NCBI GenBank assembly: GCA_021604105.1
Contig: BQIW01000023.1
Span: 1 to 53,527, forward strand
Direction: 5' to 3'
DNA from: Nitrospirales bacterium
GTDB lineage: Bacteria; Nitrospirota; Nitrospiria; Nitrospirales; UBA8639
Length of the DNA: 53,527 nucleotides
Shown here piece by piece: positions 1-53,527 of this stretch. How positions within the stretch are numbered: position 1 is the first letter of the stretch; each line of letters begins with the position of its first letter. The notes under the pieces are model-generated. The model saw only the letters and a program-made list of their open reading frames with translations, made no database searches and was not told the DNA's origin. The position numbers and the translations under genes are program-made.

Positions 1-1
1 C

Positions 2-139
2 GTGATTCAAGCGTTAGAAGGGTTCCGGGTGCTCTCCCATATCCAACCGGGTCATCGCTATGCAGAGCGATTGGATGCGTTAAAACATGCGGCGCAAGCC
101 GCCGGTTCCACTCATCCCGATGATCGTTCGTCCAATTAG
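2..139 (+). CDS. C-terminal fragment of an unrecognised protein
   Basis: An open frame enters from the left edge and ends at TAG 137-139, giving the last 45 residues of a protein (starts VIQALEGFRVLS, ends DDRSSN). The fragment is charged, probably helical and has no membrane segment or cysteine. I do not recognise a family. Because the 5' part is missing I cannot exclude that the frame is non-coding, but codon use is like that of neighbouring genes. Confidence 0.5.
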   Translation: MIQALEGFRVLSHIQPGHRYAERLDALKHAAQAAGSTHPDDRSSN

Positions 140-341
140 ACCTTGTGGGCATCTGACGTTCCCACCACATGGCTGATTCGCCATCAATTTGAGGGCCTAC
201 CTCGCGCCTACCTTTCCTGACACACAGGGGAGGAGGGACGATGGGGTGCTGTTCACCTGGAATCCCCGGTGATTTTTTTGAAACGAAAGGTGCGTGGTGC
301 GTAATGGTGTGGTTGGCGGAAGAGGAAGAGATCGTCTGAGT

Positions 342-375
342 GTTGACGAGGGGTGTTGGCTACCGCCTCGTCAAC
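342..375. repeat. 10-bp perfect inverted repeat
   Basis: GTTGACGAGG at 342-351 is exactly complementary to CCTCGTCAAC at 366-375, with a 14-nt loop. It lies just past the 3' end of the small minus-strand gene at 413-505 and could be its terminator, but there is no T-tract on either side. The rest of 140-412 shows nothing I can name. Confidence 0.5.
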
Positions 376-412
376 TCGAATAGCTATGCCTATTGGGCAG
401 GAAGGGCTTGAG

Positions 413-505
413 CTATTTTTTGGCTTTTTTCTCGGCTCGTTTTTCCTTCATGGTTTTCGTTGGCTTCTTTTTGGTTTCTTTGCGTGCGTCTTGGCTTTTG
501 CCCAT
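413..505 (-). CDS. Small lysine-rich basic protein (30 aa)
   Basis: On the minus strand an ATG at 505-503 starts a 30-codon frame ending with TAG at 415-413. The product begins MGKSQDARKETKKKPTKT and ends KAEKKAKK-like (actual end EKRAEKKAKK). About 43% of residues are lysine, with several Arg and Glu, and no hydrophobic segment. An AAGGAG Shine-Dalgarno sits about 7 nt upstream of the ATG, which is the main reason to believe it. Small Lys-rich proteins starting MGKSQ are, from memory, often annotated as hypothetical in other bacteria; a nucleic-acid-binding role is inference from charge only. It is too short for ordinary gene calling. Confidence 0.55.
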   Translation of the reverse strand: MGKSQDARKETKKKPTKTMKEKRAEKKAKK

Positions 506-775
506 GGGTATGCTCCTTGTAATGAGTAAGTGTGCGGCGATGGTATGGTGCCGTTCGGAGGCGAATGGTAGCGAACCTGTGGGAAAAAGTATAGATAGAT
601 GGTGTGGAAAGTCCGGGCTTGTGGATGCATAAAAGCAGGATGTCAGATCCTTGACGAAGACCTTTGTTTGACGAGTTCATCTGCTTGAAGCGGAGGTAGA
701 AGCGAAAGCGAGTGGCATGGTACAACATGGAAATTTAGAAAGGATGTCCGACCCTGATTCAGAAAGGAACTCACT

Positions 776-1411
776 ATGGCTGATCAATGGATGCTTCGGG
801 GTGTCGAGTTTTCCAATTGCAATTGTACCTATGGGTGTGGATGCCAATTTAATGCCCCTTCCACCAAGGGGTTTTGTGAAGCCATGGGCTCAGGTCATAT
901 CGAAGAAGGGTATTTTAATGACACCCGCTTGGATGGGTTGAATTACGTCATGTTGTTGCAATGGCCTGGCGAAATTGCACAGGGAAATGGATCACAGCAG
1001 ATTTTCATTGATGCGCGGGCTGATGCACCGCAGCGTGCAGCGCTCAGCAAAATAATACATGGCGAGGCCACGGCTCCGGGGGCTACCCATTTTTTTGTTT
1101 TCAATAGTACGATGTCCAACGTGTTGGAACCGCAGTTTGTTCCGATTGATCTCTCTATCGATGTGGAGGCGAGACAGGCAACCGTTCATGTGCCGGGCTT
1201 GATTGAATCGACTGGTACGCCTATCCCCAATCCGCATACGGGAGGAGATCATCGCGCCAGAATACATTTGCCCGACGGCTTCGAATATACCGTGGCCGAA
1301 GTGGGTAACGGGTCAACGACGGCTCAAGCCGGGATTACGTTGAACCTGTCTAATAGCTATGGACAATTTAATGTTCTTCACATGAATCAGAATGGGGTGA
1401 TCAGAGCCTGA
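776..1411 (+). CDS. DUF1326 domain protein
   Basis: A 211-residue protein that matches the DUF1326 family across its length: an N-terminal Cys cluster (FSNCNCTYGCGCQFNAPST, residues 12-30), then a beta-rich domain with the GHIEEG and DARA motifs. The function of DUF1326 is not established. The CxC-x3-CxC arrangement suggests metal or redox chemistry, which is inference. There is no signal peptide. The start is supported by an AAGGA motif 9 nt upstream of ATG 776. The next gene codes for a DUF2182 membrane protein, and these two families are commonly found as neighbours, so they probably act together. Confidence 0.85.
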   Translation: MADQWMLRGVEFSNCNCTYGCGCQFNAPSTKGFCEAMGSGHIEEGYFNDTRLDGLNYVMLLQWPGEIAQGNGSQQIFIDARADAPQRAALSKIIHGEATAPGATHFFVFNSTMSNVLEPQFVPIDLSIDVEARQATVHVPGLIESTGTPIPNPHTGGDHRARIHLPDGFEYTVAEVGNGSTTAQAGITLNLSNSYGQFNVLHMNQNGVIRA

Positions 1412-1670
1412 TTTGAAACGAGACGTGTAGCTTTGTCCGTGACTTTTTGTTGGGCATGGTTATGTTTAGGAAAAGTATTTTTTCCGAGTTTTCCTCACGC
1501 CGGTTCAGTTATTGCCGCTGAGCCGGGAGTAGGCCTTTGGTGTTGTCCAAGCGTCGACACTTGTTTTCTGGCGAAGAATGAAAAATTCTATGCGGACCGT
1601 CTACCGGCCCTGAGATTTTTCAATCCACCTATGAATTGCCGGTGTTCAGGGGTTCTGATAGTTCGTGCCC

Positions 1671-2468
1671 ATGAGCCTTTCTCCTATCTCGTCATTCCCT
1701 TCGTTGCCCAAGCGTGACCGGATTACGATTCTCTCAGCCCTGATCGGGGTGATTATCCTGGCTTGGGCCTATGTCCTGTATCTCTGGGCGAAGATGCCTG
1801 GAATGGATGCAGACATGCCTGGGATGATTATGCAGTTGCATCCATGGACGCCGGTGGACTTTGTGCTGATGTATCTGATGTGGGCGGTCATGATGGTCGG
1901 GATGATGCTGCCGGGTGCCATCCCAATGACCTTGTTGTATGCAGGAATGGTTCGCAAGGCTGAGCGGCAGGGTTCACCCATGGCTCCGACGGGGGCATTT
2001 GTGGCCGGGTATTTGGCTCTATGGAGTGCGTTTAGTCTAGTTGCGACTGTGGTGCAGTGGGGCTTGCATGAAGCGGCCATGCTTTCATCGATGATGAGGG
2101 CGAAAAGCCAGGTCCTAGGAGCTGCGCTGTTGATTGTCGCAGGTATATATCAACTGACCCGGTGGAAAGCTGCGTGTTTAGAACATTGTCGTGCACCTGC
2201 TCATTTTATTGCCGAGCATTGGCGACCGGGTGTTCGTGGCGCGTTTCGATTGGGACTTCATCATGGTGCATTTTGTCTCGGCTGCTGCTGGGCCTTGATG
2301 GGGTTGTTGTTTGTGGGTGGAGTGATGAATGTGCTTTGGATCGCGACGATCACCGTCTTTGTTTTTTTAGAAAAAATAATGCCGCCTGGCACTTGGAGTG
2401 GGGGGTTGGGATGGGTGGCCGGGATTGGCCTGATTGGAAGTGGGGTAGGGGTGTTGGTGACGGTGTAA
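1671..2468 (+). CDS. DUF2182 multi-pass membrane protein
   Basis: About 265 residues with six or so hydrophobic segments (first near residues 18-37, last at the C-terminus). Methionine-rich stretches (MPGMDADMPGMIMQLHPW; MYLMWAVMMVGMMLPG) and HHGAFCLGCCWALM are typical of DUF2182, annotated as predicted metal-binding integral membrane proteins. Met, His and Cys clusters point to copper or another soft metal, but that is inference. I prefer ATG 1671; an in-frame GTG lies at 1665. The 260 nt between the DUF1326 gene and this one show no clear coding or terminator signal. Confidence 0.85.
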   Translation: MSLSPISSFPSLPKRDRITILSALIGVIILAWAYVLYLWAKMPGMDADMPGMIMQLHPWTPVDFVLMYLMWAVMMVGMMLPGAIPMTLLYAGMVRKAERQGSPMAPTGAFVAGYLALWSAFSLVATVVQWGLHEAAMLSSMMRAKSQVLGAALLIVAGIYQLTRWKAACLEHCRAPAHFIAEHWRPGVRGAFRLGLHHGAFCLGCCWALMGLLFVGGVMNVLWIATITVFVFLEKIMPPGTWSGGLGWVAGIGLIGSGVGVLVTV

Positions 2469-2511
2469 TGGGTTGTCCTTTTCGGGATGGGTCCCTTCCA
2501 CGACGGCTTGA

Positions 2512-3750
2512 TTATTTTGTGGGTGAATCCGGTGTGACGACGACCACGCCGTCTTCGGTGACGGGAAAGCGTTGACGGTCGTGGTGGAGATCGTGACCGA
2601 TGATGGTATCGGGCGGAATGACGACGCCCTTATCGATAATGGCCCGGCGAATGCGGGACCGCTCGCCGATTTTGACATTTTCCATAATGACGGAATCGTG
2701 GACTTCGGTATGAGGCTCGATGCGAACGTTTGGTGACAGCACACAATTTTGCACCAGGCTTCCGGAGATAATGCAGCCTCCGGAGACGATGGAATCCAGT
2801 GCCATGCCTCTCCGCCCTCCCTTGAACTCATCGGCAAAGACAAATTTGGCGGGCGGATATTGGCCTTGGTAGGTGCGAATGGGCCAGGCCTCATCATAGA
2901 GGTTGAGGTGGGGATCAACTCCGACGAGATCCATGTTGGCTTTGTAATAGGCGTCCAGGGTGCCGATGTCCCGCCAGTACTTAACCTGTTTTTTGTTTTC
3001 ATCTTCAAAATTATAGGCAAAAACTTTTTTGTTGTTCTGAATCATGTTGGGAATGATGTTTTTCCCGAAGTCATGGGCCGTGGCCATTCCGGAATCTTTG
3101 CGCAGTTCCTCATAGAGTTGGTCTGTTCGAAAAAGATAGATGCCCATGGAAATAAACGCATGCGTGGGATCATCCGGTAGGTGAAAGGGGTTGGCCGGTT
3201 TTTCTTCAAACCGGGTGACACGGTTTGATGGATCGACCCCAAGGACACCGAACTGCCGAGCTTCTTCGACCGGCCATTCAAGGGCGCCCACGACGGCCTC
3301 CGCCTCCGTTTCCTGCATGAACCTGAGCATGTCGGCATAGTTCATTTTGTACAGATGATCTCCGGCCAGCACCAATAAAAAATTCGGGCGTTCCTGTTCC
3401 AGCAGAAAAAGGTTTTGGTGGACCGCGTCGGCTGTGCCCCGATACCACTCGGCGTTGATCCGTTGTTGCGGTGGGATGGAAAAGATGAATTCGCCCAGTT
3501 CCGGGTTGAAAATCGACCAGCCTCTCCGGATGTGGCGGTCTAATGAATGGGATTTATATTGAATGAGCACGGCAATTTTGCGAAGTCCTGAATTGAGGCA
3601 ATTGCTCAAGGTCACGTCGATGATGCGGTATTTGCCCCCAAAGGGCACCGCAGGTTTGGCACGATGTTGGGTGAGTGGGAGGAGCCGCTCCCCGCGGCCA
3701 CCGGCAAGGATCATGGTATAGATATCAGTCATGGGGCATGATGATATCAA
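2512..3750 (-). CDS. glgC: Glucose-1-phosphate adenylyltransferase
   Basis: A 412-residue ADP-glucose pyrophosphorylase, making ADP-glucose from glucose-1-phosphate and ATP for glycogen synthesis. The nucleotide-binding motif [10 protein letters not shown] is at residues 17-26, followed by [19 protein letters not shown]. Further family motifs are [26 protein letters not shown] and [12 protein letters not shown]. The C-terminal part is a left-handed beta-helix ([12 protein letters not shown], then VIMENVKIG). Length matches bacterial GlgC. An alternative start is Met7 (3732). It stands alone between the convergent DUF2182 gene and the GPx gene; no other glg gene is visible. Confidence 0.95.
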
Positions 3751-3852
3751 ATGGCCCGAATGGAAGGAATGGGTTCGGTCCTGACTGTGGCTTGGCGCGC
3801 AAGCCCTCGGCTGTCAATAAAGGTTGGATGAGTTGGTGAGACGTTGCCCGAT

Positions 3853-4353
3853 TTATGCTTGCTTTGCCCGGGCGTTGAGAAGCGCTGTGATGGGGGCCTC
3901 AATTTCTGAAGGATTGGTTGCGGGCGCGTACCGTTCTTTGACCGTACCGGTTTGGTCCACGAGAAATTTCGTGAAGTTCCACTTGATGGTTTCTGATCCG
4001 AGTACTCCCGGGGCTTCGGCTTTGAGATGTTTGAAGAGGGGATGAGCATCGGGCCCGTTCACATCAACCTTGGCAAACATCGGAAAGGTCACTCCATAGT
4101 TGGTTTGGCAGAACGTGAGGATTTCCTCGTCATCTCCCGGGTCCTGGCTTCCAAACTGATTGCAGGGAAACCCGAGAATTTCCAACCCTTGAGAATGATA
4201 TTTTTTATAGAGATCTTCCAGTCCCTGAAACTGAGGCGTGAATCCGCATTTGGAGGCGGTATTGACGATAAGCAAGACTTTGCCCTTCCTGGTGGCGAGG
4301 GTTTCATCCTTTCCCTGCATGTTCCGGCAGGTGATGTCGTAAATGGTACTCAT
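3853..4353 (-). CDS. Glutathione peroxidase family protein (Cys type)
   Basis: A 166-residue thiol peroxidase of the glutathione peroxidase family, reducing peroxides in the cytoplasm; bacterial Cys-type members often use thioredoxin rather than glutathione. The peroxidatic Cys36 is in [11 protein letters not shown]. The resolving-type cysteine is in GFPCNQFG (Cys64, with Gln66 of the catalytic tetrad). The Trp-Asn pair is in KWNFTKFL. There is no signal peptide. The gene lies 102 nt upstream of glgC on the same strand and could be co-transcribed with it. Confidence 0.93.
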
Positions 4354-4675
4354 GGGTGTTAGGCCTTTACCGTGGTTGAGTAGATGTTCGGCGGTGGTAT
4401 GACATGTGACTGAATTTTTGGATCCTCAGTGTATCATTTTCATGCCGCGTTGGGCACGCAAGGGAGAAGGAAAATTTGACAGGATATGGATTGTGCGGTA
4501 ACCTGAGCTCTGTTCATGTCGATTCGGTCCGACGGCGGGAACATCCTAAATTTTTCGGACCCCGCGATCGTATCGCGACCAGATCCTGCTCGGAGCGGAT
4601 TTCCCACCTGATTCTGCTTCACTCGGTTTTCTGCCCCCGTGTACATACGATCCTTGTAACAAAAGGAATAGTTTT
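4354..4675. other. Divergent intergenic region with long 5' leader of the helicase
   Basis: The 322 nt between the GPx gene (minus) and the DEAD-box helicase (plus) hold no convincing gene. They include a promoter-like pair at 4476-4504, which would give the helicase an mRNA leader of roughly 165 nt. Long leaders are common on cold-induced helicase mRNAs, but nothing here proves such regulation. Confidence 0.4.
4476..4504 (+). promoter_or_regulatory. Candidate sigma-70 promoter for the DEAD-box helicase
   Basis: A perfect TTGACA (4476-4481), a 17-nt spacer and TAACCT (4499-4504), which matches TATAAT at the first two positions and the last only. It points at the helicase gene, whose ATG is 172 nt downstream. 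Confidence 0.4.
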
Positions 4676-5947
4676 ATGTCTGCAACTGTGTTGTCTCAGT
4701 TTGGTGCGCTTGGTGTGTCTGATACTTTGGTTGGAGTGTTGAATAAGCTCGGTTTAACAGAACCGACCCCGATTCAAGTCCAGGCCATTCCTCCGGCTTT
4801 GGAAGGTCGGGATGTACTGGGGTGTGCCCAGACCGGTACGGGAAAAACCGCCGCCTTTGTCATTCCTATCATTGAACGATTGGTAGATGGTCCAAAAGGC
4901 CACCCTCGTGCGATGATTTTAGCGCCCACCCGCGAGTTGGCTTTTCAAATTCAAGAAACCGTTGATAAGTTTGGACGCGCGCGCAGGATTTATGCGACCA
5001 CACTGGTGGGGGGAGCTGATATGCATGCGCAAGTCCGCGGATTACGGCAACGTCCCGATATCATCGTCGCGACACCGGGTCGACTCCTCGACCATATGTG
5101 GCAGGGGACGGTTTCGTTTGCCAAGCTTCGGATGGTGGTCCTTGACGAAGCCGATCGGATGCTTGATATGGGGTTTGCGCCTCAGCTCAATCAAATTATT
5201 GAGGCCTTACCGGAAACCCGGCAAACCCTGCTCTTCTCGGCAACAATGCCGAATAATCTGGCTGATTTGGCTCGGATGTCTCTCAACGATCCGTTTAAAG
5301 CCCTGGTGGCAAAATCGGCCACACCGGCGGAAGGCGTCACCCATACGGTGCATCACACCGCTAATTCCGATAAAACCTCTCTCTTGCTGTCAATTTTAAA
5401 GGAGACAGAGGGATCGGTCCTTGTTTTCACCCGGACCAAACATCGTGCTGACCGGATCGGGGAAACTCTGGAAAAGGTCGGTTGTCGCGTGGCGGTGTTG
5501 CATGCCGGACGACGGTTGCCTCAACGTCGTGCGGCGTTGGAAGGGTTTCGCCGGGGCCGTTTTGAAATTTTAGTTGCGACCGACATTGCCGCCCGCGGTT
5601 TGGACGTGGACAATATTCAACATGTGATCAATTATGATTTGCCTCATGTACCTGAAGACTATATTCATCGTATTGGTCGAACGGCGCGGAAGAATACCAA
5701 AGGTTGGGCCACCAGTTTTGTGACCGGTGAGGATAATCGTTCGTTACGAATGATTGAAAAATTATTGGGAAAGGCGGTTCCCTGCGCCCCTGGCAGCCGT
5801 CCGCCAATGCCGGCCACTGTCCCGGAGAGACGTAGGTCCCGGCCAAATTCCGGGGGGAGGGGTTTTGGCGCTCCACGCTCGGGGAGCCCTGTCAGGCATG
5901 ATCGACCGGCTATTCGTCGACCGCGTCCGTCTAGCTTAGCTTCTTAA
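4676..5947 (+). CDS. DEAD-box ATP-dependent RNA helicase (RhlE-like)
   Basis: A 423-residue superfamily 2 RNA helicase that unwinds structured RNA with ATP. Motifs in order: Q motif (LTEPTPIQVQAIPPAL), motif I AQTGTGKT, Ia PTRELAFQ, Ib TPGRLLDH, II DEAD followed by RMLDMGF as in RhlE, III SAT, then IARGLD and HRIGRTAR (VI). The tail after about residue 365 is short, basic and Arg/Pro/Gly-rich, which usually aids RNA binding. It starts with MSATVLSQFGALG behind an AAAGGA motif. A strong hairpin terminator follows at 6001. A role in cold adaptation or ribosome assembly is family knowledge, not shown here. Confidence 0.93.
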   Translation: MSATVLSQFGALGVSDTLVGVLNKLGLTEPTPIQVQAIPPALEGRDVLGCAQTGTGKTAAFVIPIIERLVDGPKGHPRAMILAPTRELAFQIQETVDKFGRARRIYATTLVGGADMHAQVRGLRQRPDIIVATPGRLLDHMWQGTVSFAKLRMVVLDEADRMLDMGFAPQLNQIIEALPETRQTLLFSATMPNNLADLARMSLNDPFKALVAKSATPAEGVTHTVHHTANSDKTSLLLSILKETEGSVLVFTRTKHRADRIGETLEKVGCRVAVLHAGRRLPQRRAALEGFRRGRFEILVATDIAARGLDVDNIQHVINYDLPHVPEDYIHRIGRTARKNTKGWATSFVTGEDNRSLRMIEKLLGKAVPCAPGSRPPMPATVPERRRSRPNSGGRGFGAPRSGSPVRHDRPAIRRPRPSSLAS

Positions 5948-6000
5948 CGCTTCACACGCAGCCTCTTTTTTGGAAAGAGAATCATTGCGGCTTTTTTATT

Positions 6001-6036
6001 GAAGCCCGGATCTTGTAGGTCCGGGCTTCATTGTTT
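6001..6036 (+). terminator. Intrinsic terminator after the helicase gene
   Basis: GAAGCCCGGA (6001-6010) pairs perfectly with TCCGGGCTTC (6020-6029) around a 9-nt loop, followed by ATTGTTTT. A T-run (CTTTTTTATT) also precedes the hairpin. Confidence 0.85.
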
Positions 6037-6181
6037 TGGAAATGTCCCAGTCTCTCCTCTTCCCATTCAACTGGAAATGTCATTCACATGAGTCGGAAGC
6101 CATTGCGAATGCTTAGGCCGGTAAAAACAACATAAATAATACTCACCTTGATGTGGCGATTATTGTCGAATGAGGAGGGTT

Positions 6182-6307
6182 ATGAACCATGGTCAAGCCG
6201 GGCGTGCCGACGTGGCAAACCCGTCATGCCAAATTTGCGGTGATGCATTTGAAAGAAAGGGAGTGTTAAATAATAAGGAGGTTCAAGGGCAAATTTACGC
6301 AGGATGA
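6182..6307 (+). CDS. Possible small CxxC protein (41 aa)
   Basis: ATG 6182 opens 41 codons ending in TGA 6305-6307, behind a good GGAGGG site 5 nt upstream. The product begins MNHGQAGRADVANPSCQICG and contains one CxxC pair (Cys16, Cys19), like half a zinc knuckle. It lies between the helicase terminator and an interspersed repeat. I recognise no family. It could be a gene remnant or chance frame; the ribosome-binding site is the main support. Confidence 0.35.
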   Translation: MNHGQAGRADVANPSCQICGDAFERKGVLNNKEVQGQIYAG

Positions 6308-6332
6308 GATTACTTATCAAAGGCTCAGGGTC

Positions 6333-6448
6333 GGTTCAAAAAAGTCCGTCCAGCAAGGCCGCAGCCGTTGGTACGCGCGGAGCGTACGCGTAGTACGTGA
6401 GCACGGGAAAATGGCGAGAACGCCGCTGGCGGCTTTTTTCAACAGACC
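6333..6448. repeat. Palindromic interspersed repeat with terminal inverted repeats
   Basis: The ends are imperfect inverted copies: GGTTCAAAAAAGTCCGTC then CAGC at 6333-6354, and GCTGGCGGCTTTTTTCAACA then GACC at 6425-6448. The interior (GTACGCGCGGAGCGTACGCG) is itself partly palindromic. The roughly 116-bp unit contains no gene. It resembles short palindromic repeats that I recall as scattered in Nitrospira genomes, but only one copy is in this window, so mobility cannot be shown. The T-tract in the right end could also terminate transcription. Confidence 0.55.
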
Positions 6449-6542
6449 CAGAAATTAAAAAAATGACACCCACCAGGGGAGGCTCTTAGTGATGGGGCTC
6501 TCTGTTTTATGTTGCTGTGAGACGTGAAATATGGGCTGAGGA

Positions 6543-6578
6543 TACAAGAACCCTGCCGATTCCGGCGGGGTTCTTGTA
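6543..6578 (-). terminator. Strong hairpin after the FKBP gene
   Basis: A 16-bp stem: TACAAGAACCCTGCCG (6543-6558) pairs with CGGCGGGGTTCTTGTA (6563-6578) with a single G-T wobble, around the loop ATTC. It starts 19 nt past the stop of the minus-strand isomerase gene. There is no long U-tract on the minus strand, so it may instead stabilise the mRNA 3' end. Confidence 0.6.
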
Positions 6579-6596
6579 TACAATATTCGCCAGACT

Positions 6597-7154
6597 TTAG
6601 GGAGCAGTGGCAGTTTTGACGTCCAATATTTTGACGTCAAAGTAAAGCGTTTTTCCCGCTAAGGGGTGATTGAAGTCTAAGACGACCACTTCTTCTTTTA
6701 TTTCTGTGACTGTCGGGTGTACGACACGGCCTTGTCCGTCCTTCCCTTGTAATTGGACCCCGACCTTTCGTGCATCAGGTGGAATTTGGTCAATGGGAAC
6801 TTCTTGAAAAGCTTGAGGGTTGATTTCACCATACCCCTCTTTCGGGGCGACGGTCACTTGCTTGCGATCTCCCGCTTTCATTCCATCCAGGGCCGTTTCC
6901 AGTCCAGGAATGATTTGATGGGATCCCTGAGTAAATGTCAGAGGTTCCCCTCCCACGTTGGAGTCGAGCACCTCTTTGTTTTCCAAGGTTAATGTGTACT
7001 CCATTGAGATGGATTTTCCTTCAGAAACGGTCATGGGTGAGCCTCCTTCTTGGGATTCTGCCTGTGCAAACGTGGTCATCGCTGAGGCCACCAGCAAGGA
7101 GCAACATACAATCCGGGCTAATACACGCAGTGCCATGAGACTGATCCTCCGCAA
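6597..7154 (-). CDS. Exported FKBP-type peptidyl-prolyl isomerase
   Basis: A 185-residue protein with a Sec signal peptide (hydrophobic residues about 8-29, cleavage near AQA-ES) and then a SlyD/FkpB-like FKBP domain. Diagnostic parts are MEYTLTLENKEVLDSN, GSHQIIPGLETALDGMKAGD (insert-in-flap architecture) and VTVAPKEGYGE, followed by the flap region and a final VVVLDFNHPLAGKTLYFDV strand. It would catalyse proline isomerisation and act as a chaperone in the periplasm. SlyD proteins are usually cytoplasmic, so the signal peptide is notable. The start could be Met1 or Met7. Confidence 0.9.
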   Translation of the reverse strand: MRRISLMALRVLARIVCCSLLVASAMTTFAQAESQEGGSPMTVSEGKSISMEYTLTLENKEVLDSNVGGEPLTFTQGSHQIIPGLETALDGMKAGDRKQVTVAPKEGYGEINPQAFQEVPIDQIPPDARKVGVQLQGKDGQGRVVHPTVTEIKEEVVVLDFNHPLAGKTLYFDVKILDVKTATAP

Positions 7155-7526
7155 AATTATTGCTGATATAACAGTTGGCTGGAAAAGAGGGCGGTATGAA
7201 GGGGGGAATAACCGGACGCTTCCAGACTGTTCGTGGACGAATATTGTAATTTATCAGAAAAATAAATGGCTTGGCTATGAGATGAACAAATATCCTGCTG
7301 CTGTATTCCGCTGACGGCTGGACTCGTTCTCCTAAACTCTTGAGCCTTGAAGTGGCTGAGAACAAGAGGGTATGGGGGGAGTATGGTTTGGCTTCATTGA
7401 CTATTTCCGGACTGGCAACCACGATATAATGCGTCGATTGGTATACGGAGGTGAGTGTTTGATCAGGAGAAGCATGTTTACTGTCCTCAAGACGTCTCTC
7501 CCTGGACGGAGATAGAAAGGCCCAAG
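7155..7526. other. Divergent intergenic region, no gene seen
   Basis: About 370 nt between the FKBP gene (minus) and the sulfite-oxidase-like gene (plus). Overlapping frames here show no family resemblance. It presumably holds both promoters, but I see no clear hexamers. Confidence 0.3.
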
Positions 7527-8171
7527 ATGGAACCCAACGAACGGATAGTAAAAGGGAAGCAACAGGTTGCCCAACATCGACGGGAGTTCTCCTGTCGAGA
7601 GGTGGATGAACCTCAGGATGAACGGGTTCCACCCGGGCAACATGTGGTCAATAATTTTCCGGTCCTGGATTTGGGCTGTAAGCCGGAGATCGTGCTGGCT
7701 GAATGGTCCTTAAGTATTGACGGGTGCGTGGCCAAACCATTGACCTGGGATTGGGAAACATTTCAACGGCAGCCTCAGGTGGAGATGACTGCCGACTTTC
7801 ACTGTGTCACGTCCTGGTCCATGTTGGATAATGAATGGAGAGGTGTGAAATTTCAGCATCTGCTGGAATCGGTTCGTCCATTACCAGAGGCGAAATTTGT
7901 GTTATTCGAAGCGTTTGATGAGTATACGACCAATGTCACCCTTAGGGTTTGCAAGGATGATGATGTGCTCCTCGCCACTCATTGGAATGGAAGGCCATTG
8001 ACCAGAGATCACGGCGGTCCGGTACGCGTCATCATTCCCAAACTCTATGGATGGAAAGGGGCAAAGTGGGTGAAAAAAATTACGTTCTCCGATCGCGATC
8101 AGAAAGGGTTTTGGGAAGTGCGCGGATATTCCAATACCGCGCTTCCGTGGGATAATGATCGGTATGGTTGA
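7527..8171 (+). CDS. Cytoplasmic sulfite-oxidase-like molybdopterin oxidoreductase
   Basis: About 214 residues of the oxidoreductase molybdopterin-binding family (sulfite oxidase/YedY type). The Mo-coordinating cysteine is Cys93 in TADFHCVTSWSMLDN, which resembles the MsrP/YedY type C-V-x-[AS]-W-S context rather than the C-A-G-N of true sulfite oxidases. Downstream are THWNGRPLTRDHGGPVRVIIP and LYGWKGAKWVKKITF, typical of the substrate and cofactor pocket. There is no signal peptide, no heme domain and no dimerisation domain. The frame is open upstream to a GTG at 7455, but ATG 7527 has better spacing from a GAAAGG motif. The substrate is unknown. Confidence 0.85.
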   Translation: MEPNERIVKGKQQVAQHRREFSCREVDEPQDERVPPGQHVVNNFPVLDLGCKPEIVLAEWSLSIDGCVAKPLTWDWETFQRQPQVEMTADFHCVTSWSMLDNEWRGVKFQHLLESVRPLPEAKFVLFEAFDEYTTNVTLRVCKDDDVLLATHWNGRPLTRDHGGPVRVIIPKLYGWKGAKWVKKITFSDRDQKGFWEVRGYSNTALPWDNDRYG

Positions 8172-8345
8172 TCGAAGGAGAACCCTCCTCACGGTTACCA
8201 AACAAACATGGGCGACCAACCGGATGAGTCACTCACAGAATTTAGCTGTAAAAATGGGCTTTTGAGGGGTTCAATATGTGCTAGGGATGTGGCATAATCC
8301 TGCTCGTTTCCTCAAGAAATTCCTACGAGTAAAAAGGAGAAACTC

Positions 8346-9029
8346 ATGATGGGACGGGTCCCTGGCATTCGAACAATCGTGCTAATGGCAGCTGGAAGTG
8401 TGATGCTTGTGGGATTAGGCTGCTCGGCGACTCAGGTTGCCCTGGAGAAGAAAGATCTCAAGGTCCAGACCAAGATGTCGAAATCGATTTTTTTGGATTT
8501 GGATAATCAAATTGAAAAAAGTGCATTTTTGGAAATTAAAAACACCTCAGACAAAGAAATTGATTTTGATACCCCTGTCCGAAAGGCCATTGAAAGCAGG
8601 GGATACAAGATCGTGGATAATGCCAAGGCAGCCGCCTATATTTATCAGGTGAATGTCCTGTATGTGGGCGAAGCCGATCCTGCCGCCTTAAGAACAGCCG
8701 TCCATGCCGGGTATGGTTCCGCCTGGGGCGGCGGGGCCGTCGGCGGAGCTGTCGGCTATGGATTGGGTGGAACGGGTCGTTCCGCAGCCCTTGGTGCAGG
8801 CATTGGGGGTTTTTTGGCAGGGGCGACGGAATTGGTCACAGGCTCCTTGACCAAGGATGTGTCGTTTGCCGTCATGACCGACTTGCAATTAACCGAAAAA
8901 ACCAGCAAGGGGAAAAAGATTCATCAAGCCCGTGTGGCCTCGACAGCCGAACAAGTTAATCTAGAATGGGAAGAAACCAAGGATCCTTTGGTGCAAGGGT
9001 TGGCCAAATCGTTGGGTGGTCTCCTGTAG
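8346..9029 (+). CDS. TraT-like outer-membrane lipoprotein
   Basis: A 227-residue lipoprotein with a signal peptide ending in the lipobox LVGLGCSA (Cys26). The mature part begins TQVALEKKDLKVQTKMSKSIFLD, which matches the TraT complement-resistance/surface-exclusion family. The centre holds a glycine-rich segment (about residues 118-157, GGGAVGGAVGYGLGGTG) typical of TraT. In chromosomal settings without conjugation genes the role is unclear; blocking of mating or surface protection are family functions only. RBS AAAGGAG precedes the start. A terminator follows at 9066. Confidence 0.88.
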   Translation: MMGRVPGIRTIVLMAAGSVMLVGLGCSATQVALEKKDLKVQTKMSKSIFLDLDNQIEKSAFLEIKNTSDKEIDFDTPVRKAIESRGYKIVDNAKAAAYIYQVNVLYVGEADPAALRTAVHAGYGSAWGGGAVGGAVGYGLGGTGRSAALGAGIGGFLAGATELVTGSLTKDVSFAVMTDLQLTEKTSKGKKIHQARVASTAEQVNLEWEETKDPLVQGLAKSLGGLL

Positions 9030-9065
9030 TCCCATGACCGTGTGTCAGTAGCGTAATCATCCAAC

Positions 9066-9100
9066 GGGGAAGGTGGAGTTTCTGCCTTCCCCAATTTTTT
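9066..9100 (+). terminator. Intrinsic terminator after the TraT-like gene
   Basis: GGGGAAGG (9066-9073) pairs with CCTTCCCC (9085-9092) and is followed by AATTTTTT. Confidence 0.85.
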
Positions 9101-9274
9101 AGTAAAGAGTTCACTATCAGATTCGAAACCGGCAGAATAGGATTTTTTCGACCATTTCTCTCCACGAAGGTGGCAAGCAATCTGTCGATTGAAATTTTTT
9201 TGTTTCGTGTTCACCGAGAAAAATAGACGCTGTCTCCTGTGTAAATCCGGCTGCCTTACAAGGAAATACCAAAA

Positions 9275-10408
9275 ATGAAACTTATCATTGTCTTCTGGTT
9301 GTCGGTTGGTGTGTTCCCCGCTCTGGCGTGGGCTGAAGAAACAACGACCTCCCATGTCCACCTTTTTCAAACGACCTATCCCGATGGCTCATCGGAAGAG
9401 GGATCCGTCAATATTGCCATACCAAAAGATTGGATGCGCTTTAATGTGGCCCCGGACAAGTTAGAAGGCAAACCAACGTCCACCAAACCGACAGACAGCC
9501 AAAATGATATGCAGATATTTCTGGACCGCCAGGAGATGATATATGTCAGGCACCAGAATAAAACCTACAATCGCATCACTAAACAACAGATGGAGGCTCT
9601 GAAACAGTCCAGCCAAAGGATGATGCAGAAATTGGGAGTCCAGCCCGGCTCCACACAGGATGAGGGAATGAACAATGCCCTGGGGCACGTCATGAAATCC
9701 GTTCGGGAACAACAACGGATTAGTCTAGAAAAGGCATTGGATAATAAGGAGCTTTCTCCTGAAGAACGAACTCGATTGGAGCACGCATTGAACACGCAAT
9801 TTTCCGGAAGTTCTTCGGGAATCTCCCTGAAAGTCACGAAAACCGGGAAAACCGGTCAACAAGGGGGAATCCCTTGTGAATGGTATACCTTAGAGGTTTT
9901 TGATGTTCGGCACATGTGCGCGGCGGCATGGGACGATATTCCCGGCGGCAAGCGAAGCAGGGAACTCTATCATGCCTGGATTGATTACATGGAGGAGTGG
10001 GCAGCGGGACTTCCATTTGGAAATGGGTTGCTGGAACAACACAAGAAAATTGAGGGATTCCCGATTATCACCATTACGAAGAGCCAGGATGGAAGCACGA
10101 CCTTCAGTGAACAGCGGTATCTAGGAACTAAAAAAATGACGGTGGCTTTTGGCCCACCGGACGGCTATGTTCTTGAGTCCGGCATGTCGGGGGCACCATT
10201 GAGTGACTCCCCCGAGAGGATTCCAACACCTTCTGAAAAGGTCGACAACGTCTGCCAAAAAATCAATGGAGAAATTGTCTGCTCCGGCAATGCCGATCCG
10301 GTAAATTCAAGCGGCGTCTCTTCTATGCCAGGGAAGAATTTAGAAAACCTTCCACCTGAAACGCACAAAGCCTTGGAGATGTTTAAGGGGTTGTTTGGAA
10401 ATCAGTAA
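9275..10408 (+). CDS. Exported protein of unknown function
   Basis: A 377-residue protein with a clear Sec signal peptide (MKLIIVFWLSVGVFPALAWA, cleavage before EET). The mature part starts with a beta-rich segment (HVHLFQTTYPDGSSEEGS), then a helical, Gln/Met-rich middle (about residues 105-180) containing LSPEERTRLEHAL, then a domain with QGGIPCEWYTLEVFDVRHMC that may hold a disulfide. The C-terminal 60 residues are Pro/Ser-rich with CQKINGEIVC. I do not recognise the family; it has the feel of DUF4412-type periplasmic proteins (surface feature: a secreted protein with DGS/YLDR-like strands) but I cannot confirm this. It follows a terminator and is probably monocistronic. Confidence 0.8.
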   Translation: MKLIIVFWLSVGVFPALAWAEETTTSHVHLFQTTYPDGSSEEGSVNIAIPKDWMRFNVAPDKLEGKPTSTKPTDSQNDMQIFLDRQEMIYVRHQNKTYNRITKQQMEALKQSSQRMMQKLGVQPGSTQDEGMNNALGHVMKSVREQQRISLEKALDNKELSPEERTRLEHALNTQFSGSSSGISLKVTKTGKTGQQGGIPCEWYTLEVFDVRHMCAAAWDDIPGGKRSRELYHAWIDYMEEWAAGLPFGNGLLEQHKKIEGFPIITITKSQDGSTTFSEQRYLGTKKMTVAFGPPDGYVLESGMSGAPLSDSPERIPTPSEKVDNVCQKINGEIVCSGNADPVNSSGVSSMPGKNLENLPPETHKALEMFKGLFGNQ

Positions 10409-10663
10409 CACACCAATATCATTATTCGGCATACCAACTAATTGTATTGCCCTGCCTGCTGGAGGTTCCCGGTCCTGCTTCATCGGATTGGTTGCCCTGT
10501 TCCACGACAGAACGTTTTTTTCTAGGTTTTTAAACAGCTCAGGTTTCTTGCATATCTCCGGAGTGGGAGAGGTGGTGTGCTTGATTATTGCCCCACGGGA
10601 TTGCAGAATTCCCTTGTCCCTATTGTTCTTTAAATATTTTGTTGGCGGTCTATTCTTTTACCC

Positions 10664-11776
10664 ATGATCAAGTCGGAAGCACTTGGTATTGCGACTATTG
10701 AAGCCTGGCCGGTTCAATTGCCTCTTAATGCACCTTTCGTGGTGGCTTCAGGTTCCATGTCGGTCGCACATAATATTTTCATCAGATTGACCCTCAAGAG
10801 TGGGACGTGCGGGTATGGGGAGATGGCTCCGTTCCCGGACGTATCCGGCGAAGACCAGGTTGCCTGCCTGGCCGCATTTCCTGCTGCCGCCCGGTGTATT
10901 CTTGGGCAATCGGTCTGGAATTGGCGGAAGCTGGCCCATCAATTGGCCGAGGTGTCCCGAGAGATGCCTTCGGTTCGATGCGGCCTGGAAACAGCCTTAC
11001 TTGATGCTCTGTGTCGCGAGATGGACGTTCCCATGTGGGCCTTGTGGGGTGGAGCGGATGTTCGGATTCGCGAAACCGATATTACCTTGCCGATTGGAGA
11101 GACCGAACAGGTCGTGTGCAAAGCCAAAGAGTGGTTTAGTCAAGGGTTCAGAGTGTTTAAAGTAAAGGTGGGACAGGAAGTTGATGCCGACATTCGAAGG
11201 ATTGAGGCCGTGTATCGAGCTTTCCCTGAGGCCTCATTTGTGGTTGATGCCAATCAGGGGTTTACCGTCTCCGAGGCTCTTCAGTTCATCGAGTCGTTAC
11301 GTCGATTGGGCATTCCTGTATTGTTGCTCGAGCAGCCCGTCCATCGGGATAACCGGGAAGGGCTGGCCTCTGTTCACCGGAATAGTCCGTTTCCCATCGC
11401 GGCGGATGAATCGGTTCGATCACTTCAAGACGCGGAACTGTTAATTCGAGAAAAGGCCGTGGACGTGATGAATATTAAGATCACCAAATGCGGCGTGGTG
11501 GAATCAGGGGAGATTGCTCGTTTGGCAAAATCGTACGCTCTTAAATTGATGATCGGTGGAATGGTCGAAAGCCGGGTGGCCATGGGATGTTCTTTCAGTT
11601 TGGCCTTGGGTCTCGGAGGATTTGAGTTTTTGGATCTGGACATGCCGCTTCTCTTATCAAGAGATCCGGTACAAGGCGGGTATGCTTATCAGGGATCGGC
11701 CTTGCGGCCATGGGAAGAATCCGGGCTTGGGATGGAGATGGGGGAAGAGCCCTTATCGGTAATCGCTGTTGGATAG
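10664..11776 (+). CDS. Dipeptide epimerase (enolase superfamily)
   Basis: A 370-residue member of the muconate-lactonizing subgroup of the enolase superfamily, most like L-Ala-D/L-Glu epimerases. Active-site pieces are all visible: substrate-loop ETDITLPIG (137-145), catalytic Lys166/Lys168 in FKVKVG, metal ligands Asp195 (VVDANQ), Glu223 (LLEQP) and Asp248 (AADES), and the second Lys272 in NIKITK. The family epimerises dipeptides, in bacteria often from murein turnover. That would suit this protease-rich neighbourhood, but the actual dipeptide cannot be told from sequence. The gene stands apart from its neighbours (255 nt before, 290 nt after). Confidence 0.9.
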   Translation: MIKSEALGIATIEAWPVQLPLNAPFVVASGSMSVAHNIFIRLTLKSGTCGYGEMAPFPDVSGEDQVACLAAFPAAARCILGQSVWNWRKLAHQLAEVSREMPSVRCGLETALLDALCREMDVPMWALWGGADVRIRETDITLPIGETEQVVCKAKEWFSQGFRVFKVKVGQEVDADIRRIEAVYRAFPEASFVVDANQGFTVSEALQFIESLRRLGIPVLLLEQPVHRDNREGLASVHRNSPFPIAADESVRSLQDAELLIREKAVDVMNIKITKCGVVESGEIARLAKSYALKLMIGGMVESRVAMGCSFSLALGLGGFEFLDLDMPLLLSRDPVQGGYAYQGSALRPWEESGLGMEMGEEPLSVIAVG

Positions 11777-12067
11777 AGGCGTTGAGTGAGTATGTCAGGA
11801 GCATTTTTACCTCTTGCTTGTGCACAGAAATCCCCTTTGTGCAGGCGGCCTCCAAATTGTTCACAGCTTTTCTGACAGGTAGCTTAGGAAACGTTTCTCT
11901 TCCGGTCGGACTCAGGACAAAGTTTGTTTTCCCCCTTCACATGTGCAGGTGTGATACTAATGTGGTTTCTGCATGCAATCCTGCCTTGCTTGCCAGAATT
12001 CCGATTGAGTGGGTAGGATCATTTAATGGCCGGAACGAAGTTATTGGCTTAACCAGGATGGTGATTG

Positions 12068-13627
12068 ATGGGAATGGGTAACCGAATGATGGGATGGAGT
12101 AAAAGCCTCGGAATTGTGTGGCTGGTGTGGTTCGTCTGTACGGGGACGGTGTTTGGTCAGGATCTGGCCTCCTTTGAGCAACGTGTGACCCGGCATACGT
12201 TGAAGAACGGGTGGACCTTCATAATTGTGGAACGTCCGGTGGCCCCTGTCTTTGCGTTCATGACACGAGTCAATGTGGGATCGGCTCAGGAAATCATGGG
12301 GCAAACGGGACTGGCTCATATGTTTGAACATATGGCCTTTAAGGGAACTCCTCACATCGGGACGAGTGATTATGACGCAGAAAAGATTGCGTTAGCAGCA
12401 TTGGAAGAAGCCTACCAGGGCTATCAAACAGAAAAGTTTGCTTCCGATCCTGATCCGGAGCGGGTGGATCGCCTGTATGCGGATTTTAAGAAGCGACAAC
12501 AGGAGGCTTCGGCATATGTCGTGAAAAATGAGTTCGGCGATATCATTGAACGGGAGGGTGGGGTTGCATTAAATGCGTTCACCGGTGCGGATGTCACTGG
12601 GTATTTTTATGCTCTTCCGGCCAATAAAATCGAACTGTTTGCGTACTTAGAGTCCGAACGGTTTTTGCACCCGGTGTTTCGGGAGTTTTATGAAGAACGG
12701 GACGTGGTCATGGAAGAGCGTCGAATGCGCACGGAAAGCCAACCATTCGGTCGTTTGCTCGAACAATTTGTCGCGACGGCCTTTATGGCTCACCCGTATC
12801 ATCATCCGGTAATCGGTTTTGCCAGCGATATTCAATCCTACACAATGACCGATGCGAAAAAGTTTTATGAGGCGCATTATGTGCCTACGAACTTGGTGAC
12901 CGCGATCGTCGGGGATGTAAAAGCGGAGGCGGTGATTCCGATTCTCGAAAAATATTTTAATCGAATTCCTTCTACTCCCCCGCCCCCTCCGCTACGAATC
13001 GTGGAGCCCCGGTCCATCGCAGAAAAAATTGTGAAGCTGCAGGACCCTTCCCAACCGCTATACGTGGAAGGATATCATAAGCCACCCGTGACCCATGCTG
13101 ATCAACCGGTGTACGATGCGATCGACGATATTTTAACGAATGGGCGGACCTCTCGATTGTATCGATCGTTGATCCGGGACAAACGCATCGCGGTGTCGGT
13201 GGGAGCGTATGGTGCATATCCCGGGGACAAATACCCACACGTGTGGATGGCCTATGCTGTTCCTGGTCGGGGAGTGACGAATGACAAGGTACAACAGGCA
13301 TTACGGGAAGAATTTGACCGGCTGAAAACGCAGGATGTCTCCGATGAGGAACTGGCACGATTTCGTACTCGTGCGAAAGCAGGGTTAATCCGGGCCTTGA
13401 ATAATAACCTTGGTCTGGCCATGCACCTGACTGATTACCAGATGTTGTTTGGAGATTGGCGTGAATTATTCCGGTCCATTGATCGGTTCGATCAGGTGAC
13501 GAAGGCCGATATTCGTCGGGTCGCCAACACGATGTTTCAACCTACGAACCGGATTGTGGGCATGATTGAGACGGTTTCTCCTTCCGGGGGTCTTCAACCA
13601 GTCACTTCAGGGGAGGGGCAATCATGA
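12068..13627 (+). CDS. M16 zinc protease, active subunit
   Basis: About 519 residues: a signal peptide (hydrophobic to about residue 31, TVFGQ), then the M16 N-terminal domain. The inverted zinc motif HxxEH is intact (HMFEH, about residues 84-88) in TGLAHMFEHMAFKGT. The third ligand glutamate lies in FYEERDVVMEERRMR. The second domain includes VTAIVGDVKAEA and a C-terminal M16C part. M16 enzymes of this type degrade peptides in the periplasm. The next gene overlaps (ATGA) and codes for a zinc-less M16 partner. I chose ATG 12068; a TTG at 12065 and an ATG at 12074 are alternatives. Confidence 0.92.
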   Translation: MGMGNRMMGWSKSLGIVWLVWFVCTGTVFGQDLASFEQRVTRHTLKNGWTFIIVERPVAPVFAFMTRVNVGSAQEIMGQTGLAHMFEHMAFKGTPHIGTSDYDAEKIALAALEEAYQGYQTEKFASDPDPERVDRLYADFKKRQQEASAYVVKNEFGDIIEREGGVALNAFTGADVTGYFYALPANKIELFAYLESERFLHPVFREFYEERDVVMEERRMRTESQPFGRLLEQFVATAFMAHPYHHPVIGFASDIQSYTMTDAKKFYEAHYVPTNLVTAIVGDVKAEAVIPILEKYFNRIPSTPPPPPLRIVEPRSIAEKIVKLQDPSQPLYVEGYHKPPVTHADQPVYDAIDDILTNGRTSRLYRSLIRDKRIAVSVGAYGAYPGDKYPHVWMAYAVPGRGVTNDKVQQALREEFDRLKTQDVSDEELARFRTRAKAGLIRALNNNLGLAMHLTDYQMLFGDWRELFRSIDRFDQVTKADIRRVANTMFQPTNRIVGMIETVSPSGGLQPVTSGEGQS

Positions 13628-15111
13628 ATCACAGTTTGTTTCGTCAGCATACGTGGTGTCGTGGGGGTCGATGGGCACTCCTAAACGTGGTATTGGTCGG
13701 CCTCATCATGTTCTGTGCACCCGTGTTGGTGCAGGCGCAGGTGACAAAAGTTGAAGAGTTGCAATTTCCACCCTTGCCGGAGCTGGTCATTCCTGAACCA
13801 GAACGCGTCATTCTGGATAATGGACTGGTGGTCTTGCTGATGGAAGACCATGAATTACCGCTGGTGGGGGTGTCAGCCATGATCAAGACCGGTTCTCGCT
13901 TGGACGACCGGGGAACCATTGGGTTGGCTTCCTTAACGGGAACCGTGCTTCGCACGGGGGGGACGAAAAATCTGAGCGGAGATGCCCTGGATGAGTTTTT
14001 GGAGGGGAAGGCCGCCGCGATTGAAACCCACATTGGGGATTCCTCCGGCACCGCCTCGATGGGTTCCCTTGCTGAAGATTTTCCTGAGGTGTTTAAAGTA
14101 TTCGGAGACGTGTTGCGGTTTCCGGTGTTTGATCCCGAAAAGTTAAAGATTGTCAAAAATCAGATGATGGCCGGGATTTCCCGTCAGAACGATGACCCGG
14201 ATGAGGTTACGTCACGAGAATATAAGAAGTTAATTTATGGGAAGGCATCCCCATATACCTGGGAGCCGACTTACGCCTCCGTGGGGTCTATCACGCGAGA
14301 GGATGTGATTCGGTGGCATGCGACGTACTTTCATCCCAATCGGATGATATTAGGGGTGAGTGGGGATTTTGAACCTGAAAAAACACTCGCGCTTATTCAA
14401 TCCATTTTTGGTGACTGGCCCAAGGGGCCGGAGGTACAGGATGCTCCTGTCTTCATTCAGTCAACGGTTCCGGCTGGGGTGTTTTATGTTGAAAAAAACG
14501 ATATGACCCAAGCCAAAATTGCCATGGGGCATTTGGGAATTCGTCGGGACGATCCTGATTATTATTCCTTGGTGATCGTCAATCAAATTCTTTCCGGGTC
14601 ATTTGGCGCCAGATTATTTAATAACATCCGCTCCAAGCAAGGGCTGGCTTATGATGTGCACGGTGGCGTCGGATTGCAATGGGACTATCCCGGCATGGCC
14701 ATCCTCTCGATGTCGACCAAAACGGAAACAACGGGGAAGGGGATTGATGCCTTAATCGCAGAGGCGCGGAACATGGTCGCTCTGCCTCCTACGGATGAAG
14801 AAGTGGCCAGCGCGAAAGCCAGTATTTTAAATTCCTTTGTCTTTTCTGTGGATTCTCCCACGAAAGTGCTTGGTAAATACATGACATATGAATATTATGG
14901 GTATCCATCGACCTGGCTCAGAGAATTTCGCCAGGGTATTGAAAAAGTCACCACGGCTGAAGTCCGAAGGGCTGCGCACAAACATTTGCGTCCGGAGGAG
15001 TTTGCGATTCTAGTGGTGGGACCTCGTGCCGGCACCAAACCGGCATTGGCTCGCTACGAGCAAATCCAGGAATTGGACATTCGTATTCCAGAGCCCTCTG
15101 CCGGAATGTAA
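13624..15111 (+). CDS. M16 peptidase-like partner without zinc site
   Basis: A 495-residue M16-fold protein with a signal peptide (cleavage near VQAQVT). Where the active partner has HxxEH, this one reads GTIGLASLTGTVLRTGG, so the zinc ligands and base are lost. It keeps the M16 framework, including the Arg/Tyr-type region NNIRSKQGLAYDVHGGV near the C-terminal domain, which in the family contacts substrate. Start codon ATG 13624 overlaps the previous stop by 4 nt, implying translational coupling and a heterodimer, as for mitochondrial processing peptidase alpha/beta subunits and other bacterial M16 pairs. Confidence 0.92.
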   Translation: MNHSLFRQHTWCRGGRWALLNVVLVGLIMFCAPVLVQAQVTKVEELQFPPLPELVIPEPERVILDNGLVVLLMEDHELPLVGVSAMIKTGSRLDDRGTIGLASLTGTVLRTGGTKNLSGDALDEFLEGKAAAIETHIGDSSGTASMGSLAEDFPEVFKVFGDVLRFPVFDPEKLKIVKNQMMAGISRQNDDPDEVTSREYKKLIYGKASPYTWEPTYASVGSITREDVIRWHATYFHPNRMILGVSGDFEPEKTLALIQSIFGDWPKGPEVQDAPVFIQSTVPAGVFYVEKNDMTQAKIAMGHLGIRRDDPDYYSLVIVNQILSGSFGARLFNNIRSKQGLAYDVHGGVGLQWDYPGMAILSMSTKTETTGKGIDALIAEARNMVALPPTDEEVASAKASILNSFVFSVDSPTKVLGKYMTYEYYGYPSTWLREFRQGIEKVTTAEVRRAAHKHLRPEEFAILVVGPRAGTKPALARYEQIQELDIRIPEPSAGM

Positions 15112-15184
15112 TGGTTGTCTGAATGTCGGTAGGATGGAACTGGTGTCCTCGTGCTGCGCTATACTGAATTCTTGAGGGTATGAG

Positions 15185-16102
15185 ATGCCAGTACGCCGGT
15201 GGGTCACCATAGATGGTCTGGTCTTTTTCTGTGTCCTGCTCCTATACATCCTGACCTCGGGATGCCAAACCAATCCCTATACGCAACGTTCCCAGCTATT
15301 ATTGATGCCGTCGGGGCAAATGAATCAGATGGGGGCTACCCAGTATAGTGAAATATTGCAGGATCCCAAGGTTGTCATTTCCAAAAGTCCCAGAGAGACC
15401 GAGCCCGTCAAACGTGTCGCGGCTCGTATTATTGAGGCGGCCAAACGTTCTAAGTATGGGGAAGTGGCGAAGCGGTTTGATTGGGAAGTGACGGTCATTA
15501 AGGATGACAACACCAAGAATGCCTGGGCTTTGCCGGGAGGGAAAATTGCGGTCTATACCGGGATTTTCCCCATGGCGAAAAATGAGGCCGGATTGGCGGC
15601 CATCATGGGGCATGAAGTCGTTCATGCACTGGCGGAACATGGAGCAGAGCGGATGAGCCAGGGATTGGTGGCCCAATTTGGAATGACCACCGCGGCGATT
15701 GTGCTTTCGACCCAAGGCCAAAATCCGGCATTAAATGATTTAGCCATGCAGGCGATGGGGCTTGGTGTGCAGACAGGAATTCTGTTACCGTTTAGCCGAA
15801 AACACGAATCGGAAGCTGATTATATCGGCCTCCTGCTGACGGGCGATGCGGGATACGATCCTCGGGAAGCAATTCATATTTGGGAACGGATGGCCGCGGC
15901 TTCCGATGGCGCTCCACCGGAATTTTTATCCACCCATCCAGCGCATGAAACCCGGATTGCCGATCTCACACAATGGATGCCTGAAGCCATGGATCTGTAT
16001 GAAAAGGCTCTGAAGGCGCCCGTGGCGGATCTGCCACGCATTACCCCATCTCCTGCTCAACGTCCTCCACAACCGCAAAACGGGGCTCGTTTCCGTCACT
16101 AG
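15185..16102 (+). CDS. M48-family metalloprotease lipoprotein
   Basis: A 305-residue zinc protease of the M48C/Oma1-LoiP type, lipid-anchored by lipobox LTSGC (Cys27). The zinc motif HEVVH is at 143-147 (IMGHEVVHALAEHGAE) and the third ligand Glu is in HESEADYIGLLL (about 208-216). The C-terminal tail after residue 280 is proline-rich (PSPAQRPPQPQNG). LoiP/YcaL/BepA relatives carry out quality control of outer-membrane proteins. It follows the M16 pair by 73 nt on the same strand and may belong to one envelope proteolysis operon. Confidence 0.92.
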   Translation: MPVRRWVTIDGLVFFCVLLLYILTSGCQTNPYTQRSQLLLMPSGQMNQMGATQYSEILQDPKVVISKSPRETEPVKRVAARIIEAAKRSKYGEVAKRFDWEVTVIKDDNTKNAWALPGGKIAVYTGIFPMAKNEAGLAAIMGHEVVHALAEHGAERMSQGLVAQFGMTTAAIVLSTQGQNPALNDLAMQAMGLGVQTGILLPFSRKHESEADYIGLLLTGDAGYDPREAIHIWERMAAASDGAPPEFLSTHPAHETRIADLTQWMPEAMDLYEKALKAPVADLPRITPSPAQRPPQPQNGARFRH

Positions 16103-16184
16103 GGAGGGTGAAAAGAGCCCGTATGGTCTTTAAAGCTTTCCGTCGCTTTCTGAGAATGGGGTTGATCGTCATTTAAGGCTAGCT

Positions 16185-17216
16185 ATGATCGTCAGTCTCC
16201 GTCTTTTTTGGCCGATAGCCGTCGTCTGCGTGATGTTGGCCGGCTGTGGAAAAAGTGAGGCCGTGGTGGAAATCGCTCTTCATCCCACCAACCCCGACAT
16301 TCTTTACCTCGCCACCAACGATTATATTTATAAGTCCCGGGACAGAGGGGTGACCTGGCAGATCATGTCTGCGGGTATGACCCATTCTCGCGTCATTGCT
16401 TTGGCTATTGATCCCCTGTTTCCGGCCAATGTTGTTGCCGGGACCAAAGGGGATGCGGTGTATAAAAGCTATGATGGTGGGCAACGATGGGTGTCCCGAC
16501 GGACGGGATTGGACGATGTGACGATTTCCTCGGTGGTCCACCAATTGGTGTTTGCTCCGGGATCCAGTGCCCATATCTTTGCCGCCACCTCATTAGGGGT
16601 ATTTGAATCAGACGATGGGGGAGAAACCTGGAGTAAGCGGATGGAGGGCATGAAAGAGGTGCTTATGGTGTTGACGCTTGACTGCGATCCCCGGCAGCCT
16701 CAAACGCTCTATGCCGGAACCAGTGGGGGAGTCTATAAATCCATTGATGGGGCTCGCACCTGGAAAATGGTCAATAATGGGTTAGTGGGCTCTGACGTGC
16801 TGAAATCCTCACGGGCATTGGGCGTAACTCGAATTAAGGTTGACCCTCATGAATCCGATACGGTGTATACTGCGACTCTGAGTGGTCTGTATGTCACCAA
16901 GGATGGAGGGCAAGCCTGGACTCGCATTGGGGATACACTCTCCGATCAAATGTTGAGTGACCTCATTCTCGATCACACCCACCCCCATGTCGTGTATGTG
17001 ACCAATCGTGACGGCGTCTTTAGAAGTGAAGATGGAGGAATAACCTGGGAAGCTCGAAGTGCGGGCTTGACGAATGTTAATATACGGGCACTAGCCATGA
17101 GCGCGGTTGATTCCGATGTGCTCTATGTGGGGACGAACGGAAAAGGACTGTTTCGGACCGGCGATCGTGGACAATCATGGGAGGCTGTGCCGCTGATTGT
17201 GGCCGAATCCCTTTGA
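16185..17216 (+). CDS. Ycf48-like beta-propeller lipoprotein
   Basis: A 343-residue lipoprotein (lipobox VMLAGC) built from about seven BNR/Ycf48-type repeats. Each has a D-x-G-x-x-W turn: DRGVTW, DGGQRW, DGGETW, DGARTW, DGGQAW, DGGITW and DRGQSW, with strands such as ILYLATNDYIYKS between them. This predicts a seven-bladed propeller on the periplasmic side. Bacterial relatives are often annotated as glycosyl hydrolase BNR or photosystem assembly factor-like, but the catalytic residues of sialidases cannot be seen and a binding or assembly role is more likely. Confidence 0.85.
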   Translation: MIVSLRLFWPIAVVCVMLAGCGKSEAVVEIALHPTNPDILYLATNDYIYKSRDRGVTWQIMSAGMTHSRVIALAIDPLFPANVVAGTKGDAVYKSYDGGQRWVSRRTGLDDVTISSVVHQLVFAPGSSAHIFAATSLGVFESDDGGETWSKRMEGMKEVLMVLTLDCDPRQPQTLYAGTSGGVYKSIDGARTWKMVNNGLVGSDVLKSSRALGVTRIKVDPHESDTVYTATLSGLYVTKDGGQAWTRIGDTLSDQMLSDLILDHTHPHVVYVTNRDGVFRSEDGGITWEARSAGLTNVNIRALAMSAVDSDVLYVGTNGKGLFRTGDRGQSWEAVPLIVAESL

Positions 17217-17338
17217 GTTTTGTCTTGAATGGGGGATGATTTGATATCCTCCATCTTGAAGATTAAGATCTCCTTTCATAGGTAAATGATAGAGTCTTTT
17301 AGACTGATTTCTGGTGACGAGTAAGAAAGGTAACTGCC

Positions 17339-18619
17339 GTGGCTTTTTGGGATTCGAAGCAAGGACGAAATCGTGCGGATGCGGTCTGCTCTTTTTGTGG
17401 TCGGGCGAAACCTGGAGCAACCAATTTAATCCAGGCCCCGACGAAACAAGCCTGTTCGCAATGTCAGGCACCGGGGTCGGTATTGATTTGTGCGGATTGC
17501 ATCCAACAGTGTTCAAAATTTTTATCAGGTCAACCGGAAGGTCCGTCTTCCGTTGAGCCGCCGGCAGGACCCCTGCCGACCCCTCCTGAAATTAAAGAGG
17601 TGCTTGATCAGTATGTGATAGGACAAGACCGTGCCAAAAAGGTTCTGTCGGTCGCCGTCCACAATCATTATAAACGTGTATTTAGTGGTAAAGATCTGCC
17701 AGATGTGGAATTAGAAAAAGGGAATGTGATGTTAATCGGGCCGACTGGAACCGGTAAGACTTTGCTGGCGAAGACCCTAGCCAAAATTTTGCATGTCCCC
17801 TTTGCCATCGCGGATGCCACTACGGTGACGGAAGCGGGATATGTGGGCGAGGATGTGGAAAATGTGGTTTTGAAGTTATTGCAGTCGTGTGATTTTAATA
17901 TGGCCAGAGCACAAGTAGGCATTATTTATATTGATGAAATTGATAAGATCAGCCGGAAATCTGAAAGCGCCTCTATTACGAGGGATGTGTCCGGCGAAGG
18001 TGTCCAACAGGCGTTACTGAAATTGGTGGAAGGGACGTTATGCAATGTGCCTCCCAAGGGGGGCAGAAAACATCCTGAGCAGGAATTTCTCAGGGTGGAT
18101 ACACGGAACATCCTCTTTATCTGTGGCGGTGCGTTTGTGGGGGTGGAGGATATTATTGCTCAGCGGACCAATCAGAAACGAATGGGGTTTGGCGCGGTAT
18201 CCTCCAATGGTGATACGTTGAATGCTGATCAATTGATGGGAAAACTCAAGCCGGAGGACCTGTTGAAATATGGACTCATCCCCGAATTTGTTGGCCGGTT
18301 TCCCATTCTGGCTTCTCTGAATGATTTGCGTGTGGAGGATTTGGTTCGGGTTCTGCAGGAACCGAAAAATGCCCTTCTGAAACAATATCAAGCATTATTT
18401 CAATTAGATGGAGTGCAGTTGGATTTCACTCCCGAGGCGGTTCAAGCCATTGCCACCAGGGCCTCGTCTATGAAAACCGGAGCCAGAGGATTGCGTTCTA
18501 TTCTGGAGGAAGTCATGCTGGATTTGATGTATGATGTTCCCGCCCTGAAAAACATCAAGCAAGTGATTATTTCCGATGAAGCGATTGATGGCAAGGGTGC
18601 TCCTCAATTAATTTCCTGA
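17339..18619 (+). CDS. clpX: ClpX-type AAA+ unfoldase with expanded zinc domain
   Basis: A 426-residue ClpX, the ATPase that unfolds substrates for ClpP. Walker A GPTGTGKT (134-141), pore loop GYVGEDVEN, Walker [28 protein letters not shown] and the sensor region [12 protein letters not shown] are all present. The ClpP-docking IGF loop reads RMGFG, so ClpP binding looks possible. The N-terminal zinc domain is unusual: besides CSFC (17-20) and CADC (51-54) it has an extra CSQC (39-42) in an insertion of about 12 residues. No clpP or tig is adjacent, so this may be a second ClpX. Translation starts at GTG 17339 behind AAAGG. Confidence 0.9.
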
Positions 18620-18899
18620 AAAAAATGCTCGGAGGAATGGTTTCCTTGCCTGGGATTCTTGCATTCTTTTTCATTCTGACTTATGCTATTTAAAAGAAAT
18701 TCATCACGACATTCGGGCCACGTGATGAATGTTTTAGTGACGGGCCCATCACTGATGTTGTTTTGCCAAGGAATCCGCAAGGAGTCTGATTGGAAGTTAG
18801 TCCTAAGTCGCCACCTGGTTTGCGTTCTCGGGCCGTTCCTTCCCTTCTCTTCTCTTCGAACCATGCAAAACAATATCGCATTTAGAAGGAGGGACCCCG
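18620..18899. other. Intergenic leader of the RRM gene
   Basis: 280 nt with no convincing gene. It ends in a strong GAAGGAGGG ribosome-binding site. A long leader is usual for cold-induced RNA-binding protein genes; no specific element could be identified. Confidence 0.3.
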
Positions 18900-19223
18900 A
18901 TGGGTTCAAAGATCTATGTGGGTGGCCTGCCGTATTCTACGGCAGAACAAGAATTGGCTGACCTATTTGGGCAGCACGGCGCCGTGACGTCGGCTAAAAT
19001 TATTACGGACAAGTACACCGGCCAGTCGCGAGGATTCGGTTTTGTCGAAATGGGCTCTGATGCTGAAGCCAAGGCCGCAATTGAGGCGCTGAATGGAACC
19101 GAAATGGGAGGGCGCACCCTGACGGTCAATGAAGCGAAGCCTCAAGCACCTCGAACCGGATTTGGTGGTGGCGGAAATCGTGGCGGTGGCGGAAACCGTG
19201 GTGGCGGTGGAGATCGTTGGTAG
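18900..19223 (+). CDS. Glycine-rich RRM RNA-binding protein
   Basis: A 107-residue protein: one RNA recognition motif (residues 1-80) and a Gly/Arg tail. RNP2 is IYVGGLPY and RNP1 is RGFGFVEM, with the expected aromatic residues for RNA stacking. The tail has repeats of GGGGNR (about 87-106), ending DRW. Such proteins occur in cyanobacteria and many other bacteria, are often cold-induced, and bind single-stranded RNA. The start ATG 18900 sits 7 nt behind GGAGGG. A strong terminator follows. Confidence 0.93.
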   Translation: MGSKIYVGGLPYSTAEQELADLFGQHGAVTSAKIITDKYTGQSRGFGFVEMGSDAEAKAAIEALNGTEMGGRTLTVNEAKPQAPRTGFGGGGNRGGGGNRGGGGDRW

Positions 19224-19258
19224 CTCCCTAAGTCACTAAAGGCTACTCCTTTTAATAG

Positions 19259-19295
19259 AAGCAGGGGATCCGGCAACGGGCCCCTGCTTTTTTTA
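19259..19295 (+). terminator. Intrinsic terminator after the RRM gene
   Basis: AAGCAGGGG (19259-19267) pairs with CCCCTGCTT (19281-19289), followed by a T-tract. It separates the RRM gene from the proteasome operon. Confidence 0.88.
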
Positions 19296-19425
19296 TACCT
19301 TGGGTAATGCTCAGGAAACAGTGTAGAATGCGGGAGTGATCGTTTGCCAATGATGGCTCGTCTGGAGTGTTGATGGGCATCACGGCCTTCATATTTCAAT
19401 TGAAGAGAATGGAATATAATACACA

Positions 19426-21204
19426 ATGAGTGATTCTTCAGAATTTTCTTCCTCCAAGGATTCTCCCCGGTCGGCTGGGTCCTCCTTCACGCAATCATCA
19501 CGTCCGGGGAATTCTCCATTGGCGCTCATCGACCAATGTTTGGCATCTTTGCCTGAAGGCGACCACCGGATTCCTCTTCTCTACCAACTTCGACACGGGC
19601 TTGTTGAGCAAACGACGGCTTCTCAGCAACAGGAAGCCGACATGAAAAAACTTAAAGGAGTGCTTGAAAAACTGACAGCCCCGGCGAATCGAATCGGTAC
19701 GCTATTGGATCAGCCGGAAAAGGGTGTGGCGAGAATCGTGGTTGGTGGGGCGGAATATTATGCCAATATCGATCCCAGGCTTGAGGAAGGCGATTTAAAG
19801 GTTGGTCATCAGATTCTAGTGAATGAGGCGTATGTCGTCATTCGGTCTCTTGGGTATGATCGGAGCGGCCCCATTGTAAAAGTTCGAGAGATATTAGGTG
19901 ATGGACGTCTTCGCATTGACCAAGAGGTGGGCAGGCAAGGCACTCTTATTCAACGGGCGGATGATCTTGCCACTACGGATTTGAAAGTCGGGGATGAGAT
20001 TCGATTGGACCCGACTCACCGGATTGCCATCGAACGATTAGAGAACCCCCAAGGCCAATCGCATCTTTTAGCGGAATTGCCAACTGTTCGTTGGGAGCAT
20101 ATCGGTGGACAGCAGGAAGCTATTCGAGCCATTCGCCGTTCAATAGAATATCCCCTTCTGCATGGGGAGTTGTTCTCACGGTATCAATTTCAGCAACCCA
20201 AGGGGTTCCTCCTGTATGGCCCACCGGGGTGCGGAAAGACTCTGATTGGCCAAGCTACGGCTGCAAGTCTTGGGCAACTCTTCGCGAAAGAACGTGACAC
20301 GTTCTCGCCTTATATAGAAAAACAGGGGCAAGGCCCTGTCTCTCAACTTCCGTCGATTGAGGGTGGCGTGTTTCTGCATGTCAAAGGTCCCGAAGTTCTG
20401 AATATGTGGGTCGGGGAATCGGAACGTATTATCCGTGATTTATTTCTTCAAGCCCGGCAACACAGACAGGCGGGGAAGTTGCCATTTATCTTTATCGATG
20501 AGGCCGAATCCATTTTAGGGACGAGACGGGCGGTGCGGTCCTACAATGTCTCCAACACGCTGGTTCCGATGTTTTGTGCCGAACTCGACGGGATTGAAAG
20601 TCTTTCTCAAGTGGTGGTCATTCTGGCCTCCAATCGACCGGATATGATTGATCCGGCTGTACTGCGGCCTGGAAGAATCGATCGAAAAATTAAGGTGGGC
20701 CGACCTGGGCGGAATGATGTTGCCGAAATTTTGCGTGTCTATTTGGCGGCTGACCTGCCTTACGATATGAAGACACCTGCTAGCAGAGGACAACATGATG
20801 AGACTCCGGTGTCCCATATTATCGAGGGACTGCTGGAGGATCTTTTTCAGCGAAGCCAGGAGAATCGAGTGTTGGCCATTCGGTTGCGAAACGGACGGCG
20901 TGAGATACTCTACCGTCAAGATTTATTGAGTGGAGCGGTGTTGGCGGGAATCGTCCGGCGTGCAAAAGAACGGGCTATTGAGCGGGCGATTCAAGCAGAC
21001 GATCAGAAATCCTCGGGCCTGAGCCTCAAGGATTTACTCATTGCCACCAATGAGGAGTTCAAGGAGAGTGAGATTTTCCCGCCTGATGATTCGGCTGAGG
21101 AATGGTTGAAACTCTTGGATTATCACCCGGATCAGGTTGTCGGAGTATCCTCTCTACAACCTGGAAAGGCTGGGGAAGAGCATCGGATCTCTCAGATTGT
21201 GTAA
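19426..21204 (+). CDS. arc: Proteasome-activating AAA ATPase (ARC/Mpa type)
   Basis: A 592-residue ATPase that would unfold UBact-tagged proteins and feed them to the 20S core. Order of parts: Ser-rich N-terminus (1-30), short coiled coil (about 62-85, EADMKKLKGVLEKL), tandem OB-type domains (about 90-215), then the AAA module. Walker A is GPPGCGKT, Walker B FIFIDEAE, arginine fingers in RPGRIDRKI. Pore loop 1 reads MWVGES, with Trp where mycobacterial Mpa has Phe. A segment rich in Ser/Gln/Gly of about 18 extra residues lies before GGVFLHVKGPEVLN. The C-terminus ends HRISQIV, without the penultimate Tyr of the Mpa QYL docking tail. First gene of the operon. Confidence 0.93.
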   Translation: MSDSSEFSSSKDSPRSAGSSFTQSSRPGNSPLALIDQCLASLPEGDHRIPLLYQLRHGLVEQTTASQQQEADMKKLKGVLEKLTAPANRIGTLLDQPEKGVARIVVGGAEYYANIDPRLEEGDLKVGHQILVNEAYVVIRSLGYDRSGPIVKVREILGDGRLRIDQEVGRQGTLIQRADDLATTDLKVGDEIRLDPTHRIAIERLENPQGQSHLLAELPTVRWEHIGGQQEAIRAIRRSIEYPLLHGELFSRYQFQQPKGFLLYGPPGCGKTLIGQATAASLGQLFAKERDTFSPYIEKQGQGPVSQLPSIEGGVFLHVKGPEVLNMWVGESERIIRDLFLQARQHRQAGKLPFIFIDEAESILGTRRAVRSYNVSNTLVPMFCAELDGIESLSQVVVILASNRPDMIDPAVLRPGRIDRKIKVGRPGRNDVAEILRVYLAADLPYDMKTPASRGQHDETPVSHIIEGLLEDLFQRSQENRVLAIRLRNGRREILYRQDLLSGAVLAGIVRRAKERAIERAIQADDQKSSGLSLKDLLIATNEEFKESEIFPPDDSAEEWLKLLDYHPDQVVGVSSLQPGKAGEEHRISQIV

Positions 21205-21264
21205 ACCGCTCTTTCTAGCAAGCTCTATTCAATGAGACCTTCCCAGCTGAAAGATTTAGAACCT

Positions 21265-22803
21265 ATGAATTCTATTCGCCTCTTTGGTATTGAGACCGAG
21301 TATGGAATTGCGCGGGAAGATGTCGAGACCGCCGATCCTGTGGTGGAGTCCATGGAGTTGGTGCGGGCCTATCTTGACGGACATTTTACCCGCCGTTGGG
21401 ATTATCGGGGCGAGCATCCCCATGAAGATCAACGAGGATTTCGTGTGGCCGAGTTAGCCCAGGATAAAGAAGAGGACCTGTTCGCCGAGCAGGATGCTCA
21501 TCGACCTTTTTCCTTCCATGAAATGAAAAGCGACCTTGTCCTTCCCAATGGCGCACGATTTTATAATGACCACACCCATCCTGAATATTCCACCCCGGAA
21601 TGCCGGTCTCTCAAGGATTTGGTCGCGCATGACCGGGCAGGCGAACGCATTCTTTGGATGGCGGCGCAACGCCGAAACCAAGCTCTGGGTGCCCCGATGG
21701 TTCAGCTGTATAAAAACAACACGGATTTTCATGGGCATAGTTATGGCTGCCATGATAATTATCTGGTCTCGCGTGCGCTCAAATTTGAGAATTTGGCTCG
21801 TGGGCTCATGCCTTTTCTGGTCAGTAGGCAATTAATCGCCGGCGCAGGTAAGGTTGGTCGGGAAGCGCAAGAGCGCGGGTTTGAGCCTGGCGGGTTTCAA
21901 CTGTCCCAACGCGCAGATTTTATGGAGGCCGAGTTGGGGGTGGATACCATGCATAACCGACCCATCCTCAATACGCGAGACGAACCGCATGCGAATCGTG
22001 AGCGATATCGGCGCCTCCATCTGATCGTGGGCGATGCCAACATGTGTGAATATGCCACGGCCTTGAAGATAGGCACGACACGGGTGGTGTTGGATATGAT
22101 TGCCGGAGGGATGCTTCCGCCATGTGAGCTGGATTCCCCGGTGCAGGCGATTCAGGCGCTATCTCGTGATCCTGAATTGAGCACACTTGTGAAACGGCAG
22201 TCTACCGGCATGATTTCCGGGGTGGATATTCAACGGGAGTATTTGAATTTGGCCAGGAAATTTTTTATTGAGATGGATGAGGAGACGACCTGGATTCTTC
22301 GCGAATGGGAGCAGGTCTTAGATTTTCTCGAGGGGGATCGATGGCAGCTTGTGGGAAAAATCGATTGGGTGACCAAATTATGGTTGCTCGAAACCTTTAG
22401 TCAGGCCGAACGCATTGGTTGGGACGATCCTTGGTTAGCCAGCCTGGATCTGGAATACCATAACCTGGATCCTGAGCGGGGTCTGTTTTTGGGATTGGAA
22501 GCCGAAGGGCGGACTACCCGGCTATCTCAGGAGCAAGAGATTCAGGTAGCCTTGAAGCATGGGCCACTCGATACGCGTGGAGGTCTCAGGGGGTTGTGTG
22601 TGCAACGATTTGGGCAAGACATTACGTCGATGCAATGGGAAGGAATTCATTTTCGGGGCTCAAACGGGGGGCTGCATCTTGACCTGATGGATCGCCTTGA
22701 TCCGGTTTCGGTTGCCCAATGCCGGTCTGTGATTGAGCGGGCCGAGACCCCAGCTGATATGATGGAATCAATGGTATTAAAAAATAGCTCATGTGGAGGA
22801 TGA
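21265..22803 (+). CDS. dop: Dop: deamidase/depupylase homologue
   Basis: About 512 residues of the Pup-ligase/Dop fold, related to glutamine synthetase. It starts with the family motif FGIETEYGIA. The insertion VRAYLDGHFTRRWDYRGEHP and following acidic stretch before NGARFYNDHTHPEYSTPE corresponds to the Dop loop that sets Dop apart from PafA. The catalytic aspartate lies in ARFYNDHTHPE. Dop cleaves the isopeptide bond between the modifier and its substrate, and deamidates Gln-ending modifiers. Since the modifier here ends in Glu, removal is the likely task. I prefer ATG 21265; ATG 21232 is possible but has no ribosome site. UBact begins 5 nt after the stop. Confidence 0.93.
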   Translation: MNSIRLFGIETEYGIAREDVETADPVVESMELVRAYLDGHFTRRWDYRGEHPHEDQRGFRVAELAQDKEEDLFAEQDAHRPFSFHEMKSDLVLPNGARFYNDHTHPEYSTPECRSLKDLVAHDRAGERILWMAAQRRNQALGAPMVQLYKNNTDFHGHSYGCHDNYLVSRALKFENLARGLMPFLVSRQLIAGAGKVGREAQERGFEPGGFQLSQRADFMEAELGVDTMHNRPILNTRDEPHANRERYRRLHLIVGDANMCEYATALKIGTTRVVLDMIAGGMLPPCELDSPVQAIQALSRDPELSTLVKRQSTGMISGVDIQREYLNLARKFFIEMDEETTWILREWEQVLDFLEGDRWQLVGKIDWVTKLWLLETFSQAERIGWDDPWLASLDLEYHNLDPERGLFLGLEAEGRTTRLSQEQEIQVALKHGPLDTRGGLRGLCVQRFGQDITSMQWEGIHFRGSNGGLHLDLMDRLDPVSVAQCRSVIERAETPADMMESMVLKNSSCGG

Positions 22804-22808
22804 GATTT

Positions 22809-23024
22809 ATGTCAAACGAATATGAATATGTTCAAGCCGGTGGAGGTCTTGAACGAAAAGAGCGTCCAATCGATCCCGTCTCTAAACCATCAGGACCCGG
22901 TGGTCAGGAATCAGGTCCTAAGCGCCCGGAAACGGACTCACCATCACGGGATAATCTCATGAAGCGCATGCGCAAGGTGGATCCCAAGCAGGCTGAAAAA
23001 TATCGCCAGCGGACCGGGGAATAA
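22809..23024 (+). CDS. ubact: UBact: Pup-like protein modifier
   Basis: A 71-residue, hydrophilic, Pro/Gly/Lys-rich protein starting MSNEYEYVQAGGGLERKER and ending YRQRTGE. The Gly-Glu C-terminus is the hallmark of Pup/UBact, where the Glu gamma-carboxylate is joined to a target lysine by PafA. Ending in Glu rather than Gln means no deamidation is needed. The segment DNLMKRMRKVDPKQAEKY should form the helix that binds the ARC coiled coil; the first half looks disordered. It lies 5 nt after dop and 2 nt before prcB, which secures the identity. GGAGG sits 8 nt upstream of ATG 22809, making this start better than the frame's earlier ATGs. Confidence 0.93.
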   Translation: MSNEYEYVQAGGGLERKERPIDPVSKPSGPGGQESGPKRPETDSPSRDNLMKRMRKVDPKQAEKYRQRTGE

Positions 23025-23026
23025 AG

Positions 23027-23821
23027 ATGATGGGACAACAGGGGGACTTCCTTCAGGTTCTGCGAGAACGTGGCTATGCTGTCGAAGACTTTCGACCGCC
23101 GTTCGCTGGCGGTACGCCATCAGGTCACACTGAGGTTACAGCCGGGACGACGGTCTTTGCTATCAAGTATGCCGACGGGGTCCTCGTGGCGGGTGACCGG
23201 CGGGCAACGGCTGGAAATGTCGTGATGTATGATCGCACTGATAAGGTTTTGGAGTTGGATCGGTTTTCCGTCTTAGCTATTGCGGGTGTCCCTGCGACTG
23301 CTTTTGAAATGGCCAGAATATTAGAGCATTCCTTTAAATATTACCGGAGAAGCCAATTGCAGGATTTGAGTTTTGAGGGAAAGTTGCGAGCCCTATCAAC
23401 CTTGCTGAAAAATAATGCCCCTGCCGCGTTGGCTGGAACCGGAACCGTGGCGCCAATTTTTGCAGGATATGACCAACTTGAAGGATGTGGAAAAATCTTT
23501 TTCTATGACATTTTAGGAGCTGAATTCGAGGCGGTGGAATATGCTGTCTCTGGATCCGGGTCTTCCACGATTCGGGGCATTTTGTTTTACATGAATCGAT
23601 GGGGGAATGGCCCGGTGGCCGGCATGAATGAAGAGGAAGCCTTGACGTTCGTGCTTCGGCTGATGACCAGTGCGGCGGAGTTTGATTCCGCCACAGGTGG
23701 AGTAGATGCTCAGGCTCAACTCTATCCCATCGTGAAACGCATTTCAGCGGAAGGGGTCAGAGCCATTCCTGCGGAACGGTTGAAATCACTGTTTTCTGAA
23801 AAGGTGCTGAATTATGTATGA
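23027..23821 (+). CDS. prcB: 20S proteasome beta subunit
   Basis: A 264-residue Ntn-hydrolase and the protease subunit of the core particle. A propeptide of 40 residues ends HTEVTAG, and the catalytic nucleophile is Thr41 in TTVFAIKYADG. Counting from it, Asp17 (AGDRR) and Lys33 (TDKVLE) fall exactly at the conserved catalytic positions. The SGSGSS segment near residue 173 is the equivalent of Ser129. The mature subunit is about 224 residues, normal for bacterial PrcB. It overlaps prcA by 8 nt. Confidence 0.95.
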   Translation: MMGQQGDFLQVLRERGYAVEDFRPPFAGGTPSGHTEVTAGTTVFAIKYADGVLVAGDRRATAGNVVMYDRTDKVLELDRFSVLAIAGVPATAFEMARILEHSFKYYRRSQLQDLSFEGKLRALSTLLKNNAPAALAGTGTVAPIFAGYDQLEGCGKIFFYDILGAEFEAVEYAVSGSGSSTIRGILFYMNRWGNGPVAGMNEEEALTFVLRLMTSAAEFDSATGGVDAQAQLYPIVKRISAEGVRAIPAERLKSLFSEKVLNYV

Positions 23822-24632
23822 AGAACCCTATCGATGGATTGAAGCCGTCGCCAATCGGCGGCAATACCTGGATGATCAATTCACACAAGGCAATCCGTTA
23901 GTTGCCGTCTCCTTTACGCAGGGAATTCTGTTGCTGTCCTTCAATCGGGGTACGGATAAAATCTATGAAATTTACGATCGCATTGCACTCGGTGGCATGG
24001 GGCATCCTGCAGATCTGGAAAAGTTACGGTATGCCTTATTGGATATGGCCCACGTGGAAGGGTTCCAACGGTCTCCGACGGATGTGACCGCTTCCCGTCT
24101 GATGAAAAATGGTCTGGCTCCTGTCATCAAGGAAGCTTTTGAAGAAATTTTTAAGGCACCGTATATAGCCAAAATTCTCCTGGCGGAAGTCGGGGTTTCT
24201 CAGGAACGGGACCGCCTGTTCAGCATCAATTATGATGGTATGTTTGAAGAGCAACGCGAATTCGGTTTGCTGGCGGCTTCCACCTTGATCCGTGGTCTGC
24301 TCACTCAGGAATGGAAAAGCCATAGTCCCCTGTCTTCCTTGCCGTCGGCTGTGGAGGTGAGTCTCCGTTTGTGGGGGATCGCAAGTCTTCTTCAAATGGC
24401 AACTCCCTCTCCGGATGCAGAGGAGGCAGGAACCACCTCTCCACCAGCCACTTCGCTGTCCACCCTTCCAGACGATGAGGCAATCGCTTCACGAATTCGT
24501 GAGACACTTTCCAAAGAAACATTGGAATGTGTTTTATTGGATCGGGAAAGCGGGAAGATGGAAACCTATCGGACTCTCAGTCACTCGGAACTACAGCCCT
24601 TTATTCCCTCCGTGTTCCAACCTGCCATCTAA
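23814..24632 (+). CDS. prcA: 20S proteasome alpha subunit
   Basis: A 272-residue alpha-type subunit, forming the outer rings and gate of the 20S core. The N-terminal helix (PYRWIEAVANRRQYLDDQF) and the strand-forming QGNPLVAVSFTQGILLLSFN match bacterial PrcA. The catalytic Thr is absent, as expected for alpha. The C-terminal 60 residues (Pro/Ser/Thr-rich TSPPATSLST, then an acidic helix) extend beyond the core fold and are likely exposed. The start overlaps prcB by 8 nt, so the two are probably made in equal amounts by coupled translation. Confidence 0.93.
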   Translation: MYEEPYRWIEAVANRRQYLDDQFTQGNPLVAVSFTQGILLLSFNRGTDKIYEIYDRIALGGMGHPADLEKLRYALLDMAHVEGFQRSPTDVTASRLMKNGLAPVIKEAFEEIFKAPYIAKILLAEVGVSQERDRLFSINYDGMFEEQREFGLLAASTLIRGLLTQEWKSHSPLSSLPSAVEVSLRLWGIASLLQMATPSPDAEEAGTTSPPATSLSTLPDDEAIASRIRETLSKETLECVLLDRESGKMETYRTLSHSELQPFIPSVFQPAI

Positions 24633-24654
24633 GTTCAGGCAGAGCGAGGTCGCT

Positions 24655-26154
24655 ATGCATAATCGAATCTTCGGTATTGAAACCGAATATGGCCTGCTCA
24701 TCAAGGCCGATCAGCCCAACGTGTCTTCTCCTTGGATTGCACACCGAATAATTGAACATTTATTTGGCCAGAAAAAACACGGCGTCATTGACTGGCATTA
24801 TCGTGGGCATGATGAGCCGCCAGGCAATGGCGGCTTTCTACTGAATGCAGGCCGGATGTATGTCGATATGGGACATCTTGAATATGCCTCACCGGAATGC
24901 CATTCGCTGTGGGATTTAGTGGCTATGGATCGCGCCGGAGATTGGCTGTTGCAGGACTGTCTGGGAGAGCTTGGGCTTTCAGAACTGGTGTCGATCATTA
25001 AAAATAATATTGACCATGAGACAGATGCGACATTTGGTTGTCATGAAAACTACCTGGTCACGCGAGACTTTCCGTTTACCTATCAAGGGTTGGGGATGCT
25101 CATGCCGTTTCTGGTGACTCGCCAGGTTTTTACCGGTGCCGGTCGCATCGGGAAGGCGCGTTCCGTGGACGGCTGGATTGGCTTGGACGATATTGAAAAA
25201 CGTGGGGGGGACCGATCACGAAAATCAACTGAAGAGGCGGTGGTCTATCAAATTTCCCAGCGTCCGGATTATATCGTTAACGACTTTTTTGAATGGGTTC
25301 AGCATAACCGGGCTATTGTGAATACCCGGGATGAACCCCTGGCCGATCCGGAACGATTCCGGCGGTTGCACTTACTCATGGGCGATTCGAATATGGCAGA
25401 GGAAGCGACTCTCCTGAAAATGGGGACGACCGGATTGGTGCTGCAATTGATCGAAGAAGGGCACGCACCGCATGGATTGGATTTCGATGATCCTGTCCAG
25501 GTCCTGCGAGCCATCTCCCGCGACCCTCAGCAAAAATGGATGGTTACACTCTCAACCGGCCGGCACCTTTCAGCCTTGGATATTCAAGAGCAGTTTTGTG
25601 AATCCGCCGCCAAACGCTTTTCAGGGCAGGATGAGGAAACCGATTGGGTACTGACCCACTGGGAAGCGGTGGTGAATGATTTACGAAAGGGTTATCAAGC
25701 GGTGGTCGGCCGGGTTGATTGGGCCTCCAAGCTCTGGTTGTTGGAAAACTTTCGAAAAGCGGAGAAGTTGGAGTGGAGCGATCCCTGGTTGAAAAGCCTG
25801 GATTTGGAATATCACAATGTCGATCCCCAGGCAGGTCTGTACCATGGTATGACCGAAGAAGGAGATGCGCCGCGCTACACGACTAATGACTTGGTTGAGT
25901 TGGCAAAAGGTCAACCGCCACGAAATACCCGTGCGTTTGGGCGATCGGAAATCATCCGGCATGTCCTCAAGCTAGGCTGGGCTGATTTTTTAGACCCAGC
26001 GACCGGCCGTCATGATCCTCGTCAACCACCCTATATCATCAATTGGTCGGCCTTGAAAGTTCAGGGCTGCCCGGCCTTAGTCATGGCCGATCCCTTTCGC
26101 AGCTATGTGAAGGAAAGCCGGGACTATTGCGCGGAAGGATCTCCCTCACCTTAA
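24655..26154 (+). CDS. pafA: PafA: modifier-protein ligase
   Basis: A 499-residue ligase that phosphorylates the C-terminal Glu of the modifier and joins it to substrate lysines. It starts MHNRIFGIETEYGLLI, as PafA does. The metal-binding Glu residues are in IETEYG and LEYASPECHS, and the catalytic Asp is in AGRMYVDMGHLEY. It lacks the long Dop loop. RLHLLMGDSNMAEEATLLK and DLEYHNVDPQAG match conserved family regions. The frame is open further upstream inside prcA, but ATG 24655 with GAGGT upstream fits the family start; it leaves a 22-nt gap after prcA. It is the last gene of the operon. Confidence 0.94.
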   Translation: MHNRIFGIETEYGLLIKADQPNVSSPWIAHRIIEHLFGQKKHGVIDWHYRGHDEPPGNGGFLLNAGRMYVDMGHLEYASPECHSLWDLVAMDRAGDWLLQDCLGELGLSELVSIIKNNIDHETDATFGCHENYLVTRDFPFTYQGLGMLMPFLVTRQVFTGAGRIGKARSVDGWIGLDDIEKRGGDRSRKSTEEAVVYQISQRPDYIVNDFFEWVQHNRAIVNTRDEPLADPERFRRLHLLMGDSNMAEEATLLKMGTTGLVLQLIEEGHAPHGLDFDDPVQVLRAISRDPQQKWMVTLSTGRHLSALDIQEQFCESAAKRFSGQDEETDWVLTHWEAVVNDLRKGYQAVVGRVDWASKLWLLENFRKAEKLEWSDPWLKSLDLEYHNVDPQAGLYHGMTEEGDAPRYTTNDLVELAKGQPPRNTRAFGRSEIIRHVLKLGWADFLDPATGRHDPRQPPYIINWSALKVQGCPALVMADPFRSYVKESRDYCAEGSPSP

Positions 26155-26190
26155 TCTGATTCCCTCTCAAAACAGGATACCTGGTCCTCA

Positions 26191-26265
26191 GTGGAGCGAA
26201 TTTACCTGGTGATTGGGGCTGTTTTGATCTTTTCGCTCCTTTACTCACTTTTTTTCAAGTGGTAA
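26191..26265 (+). CDS. Possible one-helix membrane peptide (24 aa)
   Basis: GTG 26191 to TAA 26263-26265 codes for 24 residues: VERIYLVIGAVLIFSLLYSL then FFKW. This is a single hydrophobic helix flanked by charged ends, like many true small membrane proteins. It lies 36 nt after pafA and could be the last gene of that operon. There is no clear ribosome-binding site and the start is not ATG, so this is weak. Confidence 0.22.
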   Translation: MERIYLVIGAVLIFSLLYSLFFKW

Positions 26266-26842
26266 TTTAAAGTTCAAAGGGTAGGCTAGGGAAATGATGG
26301 TCCAAGGTGTGCCGACAATTATTGTCAAATAAAATCAGCTTTGGACTTATTAAAATTCCCGGATGGGAATTCCTGGTTATAAAAATGGATTGCCTGGCGC
26401 CTCATGTTTTCGTGGTTCCGCGGTGGTTGGCTGTGTCTAATCTTGGGGTTCTGGTGCATGATGTTCTCTCTTTTAAAAGATGTATCCGAATTATGGGAAT
26501 TTTATTAAAGGTTTTTAAGTAGGTTTGCCGATGATGGGCTTGGCTCATCTTTTGCTTTTCATTTCATACAAAAGCGGCGTGGTTGAGTCATTTTTCTGGC
26601 GAGGTTGATCAGGACATGCATGATGTGAATCAATTCAGGGCCATTAATGATACACTCTTTCATGAAGTCAAGAACAAAACGGAGATACATTCGTTTTTTG
26701 TTTTTATGCGTAGAGATTTAATATGAAGGGTTGGTCTGTCGATAAAAAGAGTGGGGCGAATTTTCAGAATTAGGTCGATATTCATCTTGATGAAGCCTAG
26801 AATGACCACGTTTTGACAGCAATCGAGGTTTCATTGTATTCC

Positions 26843-26885
26843 GATTGAATCTGGTGTCTGTCATGCACAGACACCAGATTCGATC
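26843..26885. repeat. Long near-perfect hairpin
   Basis: GAATCTGGTGTCTGT (26847-26861) is exactly complementary to ACAGACACCAGATTC (26867-26881) around CATGC. Pairing extends to 19 bp with one wobble (26843-26885). No T-tract follows on either strand, so it is not a standard terminator. It is about 410 nt upstream of the efflux operon. Confidence 0.7.
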
Positions 26886-27296
26886 AACGTTCAGTAAAGC
26901 CAGTCTCGGTGCGGAAAAAATCCTAACTTTCACCTTTTGGCGCCTTGGGGAGCCGCGGTGTTAGGACTGTATATCCCTCCCTGCACTCAAATCGGCATAG
27001 TCTCGATTTGAGGAAGTTCATTGGTGTCTTGCTGGGCTTTCTTCCGTATCAGTAAGTGTATCCAAAACATTTCAACGCTTGAGTTCTATACGGTATGGGA
27101 TAACTGGTTCCTTTCGCTAATTTGGCCTACCTTGATTGGGTTCTGTTCTCTGTACGGGTAGGTGGTATTTCGGGAGCTGGCTCAATGGCTTTGACACTCA
27201 AGCCTGCATCTCATTGGGAAATCTTCATCTGAATTCGTGGAGTAGGGGCCCAATTTGTTCCAATGTTCAAAATTTCATTTCGAAACAATCCTCAAC

Positions 27297-28391
27297 ATGA
27301 AAATTAGCTTAGTCCTCTTTATTTCGGTCTGTTTATTCACGGTGTCTTGCACCTATAAAAAAGAGGCAGATAGCGTCGATACCCATAAGGTGATTTATCC
27401 TATCTTACAAGACGTCACCTATACCCACAAATATGTCGCCCAAATTCAGTCTGTGGGGTATGTAGAGATAAGAAGCAAAATTAGAGGGTATATTGAAAAA
27501 ATTTATGTAGACGAAGGGCGGCCGGTTAAGAAAGGCCAGTTGCTGTTTGCTCTCAGCTCTAGTGTATTTGAAAAAGAATTGCAAAAAGCCAATGCCGCTT
27601 ATAAAAGTGCGGAAGCAGATTTGAAGGTAGCTGAAGTTGAACTAGCCAATGTGACTATCCTGGTAGAAAAAAATATTGTTTCTGAATCGGAGCTTCATGT
27701 CATTCAAGCCAAGGTCGATGCCTTGAAGGCCGACGTGGAAGAGGCTGTGGCCAATAAAGAGCAGGTGGCCTTAAATCTTTCATTTTCAAAAATTCGAGCA
27801 CCCCATGATGGTTTCATCAATCGTATTCCGAATAAAGTCGGAAGTTTAATAGAAGAAGGAGATATGTTGACCTCCCTTTCCGATAACCGGGAGGTATTTG
27901 TTTATTTTCATCTATCAGAAATCGATTACCTCAACTATCTTGCTACGGGAGAACAAGAGGCCAGCGTTGTGGGTTTGGAGCTTGCCAACAATGTTCTGTA
28001 TGGTCACGAAGGACGAATAGAGATGATTGAAAGTGAATTCGACCGTTCTACAGGTAATATCGCTTTGCGAGCAAGGTTTCCCAATCCTGACGGACTGTTA
28101 AAGCAAGGGGCACATGGTAAGGCCATTGTCAATGAAACTCTTAAAAATGCATTGGTTATCCCACAAAAATCAACGTTTGAAATTCAAGACAAGTTGTATG
28201 TGTACGTCGTCAATAAGGATAACGTGTTGGAGCAAAGAAATATTGTCGCTCAAATGCGGTTGCCAAAATATTATGTAGTGGAGTCCGGTTTGTCCAAAGA
28301 CGAACAGATCCTCTTCGAGGGTGTGGAGAATGTCATGAATGGAGACCAAGTGCACCCGGTTCACGTCAAAATTGCCAGGGCGATGATGTGA
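27297..28391 (+). CDS. RND efflux membrane-fusion (adaptor) lipoprotein
   Basis: About 364 residues, HlyD/AcrA family. The signal peptide ends in the lipobox FTVSC (Cys18), so it is anchored to the outer leaflet of the inner membrane. Parts in order: first lipoyl half (VGYVEIRSKIRGYIEKIYVDEGRPVKKGQ motif region), alpha-hairpin (about 80-145, KANAAYKSAEADLKVAE), second lipoyl half (KIRAPHDGFINRIPNKVG), beta-barrel and membrane-proximal domain. It bridges the pump and the outer-membrane channel encoded next. A TTG-started longer frame exists (27255), but ATG 27297 gives the signal peptide. Codon use is AT-richer than in the proteasome operon. Confidence 0.93.
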   Translation: MKISLVLFISVCLFTVSCTYKKEADSVDTHKVIYPILQDVTYTHKYVAQIQSVGYVEIRSKIRGYIEKIYVDEGRPVKKGQLLFALSSSVFEKELQKANAAYKSAEADLKVAEVELANVTILVEKNIVSESELHVIQAKVDALKADVEEAVANKEQVALNLSFSKIRAPHDGFINRIPNKVGSLIEEGDMLTSLSDNREVFVYFHLSEIDYLNYLATGEQEASVVGLELANNVLYGHEGRIEMIESEFDRSTGNIALRARFPNPDGLLKQGAHGKAIVNETLKNALVIPQKSTFEIQDKLYVYVVNKDNVLEQRNIVAQMRLPKYYVVESGLSKDEQILFEGVENVMNGDQVHPVHVKIARAMM

Positions 28392-28423
28392 GTTCGTCCG
28401 GACTTCAAAAGAACTAGATCCAG

Positions 28424-31400
28424 ATGACAACGATATTTATTCATCGTCCGGTGCTCTCCATTGTCATTTCTCTTTTAATTACCTTGCTGGGCATATTGTC
28501 CTTTACCCAACTCCCTGTCACCCAGTTTCCTGATATTACTCCTCCCGAGGTCAATGTCACGTCAAAATTTATCGGTGCAAATGCCGAAGCTGTGGTCAAG
28601 GCCGTTGTGACCCCGCTTGAACGAGCCATTAATGGTGTCGCCGGAATGACCTACATGTCGTCCGTTTCCGGCAATGATGGCACGAGCCTTATCCAGATTA
28701 TTTTCAAGGCCGGGACCGACCCGGAAATTGCCGCTGTGAATGTTCAGAACAGAGTGGCTTCCGCCTTGGACGAGTTGCCTCCAGAGGCTATTAAATCGGG
28801 GGTGATTGTCGAGAAAGTCCAAAACAGTATGTTGTTGTATATCAACATACTCAGTTTGGATCCAACGATAGACGAAAAATTTCTGTACAATTTCACCGAT
28901 ATCAATGTCCTGAAGGAGCTAAAAAGGATAGATGGCGTTGGCTTTGCTGAAATTATGGGATCAAGGGAATATGCCATGCGTGTGTGGCTACGGCCCAATA
29001 GGTTAGTGATGTACAACATTTCAGCTCTTGAGGTCATCGAAAAATTACAGGCCCAAAATATAGAAGCTGCCCCGGGTAAAATTGGGGAAAGTTCAGGTAG
29101 GGTTAAGCATGCCCAGGCCCTTCAGTACGTGTTGAAATATACCGGTAAGCACAACACAAAGGAAGCCTATGAACAACTTGTCTTACGCAGTAACGATGAT
29201 GGGGAAATTTTGCGGCTAAAGGACGTCGCCGATATTGAATTCGATTCACAGGATTATGATGTTCTCTCCAAAGAAAACGGACAGGCTTCTGCGGCTATTG
29301 TGTTAAAACAGCGCCCTGGCAGTAATGCCAAAGAGGTGATTGATTCGATTAAAGAAAAAATGGATGAAATTAAATCCACGTCTTTCCCTCCAGGCATGGA
29401 TTATAATCTCAGTTATGATGTTTCTGAGTTTTTGGACGCGTCCATTAATCAAGTCTTGACCACCCTGCTTGAAGCTTTTTTTCTGGTATCCCTGGTGGTA
29501 TTTGTTTTTTTGCAGAATGTCCGGCTCACCATCATTCCCATTCTGGCCGTGCCTGTATCGCTGGTCGGCACATTTTTTTTCATGCACATAATGGGTTTTT
29601 CCCTGAATCTCATCACGCTGTTTGCGTTGGTTCTTGCCATAGGTATTGTTGTCGATAACGCGATCGTGGTGATTGAAGCTGTTCATGCCAAGATGGAGCA
29701 TTCAGGAATGGGAGCCCGAGAGGCAACGGAACAAGCTATGCATGAAATCAGCGGGGCCATTATTGCCATTACCCTGGTCATGTCCGCGGTGTTTTTGCCT
29801 GTGGCATTTTTGGAAGGCCCATCGGGAATTTTTTACAAACAGTTTTCGCTGAGCATGGCATGTTCTATTGTTCTCTCAGGGATAACCGCTCTCACACTGA
29901 CCCCCGCCCTTTGTGCGGTATTTCTTAAAAATACCCATCACACGGAACACCCTCAATTTTCGAGACTGCAGAAAATATTCGATGGATTCAATCATTGGTA
30001 CAACAATCTTTCGTCTGACTATAAAAACCTTATCAACGTCATTGCGACCAGGAGGATTGTGACTTTTGGAATATTGCTTTGTTTTTCGGTTGGCGCCGGT
30101 TTGATCGAGGCATTTGTTCCCTCGGGTTTTATCCCTAATGAAGATCAGGGAACGATCTACGCGAATGTCACCGCCCCGACAGGCGCGACTCTCGAACGCA
30201 CGGAAAAAGTTGTGGATGAAGTGCAACGTATTGCATCAGATGTAAAGGACGTTGCTTCAGTCTCAAGCCTTGCCGGGTTCAGCATACTGTCCGAGGGCAC
30301 GGGGTCCGTCTACGGAATGAACCTGATCAGTTTAAAAAGCTGGGAGGAACGAAAGGCCTCGGATAGGGAAATTATCGGGCTTCTTGAGGAAAAAACCAAA
30401 CATATTAAAGATGCCAGCATCGAATTTTTTACCCCGCCACCTGTGCCGGGTTATGGGAATGCCAGCGGCTTTGAAATGCGGCTGTTGGACAAAACCGGTA
30501 CGGGCACCATTGCAGAATTGCAGAAAGCGGCTGAGGACTTTGTCGATGAGCTCAACCAACGGCCGGAAATCGCCAATGCCTTTACCACATTCAATGCACG
30601 TTTTCCACAATTTCTGCTACATATTGATGGCGATAAGGCCGCTCAAAAGGGGGTCACTGCTGAGAATGCGATGAGGACCCTTCAAACGCTGATGGGCAGT
30701 GTCTATGCCACCAACTTCATCCGTTTCGGTCAGTTGTATAAAGTCATGGTGCAGGCGCTGCCCCAATATCGCGCTCAACCTGAAGATTTGATGAAGTTAT
30801 ATGTCAAAAACGACAAAGGGGAAATGGTTCATTTTTCCTCTTTTCTTCGCGTGGAAAAAATTTATGGTCCTGAACAGGTGACGCGGTACAACATGTACCC
30901 TTCAGCCATGATTAATGGACAGCCTGCAAATGGGTACAGCAGCGGGCAGGCTATTGCGGCAATTAAAGAGGTGGCTGCCAGGAAATTGCCAAAAGGTTTT
31001 GGGTACGATTGGGCAGGGTCGTCTCGAGATCAGGCTTACATGGGTAATCAGGCCATATATATTTTTCTGATTTGCCTGTTATTCGTGTATTTACTCCTTG
31101 CCGCACAATATGAAAGTTTTCTTTTGCCCATGCCGGTTATTCTTTCACTGCCCATTGGTATTTTCGGTGCATTGTTTTTTCTGTGGATTATGGGTTTGGA
31201 AAACAATATCTACGCTCAAATCGCCATGATCATGTTAATAGGCATTCTGGGAAAAAATGCCATTCTGATAATTGAATTCGCCATATTACAACAAAAGCTC
31301 GGCAAAACACCGGTTGAAGCAGCGATTGAAGGGGCTGCAATTCGTTTGCGCCCGATTTTGATGACATCTTTTGCCTTTATTGCCGGGCTTCTTCCTTTAA

Positions 31401-31633
31401 TGTTTGCTTCGGGGGCAGGGGAGATTGGGAACAATACCATTGGCTCGGCTGCGGCAGGAGGTATGATTTTTGGGACAATTTTCGGAGTGATTCTTATCCC
31501 CGGTTTATATGTGGTTTTTGCCAGGATCGGAGAGACACAAGATAGTGACAACAGACCACAAAAAATGGAGGCTTTCCGTTTGAGTTTCAAGTCTCGTTTT
31601 AAGCTGTCACGCAGCCTAACGAAACTCCAATAG
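28424..31633 (+). CDS. RND efflux pump permease (HAE-1 type)
   Basis: A 1069-residue proton-driven multidrug exporter with 12 predicted membrane helices, of the MexF/AcrB class. The start MTTIFIHRPVLSIVISLLI is typical. In helix 4 the proton-relay motif reads Asp411-Asn412 (GIVVDNAIVV), where AcrB has Asp-Asp. The partner Lys944 is in GILGKNAILIIEFA and the TM11 motif is LMTSFAFIAGLLPL. Large periplasmic loops contain the porter subdomains. It lies 32 nt after the adaptor gene and 14 nt before the outer-membrane factor. The substrate cannot be deduced. No regulator gene flanks the operon. Confidence 0.94.
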   Translation: MTTIFIHRPVLSIVISLLITLLGILSFTQLPVTQFPDITPPEVNVTSKFIGANAEAVVKAVVTPLERAINGVAGMTYMSSVSGNDGTSLIQIIFKAGTDPEIAAVNVQNRVASALDELPPEAIKSGVIVEKVQNSMLLYINILSLDPTIDEKFLYNFTDINVLKELKRIDGVGFAEIMGSREYAMRVWLRPNRLVMYNISALEVIEKLQAQNIEAAPGKIGESSGRVKHAQALQYVLKYTGKHNTKEAYEQLVLRSNDDGEILRLKDVADIEFDSQDYDVLSKENGQASAAIVLKQRPGSNAKEVIDSIKEKMDEIKSTSFPPGMDYNLSYDVSEFLDASINQVLTTLLEAFFLVSLVVFVFLQNVRLTIIPILAVPVSLVGTFFFMHIMGFSLNLITLFALVLAIGIVVDNAIVVIEAVHAKMEHSGMGAREATEQAMHEISGAIIAITLVMSAVFLPVAFLEGPSGIFYKQFSLSMACSIVLSGITALTLTPALCAVFLKNTHHTEHPQFSRLQKIFDGFNHWYNNLSSDYKNLINVIATRRIVTFGILLCFSVGAGLIEAFVPSGFIPNEDQGTIYANVTAPTGATLERTEKVVDEVQRIASDVKDVASVSSLAGFSILSEGTGSVYGMNLISLKSWEERKASDREIIGLLEEKTKHIKDASIEFFTPPPVPGYGNASGFEMRLLDKTGTGTIAELQKAAEDFVDELNQRPEIANAFTTFNARFPQFLLHIDGDKAAQKGVTAENAMRTLQTLMGSVYATNFIRFGQLYKVMVQALPQYRAQPEDLMKLYVKNDKGEMVHFSSFLRVEKIYGPEQVTRYNMYPSAMINGQPANGYSSGQAIAAIKEVAARKLPKGFGYDWAGSSRDQAYMGNQAIYIFLICLLFVYLLLAAQYESFLLPMPVILSLPIGIFGALFFLWIMGLENNIYAQIAMIMLIGILGKNAILIIEFAILQQKLGKTPVEAAIEGAAIRLRPILMTSFAFIAGLLPLMFASGAGEIGNNTIGSAAAGGMIFGTIFGVILIPGLYVVFARIGETQDSDNRPQKMEAFRLSFKSRFKLSRSLTKLQ

Positions 31634-31647
31634 TTTCTGATTCGTCA

Positions 31648-33138
31648 ATGAGCCGCATTGAATGCCGTAAGGTGTTATCAGCCCTTTCTTCATACGCAAC
31701 GAAAAATACAATGTCTTCCATCATTATCCTATTCTTCCTGTTGGTTAGCTTTAGTGGTTGTACAGGCCTAAATACCGACATAGCCATTGTGGAAAATGAC
31801 ATTCCTGAGAGTTTTAAAAATACAGAAGATACCACTAACATTGCTGACATTCAGTGGAGAGATTACTTTGTCGATCCACTTCTGCATAAATTAATTGATA
31901 CTGCCATTGAAAATAACATTGATTTGCAAATGGCTTTACAGCGAATTGAAATTTCGCGATCAAGTGTGAGAGCGGCAACCGGTGCCCTGATGCCAACGAT
32001 GGGTTTGGGTGTTGGAACCGCGATTCGTAGATACGGACGGTACACCATGGACGGGGCTGGTAACTCGACGACTGACATTACTCCCGGTCATACCGTTCCG
32101 ACTAATTTGCCCGATCTCTTTTTGGGATTACAGTCATCGTGGGAAGTCGATATTTGGGGCAAGTTGCAAAATCGGCGCAGTTCCGCCATGGCGAAATTTC
32201 TTGCAAGTATTGAAGGGACGAGCTTTGTGGTGTCAAATCTAGTTTCAGATGTGGCGATTTATTATAACGAATTGAGGGCATTGGACAATGAATTGGACAT
32301 CATCAGGGAAACCATCCGTACGCAACAGGAATCCCTGGAGGTGATTCAAGTGCAGAAGGAAGCCGGCAGGGCAACAGAATTAGCCGTGGAACTCTTCAAG
32401 GCGCAAGTGCTCAATACCCGTATATTGGAAAAAGAGGTCCTTCAACGAATAACCGTAACTGAAAATCACATTAACTTTCTGTTAGGACGCTATCCTCAGC
32501 CAATTGAACGAACACAAGGTCAATTCTTTCAAGGAATTCCGCATGAAATTTCATCCGGCGTTCCTTCAGAATTATTGGCTAATCGTCCTGATGTTCGTGA
32601 AGCGGAACTTCAGATCAAGGCCAGCAAGTTTGATTTGAAAGTGGCTAAAGCTGCTTTTTTCCCAAGCTTTAACATAACGGCAAGCTTTGGATTTCAAGCA
32701 TTTAATCCAGACTTTTTATTTGTTGCTCCTGCCTCAATTGCCTATACCGCAGTGGGAAATTTGGTGGCACCGCTCATTAATAGGAATGCCTTGGAAGCAC
32801 AGTTCCACAATGCAGAGGCCAATCAGTTGACTGCCATGTATCACTATCAAAAAACAATTTTAAACGCCTATGTCGAAGTGGCCAATGAACTCTCTAATAT
32901 TAAAAATTTACAAAAAATCAATTCTCTGAAAATACAACAGAACAGAGTTCTCCAACAGTCTGTTGAAACCTCACATTTACTCTATAAATATGGCAGGGCA
33001 AGTTATCTGGAGGTGCTCATTGCCCAAAAAAATGCCTTACAATCCAATCTTGAATTAATCGGTTTTGCCAAACAGTTACGGATAGCGAAAGTGAAAATTT
33101 ACAAGGCATTAGGAGGAGGGTGGAAAAAAGAATCATAA
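31648..33138 (+). CDS. Outer-membrane efflux channel (NodT/OprM family)
   Basis: A 496-residue TolC-type channel and lipoprotein (lipobox VSFSGC). Two OEP repeats are visible: DPLLHKLIDTAIENNIDLQMALQRIE and, in the second half, LANRPDVREAELQIKASKFDLKVAKAAFFPS, which is the classic NodT signature. The C-terminal helix has SHLLYKYGRASYLEVLIAQ. With the two preceding genes it completes a tripartite pump. ATG 31648 gives an N-terminal extension of about 20 residues before the signal peptide; Met22 (31711) is the more natural start. Confidence 0.94.
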   Translation: MSRIECRKVLSALSSYATKNTMSSIIILFFLLVSFSGCTGLNTDIAIVENDIPESFKNTEDTTNIADIQWRDYFVDPLLHKLIDTAIENNIDLQMALQRIEISRSSVRAATGALMPTMGLGVGTAIRRYGRYTMDGAGNSTTDITPGHTVPTNLPDLFLGLQSSWEVDIWGKLQNRRSSAMAKFLASIEGTSFVVSNLVSDVAIYYNELRALDNELDIIRETIRTQQESLEVIQVQKEAGRATELAVELFKAQVLNTRILEKEVLQRITVTENHINFLLGRYPQPIERTQGQFFQGIPHEISSGVPSELLANRPDVREAELQIKASKFDLKVAKAAFFPSFNITASFGFQAFNPDFLFVAPASIAYTAVGNLVAPLINRNALEAQFHNAEANQLTAMYHYQKTILNAYVEVANELSNIKNLQKINSLKIQQNRVLQQSVETSHLLYKYGRASYLEVLIAQKNALQSNLELIGFAKQLRIAKVKIYKALGGGWKKES

Positions 33139-33505
33139 TTTCTGAAGTTTACCTTGGATGCAGTGGGGCGGTGAACAAGAGGCAGGGGTCGGGATCTATT
33201 TTGCAGGATTACTCGTAGTTTGGACTGAATCTTGTCTTATAAGAAAAGTGAATATTTTTTACCTATGGTACTTATAGCTTCAAGAGCCCCAAAGGGGGGC
33301 CAATATTCACTATGGTGGGAGATCTTTACGGATATGATAAAGAGGAATTCTAGATTTTCTTCCTATACGGCGATCTCGCTTTAAACTTTGATTGAATTTA
33401 ATCTCCTAGGTTTCTTGTATTATGACTTCCGCGTTTGGATTCAAATTTGAAATAAATTGAAGCAAACACCATTTTTCAATAATTTTCAATTCGGAAAATA
33501 ACAAC
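33139..33505. other. Intergenic region after the efflux operon
   Basis: About 370 AT-rich nucleotides with no gene seen, apart from the nested inverted repeat at 33248-33310 and presumably the promoter of the small exported protein gene. Confidence 0.35.
33248..33310. repeat. Nested inverted repeat downstream of the efflux operon
   Basis: Outer arms GTGAATATT (33248-33256) and AATATTCAC (33302-33310) are perfect complements, enclosing an inner GC stem GCCCC/GGGGC (33286-33300). The 63-bp structure lies 110 nt after the last efflux gene. No T-run follows on the plus strand, so terminator function is uncertain. Confidence 0.45.
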
Positions 33506-33841
33506 ATGAGAGTGCAAACGGGCATATTGGGGGCTTTGTGTGCGGTTGTGATCTTCACGGGGTTGGCTTTTGGCGACCTTTTTGAGGTTAAGGAAACCGT
33601 GGAAGAGGCCATTTGCAAAAAATTGGCCATGGATTACGCGAACGATTCACGCTCCCTGTCTGTACAAGACATCGCGCACCTACAAATCTGTCTTGCTCAA
33701 ACATTACGGGAGACCGCCTCACCAGTAATATCAAAAAAATTTGATAGAGAATCTCTTGGCTCATCGACAGGTATTATAGATACTACACTCCCGACGCCCC
33801 CAACCGCTCCAATACCCCCAAGGTCCCTAAAGGTTCAGTAA
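33506..33841 (+). CDS. Small exported protein of unknown function
   Basis: A 111-residue protein with a signal peptide (MRVQTGILGALCAVVIFTGL, cleavage near AFG-D). The mature domain (about residues 25-75) is helical with two cysteines (EEAICKKLAMDY and HLQICLAQTL) that could form a disulfide. The tail is Pro/Thr-rich (LPTPPTAPIPPRS). I recognise no family. No strong ribosome site was seen. It is probably a periplasmic or surface protein. Confidence 0.6.
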   Translation: MRVQTGILGALCAVVIFTGLAFGDLFEVKETVEEAICKKLAMDYANDSRSLSVQDIAHLQICLAQTLRETASPVISKKFDRESLGSSTGIIDTTLPTPPTAPIPPRSLKVQ

Positions 33842-34143
33842 GGAGTGTCTTGTGCCACTTTGTCCCGTCCCAATTAGCAAGATACAGAAAATAGCCTAAT
33901 AGAAATATATGGTACGATTCCTCATTTTGGCTGTCGGTGGTTCCCTCGGAGGGAGGTCTGTTCAGTCCTTATTTCGAACGGGGTTTCCTACTGTATGGGG
34001 GAATGGCATACGAATCAGCACGAAGCTCCGGCCGGACCCTTGAACCATCATAGATCTCTTGGCCGGTTTTGGGATGTGCTTAGAGTCGTGATTTGTAACC
34101 ACCGTCTTTATCGTAGTATCTGAGGGGATGTTCTCGAATCTGA
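33842..34143. other. Intergenic region, nothing recognised
   Basis: 302 nt between convergent genes (small exported protein and M20 amidohydrolase). No gene, clear terminator or repeat seen. Confidence 0.3.
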
Positions 34144-35334
34144 TCAGGTACAGGTTGCGGCTTTCTCTCCTTGCCTTCCATATCCGGTCAATAGCGTGTT
34201 GACCATTTCATAAAAGACACTCACGGCAACAAGGATCGTATCGTCGCAGAATTCGTAATCCGGCTGATGGAGGCCTGGTGCGTGCTCACCAATCCCGATG
34301 CCAAAATGGAGGATGGGGCAAATATCAGAAAAATGCCCAAAGTCCTCAGACCAGCGGAATGGTTTGGAAATTTCAATGCCCATAATTCCCGTATTCAGAC
34401 ACACGCGCTCCAAGGTGTCAACCAAGGCATCATCATTAATGGTTGCCGGAAAATCCGCCACCCACTCGACTTCTGCAAAAAGCAGTTCGGCCGCGGCACA
34501 ATCGCGAACACACTGTTCGGCTTCGCGTCGCAAGGTTTGAAGGCTCGCCGCAGAAGCTGCACGAAGCGTGGCACACACGGTTGCTTCTCCGGGTGTGAGC
34601 CCAAACGACATGAGCCCCAGCTGCACATGAGTCGGCGTGAGCATACAATAGGGATTGTCCGTGACCCTGTTCAATAGGGGAAGCTCAGCCAGCAGCTTTC
34701 CTACCGCATTGGCAGGAGATCGAGCGTGTTCCGGCTCGGCTGCGTGGGACGCCTGACCAAGGAGGTGCACTTTCATCCCGACAGATGCACTGGCAAACGT
34801 CCCGCGTCGATATACGATATGTCCCATGGGAAAACCTGGAAGATTATGCAGGGTGATCGCGCAGTCCGGCCGGAACTTCTCAAAACTCGGGTCATCGATG
34901 ATTGCCCGTGCGCCTGTGCCTGTTTCCTCAGCGGGCTGAAACAGGAGCACCACTCGTCCACAGGTTGGTGGGGTGCGGTGAAACAGGGGGGCCAAACCTG
35001 CCACGATGGCCATATGTCCGTCATGCCCGCATCGGTGGGCGATGTTTGCTTCTGGGGCGAGCCATTGGTCCTTGCCTGCTTCTTCCACAGGCAGTCCATC
35101 AAGTTCACATCGTATCATCAGGGTCGGCCCAGGATGTTGGCCCTCATAGATCGCTGCGATCCCATAACCACCGAGGTGGGTCAACAGTTTGTCCGGGGCA
35201 TAAGAATGTAAGAAATTTATGATGAGTGTTGACGTCATGACCTCTGCTCCGGCCACTTCCGGGCAAGCCGCAAGGGAGCCACGGAGGGTGACCAAAATGC
35301 CTTCAAGTATGTAGTCCTCCCTAATGTTCTGCAT
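34144..35334 (-). CDS. M20-family amidohydrolase
   Basis: A 396-residue metal-dependent amidohydrolase of the IAA-amino-acid hydrolase/N-acyl-amino-acid deacylase type. Metal-binding motifs are visible: RCELDGLPVEE, HRCGHDGHMAIV, LFQPAEETGTGA (catalytic Glu pair) and the C-terminal GIGEHAPGLHQPDYEF. A dimerisation (lid) domain spans about residues 185-295 (ASVGMKVHLLGQASHAAEPEH). It would release amino acids from N-acyl or similar conjugates in the cytoplasm. The precise substrate is not known. Its tail after residue 385 is non-conserved. Confidence 0.9.
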   Translation of the reverse strand: MQNIREDYILEGILVTLRGSLAACPEVAGAEVMTSTLIINFLHSYAPDKLLTHLGGYGIAAIYEGQHPGPTLMIRCELDGLPVEEAGKDQWLAPEANIAHRCGHDGHMAIVAGLAPLFHRTPPTCGRVVLLFQPAEETGTGARAIIDDPSFEKFRPDCAITLHNLPGFPMGHIVYRRGTFASASVGMKVHLLGQASHAAEPEHARSPANAVGKLLAELPLLNRVTDNPYCMLTPTHVQLGLMSFGLTPGEATVCATLRAASAASLQTLRREAEQCVRDCAAAELLFAEVEWVADFPATINDDALVDTLERVCLNTGIMGIEISKPFRWSEDFGHFSDICPILHFGIGIGEHAPGLHQPDYEFCDDTILVAVSVFYEMVNTLLTGYGRQGEKAATCT

Positions 35335-35485
35335 GTATTGATTCTATGCTGGAAGGGTTTCTCTGTACATCGCGTAGATCACTTGCATTCGAAGATGAGG
35401 CCGAACAGGGACTTGTCGGTCCAATGTTTTTTATCTGTATACGATCAGAACAGGGCATGTCATGGAGCACAGTTAGTGCGGTGAT

Positions 35486-36502
35486 TCACTTTGCAAGGCC
35501 CAAATGAGCACGGAAATAGTCGATGGCTTTTTCCAGGCCTTGTTCCAAAGTAATCCGAGGTTCCCACTTGAGCAGAGTGGTGGCCTTTTCGATATTGGGT
35601 CGGCGTACTTTAGGGTCATCGATCGGAAGGGGGTGTTGCGTTATCGTACTCGATGAGTTGGTGAGTTTGATCACTGTTTTGGCAATGTCCATGACGGTGA
35701 GTTCTTGTGGATTGCCGATATTAACAGGGTCGTGTATGGATCCGAGGTTGGCCAGGGTTTTTCCGAAACGAACCGAATCTTGAACATCCTGATTTTTTCG
35801 AAATTCGTCCGGCGGGGCCTGCAGAAGCGACAGGATTCCCGCGACAAGATCATCGACGTAACAAAAGCTGCGGGTTTGTGACCCATCACCATATACAGTT
35901 AACGGATGCCCTTGTAAGGCTTGCACGATAAAGTTGGACACCACCCGCCCATCTTTTGGGCGCATCCGTGGGCCATAGGTGTTGAAAATTCTAACGATTC
36001 TTGTATCGAGGCTATGAAAGCGATGGTAGGCGGTGGTTAAGGCTTCGGCAAATCGTTTCGCTTCGTCGTAAACGCCTCTGGGGCTAATGGGGTTGACGTT
36101 GCCCCAATAGGATTCAGGCTGTGGATTGACCAGTGGATCCCCATAAACTTCGGATGTGCTGGCCAGGAGAAATCGCGCCTGTTTCGCCTTGGCTAAGCCC
36201 AAGGCTTTATGTGTGCCTAACGCGCCGACTTTCATGGTGGCGATGGGAAATTCCAGATAGTCCTGCGGGCTCGCCGGTGATGCAAAATGCATGACGGCAT
36301 CGACTGGTCCGTCGACATGAAGATAATCGCAGACATTGTAATGGATAAACGAGAACTTGGGATGCCCCATGAGTGCCCCAATATTCTCTGTACGTCCGGT
36401 AAGGAGATTGTCCAGGCAGATGACTGTATGTCCTTGATGAATAAGTGTTTCACATAAATGACTTCCTAAAAACCCTGCTCCGCCCGTTAAGAATACCCGC
36501 AT
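35486..36502 (-). CDS. UDP-glucuronate decarboxylase-like SDR
   Basis: A 338-residue extended short-chain dehydrogenase. The NAD motif is [10 protein letters not shown] at residues 7-16; the catalytic Tyr-Lys is in [11 protein letters not shown], with the Ser in [25 protein letters not shown] and [21 protein letters not shown]-like motifs are those of UDP-xylose synthase (UXS), which turns UDP-glucuronate into UDP-xylose for surface polysaccharides. The DVQDSVRFG stretch (about residues 235-250) is an insertion compared with standard UXS. A divergent gene starts 92 nt away. Related UDP-sugar epimerases are the alternative. Confidence 0.88.
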
Positions 36503-36594
36503 GCCGTTTCTCCTTCTATTTCTATCAATTCCGTGGTAATTTTTGAATGGACGGTAGATCTTGTCCAGGGTCGTAAAGGTATAAGATAATAGGG

Positions 36595-37635
36595 GTGATG
36601 TCTATGTCATTTTTAAATAATTCTCTGTATTCTTTTCCACTAAGTCGTCGGGCTATTTTCAAGCTTGGGGGTCTGGCTACACTCGGCCTTGGACTCCCCG
36701 GATGCGATCTGGGGTCGATGTTTGCGGTTCCTCCACGGGAGACGACATATTTTACCCCCAACGATAAATTTTATACCGTAAATTTCATGGATGCTTCCTA
36801 CAATTTTACCCGCGACTTGGATGTGGAGCAATGGAAAATGGTGGTTAAAGGCGCTGTGGAACGTCCTGTGGTGATGAAATGGCGTGACCTGCTCAATCGA
36901 GAATCATTTGATCAGGCTGTGACGCTCATGTGCATTGACACCCTTCCAGGTGGGAGTAGTTTGGGGACCGCTATGTGGAGGGGGATTTCCCTTAAAAAAC
37001 TTTTGCAAGACATCGGAGCCGATGAAGACACCGCCCGGGATGTGATTTTTCGAGCAGCTGACGGGTATTCCGACAGTATTCCATTTGCCAGAGCCATGGA
37101 AGATGATGTCATGTTGGCTTATTTGATGAATGGGGAAAAACTTCCTAAGGACCACGGCTTTCCGGTTCGTCTGGTTGTTCCGGGTCTTTACGGGATTAAA
37201 AATGTGAAATGGATTACGGAAATCGAAGTCTATAACGGGGATTACCTGGGCTACTGGCAAAAAAAAGGTTGGACGGATGATGGGACCATTCATATTTTTT
37301 CCCGCATAGATAGCCCAGGGCATTATCAGTCGTTACAAGGCGCTCACCAGCGGTTGCGCGGTATTGCCTATGGGGGACCTGAGAGTATCAGTGAAGTCCA
37401 ACTGAGTTTTGATCAGGAGAAAACCTGGATGTCTGCCGAAATCGAACCACCGTTATCTCCTTTAACATGGGTGATCTGGAATTATGATTGGAGTCCGCCA
37501 AAGCCTGGGAAACACATGGTGTCTGTCAGGGCTATCGATACGAAGGGAAAGATCCAAACCTCGGAAATCACGAGACCACAACCGGCTGGAGCGACGGGAT
37601 TGCATTCCATTGTTCTAGATGTGCTGAACGCTTAA
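36595..37635 (+). CDS. Tat-exported lipoprotein, sulfite-oxidase-like
   Basis: A 346-residue molybdopterin enzyme. The N-terminus has a twin-arginine motif (SRRAIFK, Arg18-Arg19) and hydrophobic stretch ending in a lipobox (GLPGC, Cys37), predicting folded export and lipid anchoring. The Mo-ligand is Cys113 in [16 protein letters not shown]. The pocket continues with [13 protein letters not shown] and [22 protein letters not shown]. The last 100 residues are the Mo-cofactor dimerisation (Ig-like) domain ([20 protein letters not shown]). Substrate unknown; sulfite is one candidate. It overlaps aspS tail-to-tail by 4 nt. An alternative start is Met4. Confidence 0.9.
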
Positions 37636-39428
37636 AGCGGGTTTTTAGGCTTTTTAGCCGTCGTGCGAATAGAGAGCTCCTGTAGTTGTTCTGATGTGAC
37701 CGGGGAGGGGGCCTCAGTCATGAGGCATTGAGCCCTCTGTGTTTTTGGAAATGGGATAACGTCACGAATCGATTCCGTCTTGCCGAGTAACATCACCAAC
37801 CGATCAAGTCCCAGCGCAATGCCTCCATGGGGTGGTGCCCCTGATTCCAAAGCATCTAGGAGAAATCCAAATTTTTCACGAGCCTCTGTTTTAGAGATGT
37901 TGAGTAAGTCAAAAACTTTTGACTGAACTTGTGGCGCATGAATTCGAATACTTCCTCCTCCTAACTCAAAGCCATTCAAAACCAGGTCATAGGCTTGCGT
38001 TCGAATTTGGAGAGGATTGGTTTCCAGAAGGGGCATATCTTCTGAGTGAGGGGCCGTAAAGGGGTGGTGCAGAGCGATATACCGTTTTGCGGTATCGTCA
38101 AATTCAAACATGGGAAAGTCTATGACCCACAGCGGTTCCCACCGGTTTCGATCAATCAATCCTAGCTCCTCTCCCAGCAGCAGGCGAAGGCGGCCTAAGA
38201 CTTGATGGGCGATGGGCGCTTGATCTGCGACAAATATGAGCAGGTCCCCGGGTTTGGCTGAAGGAAGGGCTTCACGTAGGGTTTGGGGATTAAAGAATTT
38301 CGCGATCGAAGAATCCAGATTGCCCTCTTCGTTAATTTTGACCCAGGCAAGTCCCTTAGCACCAAATTCTTTTGCGGTATCGATAAGGTTGTCAATCCGG
38401 TTGCGAGTGAAGGCGTTGCCACCGGGAATGACGAGGGCTTTCACGATCCCTCCTCTTTCCACTTCGCTCTTGAAAACTTTAAAGTCACAAGTTGCGGCGA
38501 AATGACTCAGGTCCTGTAACTGAAGATCAAAGCGAAGATCTGGTTTGTCGGTACCATAGCGTCGCATGGCATCCTCATAGGATAGCCGAGGTAATGGGGT
38601 GGGGAGATTAATGTTCTTCGTCTCTTTAAAGAGACGTCTGACCATAAGTTCAATCAACTGCATGATATCTTCCTGCTCGACAAAAGACATTTCCACATCG
38701 ATTTGTGTGAATTCTGGTTGGCGATCCAGCCGGAGGTCTTCATCACGAAAGCATCGGGCCAGTTGATAATAGCGATCCGTTCCTCCGATCATGAGAATCT
38801 GCTTGAAAAGTTGTGGCGATTGAGGTAGAGCAAAAAATTCACCTGGGTTGACGCGGCTCGGGACGAGATAATCTCGTGCGCCCTCCGGGGTGCTTTTTGT
38901 TAAAATCGGAGTTTCCACTTCTATGAATTGCTTGTCATGCAAGTATTGTCGTACGAGATGCGATACCTGACTGCGGAGTTGAAGGAGTTCTTGCATCCTT
39001 GGCCGTCGAAGGTCCAGGTAACGGTGCTTTAATCGAAGGGGCTCTGAGGTGGTGATAGTATCGTCAAGCGCAAAGGGAAGGGGTTTAGCTTCATTGAGAA
39101 TGATAAGTGCTGTGGTTCGTATTTCTATGGCGCCGGTGGGGATGTGAGGGTTTGCTGATCCCTCAGGTCGTAGGGTCACCTTACCCGTGACGGTGACCAC
39201 GTACTCATTGCGCAGACGATCTGCCAGTTGGTGCACCGCGGGCTCATGCTCTGAATCAAACACGATTTGTGTGAGTCCGTAGCGGTCGCGAAGATCAATA
39301 AATCTCACTCCGCCATGGTCCCGGCGGCTCGCCACCCAGCCTGACAAAGTCACGGTTTGGCCCACATGATCTAAGGAGAGTTCACCGCAATGATGTGATC
39401 GTTTCAACTGTGGGGTCCTTTCCAACAC
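37632..39428 (-). CDS. aspS: Aspartyl-tRNA synthetase
   Basis: A 598-residue class II synthetase of the bacterial AspRS type. The N-terminal OB-fold anticodon domain is HVGQTVTLSGWVASRRDHGG onward. Motif 2 is FRDEDLRLDRQPEFTQID and motif 3 is GIALGLDRLVMLL. The bacterial GAD insertion is at about residues 290-400 (GIVKALVIPGG through KGLAWVKINEEG). Length agrees with bacterial AspRS. Whether it also charges tRNA-Asn cannot be told here. Its 3' end overlaps the convergent oxidoreductase gene by 4 nt. Confidence 0.97.
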   Translation of the reverse strand: MLERTPQLKRSHHCGELSLDHVGQTVTLSGWVASRRDHGGVRFIDLRDRYGLTQIVFDSEHEPAVHQLADRLRNEYVVTVTGKVTLRPEGSANPHIPTGAIEIRTTALIILNEAKPLPFALDDTITTSEPLRLKHRYLDLRRPRMQELLQLRSQVSHLVRQYLHDKQFIEVETPILTKSTPEGARDYLVPSRVNPGEFFALPQSPQLFKQILMIGGTDRYYQLARCFRDEDLRLDRQPEFTQIDVEMSFVEQEDIMQLIELMVRRLFKETKNINLPTPLPRLSYEDAMRRYGTDKPDLRFDLQLQDLSHFAATCDFKVFKSEVERGGIVKALVIPGGNAFTRNRIDNLIDTAKEFGAKGLAWVKINEEGNLDSSIAKFFNPQTLREALPSAKPGDLLIFVADQAPIAHQVLGRLRLLLGEELGLIDRNRWEPLWVIDFPMFEFDDTAKRYIALHHPFTAPHSEDMPLLETNPLQIRTQAYDLVLNGFELGGGSIRIHAPQVQSKVFDLLNISKTEAREKFGFLLDALESGAPPHGGIALGLDRLVMLLGKTESIRDVIPFPKTQRAQCLMTEAPSPVTSEQLQELSIRTTAKKPKNPL

Positions 39429-39475
39429 CTATCAGGTTTTGATGGGAAAATATGAAACCAAGGATACGGAATTAC

Positions 39476-40714
39476 TCAAATCTTAAACTTAAATCGGCTA
39501 TTTGATTGTATGTCTGGTCGGTGGTGGCGTGCCTTGCCGGTTGTGCCAGGAGTCCAATCTGTTTTTTTGCTCCTGGTGAAATTCTGGGTTCTTTGGGGAA
39601 GCTGAAACTGATTCCCAGGTCCCGATTTAAGAAATTTTCCCGTTTTTTTGCCTGGCCGATGAGATTCTGCTTGGCTGATCGTACGCATAGGCGATGGGGT
39701 GTTCTTGCTTCTGACGGTGTTGGGGGTTACCGGACGTGGCCGTGAAGGAACCGTAGGTCTGGATGGAGGAAAATTTTCTGTTTTCTTTATCATCGGACGA
39801 GTTGGGGCCCATGGTCGTGCTTGGCCGCTCTTCTCGCCTGGTAACGCAGTATACTTGCTTCTGACGGAATTCGTCGTTGCGGGGCGTGGCCGTAAAAGAT
39901 TTGCGGGTCTCGATTCACGAGTGTTTTTCGTTCTCGTCTGATGGACAGCCGGACGTGGCGATTCAGGTGCAATGAGTAATTGGCGTAAATCGTTCGCTTC
40001 CTTATCTGTTAAATATCGCGTCTGGCCTGGAGGAAGGGTTCCAAGGTTCAGAGGACCAAATTGAACACGTTTTAACCGGATCACGGGATGACCGATTTGC
40101 TCAAACATTCGTTTAACCTGGTGTTTGCGTCCTTCATGGATGGTGATTTCCACCCAGGAATTTGCCGCCGCTTTTCCGGCCTTTTTTACTTTTGCCGGAG
40201 CTGTAGGCCCATCTTCCAGCATCAGTCCATGGCGGAGTTTTTGGATTTCAGGTTCTTCTAAAATTCCTTTAATTTTCACAAGATATGTTTTATGGACATG
40301 GTGTGCGGGGTGAAGGCAGGCTTGAGCAATATCACCGTTATTCGTGAGTAGAAGTAAGCCCTCACTATCATAGTCTAAACGTCCGACAGGGAATAGCCGT
40401 ATGGAAGGTTTCGGGACCAAGGCTTTAATCGTGGGGCGACCCGCAGGATCATGCAAGGTGGAAATATATCCCAATGGCTTATTAAGCATGAGAAACATAT
40501 CAGGAGGTTGGGATTTCAGATGGCGTCCTTCAACCTTAATGTGGTCAACCGCAGGATCAATTTTGGTCCCCAGCGTCATGACGGTTGCACCGTTGACGGT
40601 GACCAGCCCATGTTGGATCAGTTCCTCAGCCTTGCGTCTGGAAGCGACACCGGAACGGGCGATGATTTTTTGTAACCGGACTGTTTTTTCTGCCTGAGCC
40701 ATATCTATTCCCAT
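39476..40714 (-). CDS. rluB: RluB/RsuA-family pseudouridine synthase with repeat tail
   Basis: About 412 residues. The S4 domain (VRLQKIIARSGVASRRKAEELI) is followed by the catalytic domain with the aspartate in FPVGRLDYDSEGLLLLTN and the HKTYLVKIKG and GRKHQVKRMFEQIGHPV motifs. It should convert uridine to pseudouridine in large-subunit rRNA. After residue 245 a low-complexity, Arg/Pro/Lys/Thr-rich tail of about 165 residues has imperfect repeats of RPRPxTxNxVRSKxT. Met1 (40714) overlaps guaA; Met5 (40702) is the more typical start, leaving a 2-nt gap. The exact rRNA site is inferred from the family only. Confidence 0.9.
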   Translation of the reverse strand: MGIDMAQAEKTVRLQKIIARSGVASRRKAEELIQHGLVTVNGATVMTLGTKIDPAVDHIKVEGRHLKSQPPDMFLMLNKPLGYISTLHDPAGRPTIKALVPKPSIRLFPVGRLDYDSEGLLLLTNNGDIAQACLHPAHHVHKTYLVKIKGILEEPEIQKLRHGLMLEDGPTAPAKVKKAGKAAANSWVEITIHEGRKHQVKRMFEQIGHPVIRLKRVQFGPLNLGTLPPGQTRYLTDKEANDLRQLLIAPESPRPAVHQTRTKNTRESRPANLLRPRPATTNSVRSKYTALPGEKSGQARPWAPTRPMIKKTENFPPSRPTVPSRPRPVTPNTVRSKNTPSPMRTISQAESHRPGKKTGKFLKSGPGNQFQLPQRTQNFTRSKKTDWTPGTTGKARHHRPDIQSNSRFKFKI

Positions 40715-42261
40715 TCGATCGTTGCTGGCGGTTTTGAGCTAATGTCATACACTACACGGTTGATCCCTTGTACTTCATTGATAATCCGATTGGACATTTT
40801 GCCCAGCACCTCTGGTGGAATCACGCCCCAGTCCGCAGTCATGCCGTCCGTACTGGTGACGGCACGAATGGCGATCACGGATTCGTAGGTCCGTTGGTCG
40901 CCCATGACTCCCACGGTTTGGATTGGCAACAAGACAGCGAACGATTGCCAGATGATTCTTGATAGCCCAGCTCGTTCAATTTCGTCACGAACAATGGCAT
41001 CCGCCTCACGAAGAATGGCTAGACGCTGGGCGGTTACGGAACCAATGATGCGAATTGCTAAGCCTGGACCGGGAAAGGGTTGTCTCCAGACAATATCCTC
41101 CGGCAGACCCAATTCCAATCCCAATTGACGAACTTCATCTTTAAACAACTCTCGAAAGGGCTCAATCAGTTTGAATTTCATGCGCCTCGGCAAACCACCG
41201 ACATTATGATGTGTTTTGATCGTGGCCGATGGTCCTTTCACACTTAGACTTTCGATCACATCCGGATATAGTGTCCCCTGAACGAGAAATTTAACCTCGC
41301 CTAAAGCTACCGCTTCCTGTTCAAAAACTTTAATGAATTGGCGCCCAATGATTTTTCGTTTGCGCTCTGGGTCTGTTGTGCGTCCGAGTGCTGTCAGAAA
41401 TGTGTCTCCATGGTCTGCAATACGAACCTTCAGATGATAGGCGGAATCGAAAGTCGTTTGTAATTGTGCTACCTCATTTTTTCGCATGAGGCCATTGTCA
41501 ATGAAGAGGCAGGTCAATTGGTCTCCGATGGCCCGGTGGGCCAGAACAGCCGCCACTGTGGAATCCACTCCCCCGCTGAGTGCGCAAATGACCTTGCCGT
41601 TTCCGACAGTCTGCCGGATTTTTGTCACAGCCTCTTCAATGAATGAACCCATTGTCCAGGTTGGCTCGCAGTGGCAGATATGGCGTGCAAAATTTTGAAG
41701 AATCGTTGCCCCGTGATGAGTGTGGATGACTTCAGGGTGAAACTGGATACCATAGAGCTGTTGCATACCTTTGGAGGATTTCATGGCGGCGATCGGGGCA
41801 TGAGTCGTATGGGCGATCACATGAAATCCAGGTGGAAGCTGTTGAACCGAATCCCCATGAGACATCCAAACGGGAAAGGCGCTTGACGGCTCTAGGCCGA
41901 GAAATAAATTCGTGTTGTCGTCAATGGTCAGATCGGCTCGACCGAATTCACGATGAGGTGTGGGGTTGACGGTTCCGCCACATTGATGAGCGAGCAATTG
42001 CATCCCATAGCAGATCCCTAAAATGGGTATGGCAAGATCAAAAATTTGGCTATCAATTTTCGGGGAATGAGCCTGAGATACGCTGGCCGGTCCACCAGAG
42101 AATATAATTCCTTTGGGGTTATAGTTCAGGATATCCTGAACCGTCGCCTGTGAGGGAAGAATAACGGAGAAAATATGGAATTCGCGTATCCGCCGTGCAA
42201 TGAGTTGCGTATACTGCGATCCAAAATCCAGAATGACAATGGTATCGTGGTGCGAGTGCAT
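40705..42261 (-). CDS. guaA: GMP synthase (glutamine-hydrolysing)
   Basis: A 518-residue enzyme making GMP from XMP, ATP and glutamine. The class I glutaminase domain has the nucleophile Cys84 in GICYGMQLLAHQCGG and the His-Glu pair in YGIQFHPEVIHT. The ATP pyrophosphatase P-loop is ALSGGVDSTVAA, followed by FIDNGLMRKNE. The C-terminal dimerisation domain ends DISSKPPATIEWE, as in nearly all GuaA. It is 58 nt downstream of guaB on the same strand, so the two late GMP-synthesis steps are co-transcribed. Confidence 0.97.
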   Translation of the reverse strand: MHSHHDTIVILDFGSQYTQLIARRIREFHIFSVILPSQATVQDILNYNPKGIIFSGGPASVSQAHSPKIDSQIFDLAIPILGICYGMQLLAHQCGGTVNPTPHREFGRADLTIDDNTNLFLGLEPSSAFPVWMSHGDSVQQLPPGFHVIAHTTHAPIAAMKSSKGMQQLYGIQFHPEVIHTHHGATILQNFARHICHCEPTWTMGSFIEEAVTKIRQTVGNGKVICALSGGVDSTVAAVLAHRAIGDQLTCLFIDNGLMRKNEVAQLQTTFDSAYHLKVRIADHGDTFLTALGRTTDPERKRKIIGRQFIKVFEQEAVALGEVKFLVQGTLYPDVIESLSVKGPSATIKTHHNVGGLPRRMKFKLIEPFRELFKDEVRQLGLELGLPEDIVWRQPFPGPGLAIRIIGSVTAQRLAILREADAIVRDEIERAGLSRIIWQSFAVLLPIQTVGVMGDQRTYESVIAIRAVTSTDGMTADWGVIPPEVLGKMSNRIINEVQGINRVVYDISSKPPATIEWE

Positions 42262-42319
42262 GGCGTGCGGGTCAATTCGTCAACGGGGGACCTGACAGAC
42301 TGTGAGTCAGAATCAGATC

Positions 42320-43780
42320 TTAGTCAGCCCGATAATTGGGGGCCTCCTTCGTAATCACCACATCATGAACGTGGGCTTCTCGCAGCCCTGCAGAGGTAAG
42401 TTGAATGAACTGAGCATTCTGTTGAAGTTCTTCGATTGTTCGACACCCGCAGTACCCCATTCCTGCCTTTAGCCCTCCCACTAATTGATAAACCATGACC
42501 GCGAGGTTTCCTTTGTAGGGAACGCGGGCTTCAATACCTTCAGGGACTAATTTTGAAGATTCGCGGCCCTCTTGAAAGTAGCGATCCTTTCCTCCGCGTT
42601 CCATGGCTCCCAATGATCCCATTCCTCGGTATTCTTTGTAGGTTCGGCCTTGATACAACACAGTTTCCCCTGGAGATTCTTCAGTTCCTGCAAAGAGGGA
42701 TCCGATCATCACACAAGAGGCTCCGGCCGCTAGGGCTTTGGTGAGATCTCCAGAATATTTAATGCCTCCATCAGCAATCACAGGTATTTGGTGTTCTTTG
42801 GCGATGTTGGCGCAATCCGAAACTGCGGTCAGTTGAGGGACTCCAGCTCCTGATACGATTCTGGTGGTGCAGATTGAGCCTGGCCCGACTCCAACTTTAA
42901 TAGCATCTACTCCGGCCTTAATAAGATCCAGCGTGGCAGCAGAAGTTGCGACATTTCCTGCCATTAGTTCCAGGTCTGGATAGCGAGATTTAATGTCCTT
43001 GACTTTGTCCAGGACGCTTTGGGAGTGCCCATGGGCTGTATCGACAACAATTAAATCAATTCCAGCTTTTGTGAGCCGCTCTAAGCGTTCTTCCACATCG
43101 GGTCCGACCCCGATAGCCGCGCCCACGCGTAACCGTCCGTGCCCATCTTTGCAGGCAAAGGGATATTTGATTTTTTTCTGAATGTCTTTGATGGTAATCA
43201 ACCCTTTTAACTCAAATTGATCATTCACAACAGGAAGTTTTTCGATGCGATGCTCATGGAGAATTGCCTGGGCTTGCTCTAATCCCGTGCCTTCAGGGGC
43301 AGTCACGAGGTTGTTTTTAGTCATAACCTGAGAAACTTTGAGATCCAAACGATTTTCAAACCGAAGATCTCGGTTCGTTAAAATGCCGACCAATTTGCCA
43401 TCTTTGGTTACAGGAATTCCAGATATGCGATAGGTGGCCATAAGATGGTGGGCATCGCGAATGGTATGATCTGGGGAGATGGTGATTGGAGAAAGGATCA
43501 TCCCGCTTTCTGATTTTTTGACCTTATCGACTTCTGAGGCTTGTATGTCAGGGGAGAGGGCGCGGTGAATAATGCCAATTCCCCCTTCGCGGGCTATCGC
43601 AATGGCCAAACGCCCTTCGGTTACGGTGTCCATGGCCGCGCTCAGAATAGGGATGTTGATCCGAATATTGCGAGTAAGTTGGGTGGAGGGATCCACCTCA
43701 GAAGGGATGATACTTGAGTGGCGTGGTACCAGGACCACGTCATCAAAGGTAAGTCCCATTCGTAATTGTTTTTCCAACAT
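42320..43780 (-). CDS. guaB: IMP dehydrogenase
   Basis: A 486-residue IMPDH, oxidising IMP to XMP with NAD. It begins [20 protein letters not shown]. Two CBS domains lie at about residues 92-205 ([34 protein letters not shown]), which sense adenine/guanine nucleotides in the family. Catalytic Cys304 is in [15 protein letters not shown]. The flap has [17 protein letters not shown]. It is the first gene of the guaBA-rluB unit. Confidence 0.97.
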
Positions 43781-43971
43781 GAGTTAAGCCCTGTATTTTG
43801 TCCCCTGCTGAATTGTGAATGCGAAAAAGCCTTTGATCTTAATTTTCTTTTTATAAGGCAGTCTATTTGCCTTTTGTTATACTTGGTGGGCTTAGCGAGA
43901 AACACACAAGACTGCTAAGATCACCAGCTAAATGTATTCACATACCGGGGAATCCGGTCGAGCACTATGAA

Positions 43972-44008
43972 AAATGCCAAAGGGGAATCCCTGTACCCTT
44001 TGGCATTT
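43972..44008 (-). terminator. Intrinsic terminator after the NHL-repeat gene
   Basis: AAATGCCAAAGGG (43972-43984) pairs perfectly with CCCTTTGGCATTT (43996-44008), loop 11 nt. Read on the minus strand it is followed by a T-run (GGCATTTTTCAT), as expected for the end of the 44057-46999 gene. Confidence 0.85.
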
Positions 44009-44056
44009 GTTGTTAATGTATGTGGTTGTTTCCTGGGTTCTGTCAGAGCGATGTGG

Positions 44057-46999
44057 CTATTCTGCTGCCTCAGGAATAAAGGCCATCGTTTCCTCTTCCT
44101 GGAAATGATCTTCGGCTTCCTCTGCCGGCATGAATTCTTGAACTCGCATATTTCCGCTATCAATCGAATAGACGTGTCCTCTGGAGTCAGCTCCAATTCC
44201 ATAAGGGAAGTTGAATTGGCCATCTTGTGAGCCAAAGCCGCCCCATTGGGTGATAAAGTTCCCGTCTCGATCAAACTTTTGGATGCGTTGGTTGCCGGTA
44301 TCACTGACAAATACGTCGCCTGATTCATCTACTGCCACACCCCAGGGTGATCGAAATTGTCCCGGTTCTTGCGCTTGGGCACTGCTGGCATGGCCAGGCC
44401 CAATTCCTCCACCCCACTTGGTAAGTAATTGGGGGAGGACGTTTGAGCTGGTATCAAATTTTTGAATCCGATGATTACCCATATCCACCACATAGACAGT
44501 TCCATCCGTTTGATCTACAGCAATGCCTCGCGCAAAATAAAATTGTCCGTCCCCATTCCCAAAGCTTCCCCACTGCATGATGAATTCTCCGGTTTCATCA
44601 AATTTTTGGACCCGGAAGTTGGCACTATCTACGACATACAGGTACCCGCGTACCCGGTCGACCGCCACTCCCCATGGAGCATTAAACTGTCCTTCGCCAT
44701 TCCCGCGGGATCCAAGTTTCATCATATAATGGCCTAATTTTCCATCAAATTTTTGAATTCGATGGTTATTGGTGTCCGCCACATACACATTCCCATTCCC
44801 ATCGCATGCGATGCCTGTTGGATTATTGAAACCTCCATTAGCGGATCCGAAATTTCCCCATAGCAGGATGAAATTTCCATTTCTGTCGAATTTCTGGATG
44901 CGGTTGTTCCCGTTATCAACCACAAACAATGACCCTTGGCGATCAATTGTTAGACCGTATAGAGGGCTAATAAATTCTCCACCATGGAGAAGAGAAGCTC
45001 CACGGCCTGGTTTTCCCCACTTTGCAGCACAAATATACCCAGACGTGTTGAGAAGGATGTTGGTGCTGGCGGGAACAGAAACGTTGTTGTTGGCATCTTT
45101 AAACCAAACGTAGACGGTTTTTGTGCCATCGGTTGGGGAGGTGGTAAAAGGAATAGTGGCTCCGAACTTTTGTTCGGGTTCCACTTCAACCCATCCAGGC
45201 ATGGTCCCGCTTGGGGTCATGGGGTTTTCAGAGATGAAATAGGCAGCCACTCCGCTATCCACGTCTTTAGCTGAGATGGTGGCGACCATATCAGGACTAT
45301 TGGTCATGTAGGCCCCATGATTAATGACGATGTCAGGATTTTGAGGGGCGGAGATGTCGATCAAAACCGGAATAGCCGTCTGCTCTTCAGATAGCCGGCT
45401 TTCTGCTCCATCTTCGGTCACCGACGTCATGGCATAAAAATATGCCGTATCATTCGTGAGGCCACTATGAATGTATGGAGTGGTCACCCCTTCAATTTTT
45501 GTGGAGGTATCTGTTGAGAGGTTTGGTTCAGTACTAAAATAGAGGTTGTAACTGACAGCATTGGGAACTTCAAGCCAACTTAGGATGTTTTCTGTATCTC
45601 CGGGTTTGGCGGCAAGGTTGATGGGGGCGGTAAGATCGCTGGCAACCCGTTTTTCCTGTTTGCCTCGATTGAGTTCATCCTCAGTTGGGGCAAACTTGGT
45701 TAAACGGTGGTTGCCGCTGTCGATGACGTACACATATCCCTCTTTGTCCACCGCAATTCCCGATGGGAAATTCAGTTGCCCTTCGGTTAATCCCCGATTT
45801 CCCCAGGAAGTGAGATATGTCCCGCTAGAATCAAATTTTTGGACCCGGTGATTTCCGCTGTCGACGACATACACATATCCTAAAGGGTCGCAGGCGACTC
45901 CCCATGGAGCTTTAAATTGGCCAGGGGCATTCCCTTCCTTTCCCCACTTCAGGAGAAAGTTACCCCGTGCGTCAAATTTTTGAATCCGATGGTTTCCCTC
46001 ATCGGCAATATATATATTCCCGACAAAGTCAACCGCGAGGCCGCGGGGATAAAAAAAGGCGCCATCATATCCCCCGTCACGTCCCCACTTAAGCACAGGG
46101 GAGCCGTCGGAAAGGAATTTTTGAATTCTGGCATTACTGGTATCCGAGACAAACAGATTGCCTTGGGAATCGGTGGTAACACCCCAAGGGACATCAAATT
46201 TCCCTGCTTCCGCCCCTCGCCAGGCAAAACCGAATTTTCCCCATGCGTTGATAATGTTTCCTTCGGAATCAAACTTTTGGATGCGATTGTTCCCACTGTC
46301 AGCTACATACACATCTCCCTCTGGTGATGTGGCAATGCCCCGTGGATAATAAAATTTCCCTTCGCTTGAATCAGGTTCGTCACCCCAACGTGCGAGAAAT
46401 ATTCCGGATCGGTCAAATTTCTGAATTGAATGATTGTCTGTATCGCCGATATAGATATTCCCGTCTTTATCTATCGCAATTCCGGTTGGTGATTTAAATT
46501 CTCCATCGTCAACTCCTTCGCACCCTATTTGCATCACGGGGAGATAGGGGGAAGGAATGGACATTACCTCTTCAGATAATAGACTTTCACCTTCTTCTGT
46601 GACCACAGAGATGGCATAGTGATAACAGAGGTTATTGGCTAGGTCGTTATGTTCGTAAGGAGAAATTGGTCCTTCAATGCAATTAGCTTTTTCTTTGGTT
46701 ATTCCAACTTTTGGGATAAAATCTTCCTGACCGGCTACGGGCCTGGTCAATTCGTTCGGCTTAATTTGAACACCTTTGGTGGTCATGAAATAAACGTTGT
46801 AATAGAGGGCATGTGGAACAGGGTCCCAGGTCAGAGTTATACGCGTATGATCAGGGACGGCGCGTAGGTTATCTGGTGCCTGTGGAATATTCGCATCCTC
46901 GCTTTGTCCTGCCCCCCAGTTCTCCTCTCCACTTTCCACGGTCAACATGTTTTGATAGAGAGGATATCCATAAAATAAAACATCGAGAAGTTTTGTCAT
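44057..46999 (-). CDS. Twin six-bladed NHL propeller protein with fibronectin III domains
   Basis: A 980-residue protein. Twelve NHL repeats in two groups of six are visible by their D-x-x-N-x-R-[IV]-Q-K-F-D turns: group one at about 165-440, group two at about 640-960. Each group should close a six-bladed propeller. A fibronectin III-like domain precedes each group (about 38-150 and 450-545), and an Ig-like segment (APQNPDIVINHGAYMTNSPD) lies before the second. NHL propellers bind proteins, RNA or carbohydrates. No signal peptide is seen (start MTKLLDVLFYGYPLY), so cell location is unclear. The acidic tail ends AFIPEAAE. Repeats are highly similar, suggesting recent duplication. Confidence 0.92.
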   Translation of the reverse strand: MTKLLDVLFYGYPLYQNMLTVESGEENWGAGQSEDANIPQAPDNLRAVPDHTRITLTWDPVPHALYYNVYFMTTKGVQIKPNELTRPVAGQEDFIPKVGITKEKANCIEGPISPYEHNDLANNLCYHYAISVVTEEGESLLSEEVMSIPSPYLPVMQIGCEGVDDGEFKSPTGIAIDKDGNIYIGDTDNHSIQKFDRSGIFLARWGDEPDSSEGKFYYPRGIATSPEGDVYVADSGNNRIQKFDSEGNIINAWGKFGFAWRGAEAGKFDVPWGVTTDSQGNLFVSDTSNARIQKFLSDGSPVLKWGRDGGYDGAFFYPRGLAVDFVGNIYIADEGNHRIQKFDARGNFLLKWGKEGNAPGQFKAPWGVACDPLGYVYVVDSGNHRVQKFDSSGTYLTSWGNRGLTEGQLNFPSGIAVDKEGYVYVIDSGNHRLTKFAPTEDELNRGKQEKRVASDLTAPINLAAKPGDTENILSWLEVPNAVSYNLYFSTEPNLSTDTSTKIEGVTTPYIHSGLTNDTAYFYAMTSVTEDGAESRLSEEQTAIPVLIDISAPQNPDIVINHGAYMTNSPDMVATISAKDVDSGVAAYFISENPMTPSGTMPGWVEVEPEQKFGATIPFTTSPTDGTKTVYVWFKDANNNVSVPASTNILLNTSGYICAAKWGKPGRGASLLHGGEFISPLYGLTIDRQGSLFVVDNGNNRIQKFDRNGNFILLWGNFGSANGGFNNPTGIACDGNGNVYVADTNNHRIQKFDGKLGHYMMKLGSRGNGEGQFNAPWGVAVDRVRGYLYVVDSANFRVQKFDETGEFIMQWGSFGNGDGQFYFARGIAVDQTDGTVYVVDMGNHRIQKFDTSSNVLPQLLTKWGGGIGPGHASSAQAQEPGQFRSPWGVAVDESGDVFVSDTGNQRIQKFDRDGNFITQWGGFGSQDGQFNFPYGIGADSRGHVYSIDSGNMRVQEFMPAEEAEDHFQEEETMAFIPEAAE

Positions 47000-47302
47000 G
47001 CTGTTCCTCTGAAACTGATGAGTCAGTTGTGTGAAATTTGTAATTTATCCAATAAATACAATAACTTACGACAAAAGTCTACCAGGAGAAAAAGAAGGAA
47101 GTCAAGGAAAGTATTAGCAGGCTATTTTCCTTTTAGCCGTCTTTGACAACAGGTCAAAAGTGAGGAATTTCAGATCAATAAAATACTCTTACATTATTTC
47201 TTTTGTAGATAATAGTTGAGACCTCATGGCCATAAAATTTCGCCCTTTCAACATCGGCAAATCTTAAGTGAGAATGCAAAACAAATTCCCCACTTTAAAA
47301 AT
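47000..47302. other. AT-rich intergenic region upstream of the NHL gene
   Basis: 303 nt with no gene seen. It lies between cspA and the NHL-repeat gene, both on the minus strand, and must hold the latter's promoter. Confidence 0.3.
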
Positions 47303-47524
47303 TTAAGATGGTTGGCCAATTCCTGATTTTGTGACGTTGGCCGCTTGTGGACCCTTTGCTCCCTCTACCAAGTCAAATTCTACCGATTCCCCCTCTTTTA
47401 GGGATTTAAATCCGTCTTCTTGAAGTGCGGAGTAATGGACAAACACATCTTGTCCACCTTCAACCTGAATGAATCCAAAACCTTTTCGATCATTAAACCA
47501 TTTCACCGTTCCCTTACTTTTCAT
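47303..47524 (-). CDS. cspA: Cold-shock domain protein (CspA family)
   Basis: A 73-residue single cold-shock domain. RNP1 KGFGFIQ and RNP2 DVFVHYS are intact, as are the aromatic residues of [15 protein letters not shown]. It binds single-stranded nucleic acid and acts as an RNA chaperone; members may be cold-induced or constitutive. The reading frame extends to an ATG at 47539, but that codon leads into GGGGAGGGGC, the ribosome site of ATG 47524, so the shorter start is right. A terminator-like hairpin lies upstream at 47592-47625. Confidence 0.95.
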
Positions 47525-47591
47525 GATGCCCCTCCCCATTAGAGTACTTGTTGATAAGTATATTGCAAAAAGTTGTGCTTGCTAAAAAGAA

Positions 47592-47625
47592 AAGCCGAAA
47601 AAGGAGTCTATTCCTCTTTCGGCTT
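47592..47625 (-). terminator. Terminator-like hairpin upstream of cspA
   Basis: AAGCCGAAAAAGG (47592-47604) pairs with CCTCTTTCGGCTT (47613-47625) with one mismatch. On the minus strand it is followed by TTTTCTTTTT. It lies 68 nt upstream of cspA's start codon, with no minus-strand gene upstream to terminate, so it may be part of the cspA leader or stop antisense transcription from the lptF side. Confidence 0.55.
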
Positions 47626-47733
47626 CACGGCGTAATATTCTTCTCACTTCTTTACCCATTACAAAAACACAAAGGGTTTAGCATAGTTTAGAGAATCTGT
47701 CAATAAATGACAGGAGGAAATTCATTCCCTACT

Positions 47734-47751
47734 ATTCGCCTATAGGCGAAT
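47734..47751. promoter_or_regulatory. Perfect 18-bp palindrome upstream of lptF
   Basis: ATTCGCCTATAGGCGAAT is fully self-complementary, with no spacer. It lies in the gap between cspA (minus) and lptF (plus), 13 nt before the first possible lptF start. This is typical for a dimeric repressor operator; the regulator is not known. Confidence 0.5.
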
Positions 47752-47763
47752 CATTTCGGATAT

Positions 47764-48930
47764 TTGATTGAAAATGAGCAAAGGGGTTATGCCAATCAAC
47801 CTACATTTTTCACCACTTTCCACTTTTTTGAATTGTCCAAGACCTTGATCAGACTTCTCGATCGGTACATTTTTTTTGAGTTGCTTCCCCCATTTTTGAC
47901 CAGCCTGTCCGGACTGTGTTTCATCATTTTTACCAAAGAAATGCTACGGTTGGTGGATTTAGTGGTCTCCCGAGGAATTAGTTTTGCGGCCTTGGGGGCT
48001 ATTGTGCTGCATCTGCTTCCTTCCTTTTTAGTTCTAACCTTACCAATTGCCTGCTTAATTGCCTCAATTTCGGCATTTAATCGCCTATCGTTTGACAATG
48101 AGGTGGTTGCCATTCGAGCCGCGGGGGTCAGCTTTTGGCGGATCAACCTTCCTGTAGTGGTCTTTTCCGGCATTGTGTTTCTCTTAACGGTGTATCTTTC
48201 TCAATGGGGCCAGCCATGGGCCAATGTGTCATTGAAGACTTTGGCTCTGAGCGTCATTGAAGATGAGTTGACTCTTGCTGTCGATTCGGGCGTGTTTAAT
48301 GAACCGATCCCCGGACTCATGGTGTATGTGCCACACTCTGAGAATGCCTCTGGCCATAAGGGAATATTTATTTCGGACCGACGTAATCCGGAGCAACCCT
48401 TGATAATTGTGGCGGAGAATTTTCACATGTTGAAACAGAGCGAGCGTCAACAGTTTGGTATTCGATTGTTTAAGGGGGCAATTCATCAAATCCCCAAAGA
48501 TGCCAATAGTTTTCATCGAGTCACCTTTGATACCTATGATTTTTGGATTTCTTCGCCTTTTGCCTCGGTCAAAGATAAAGCAAAACGGAAAACCTACCAA
48601 ACCCTCACTCAGCGATTGGAGAAATCTGGTGGAACTGATGCCGGTGCCCTTCGCCGATTAGTAGCCTTTCATAAAGACACCGCTTTTCCGGTTGCCACCT
48701 TTGTGCTGGGTTTATTAGGCGTCCCGGTGGGGATTGTGTCGAAGCGGTCCGGGAAAGCTGGAGGGTTTGCGATTGGGGTTCTTGTGATTATCGGATTTTA
48801 TTTATTGAATGTGTTGGGGGAATTTCTCGTAACGACGTTGGTGATTTCTCCGTTTTTCGGTGCGTGGATGCCTAACATTATCCTAGCCTGCTTCGCAGGA
48901 TTCCTGTTATTCCAAGCTGGAAAACAATGA
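47764..48930 (+). CDS. lptF: LPS export permease LptF
   Basis: A 388-residue YjgP/YjgQ-family permease, part of the LptB2FG inner-membrane complex that extracts LPS. Three N-terminal membrane helices (about 32-130), a periplasmic beta-jellyroll-type domain (about 160-300), and three C-terminal helices (about 302-385) follow the family plan. RAAGVSFWRINLPV is the coupling-helix region contacting LptB. The frame opens at TTG 47764. No ATG occurs early; TTG 47833 or 47845 (LIRLLDRYIFFEL) agrees better with LptF homologues. lptG follows after 28 nt. Confidence 0.92.
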   Translation: MIENEQRGYANQPTFFTTFHFFELSKTLIRLLDRYIFFELLPPFLTSLSGLCFIIFTKEMLRLVDLVVSRGISFAALGAIVLHLLPSFLVLTLPIACLIASISAFNRLSFDNEVVAIRAAGVSFWRINLPVVVFSGIVFLLTVYLSQWGQPWANVSLKTLALSVIEDELTLAVDSGVFNEPIPGLMVYVPHSENASGHKGIFISDRRNPEQPLIIVAENFHMLKQSERQQFGIRLFKGAIHQIPKDANSFHRVTFDTYDFWISSPFASVKDKAKRKTYQTLTQRLEKSGGTDAGALRRLVAFHKDTAFPVATFVLGLLGVPVGIVSKRSGKAGGFAIGVLVIIGFYLLNVLGEFLVTTLVISPFFGAWMPNIILACFAGFLLFQAGKQ

Positions 48931-48958
48931 TCCAGAATTCGTTTTAACAATATCGAAT

Positions 48959-50047
48959 ATGAAAAAAATTTCTTGGTATGTGTTTGGGAAATTTAGTGGC
49001 GTCTTCGTAATGTGTCTTGTAACAGTGCTGACGATTTATCTTGTTGTGGATTTTTTCGAAAAATTAAGAAAATTTTTGAAATATGATGCAGACTTAACTG
49101 TTATATTCAGTTTTTTTGTTTATCGGATTCCGGAAATTGCTTTTTTGCTAGCCCCTCTGGCGGCCCTCATGGCGTCAATTTTGACGGTTTGTGGGTTAAA
49201 TCGGACTCGTGAAATCACGGCGATGCGCAGTTGTGGATTAAGTTTTTATCAAATTGCCATTCCCTTTTTTGTCTTTGGTGGGCTTGTGAGTATCGTGGGT
49301 CTGAGTTTGACGGCGGTGGTGATTCCTCTGGCCAATTTACAAGCCGAATTTGTTCAATCGGTCTTGATCCAAAATAAACCAGAACCCCTCATACTTACTC
49401 CAGAACGATTGTGGCTTCGGGTGGGACGAAATCACCTGATGCGGATTGATTCGGTGACAGAAGATGGGTTTCGTTTAAATGGTATTCACCAGTACACACT
49501 TGATGATCGCTTCAGTCTCAAAGGCATTCTTGAAGGAGAATGGGCAATATTTGTCGATGAGGAATGGATGATGGAGCATGTGATTGAGCGAACATTTCAG
49601 GGTGACGAACGCATCCAAGTTAATGGTAAGCCACAGCAGGAATTGCCGCTCTCTCTTACGCCGGATGATTTTCAGAATTGGCTCGCTCAGTCACCAGAGC
49701 ATATGTCGTTGTATGAATTGCATGCCTATATTCAACGTGTCAAAGAAGATGGTCATAGTCCTCATCGTTTTTTGACTGACTATTGGGCTCGAATTGCGTA
49801 TTCGCTCGTTCCCCTGGTGATGATACTGGTAGGGATCTCGGTGAGTCTCCGAGGAAGTGGTATGCGTGAAGTTGGAATTGCCAAGGGGCTTGGGCAAACT
49901 TTGACAATTGGGTTTTTTTTCTGGGCTGCTCATTCGATAGGCATTGTTTTAGGAAGAAATGGAGCGGTATTACCGATCATCGGCAGCTGGATTGCCACAA
50001 TTATGTTTTTGATTATCGGTATAAATCTTTTTTTGAGACTAAAATGA
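48959..50047 (+). CDS. lptG: LPS export permease LptG
   Basis: A 362-residue partner of LptF in the LPS transporter. The N-terminal helices (KKISWYVFGKFSGVFVMCLV) and the coupling-helix motif RSCGLSFYQIAIPF mark the YjgP/YjgQ family. The periplasmic domain is about 125-260, and the C-terminal helices (YSLVPLVMILVGISVSL onward) complete six membrane segments. Together the two genes indicate an LPS-bearing outer membrane. No terminator was seen in the 298 nt that follow before the riboswitch. Confidence 0.94.
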   Translation: MKKISWYVFGKFSGVFVMCLVTVLTIYLVVDFFEKLRKFLKYDADLTVIFSFFVYRIPEIAFLLAPLAALMASILTVCGLNRTREITAMRSCGLSFYQIAIPFFVFGGLVSIVGLSLTAVVIPLANLQAEFVQSVLIQNKPEPLILTPERLWLRVGRNHLMRIDSVTEDGFRLNGIHQYTLDDRFSLKGILEGEWAIFVDEEWMMEHVIERTFQGDERIQVNGKPQQELPLSLTPDDFQNWLAQSPEHMSLYELHAYIQRVKEDGHSPHRFLTDYWARIAYSLVPLVMILVGISVSLRGSGMREVGIAKGLGQTLTIGFFFWAAHSIGIVLGRNGAVLPIIGSWIATIMFLIIGINLFLRLK

Positions 50048-50345
50048 GGGATCCAGGATTGGTATGAAGGCCAATTGAGGCAATGTGTGCTTGAGATTTT
50101 GGTCATCGGTTGCTATTCACCATTCGTGTTGGTTCTTGATGCTGTGCAATGTATGAACTTGTCAAGTTTTCTCATATACACGCAAGGGATTTTCTTAATT
50201 CCCCTTGACTCGGATCCGATAACACTTCCTGAGAGATAGAGGGCGAAGGGGAAGAGGGATTCGAAACTCCAAGGCCGGCAGTTGATTGGGGAAACCTCCA
50301 AACCCCACCACTTTCATGAGGTTGTAATGATCAAATAACGTATTT

Positions 50346-50443
50346 AACAGGTGACAAGGGCAAACTATCCGTGAGGGTAGGGCGCAAAGCCAAGAAACCC
50401 TGAGAACGTTGTTGTTTCAGGGTTCGTCTGGTTACCGAACTGT
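50346..50443 (+). ncRNA. c-di-GMP-I (GEMM) riboswitch aptamer
   Basis: The conserved blocks of the GEMM-I aptamer are present and in order: AAGGGCAAACT (50355-50366), the first hairpin ATCC-GTGA-GGGT with a GNRA-type tetraloop, GGCGCAAAGCC (50380-50391), a second hairpin AAACCCTGA/TCAGGGTT (50396-50423) and GGTTACCGAACTGT (50430-50443). The G that contacts one guanine of c-di-GMP and the C that contacts the other lie in the first and last blocks. The P1 helix is short (ACAG with CTGT). It lies 83 nt upstream of the sigma-factor start codon. Identification is by eye from consensus. Confidence 0.88.
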
Positions 50444-50472
50444 GCTGGTAGATCCATGCGTTCGTTCATGCG

Positions 50473-50500
50473 CCCATTCCCTGGAATTGGGAGCTTTTTC
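50473..50500 (+). terminator. Terminator in the sigma-factor leader (expression platform)
   Basis: CCCATTCC (50473-50480) and GGAATTGGG (50483-50491) form a stem with one bulge, followed by AGCTTTTTC. It lies between the c-di-GMP aptamer and the start codon, where the expression platform of a transcriptional riboswitch would be. Confidence 0.6.
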
Positions 50501-50525
50501 TTGGTCACCCTGGAAAGGCCAAAGT

Positions 50526-51404
50526 ATGGACGAAGACGCACCACCTTTCATAGAGACAGCAGTTGGTATTAAAGAACGCGACTCGTCTCACCTCGGTTCG
50601 GTTAGTCCTGACCAAGCAGACCATGCGGAGGTATGGGGCCAGCTTGATCAGGAACATGTTACCCGGATTTTATTGGAGTTTCTCCCGACCATTCGTCGGA
50701 TGGCTGGAATTATGGCGTCCAGGAATCCCTTTTCCCTGGATGTCGAGGATTTGACGAGCGCAGGGGCTATGGGGTTGTTGTCGGCATTGAAGCGCTACGA
50801 TCCAACACGGGATATTAAGTTTCGCACATTTGCCGAATATCGCATTCGCGGCATGATGTTAGATGAAATTCGATCGATGGATTGGGTTCCTCGATCTGTT
50901 CGATCTCGCCGCGATCAAGTGCGACATATTGTTGAAGAGCATCTTCAAAAAAATGGGGAGCCGCCGACTACACAGGAATTGGCCACGCTGTTGGGCGTTT
51001 CCATTGAGGAAATAGAAGGAGTGGGAGGGTGTGATCCTCGTTTAATTAGTCTGGATGAGCCGGTTGGGCAGGGAGAAGGTGAATGCACCCTCCGTGATGT
51101 CTTACCGGATGTTAACCATCTGGACCCTTTTGTTGCCTGCGCGGATGCAGAAATGAAAGCGGCATTGTCAGCGGCGCTCCAGACATTATCGGAACGCCAG
51201 CAAGAGGTGCTTCAATCGTATTATCATGCCGGATTGACAATGAAAGAAATTGGTCGGCAGATGGGGCTGACAGAGTCTGGGGTTTGTCGGGTGCATTCGG
51301 GTGCACTTCGACATCTACGCATGGAGTTGACACGTATTGAAGATGGGGGACCCAGTGCTCCTCGACCTAGGAATTTACGAAAAACGCGCGTTTTCAGTGA
51401 CTAA
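50526..51404 (+). CDS. fliA: FliA-type (sigma-28) RNA polymerase sigma factor
   Basis: A 292-residue sigma-70-family factor. Region 2 has LDVEDLTSAGAMGLLSAL and FRTFAEYRIRGMMLDEIRSMDWVPRSVRSR, the FliA hallmark. Region 3 includes GEPPTTQELATLLGVS, and region 4 (LSERQQEVLQSYYHAGLTMKEIGRQMGL) has the helix-turn-helix. FliA directs late flagellar and motility genes. The frame is open upstream to 50409, but that overlaps the riboswitch; ATG 50526, with GGAAAGG upstream, is the credible start. A 30-residue Arg/Pro-rich tail follows region 4. No flagellar genes are nearby. Confidence 0.92.
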   Translation: MDEDAPPFIETAVGIKERDSSHLGSVSPDQADHAEVWGQLDQEHVTRILLEFLPTIRRMAGIMASRNPFSLDVEDLTSAGAMGLLSALKRYDPTRDIKFRTFAEYRIRGMMLDEIRSMDWVPRSVRSRRDQVRHIVEEHLQKNGEPPTTQELATLLGVSIEEIEGVGGCDPRLISLDEPVGQGEGECTLRDVLPDVNHLDPFVACADAEMKAALSAALQTLSERQQEVLQSYYHAGLTMKEIGRQMGLTESGVCRVHSGALRHLRMELTRIEDGGPSAPRPRNLRKTRVFSD

Positions 51405-51974
51405 TTAAATAGTGTGTTTATTAAAAAATTCGTGCCCGCCAATTTTTGCCACTTTACGGTTGAACTGAGCCCACCGGGGAGTTTTGACCAGTTGTGGATT
51501 ATAAAATAGTACAGCCCCCTCCACAATCTTTCGGCCGTCTTGTACAACTTTCCAAGCTAATAAACTATCCTGCATTACACGATTTGTATGATCAAATTCC
51601 ACTTCTTCTGGATTACGACCCATCCATGGTTCAAACTGTTTGGCACGAAGAACTGTTCCTTTGACCGTCCCATCGCTGTGGTATTTGAGAGTCATTCGGT
51701 TCCGAATGACGGCCGCAACCGCTAACTTTCCAGCAAAACTTTCACCACCGGCTTCCATATAGATGGTTAGGGCCGCTAATGTGTCGTCGCTGTGACTAGA
51801 TTCCTGCCGGTGGATTGTTTTTAGATGTAAAGGTGACGCAGGCGTGGAAGAGGAAAGAACCAATGCGATATCAGATGAATTTACGGGAGTAGGTGAGACC
51901 GGGAGTAAGCATAAGGAGGAGGTTTCTATCCCGATGAGGAGGATAAAAGACAAAAGTGTGTGGGTTCGTTTCAT
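51405..51974 (-). CDS. SleB-like cell-wall hydrolase
   Basis: A 189-residue exported protein (signal-anchor MKRTHTLLSFILLIGIETSS). The Hydrolase_2 (SleB/CwlJ) domain is at about 65-185: LAALTIYMEAGGESFAGKLAVAAVIRNRM has the catalytic glutamate, and KQFEPWMG and AVLFYNPQLVKTP are conserved further on. In spore formers these enzymes degrade cortex; in Gram-negatives they act as lytic enzymes on peptidoglycan. It is convergent with the sigma-factor gene, with no gap. Confidence 0.88.
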   Translation of the reverse strand: MKRTHTLLSFILLIGIETSSLCLLPVSPTPVNSSDIALVLSSSTPASPLHLKTIHRQESSHSDDTLAALTIYMEAGGESFAGKLAVAAVIRNRMTLKYHSDGTVKGTVLRAKQFEPWMGRNPEEVEFDHTNRVMQDSLLAWKVVQDGRKIVEGAVLFYNPQLVKTPRWAQFNRKVAKIGGHEFFNKHTI

Positions 51975-52417
51975 TTTATCCCTTAAAGTCGCGATGGGTT
52001 TGGAGTTTTCTCATTGATTTTTCTGTAGAATGAAGGAGTGCGGTTCAATGAAAATGCTTCTTGGGCACGGTCCTTCGCAAAGTATATGCCATTGACGTTT
52101 TAGATTGTTCAATGGATTATGTTTATGGGAGTTTTGGGTTGTAGGAGGGAGGTTGGTGTTAGACGTTTGGTGTTTTCAGAAGTGATAAGTAGGCTCCATA
52201 CGGCAGTGTGTCGTGATTTCGAGACATTTAAGATGAGGCAAAACGTTATAGTATTTTTTAGTGCTTGAAAAAAGGGGATTTCGAGATTCCCGTACTGGTC
52301 AAAAAATCTGACATTCCTAAAAAATAGGTAAAGCGAAACATTGAAGCAGATAGAGAGCGGCTAGGTAATCTATGGAGAATGATGGTTGTTGTGCGCTTTT
52401 AGAGGATGGAGGAGACC
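51975..52417. other. Intergenic region, nothing firm
   Basis: 443 AT-rich nucleotides between the divergent hydrolase and TPR-like genes. A 15-codon frame (52045-52092 region) behind AAGGAG is too short to trust. A small hairpin GGGGATTT-CG-AGATTCCC lies at about 52275. No conserved gene or clear promoter seen. Confidence 0.3.
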
Positions 52418-52972
52418 ATGAGGGTTTCGTTGGAGAGCAAAAGAGTATGGGCAATGAAGATGTGTATCGGAGTGGGAATATTTCTCCTGGGTACGTTATC
52501 CAATGGATGGGCTCAGTCAGATCAGATACGCGATCTGCCAATTCAACCTCTTGCGCACGCCAAAGTATATTTGATGGCCGGAGATTACCGGCGAGCGGTG
52601 GAGGCTTGCCAAGAAAATATTGACCGCAATCCCTCTGTGGAAGCATATGTGTATTTGGCCTATGTCTATGAGGCAATTGATGGCTATTTAGGATCATTAG
52701 CCAAGCAGGAGGATTATGTGAAAGTGGAGCAATTAGCGCTGAATTTGACCGCACGGGATATTCTCGATCTCATTGATCCGCCAAATGTCATGCCTCGTAT
52801 GGCACAAGAACTCATTCATGAAGGCATTCGGCAACAATTTGATGTGACCGCAGCAATGGCCAATCGGTTGAGTCGGACAAGGACGGATGAATTGTGGGCG
52901 CAACAAACTCGTTGGCGTGCATTGAAGCCTGATTCATGGTGGACTGGAACCCCGGATGAATGGCAATGGTGA
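52418..52972 (+). CDS. Exported TPR-like protein of unknown function
   Basis: About 184 residues with a signal peptide (about 12-32, CIGVGIFLLGTLSNGWAQ). The mature part begins with a TPR-like helix pair (AKVYLMAGDYRRAVEACQENIDRNPSVEAYVYLAYVYEAI, residues in two helices around GDYRRA and EAYVYL), and then a helical domain ending in Trp-rich WWTGTPDEWQW. It probably binds another protein in the periplasm. ATG 52418 has GGAGGAG 5 nt upstream; the frame is open a few codons further up. Confidence 0.75.
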   Translation: MRVSLESKRVWAMKMCIGVGIFLLGTLSNGWAQSDQIRDLPIQPLAHAKVYLMAGDYRRAVEACQENIDRNPSVEAYVYLAYVYEAIDGYLGSLAKQEDYVKVEQLALNLTARDILDLIDPPNVMPRMAQELIHEGIRQQFDVTAAMANRLSRTRTDELWAQQTRWRALKPDSWWTGTPDEWQW

Positions 52973-53056
52973 AATCTATCCCTGCCTGTGAGTGAAGTGG
53001 TCAAGCAGAGCACACAGGGTGCCCTCTCTGGAAATAGTTAATCGTATTTGAGTGAG

Positions 53057-53086
53057 TTGACAGTCCGATAAGAGCGGTTTTAGGAT
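53057..53086 (+). promoter_or_regulatory. Candidate sigma-70 promoter for thioredoxin
   Basis: A perfect TTGACA (53057-53062), an 18-nt spacer and TAGGAT (53081-53086, 4 of 6 to TATAAT). It lies about 50 nt upstream of the thioredoxin start. Confidence 0.45.
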
Positions 53087-53134
53087 GACAAGACAGTCTG
53101 GACATTTTGTCGTATTTATCCAAGGAGGCAGTCA

Positions 53135-53482
53135 GTGTCTGATTTAGTGGCCAAAGCCGATGCAGCGAATTGGGATGGGGAAGTACTGAAATCTTCAGAG
53201 GTCGTGATGGTGGATTTCTGGGCAGTTTGGTGTGGACCCTGTCAAATGGTGGCCCCAATCGTCGATGAGCTTGCACAGGAATATCAGGGAAAACTTAAAG
53301 TCATGAAGCTCAATACCGATGATGCTCCAGAAGTTGCGGGGAAATATCAAATCATGAGTATCCCAAGTATTCTCTTCTTCAAGGATGGCCAAGTTGTCGA
53401 AAAAATTGTTGGTGCAAGACCGAAGCAACAATTCAAACAAGTTATTGACTCGCTCCTGGCTCAATCCACGTCTCCTGCCTGA
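53135..53482 (+). CDS. trxA: Thioredoxin
   Basis: A 115-residue cytoplasmic thioredoxin, reducing disulfides with electrons from thioredoxin reductase. The active site is WCGPC in MVDFWAVWCGPCQMVAP; the cis-proline is in IMSIPSILFFKDG. The start is GTG 53135 with AAGGAGG 7 nt upstream. It may serve the GPx-type peroxidase at 3853 as electron donor. A short divergent tail (LAQSTSPA) follows the fold. Confidence 0.96.
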   Translation: MSDLVAKADAANWDGEVLKSSEVVMVDFWAVWCGPCQMVAPIVDELAQEYQGKLKVMKLNTDDAPEVAGKYQIMSIPSILFFKDGQVVEKIVGARPKQQFKQVIDSLLAQSTSPA

Positions 53483-53527
53483 TCAGCGAGACCGATGACT
53501 CGGTGTTATGCTGACCGAGCTGCGTAT

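Follow-up and report, generated by a model that had tools for sequence, protein, structure and literature searches.

A FliA paralogue of marine Nitrospirales preceded by a class-I c-di-GMP riboswitch, probably of the transcription-terminating type

As a rule, c-di-GMP acts on sigma28 regulons by way of proteins or by controlling an entire flagellar operon. In C. difficile the c-di-GMP-I riboswitch Cd1 (Cdi-1-3) is an OFF switch that silences the flgB operon, including sigD (PMC6366702). The locus described here resembles Cd1 in having a class-I aptamer, a transcription terminator and a FliA-family sigma factor that is expected to be silenced by c-di-GMP. It differs in that sigD is the flagellar sigma factor and lies within a 23-kb flagellar operon (PMC6366702), whereas the present gene is a stand-alone paralogue outside the flagellar cluster, with its own switch and a sigma28-type promoter. 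In the RsiG-(c-di-GMP)-WhiG system of Actinobacteria the messenger arms an anti-sigma protein (PMC8325347). There too a FliA/WhiG-family sigma factor is turned off by c-di-GMP, as is predicted here, but the effector there is a protein that targets the sigma protein, whereas here it would be an RNA element in the mRNA of the sigma gene.

Two further systems are related in part. Bdellovibrio has a FliA attack-phase regulon, and merRNA, a c-di-GMP riboswitch RNA, takes part in its phase switch (PMC3627812). FliA-type promoters extend beyond flagella in both cases; however, a single FliA is discussed in Bdellovibrio, no conserved gene follows merRNA, and no FliA promoter is indicated for it. In P. 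putida FliA drives the c-di-GMP phosphodiesterase BifA and so lowers c-di-GMP (PMC5300878). A sigma28 factor placed upstream of a c-di-GMP phosphodiesterase is a shared feature, although in our case the link is predicted from a promoter only, and no riboswitch is described on the P. putida sigma gene. The literature searched, an incomplete set in which absence is weak evidence, contained no c-di-GMP riboswitch dedicated to a duplicated FliA and no general link between riboswitch genes and sigma28-type promoters, nor did it contain a relevant paper on c-di-GMP riboswitches in Nitrospira. Through a dedicated and conserved riboswitch on such a FliA duplicate, located away from the flagellar genes, c-di-GMP would reach a sigma factor directly by way of RNA. 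The attachment biology of marine Nitrospirales is little understood; the genus concerned includes two single-contig genomes, and the conserved module is easily testable.

The DNA analysed (the window) comprises 53,527 nt of Nitrospirales bacterium GCA_021604105.1 (BQIW01000023.1). It makes up contig C23 in full; the genome (G000) has 4.9 Mb in 217 contigs. The genus (g1) and its family (f1) are marine bacteria placed in Nitrospirales, the named relatives being NPIRA and other Nitrospirales and Nitrospira MAGs. The elements of the leader and its gene, all on the + strand, are as follows.

50195-50222, +, sigma28-type promoter TTAATTccccttgactcggatCCGATAA (-35 TTAAYT, N15, -10 CCGATAA), conserved in the g1 leaders examined
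50317-50340, +, conserved block ATGAGGTTGTAATGATCAAATAAC just upstream of the aptamer, present in all leaders of the genus with upstream sequence
50347-50443, +, c-di-GMP-I aptamer including P1 (cmscan; P1 by reading the flanks)
50380-50386, +, aptamer core GGGCGCA, the proposed 5′ strand of the antiterminator, complementary to 50469-50475
50436-50464, +, alternative hairpin CGAAC (50436-50440) / GUUCG (50460-50464), competing with the 3′ strand of P1
50469-50475, +, UGCGCCC, the 5′ arm of the terminator and alternative partner of the core
50470-50502, +, intrinsic terminator (hairpin 50470-50494, U-tract 50495-50502)
50501-50522, +, small hairpin UUGGUC/GGCCAA enclosing GGAAAGG (50512-50518), the Shine-Dalgarno sequence, from the sequence
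50526-51404, +, FliA/WhiG-family sigma factor, a FliA paralogue of 292 aa (Pfam, TIGR02479, tree)

The sole Rfam match in the window is to RF01051 (c-di-GMP-I, GEMM-I), found by cmscan at 50349-50439 (+) with 59.7 bits (E 3.1e-9) against a gathering score of 35, and covering the model in full (1-87). The preliminary description had read a full GEMM-I aptamer here and had named a covariance-model search as one check; this significant match bears it out. Helix P1 is formed between 50347-50353 and 50436-50443 (ACAG..UG / CG..CUGU, from the sequence) and is conserved in an alignment of 23 orthologous leaders (A3), in which the aptamer core is invariant across genera. The aptamer alignment contains CAAGGGC, GCAAAG and UACCGA; in the numbering of Vc2 it has G at position 20, which discriminates between c-di-GMP and cGAMP, and A47 and C92 are conserved. 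The element is a member of the RF01051/RF03167 (c-di-GMP-I, c-di-GMP-I-GGC) group, its orthologues in other genera matching RF03167 best, and its sole oddity in the Rfam alignment is a gapped tetraloop-receptor side of P3. By its sequence, the segment 50347-50443 forms a complete GEMM-I aptamer, for which c-di-GMP would be the ligand. The host presumably makes c-di-GMP, since six GGDEF proteins are encoded in the genome. Several GEMM-I aptamers of G002 and G001 (L057, L076, L159) have A at the G20 position (AAAAGCAAAC), the hallmark of cGAMP-type GEMM-I; tandem FN3 copies in G001 differ here, one having G and one A, and the L102 sigma leader has A too.

The sigma gene starts with ATG at 50526, 86 nt past the Rfam match. 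Upstream of the riboswitch and sigma gene lie lptF and lptG, and on the 3′ side are a convergent SleB-like cell-wall hydrolase gene and then genes for a hypothetical protein and a thioredoxin. The protein has the Pfam Sigma70 regions r2, r3 and r4 and passes TIGR02479 (FliA_WhiG) with about 199.2-199.9 bits (cut-off 189.6); it fails both PRK06986 (NCBIfam FliA, 190.5 bits, cut-off 201) and the WhiG equivalog PRK06288 (177.9 against 343). Two TIGR02479 members lie above the cut-off in the genome, the other being the canonical FliA at C1:52427-53095 (264.8 bits), which shares its contig with flagellar rod genes and the FlgM gene. A genome search placed the flagellar rod-protein genes on C1 only. 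The two sigma factors are 44% identical, and in a tree 26 paralogues and ten FliA proteins of the genus fall into separate groups, each supported at 100/100 as one side of a branch. Region 2.4 of the paralogue is nearly identical to that of FliA, while the region 4.2 helix reads LTESGVCRVHSGAL in the paralogue and VTESRICQLHAQAM in FliA, the changed positions being fixed in the FliA sequences compared. Retention of region 2.4 with alteration of region 4.2 is expected to leave the -10 preference similar and to change that for the -35 element.

From these sequence comparisons the window gene is a paralogue of FliA and not the flagellar sigma factor, because the higher-scoring FliA and the flagellar genes sit on C1; an assignment as flagellar FliA was rejected on these grounds and on its separate place in the tree. 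A FliA-type sigma factor behind an aptamer and a terminator, as first described, thus agrees with the TIGR02479 result, and the arrangement is conserved across the family. Its identification as the late flagellar sigma factor has to be given up, that role belonging to the protein on C1. The earlier remark that no flagellar genes are nearby holds for all of C23, and its fallback suggestion of targets that are elsewhere or non-flagellar fits better, the best candidates being the paralogue's own gene and the STAS/HD-GYP/kinase operon of the chemotaxis region. In all g1 paralogues region 2 is preceded by some 40 aa of variable sequence, and region 4 by its C-terminal side adjoins a conserved tail, RP[KR]NLRK, which the FliA alignment does not show. 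No relative of the window sigma factor was found on viral contigs.

Of 21 genomes of the genus, 20 have the paralogue, each with an RF01051 match just upstream of it; in the family it occurs in 31 of 49 genomes. At nine of ten loci from other f1 genera the aptamer is found (RF03167/c-di-GMP-I-GGC); the tenth, L123, has no match and keeps the sigma gene behind lptG at the same locus as L101. L102, a locus from a further member of the family, has RF01051 before its sigma gene. Outside the family, an order-wide search at E 1e-50 returned canonical FliA-like proteins only and no paralogue, and on this basis the paralogue is confined to one family of Nitrospirales. Within f1, GEMM-I and paralogue occur together in 31 genomes, the paralogue alone in none, GEMM-I alone in two, both incomplete (83% and 64%), and neither in 16. 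The independent evidence for co-occurrence is limited, because the 16 double negatives are mostly from one small-genome genus (g2). A perfect co-occurrence fails across the order, where family f3 has GEMM-I without the paralogue. There is mostly a single GEMM-I per genome in f3, located in most sampled cases before a flagellar rod-type protein. At L195-L204 (f3, Nitrospira-type) this protein is small, and some of these loci have TCAAGTCT-N11-GCCGATAC at -11; a few precede proline/serine-rich exported proteins instead.

Between the aptamer and the start codon the sequence forms an intrinsic terminator with the stem GCGCCCA/UGGGAGC. A terminator hairpin had been proposed at 50473-50500; it is real, but lies a few nucleotides from that position, at 50470-50494 with its U-tract at 50495-50502. 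The stem is paired in 96.3% of cells of the 23-leader alignment, with changes on both sides at four of seven pairs, and when the 3′ partner is slid the pairing falls to 21-57%. In G000 itself there is a G.A mismatch between 50472 and 50492 (GGGAGC here, GGGCGC in the relatives) that is specific to this genome, and unlike in the relatives the U-tract is interrupted by C. Folding gives a dG of -10.3 for this terminator compared with about -15, and the closest relative, G018, has it in intact form, as does the G001 leader. The switch may be leaky here because of the mismatch and the broken U-tract, or these may be a sequencing error. L122 has the aptamer and no obvious form of terminator. Stems similar to UUGGUC/GGCCAA are observed directly after the terminator in relatives too.

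The 5′ arm of the terminator is complementary to the core of the aptamer. The 7-bp pairing of core (GGRCGCA) and arm is found in 95.7% of cells of the 23 leaders, compared with 26-57% in slid registers. In one genus the core is GGACGC, with U for C in the arm in four of five sequences; this covariation concerns one pair and, being limited to one genus, represents few independent events. Contiguous complementarity between core and arm is 7-8 in g1 and the nearest neighbouring genus, and at most 5.5 in 17 background terminator-like hairpins of the genome. In ligand-free partition-function calculations on transcripts ending in the terminator loop, which are predictions from one energy model rather than measurements, the probability of core-arm pairing is at least 0.48 in 20 of 28 leaders. 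The leaders thus contain an antiterminator pairing that uses aptamer sequence and is mutually exclusive with the terminator, though its probability is low in six of the 28, where it is near zero (L030, L031, L032, L119, L120 and L121). In the ligand-free minimum free energy structure of the truncated window leader, the core-arm helix closes a multiloop and GUUCG captures the strand CGAAC from the 3′ side of P1.

We consider it probable that the leader of the FliA paralogue is a transcription-terminating c-di-GMP OFF switch, with the sigma targets and feedback loop proposed below. The aptamer, the terminator, their conserved mutually exclusive pairing, the paralogy and the conserved promoters are read directly in the sequences. 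At low c-di-GMP the core GGGCGCA would pair with the arm UGCGCCC while the 3′ strand of P1 is held in the CGAAC/GUUCG hairpin, so that the polymerase would read through and the sigma paralogue would be made. At high c-di-GMP the aptamer would be locked, freeing the 5′ arm for the terminator and silencing the sigma gene. The predicted OFF direction follows because a ligand-locked core releases the 5′ arm for termination.

The opposite direction, in which the c-di-GMP-stabilised aptamer prevents the terminator and high c-di-GMP turns on the sigma factor for a sessile or adhesion programme, would have the sigma factor transcribe riboswitch-controlled adhesins and Flp pilins. The other GEMM-I genes of the genus do encode FN3/FG-GAP surface proteins and Flp pilins, which are expected to be on at high c-di-GMP, most of them have sigma28-type promoters, and class-I ON switches such as Bc2 are known (PMC6366702). 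Yet the sole conserved alternative pairing found is that of the core blocking the terminator, by which ligand favours termination, and no conserved anti-antiterminator was seen in the leaders examined, so we judge an ON switch to be improbable. That the aptamer is a chance resemblance, or a riboswitch in decay, would fit the weakened terminator of G000. It deserves very little credence against the above-threshold matches in all 20 genomes of the genus with the gene and a core that is invariant across genera; for chance origin the conservation amounts to a refutation.

The promoter TTAATTccccttgactcggatCCGATAA, from which transcription of the leader would start near 50229, has an almost constant place, at roughly -125 to -135 relative to the aptamer, in all g1 leaders with enough upstream sequence; two of the g1 leaders have TTCATT at -35, and related forms occur in other genera. 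Across 21 genomes TTAAYT-N15-CCGATAA has 44 matches, compared with four for the reversed control, and nearly all of these fall into four recurring groups. One group lies before the sigma gene. A second, with its promoter at C1:34506, lies before a STAS gene on C1 that adjoins cheB/cheD-like genes; behind it come the genes of an HD-GYP-type protein (C1:32540-33808, DUF3391 + HD_5) and of a hybrid histidine kinase. The remaining two groups precede a membrane microprotein of 25 codons and the gene of an exported protein. A genome search for sigma-28 promoters had been put forward in the preliminary description; with the loose pattern TAA-N17-CCGATAA it shows no overall excess (12 in G000 against 19 in the reversed control), and this pattern was rejected as a predictor of the regulon. 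Enrichment is limited to the strict form and to sites before aptamers. The FlgM gene on C1 has a TAAAGTTT-type promoter. We infer that promoters of the TTAAYT class belong to the paralogue. Canonical FliA may read them instead, because Bdellovibrio FliA uses TTAAG-N16-CCGATA (PMC3627812). At G000 C15:40278-40305 (L232) the TTAAYT-N15-CCGATAA site is a few nucleotides before the conserved microprotein MEGFFINIVFFAWIISMILLAIRRI, next to a pyruvate-kinase-like gene, and the transcript would be almost leaderless. The block at 50317-50340 reads GAGGT..ATAAC, or GAGGTG..TAGAATAA in other species, and may be a further promoter or a site bound by a protein.

G000 has three GEMM-I elements besides that of the window, preceding genes identified by eye from the sequence as those of Flp pilins, an FN3-like protein and an FN3/FG-GAP-like surface protein. 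Across the genus, most GEMM-I genes other than the sigma gene (adhesins, Flp pilins and response regulators) have upstream sigma28-type sites, scored against TAAAGTTT-N11-GCCGATAA. These lie near -100 where an FN3 adhesin or Flp pilin is encoded, near -83 in the FG-GAP group and near -10 in the response regulators. The adhesin promoters have the canonical TAAAG -35 element. The excess over 51 upstream-of-gene controls has Mann-Whitney p-values of 1.8e-6 to 9.5e-4 in every paralogue-bearing genome tested; these are descriptive, given a score chosen post hoc, a small background and some loci that are tandem duplicates. At ten loci of f3, without the paralogue, there was no significant enrichment upstream of GEMM-I (p 0.15).

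The paralogue would keep the -10 specificity of FliA (CCGATAA) with an altered -35 helix, and most likely reads TTAAYT promoters. It would drive its own gene in positive autoregulation and turn on the STAS/HD-GYP/hybrid-kinase operon beside cheB/cheD. That the same rare promoter variant precedes both suggests autoregulation as well as feedback on c-di-GMP. If the HD-GYP protein degrades c-di-GMP, a double-negative loop would result, favouring an all-or-none low-c-di-GMP state, and together with autoregulation this would make a compact bistable switch between motile and sessile life in marine Nitrospirales. The activity is uncertain because the motif is HDVGY and not the usual HDxGK. A wider reading, which we offer tentatively and hold to be doubtful, makes the duplicated FliA a hub that has an OFF switch on its own mRNA, drives itself and the phosphodiesterase operon in a bistable manner, and through sigma28-type transcription feeds most other GEMM-I genes (adhesins, Tad/Flp pilins and response regulators). 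A single messenger would then gate one regulon twice, at its sigma factor and again at every mRNA.

Two other accounts of the network leave the OFF switch as it is. The paralogue might be a second flagellar sigma factor, for example for a subset of late genes, acting on FliA promoters, so that the riboswitch is ordinary repression of motility and only the targets differ. It co-occurs with canonical FliA, g2 genomes being without both, its region 2.4, for the -10 element, is the same, and in C. difficile sigD is under a GEMM-I OFF switch. Such a role is nonetheless unlikely in view of the differences in region 4.2 at helix positions fixed in FliA, the TAAAGTTT-type promoter of flgM compared with the TTAAYT-type promoter of the sigma gene, and the non-flagellar synteny with lptF-lptG. 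Alternatively, canonical FliA could transcribe from the sigma28-type promoters before the paralogue and before the remaining GEMM-I genes, and the paralogue would have unrelated targets. To this we assign a chance only slightly short of even: the canonical -35 of the adhesin promoters, the occurrence of TCAAGTCT-N11-GCCGATAC at some GEMM-I genes of Nitrospira s.s., a family without the paralogue, and the global role of FliA in Bdellovibrio (PMC3627812) are set against the p-value of 0.15 for the ten f3 loci, compared with 1.8e-6 to 9.5e-4 where the paralogue is present, and against the co-occurrence within f1 (31 with both, none with the paralogue alone, two incomplete genomes with GEMM-I alone, 16 with neither).

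Folding of the adhesin and pilin leaders suggests for the FG-GAP group only that folding of the aptamer frees a purine-rich candidate Shine-Dalgarno sequence, which is not clearly that of the predicted start. GEMM-I elements also precede Flp pilin and TadG-like genes at L167 (G013 C35:39930-40007 and 41181-41261) and L168, and Tad pili in the genus are probably under c-di-GMP riboswitch control.
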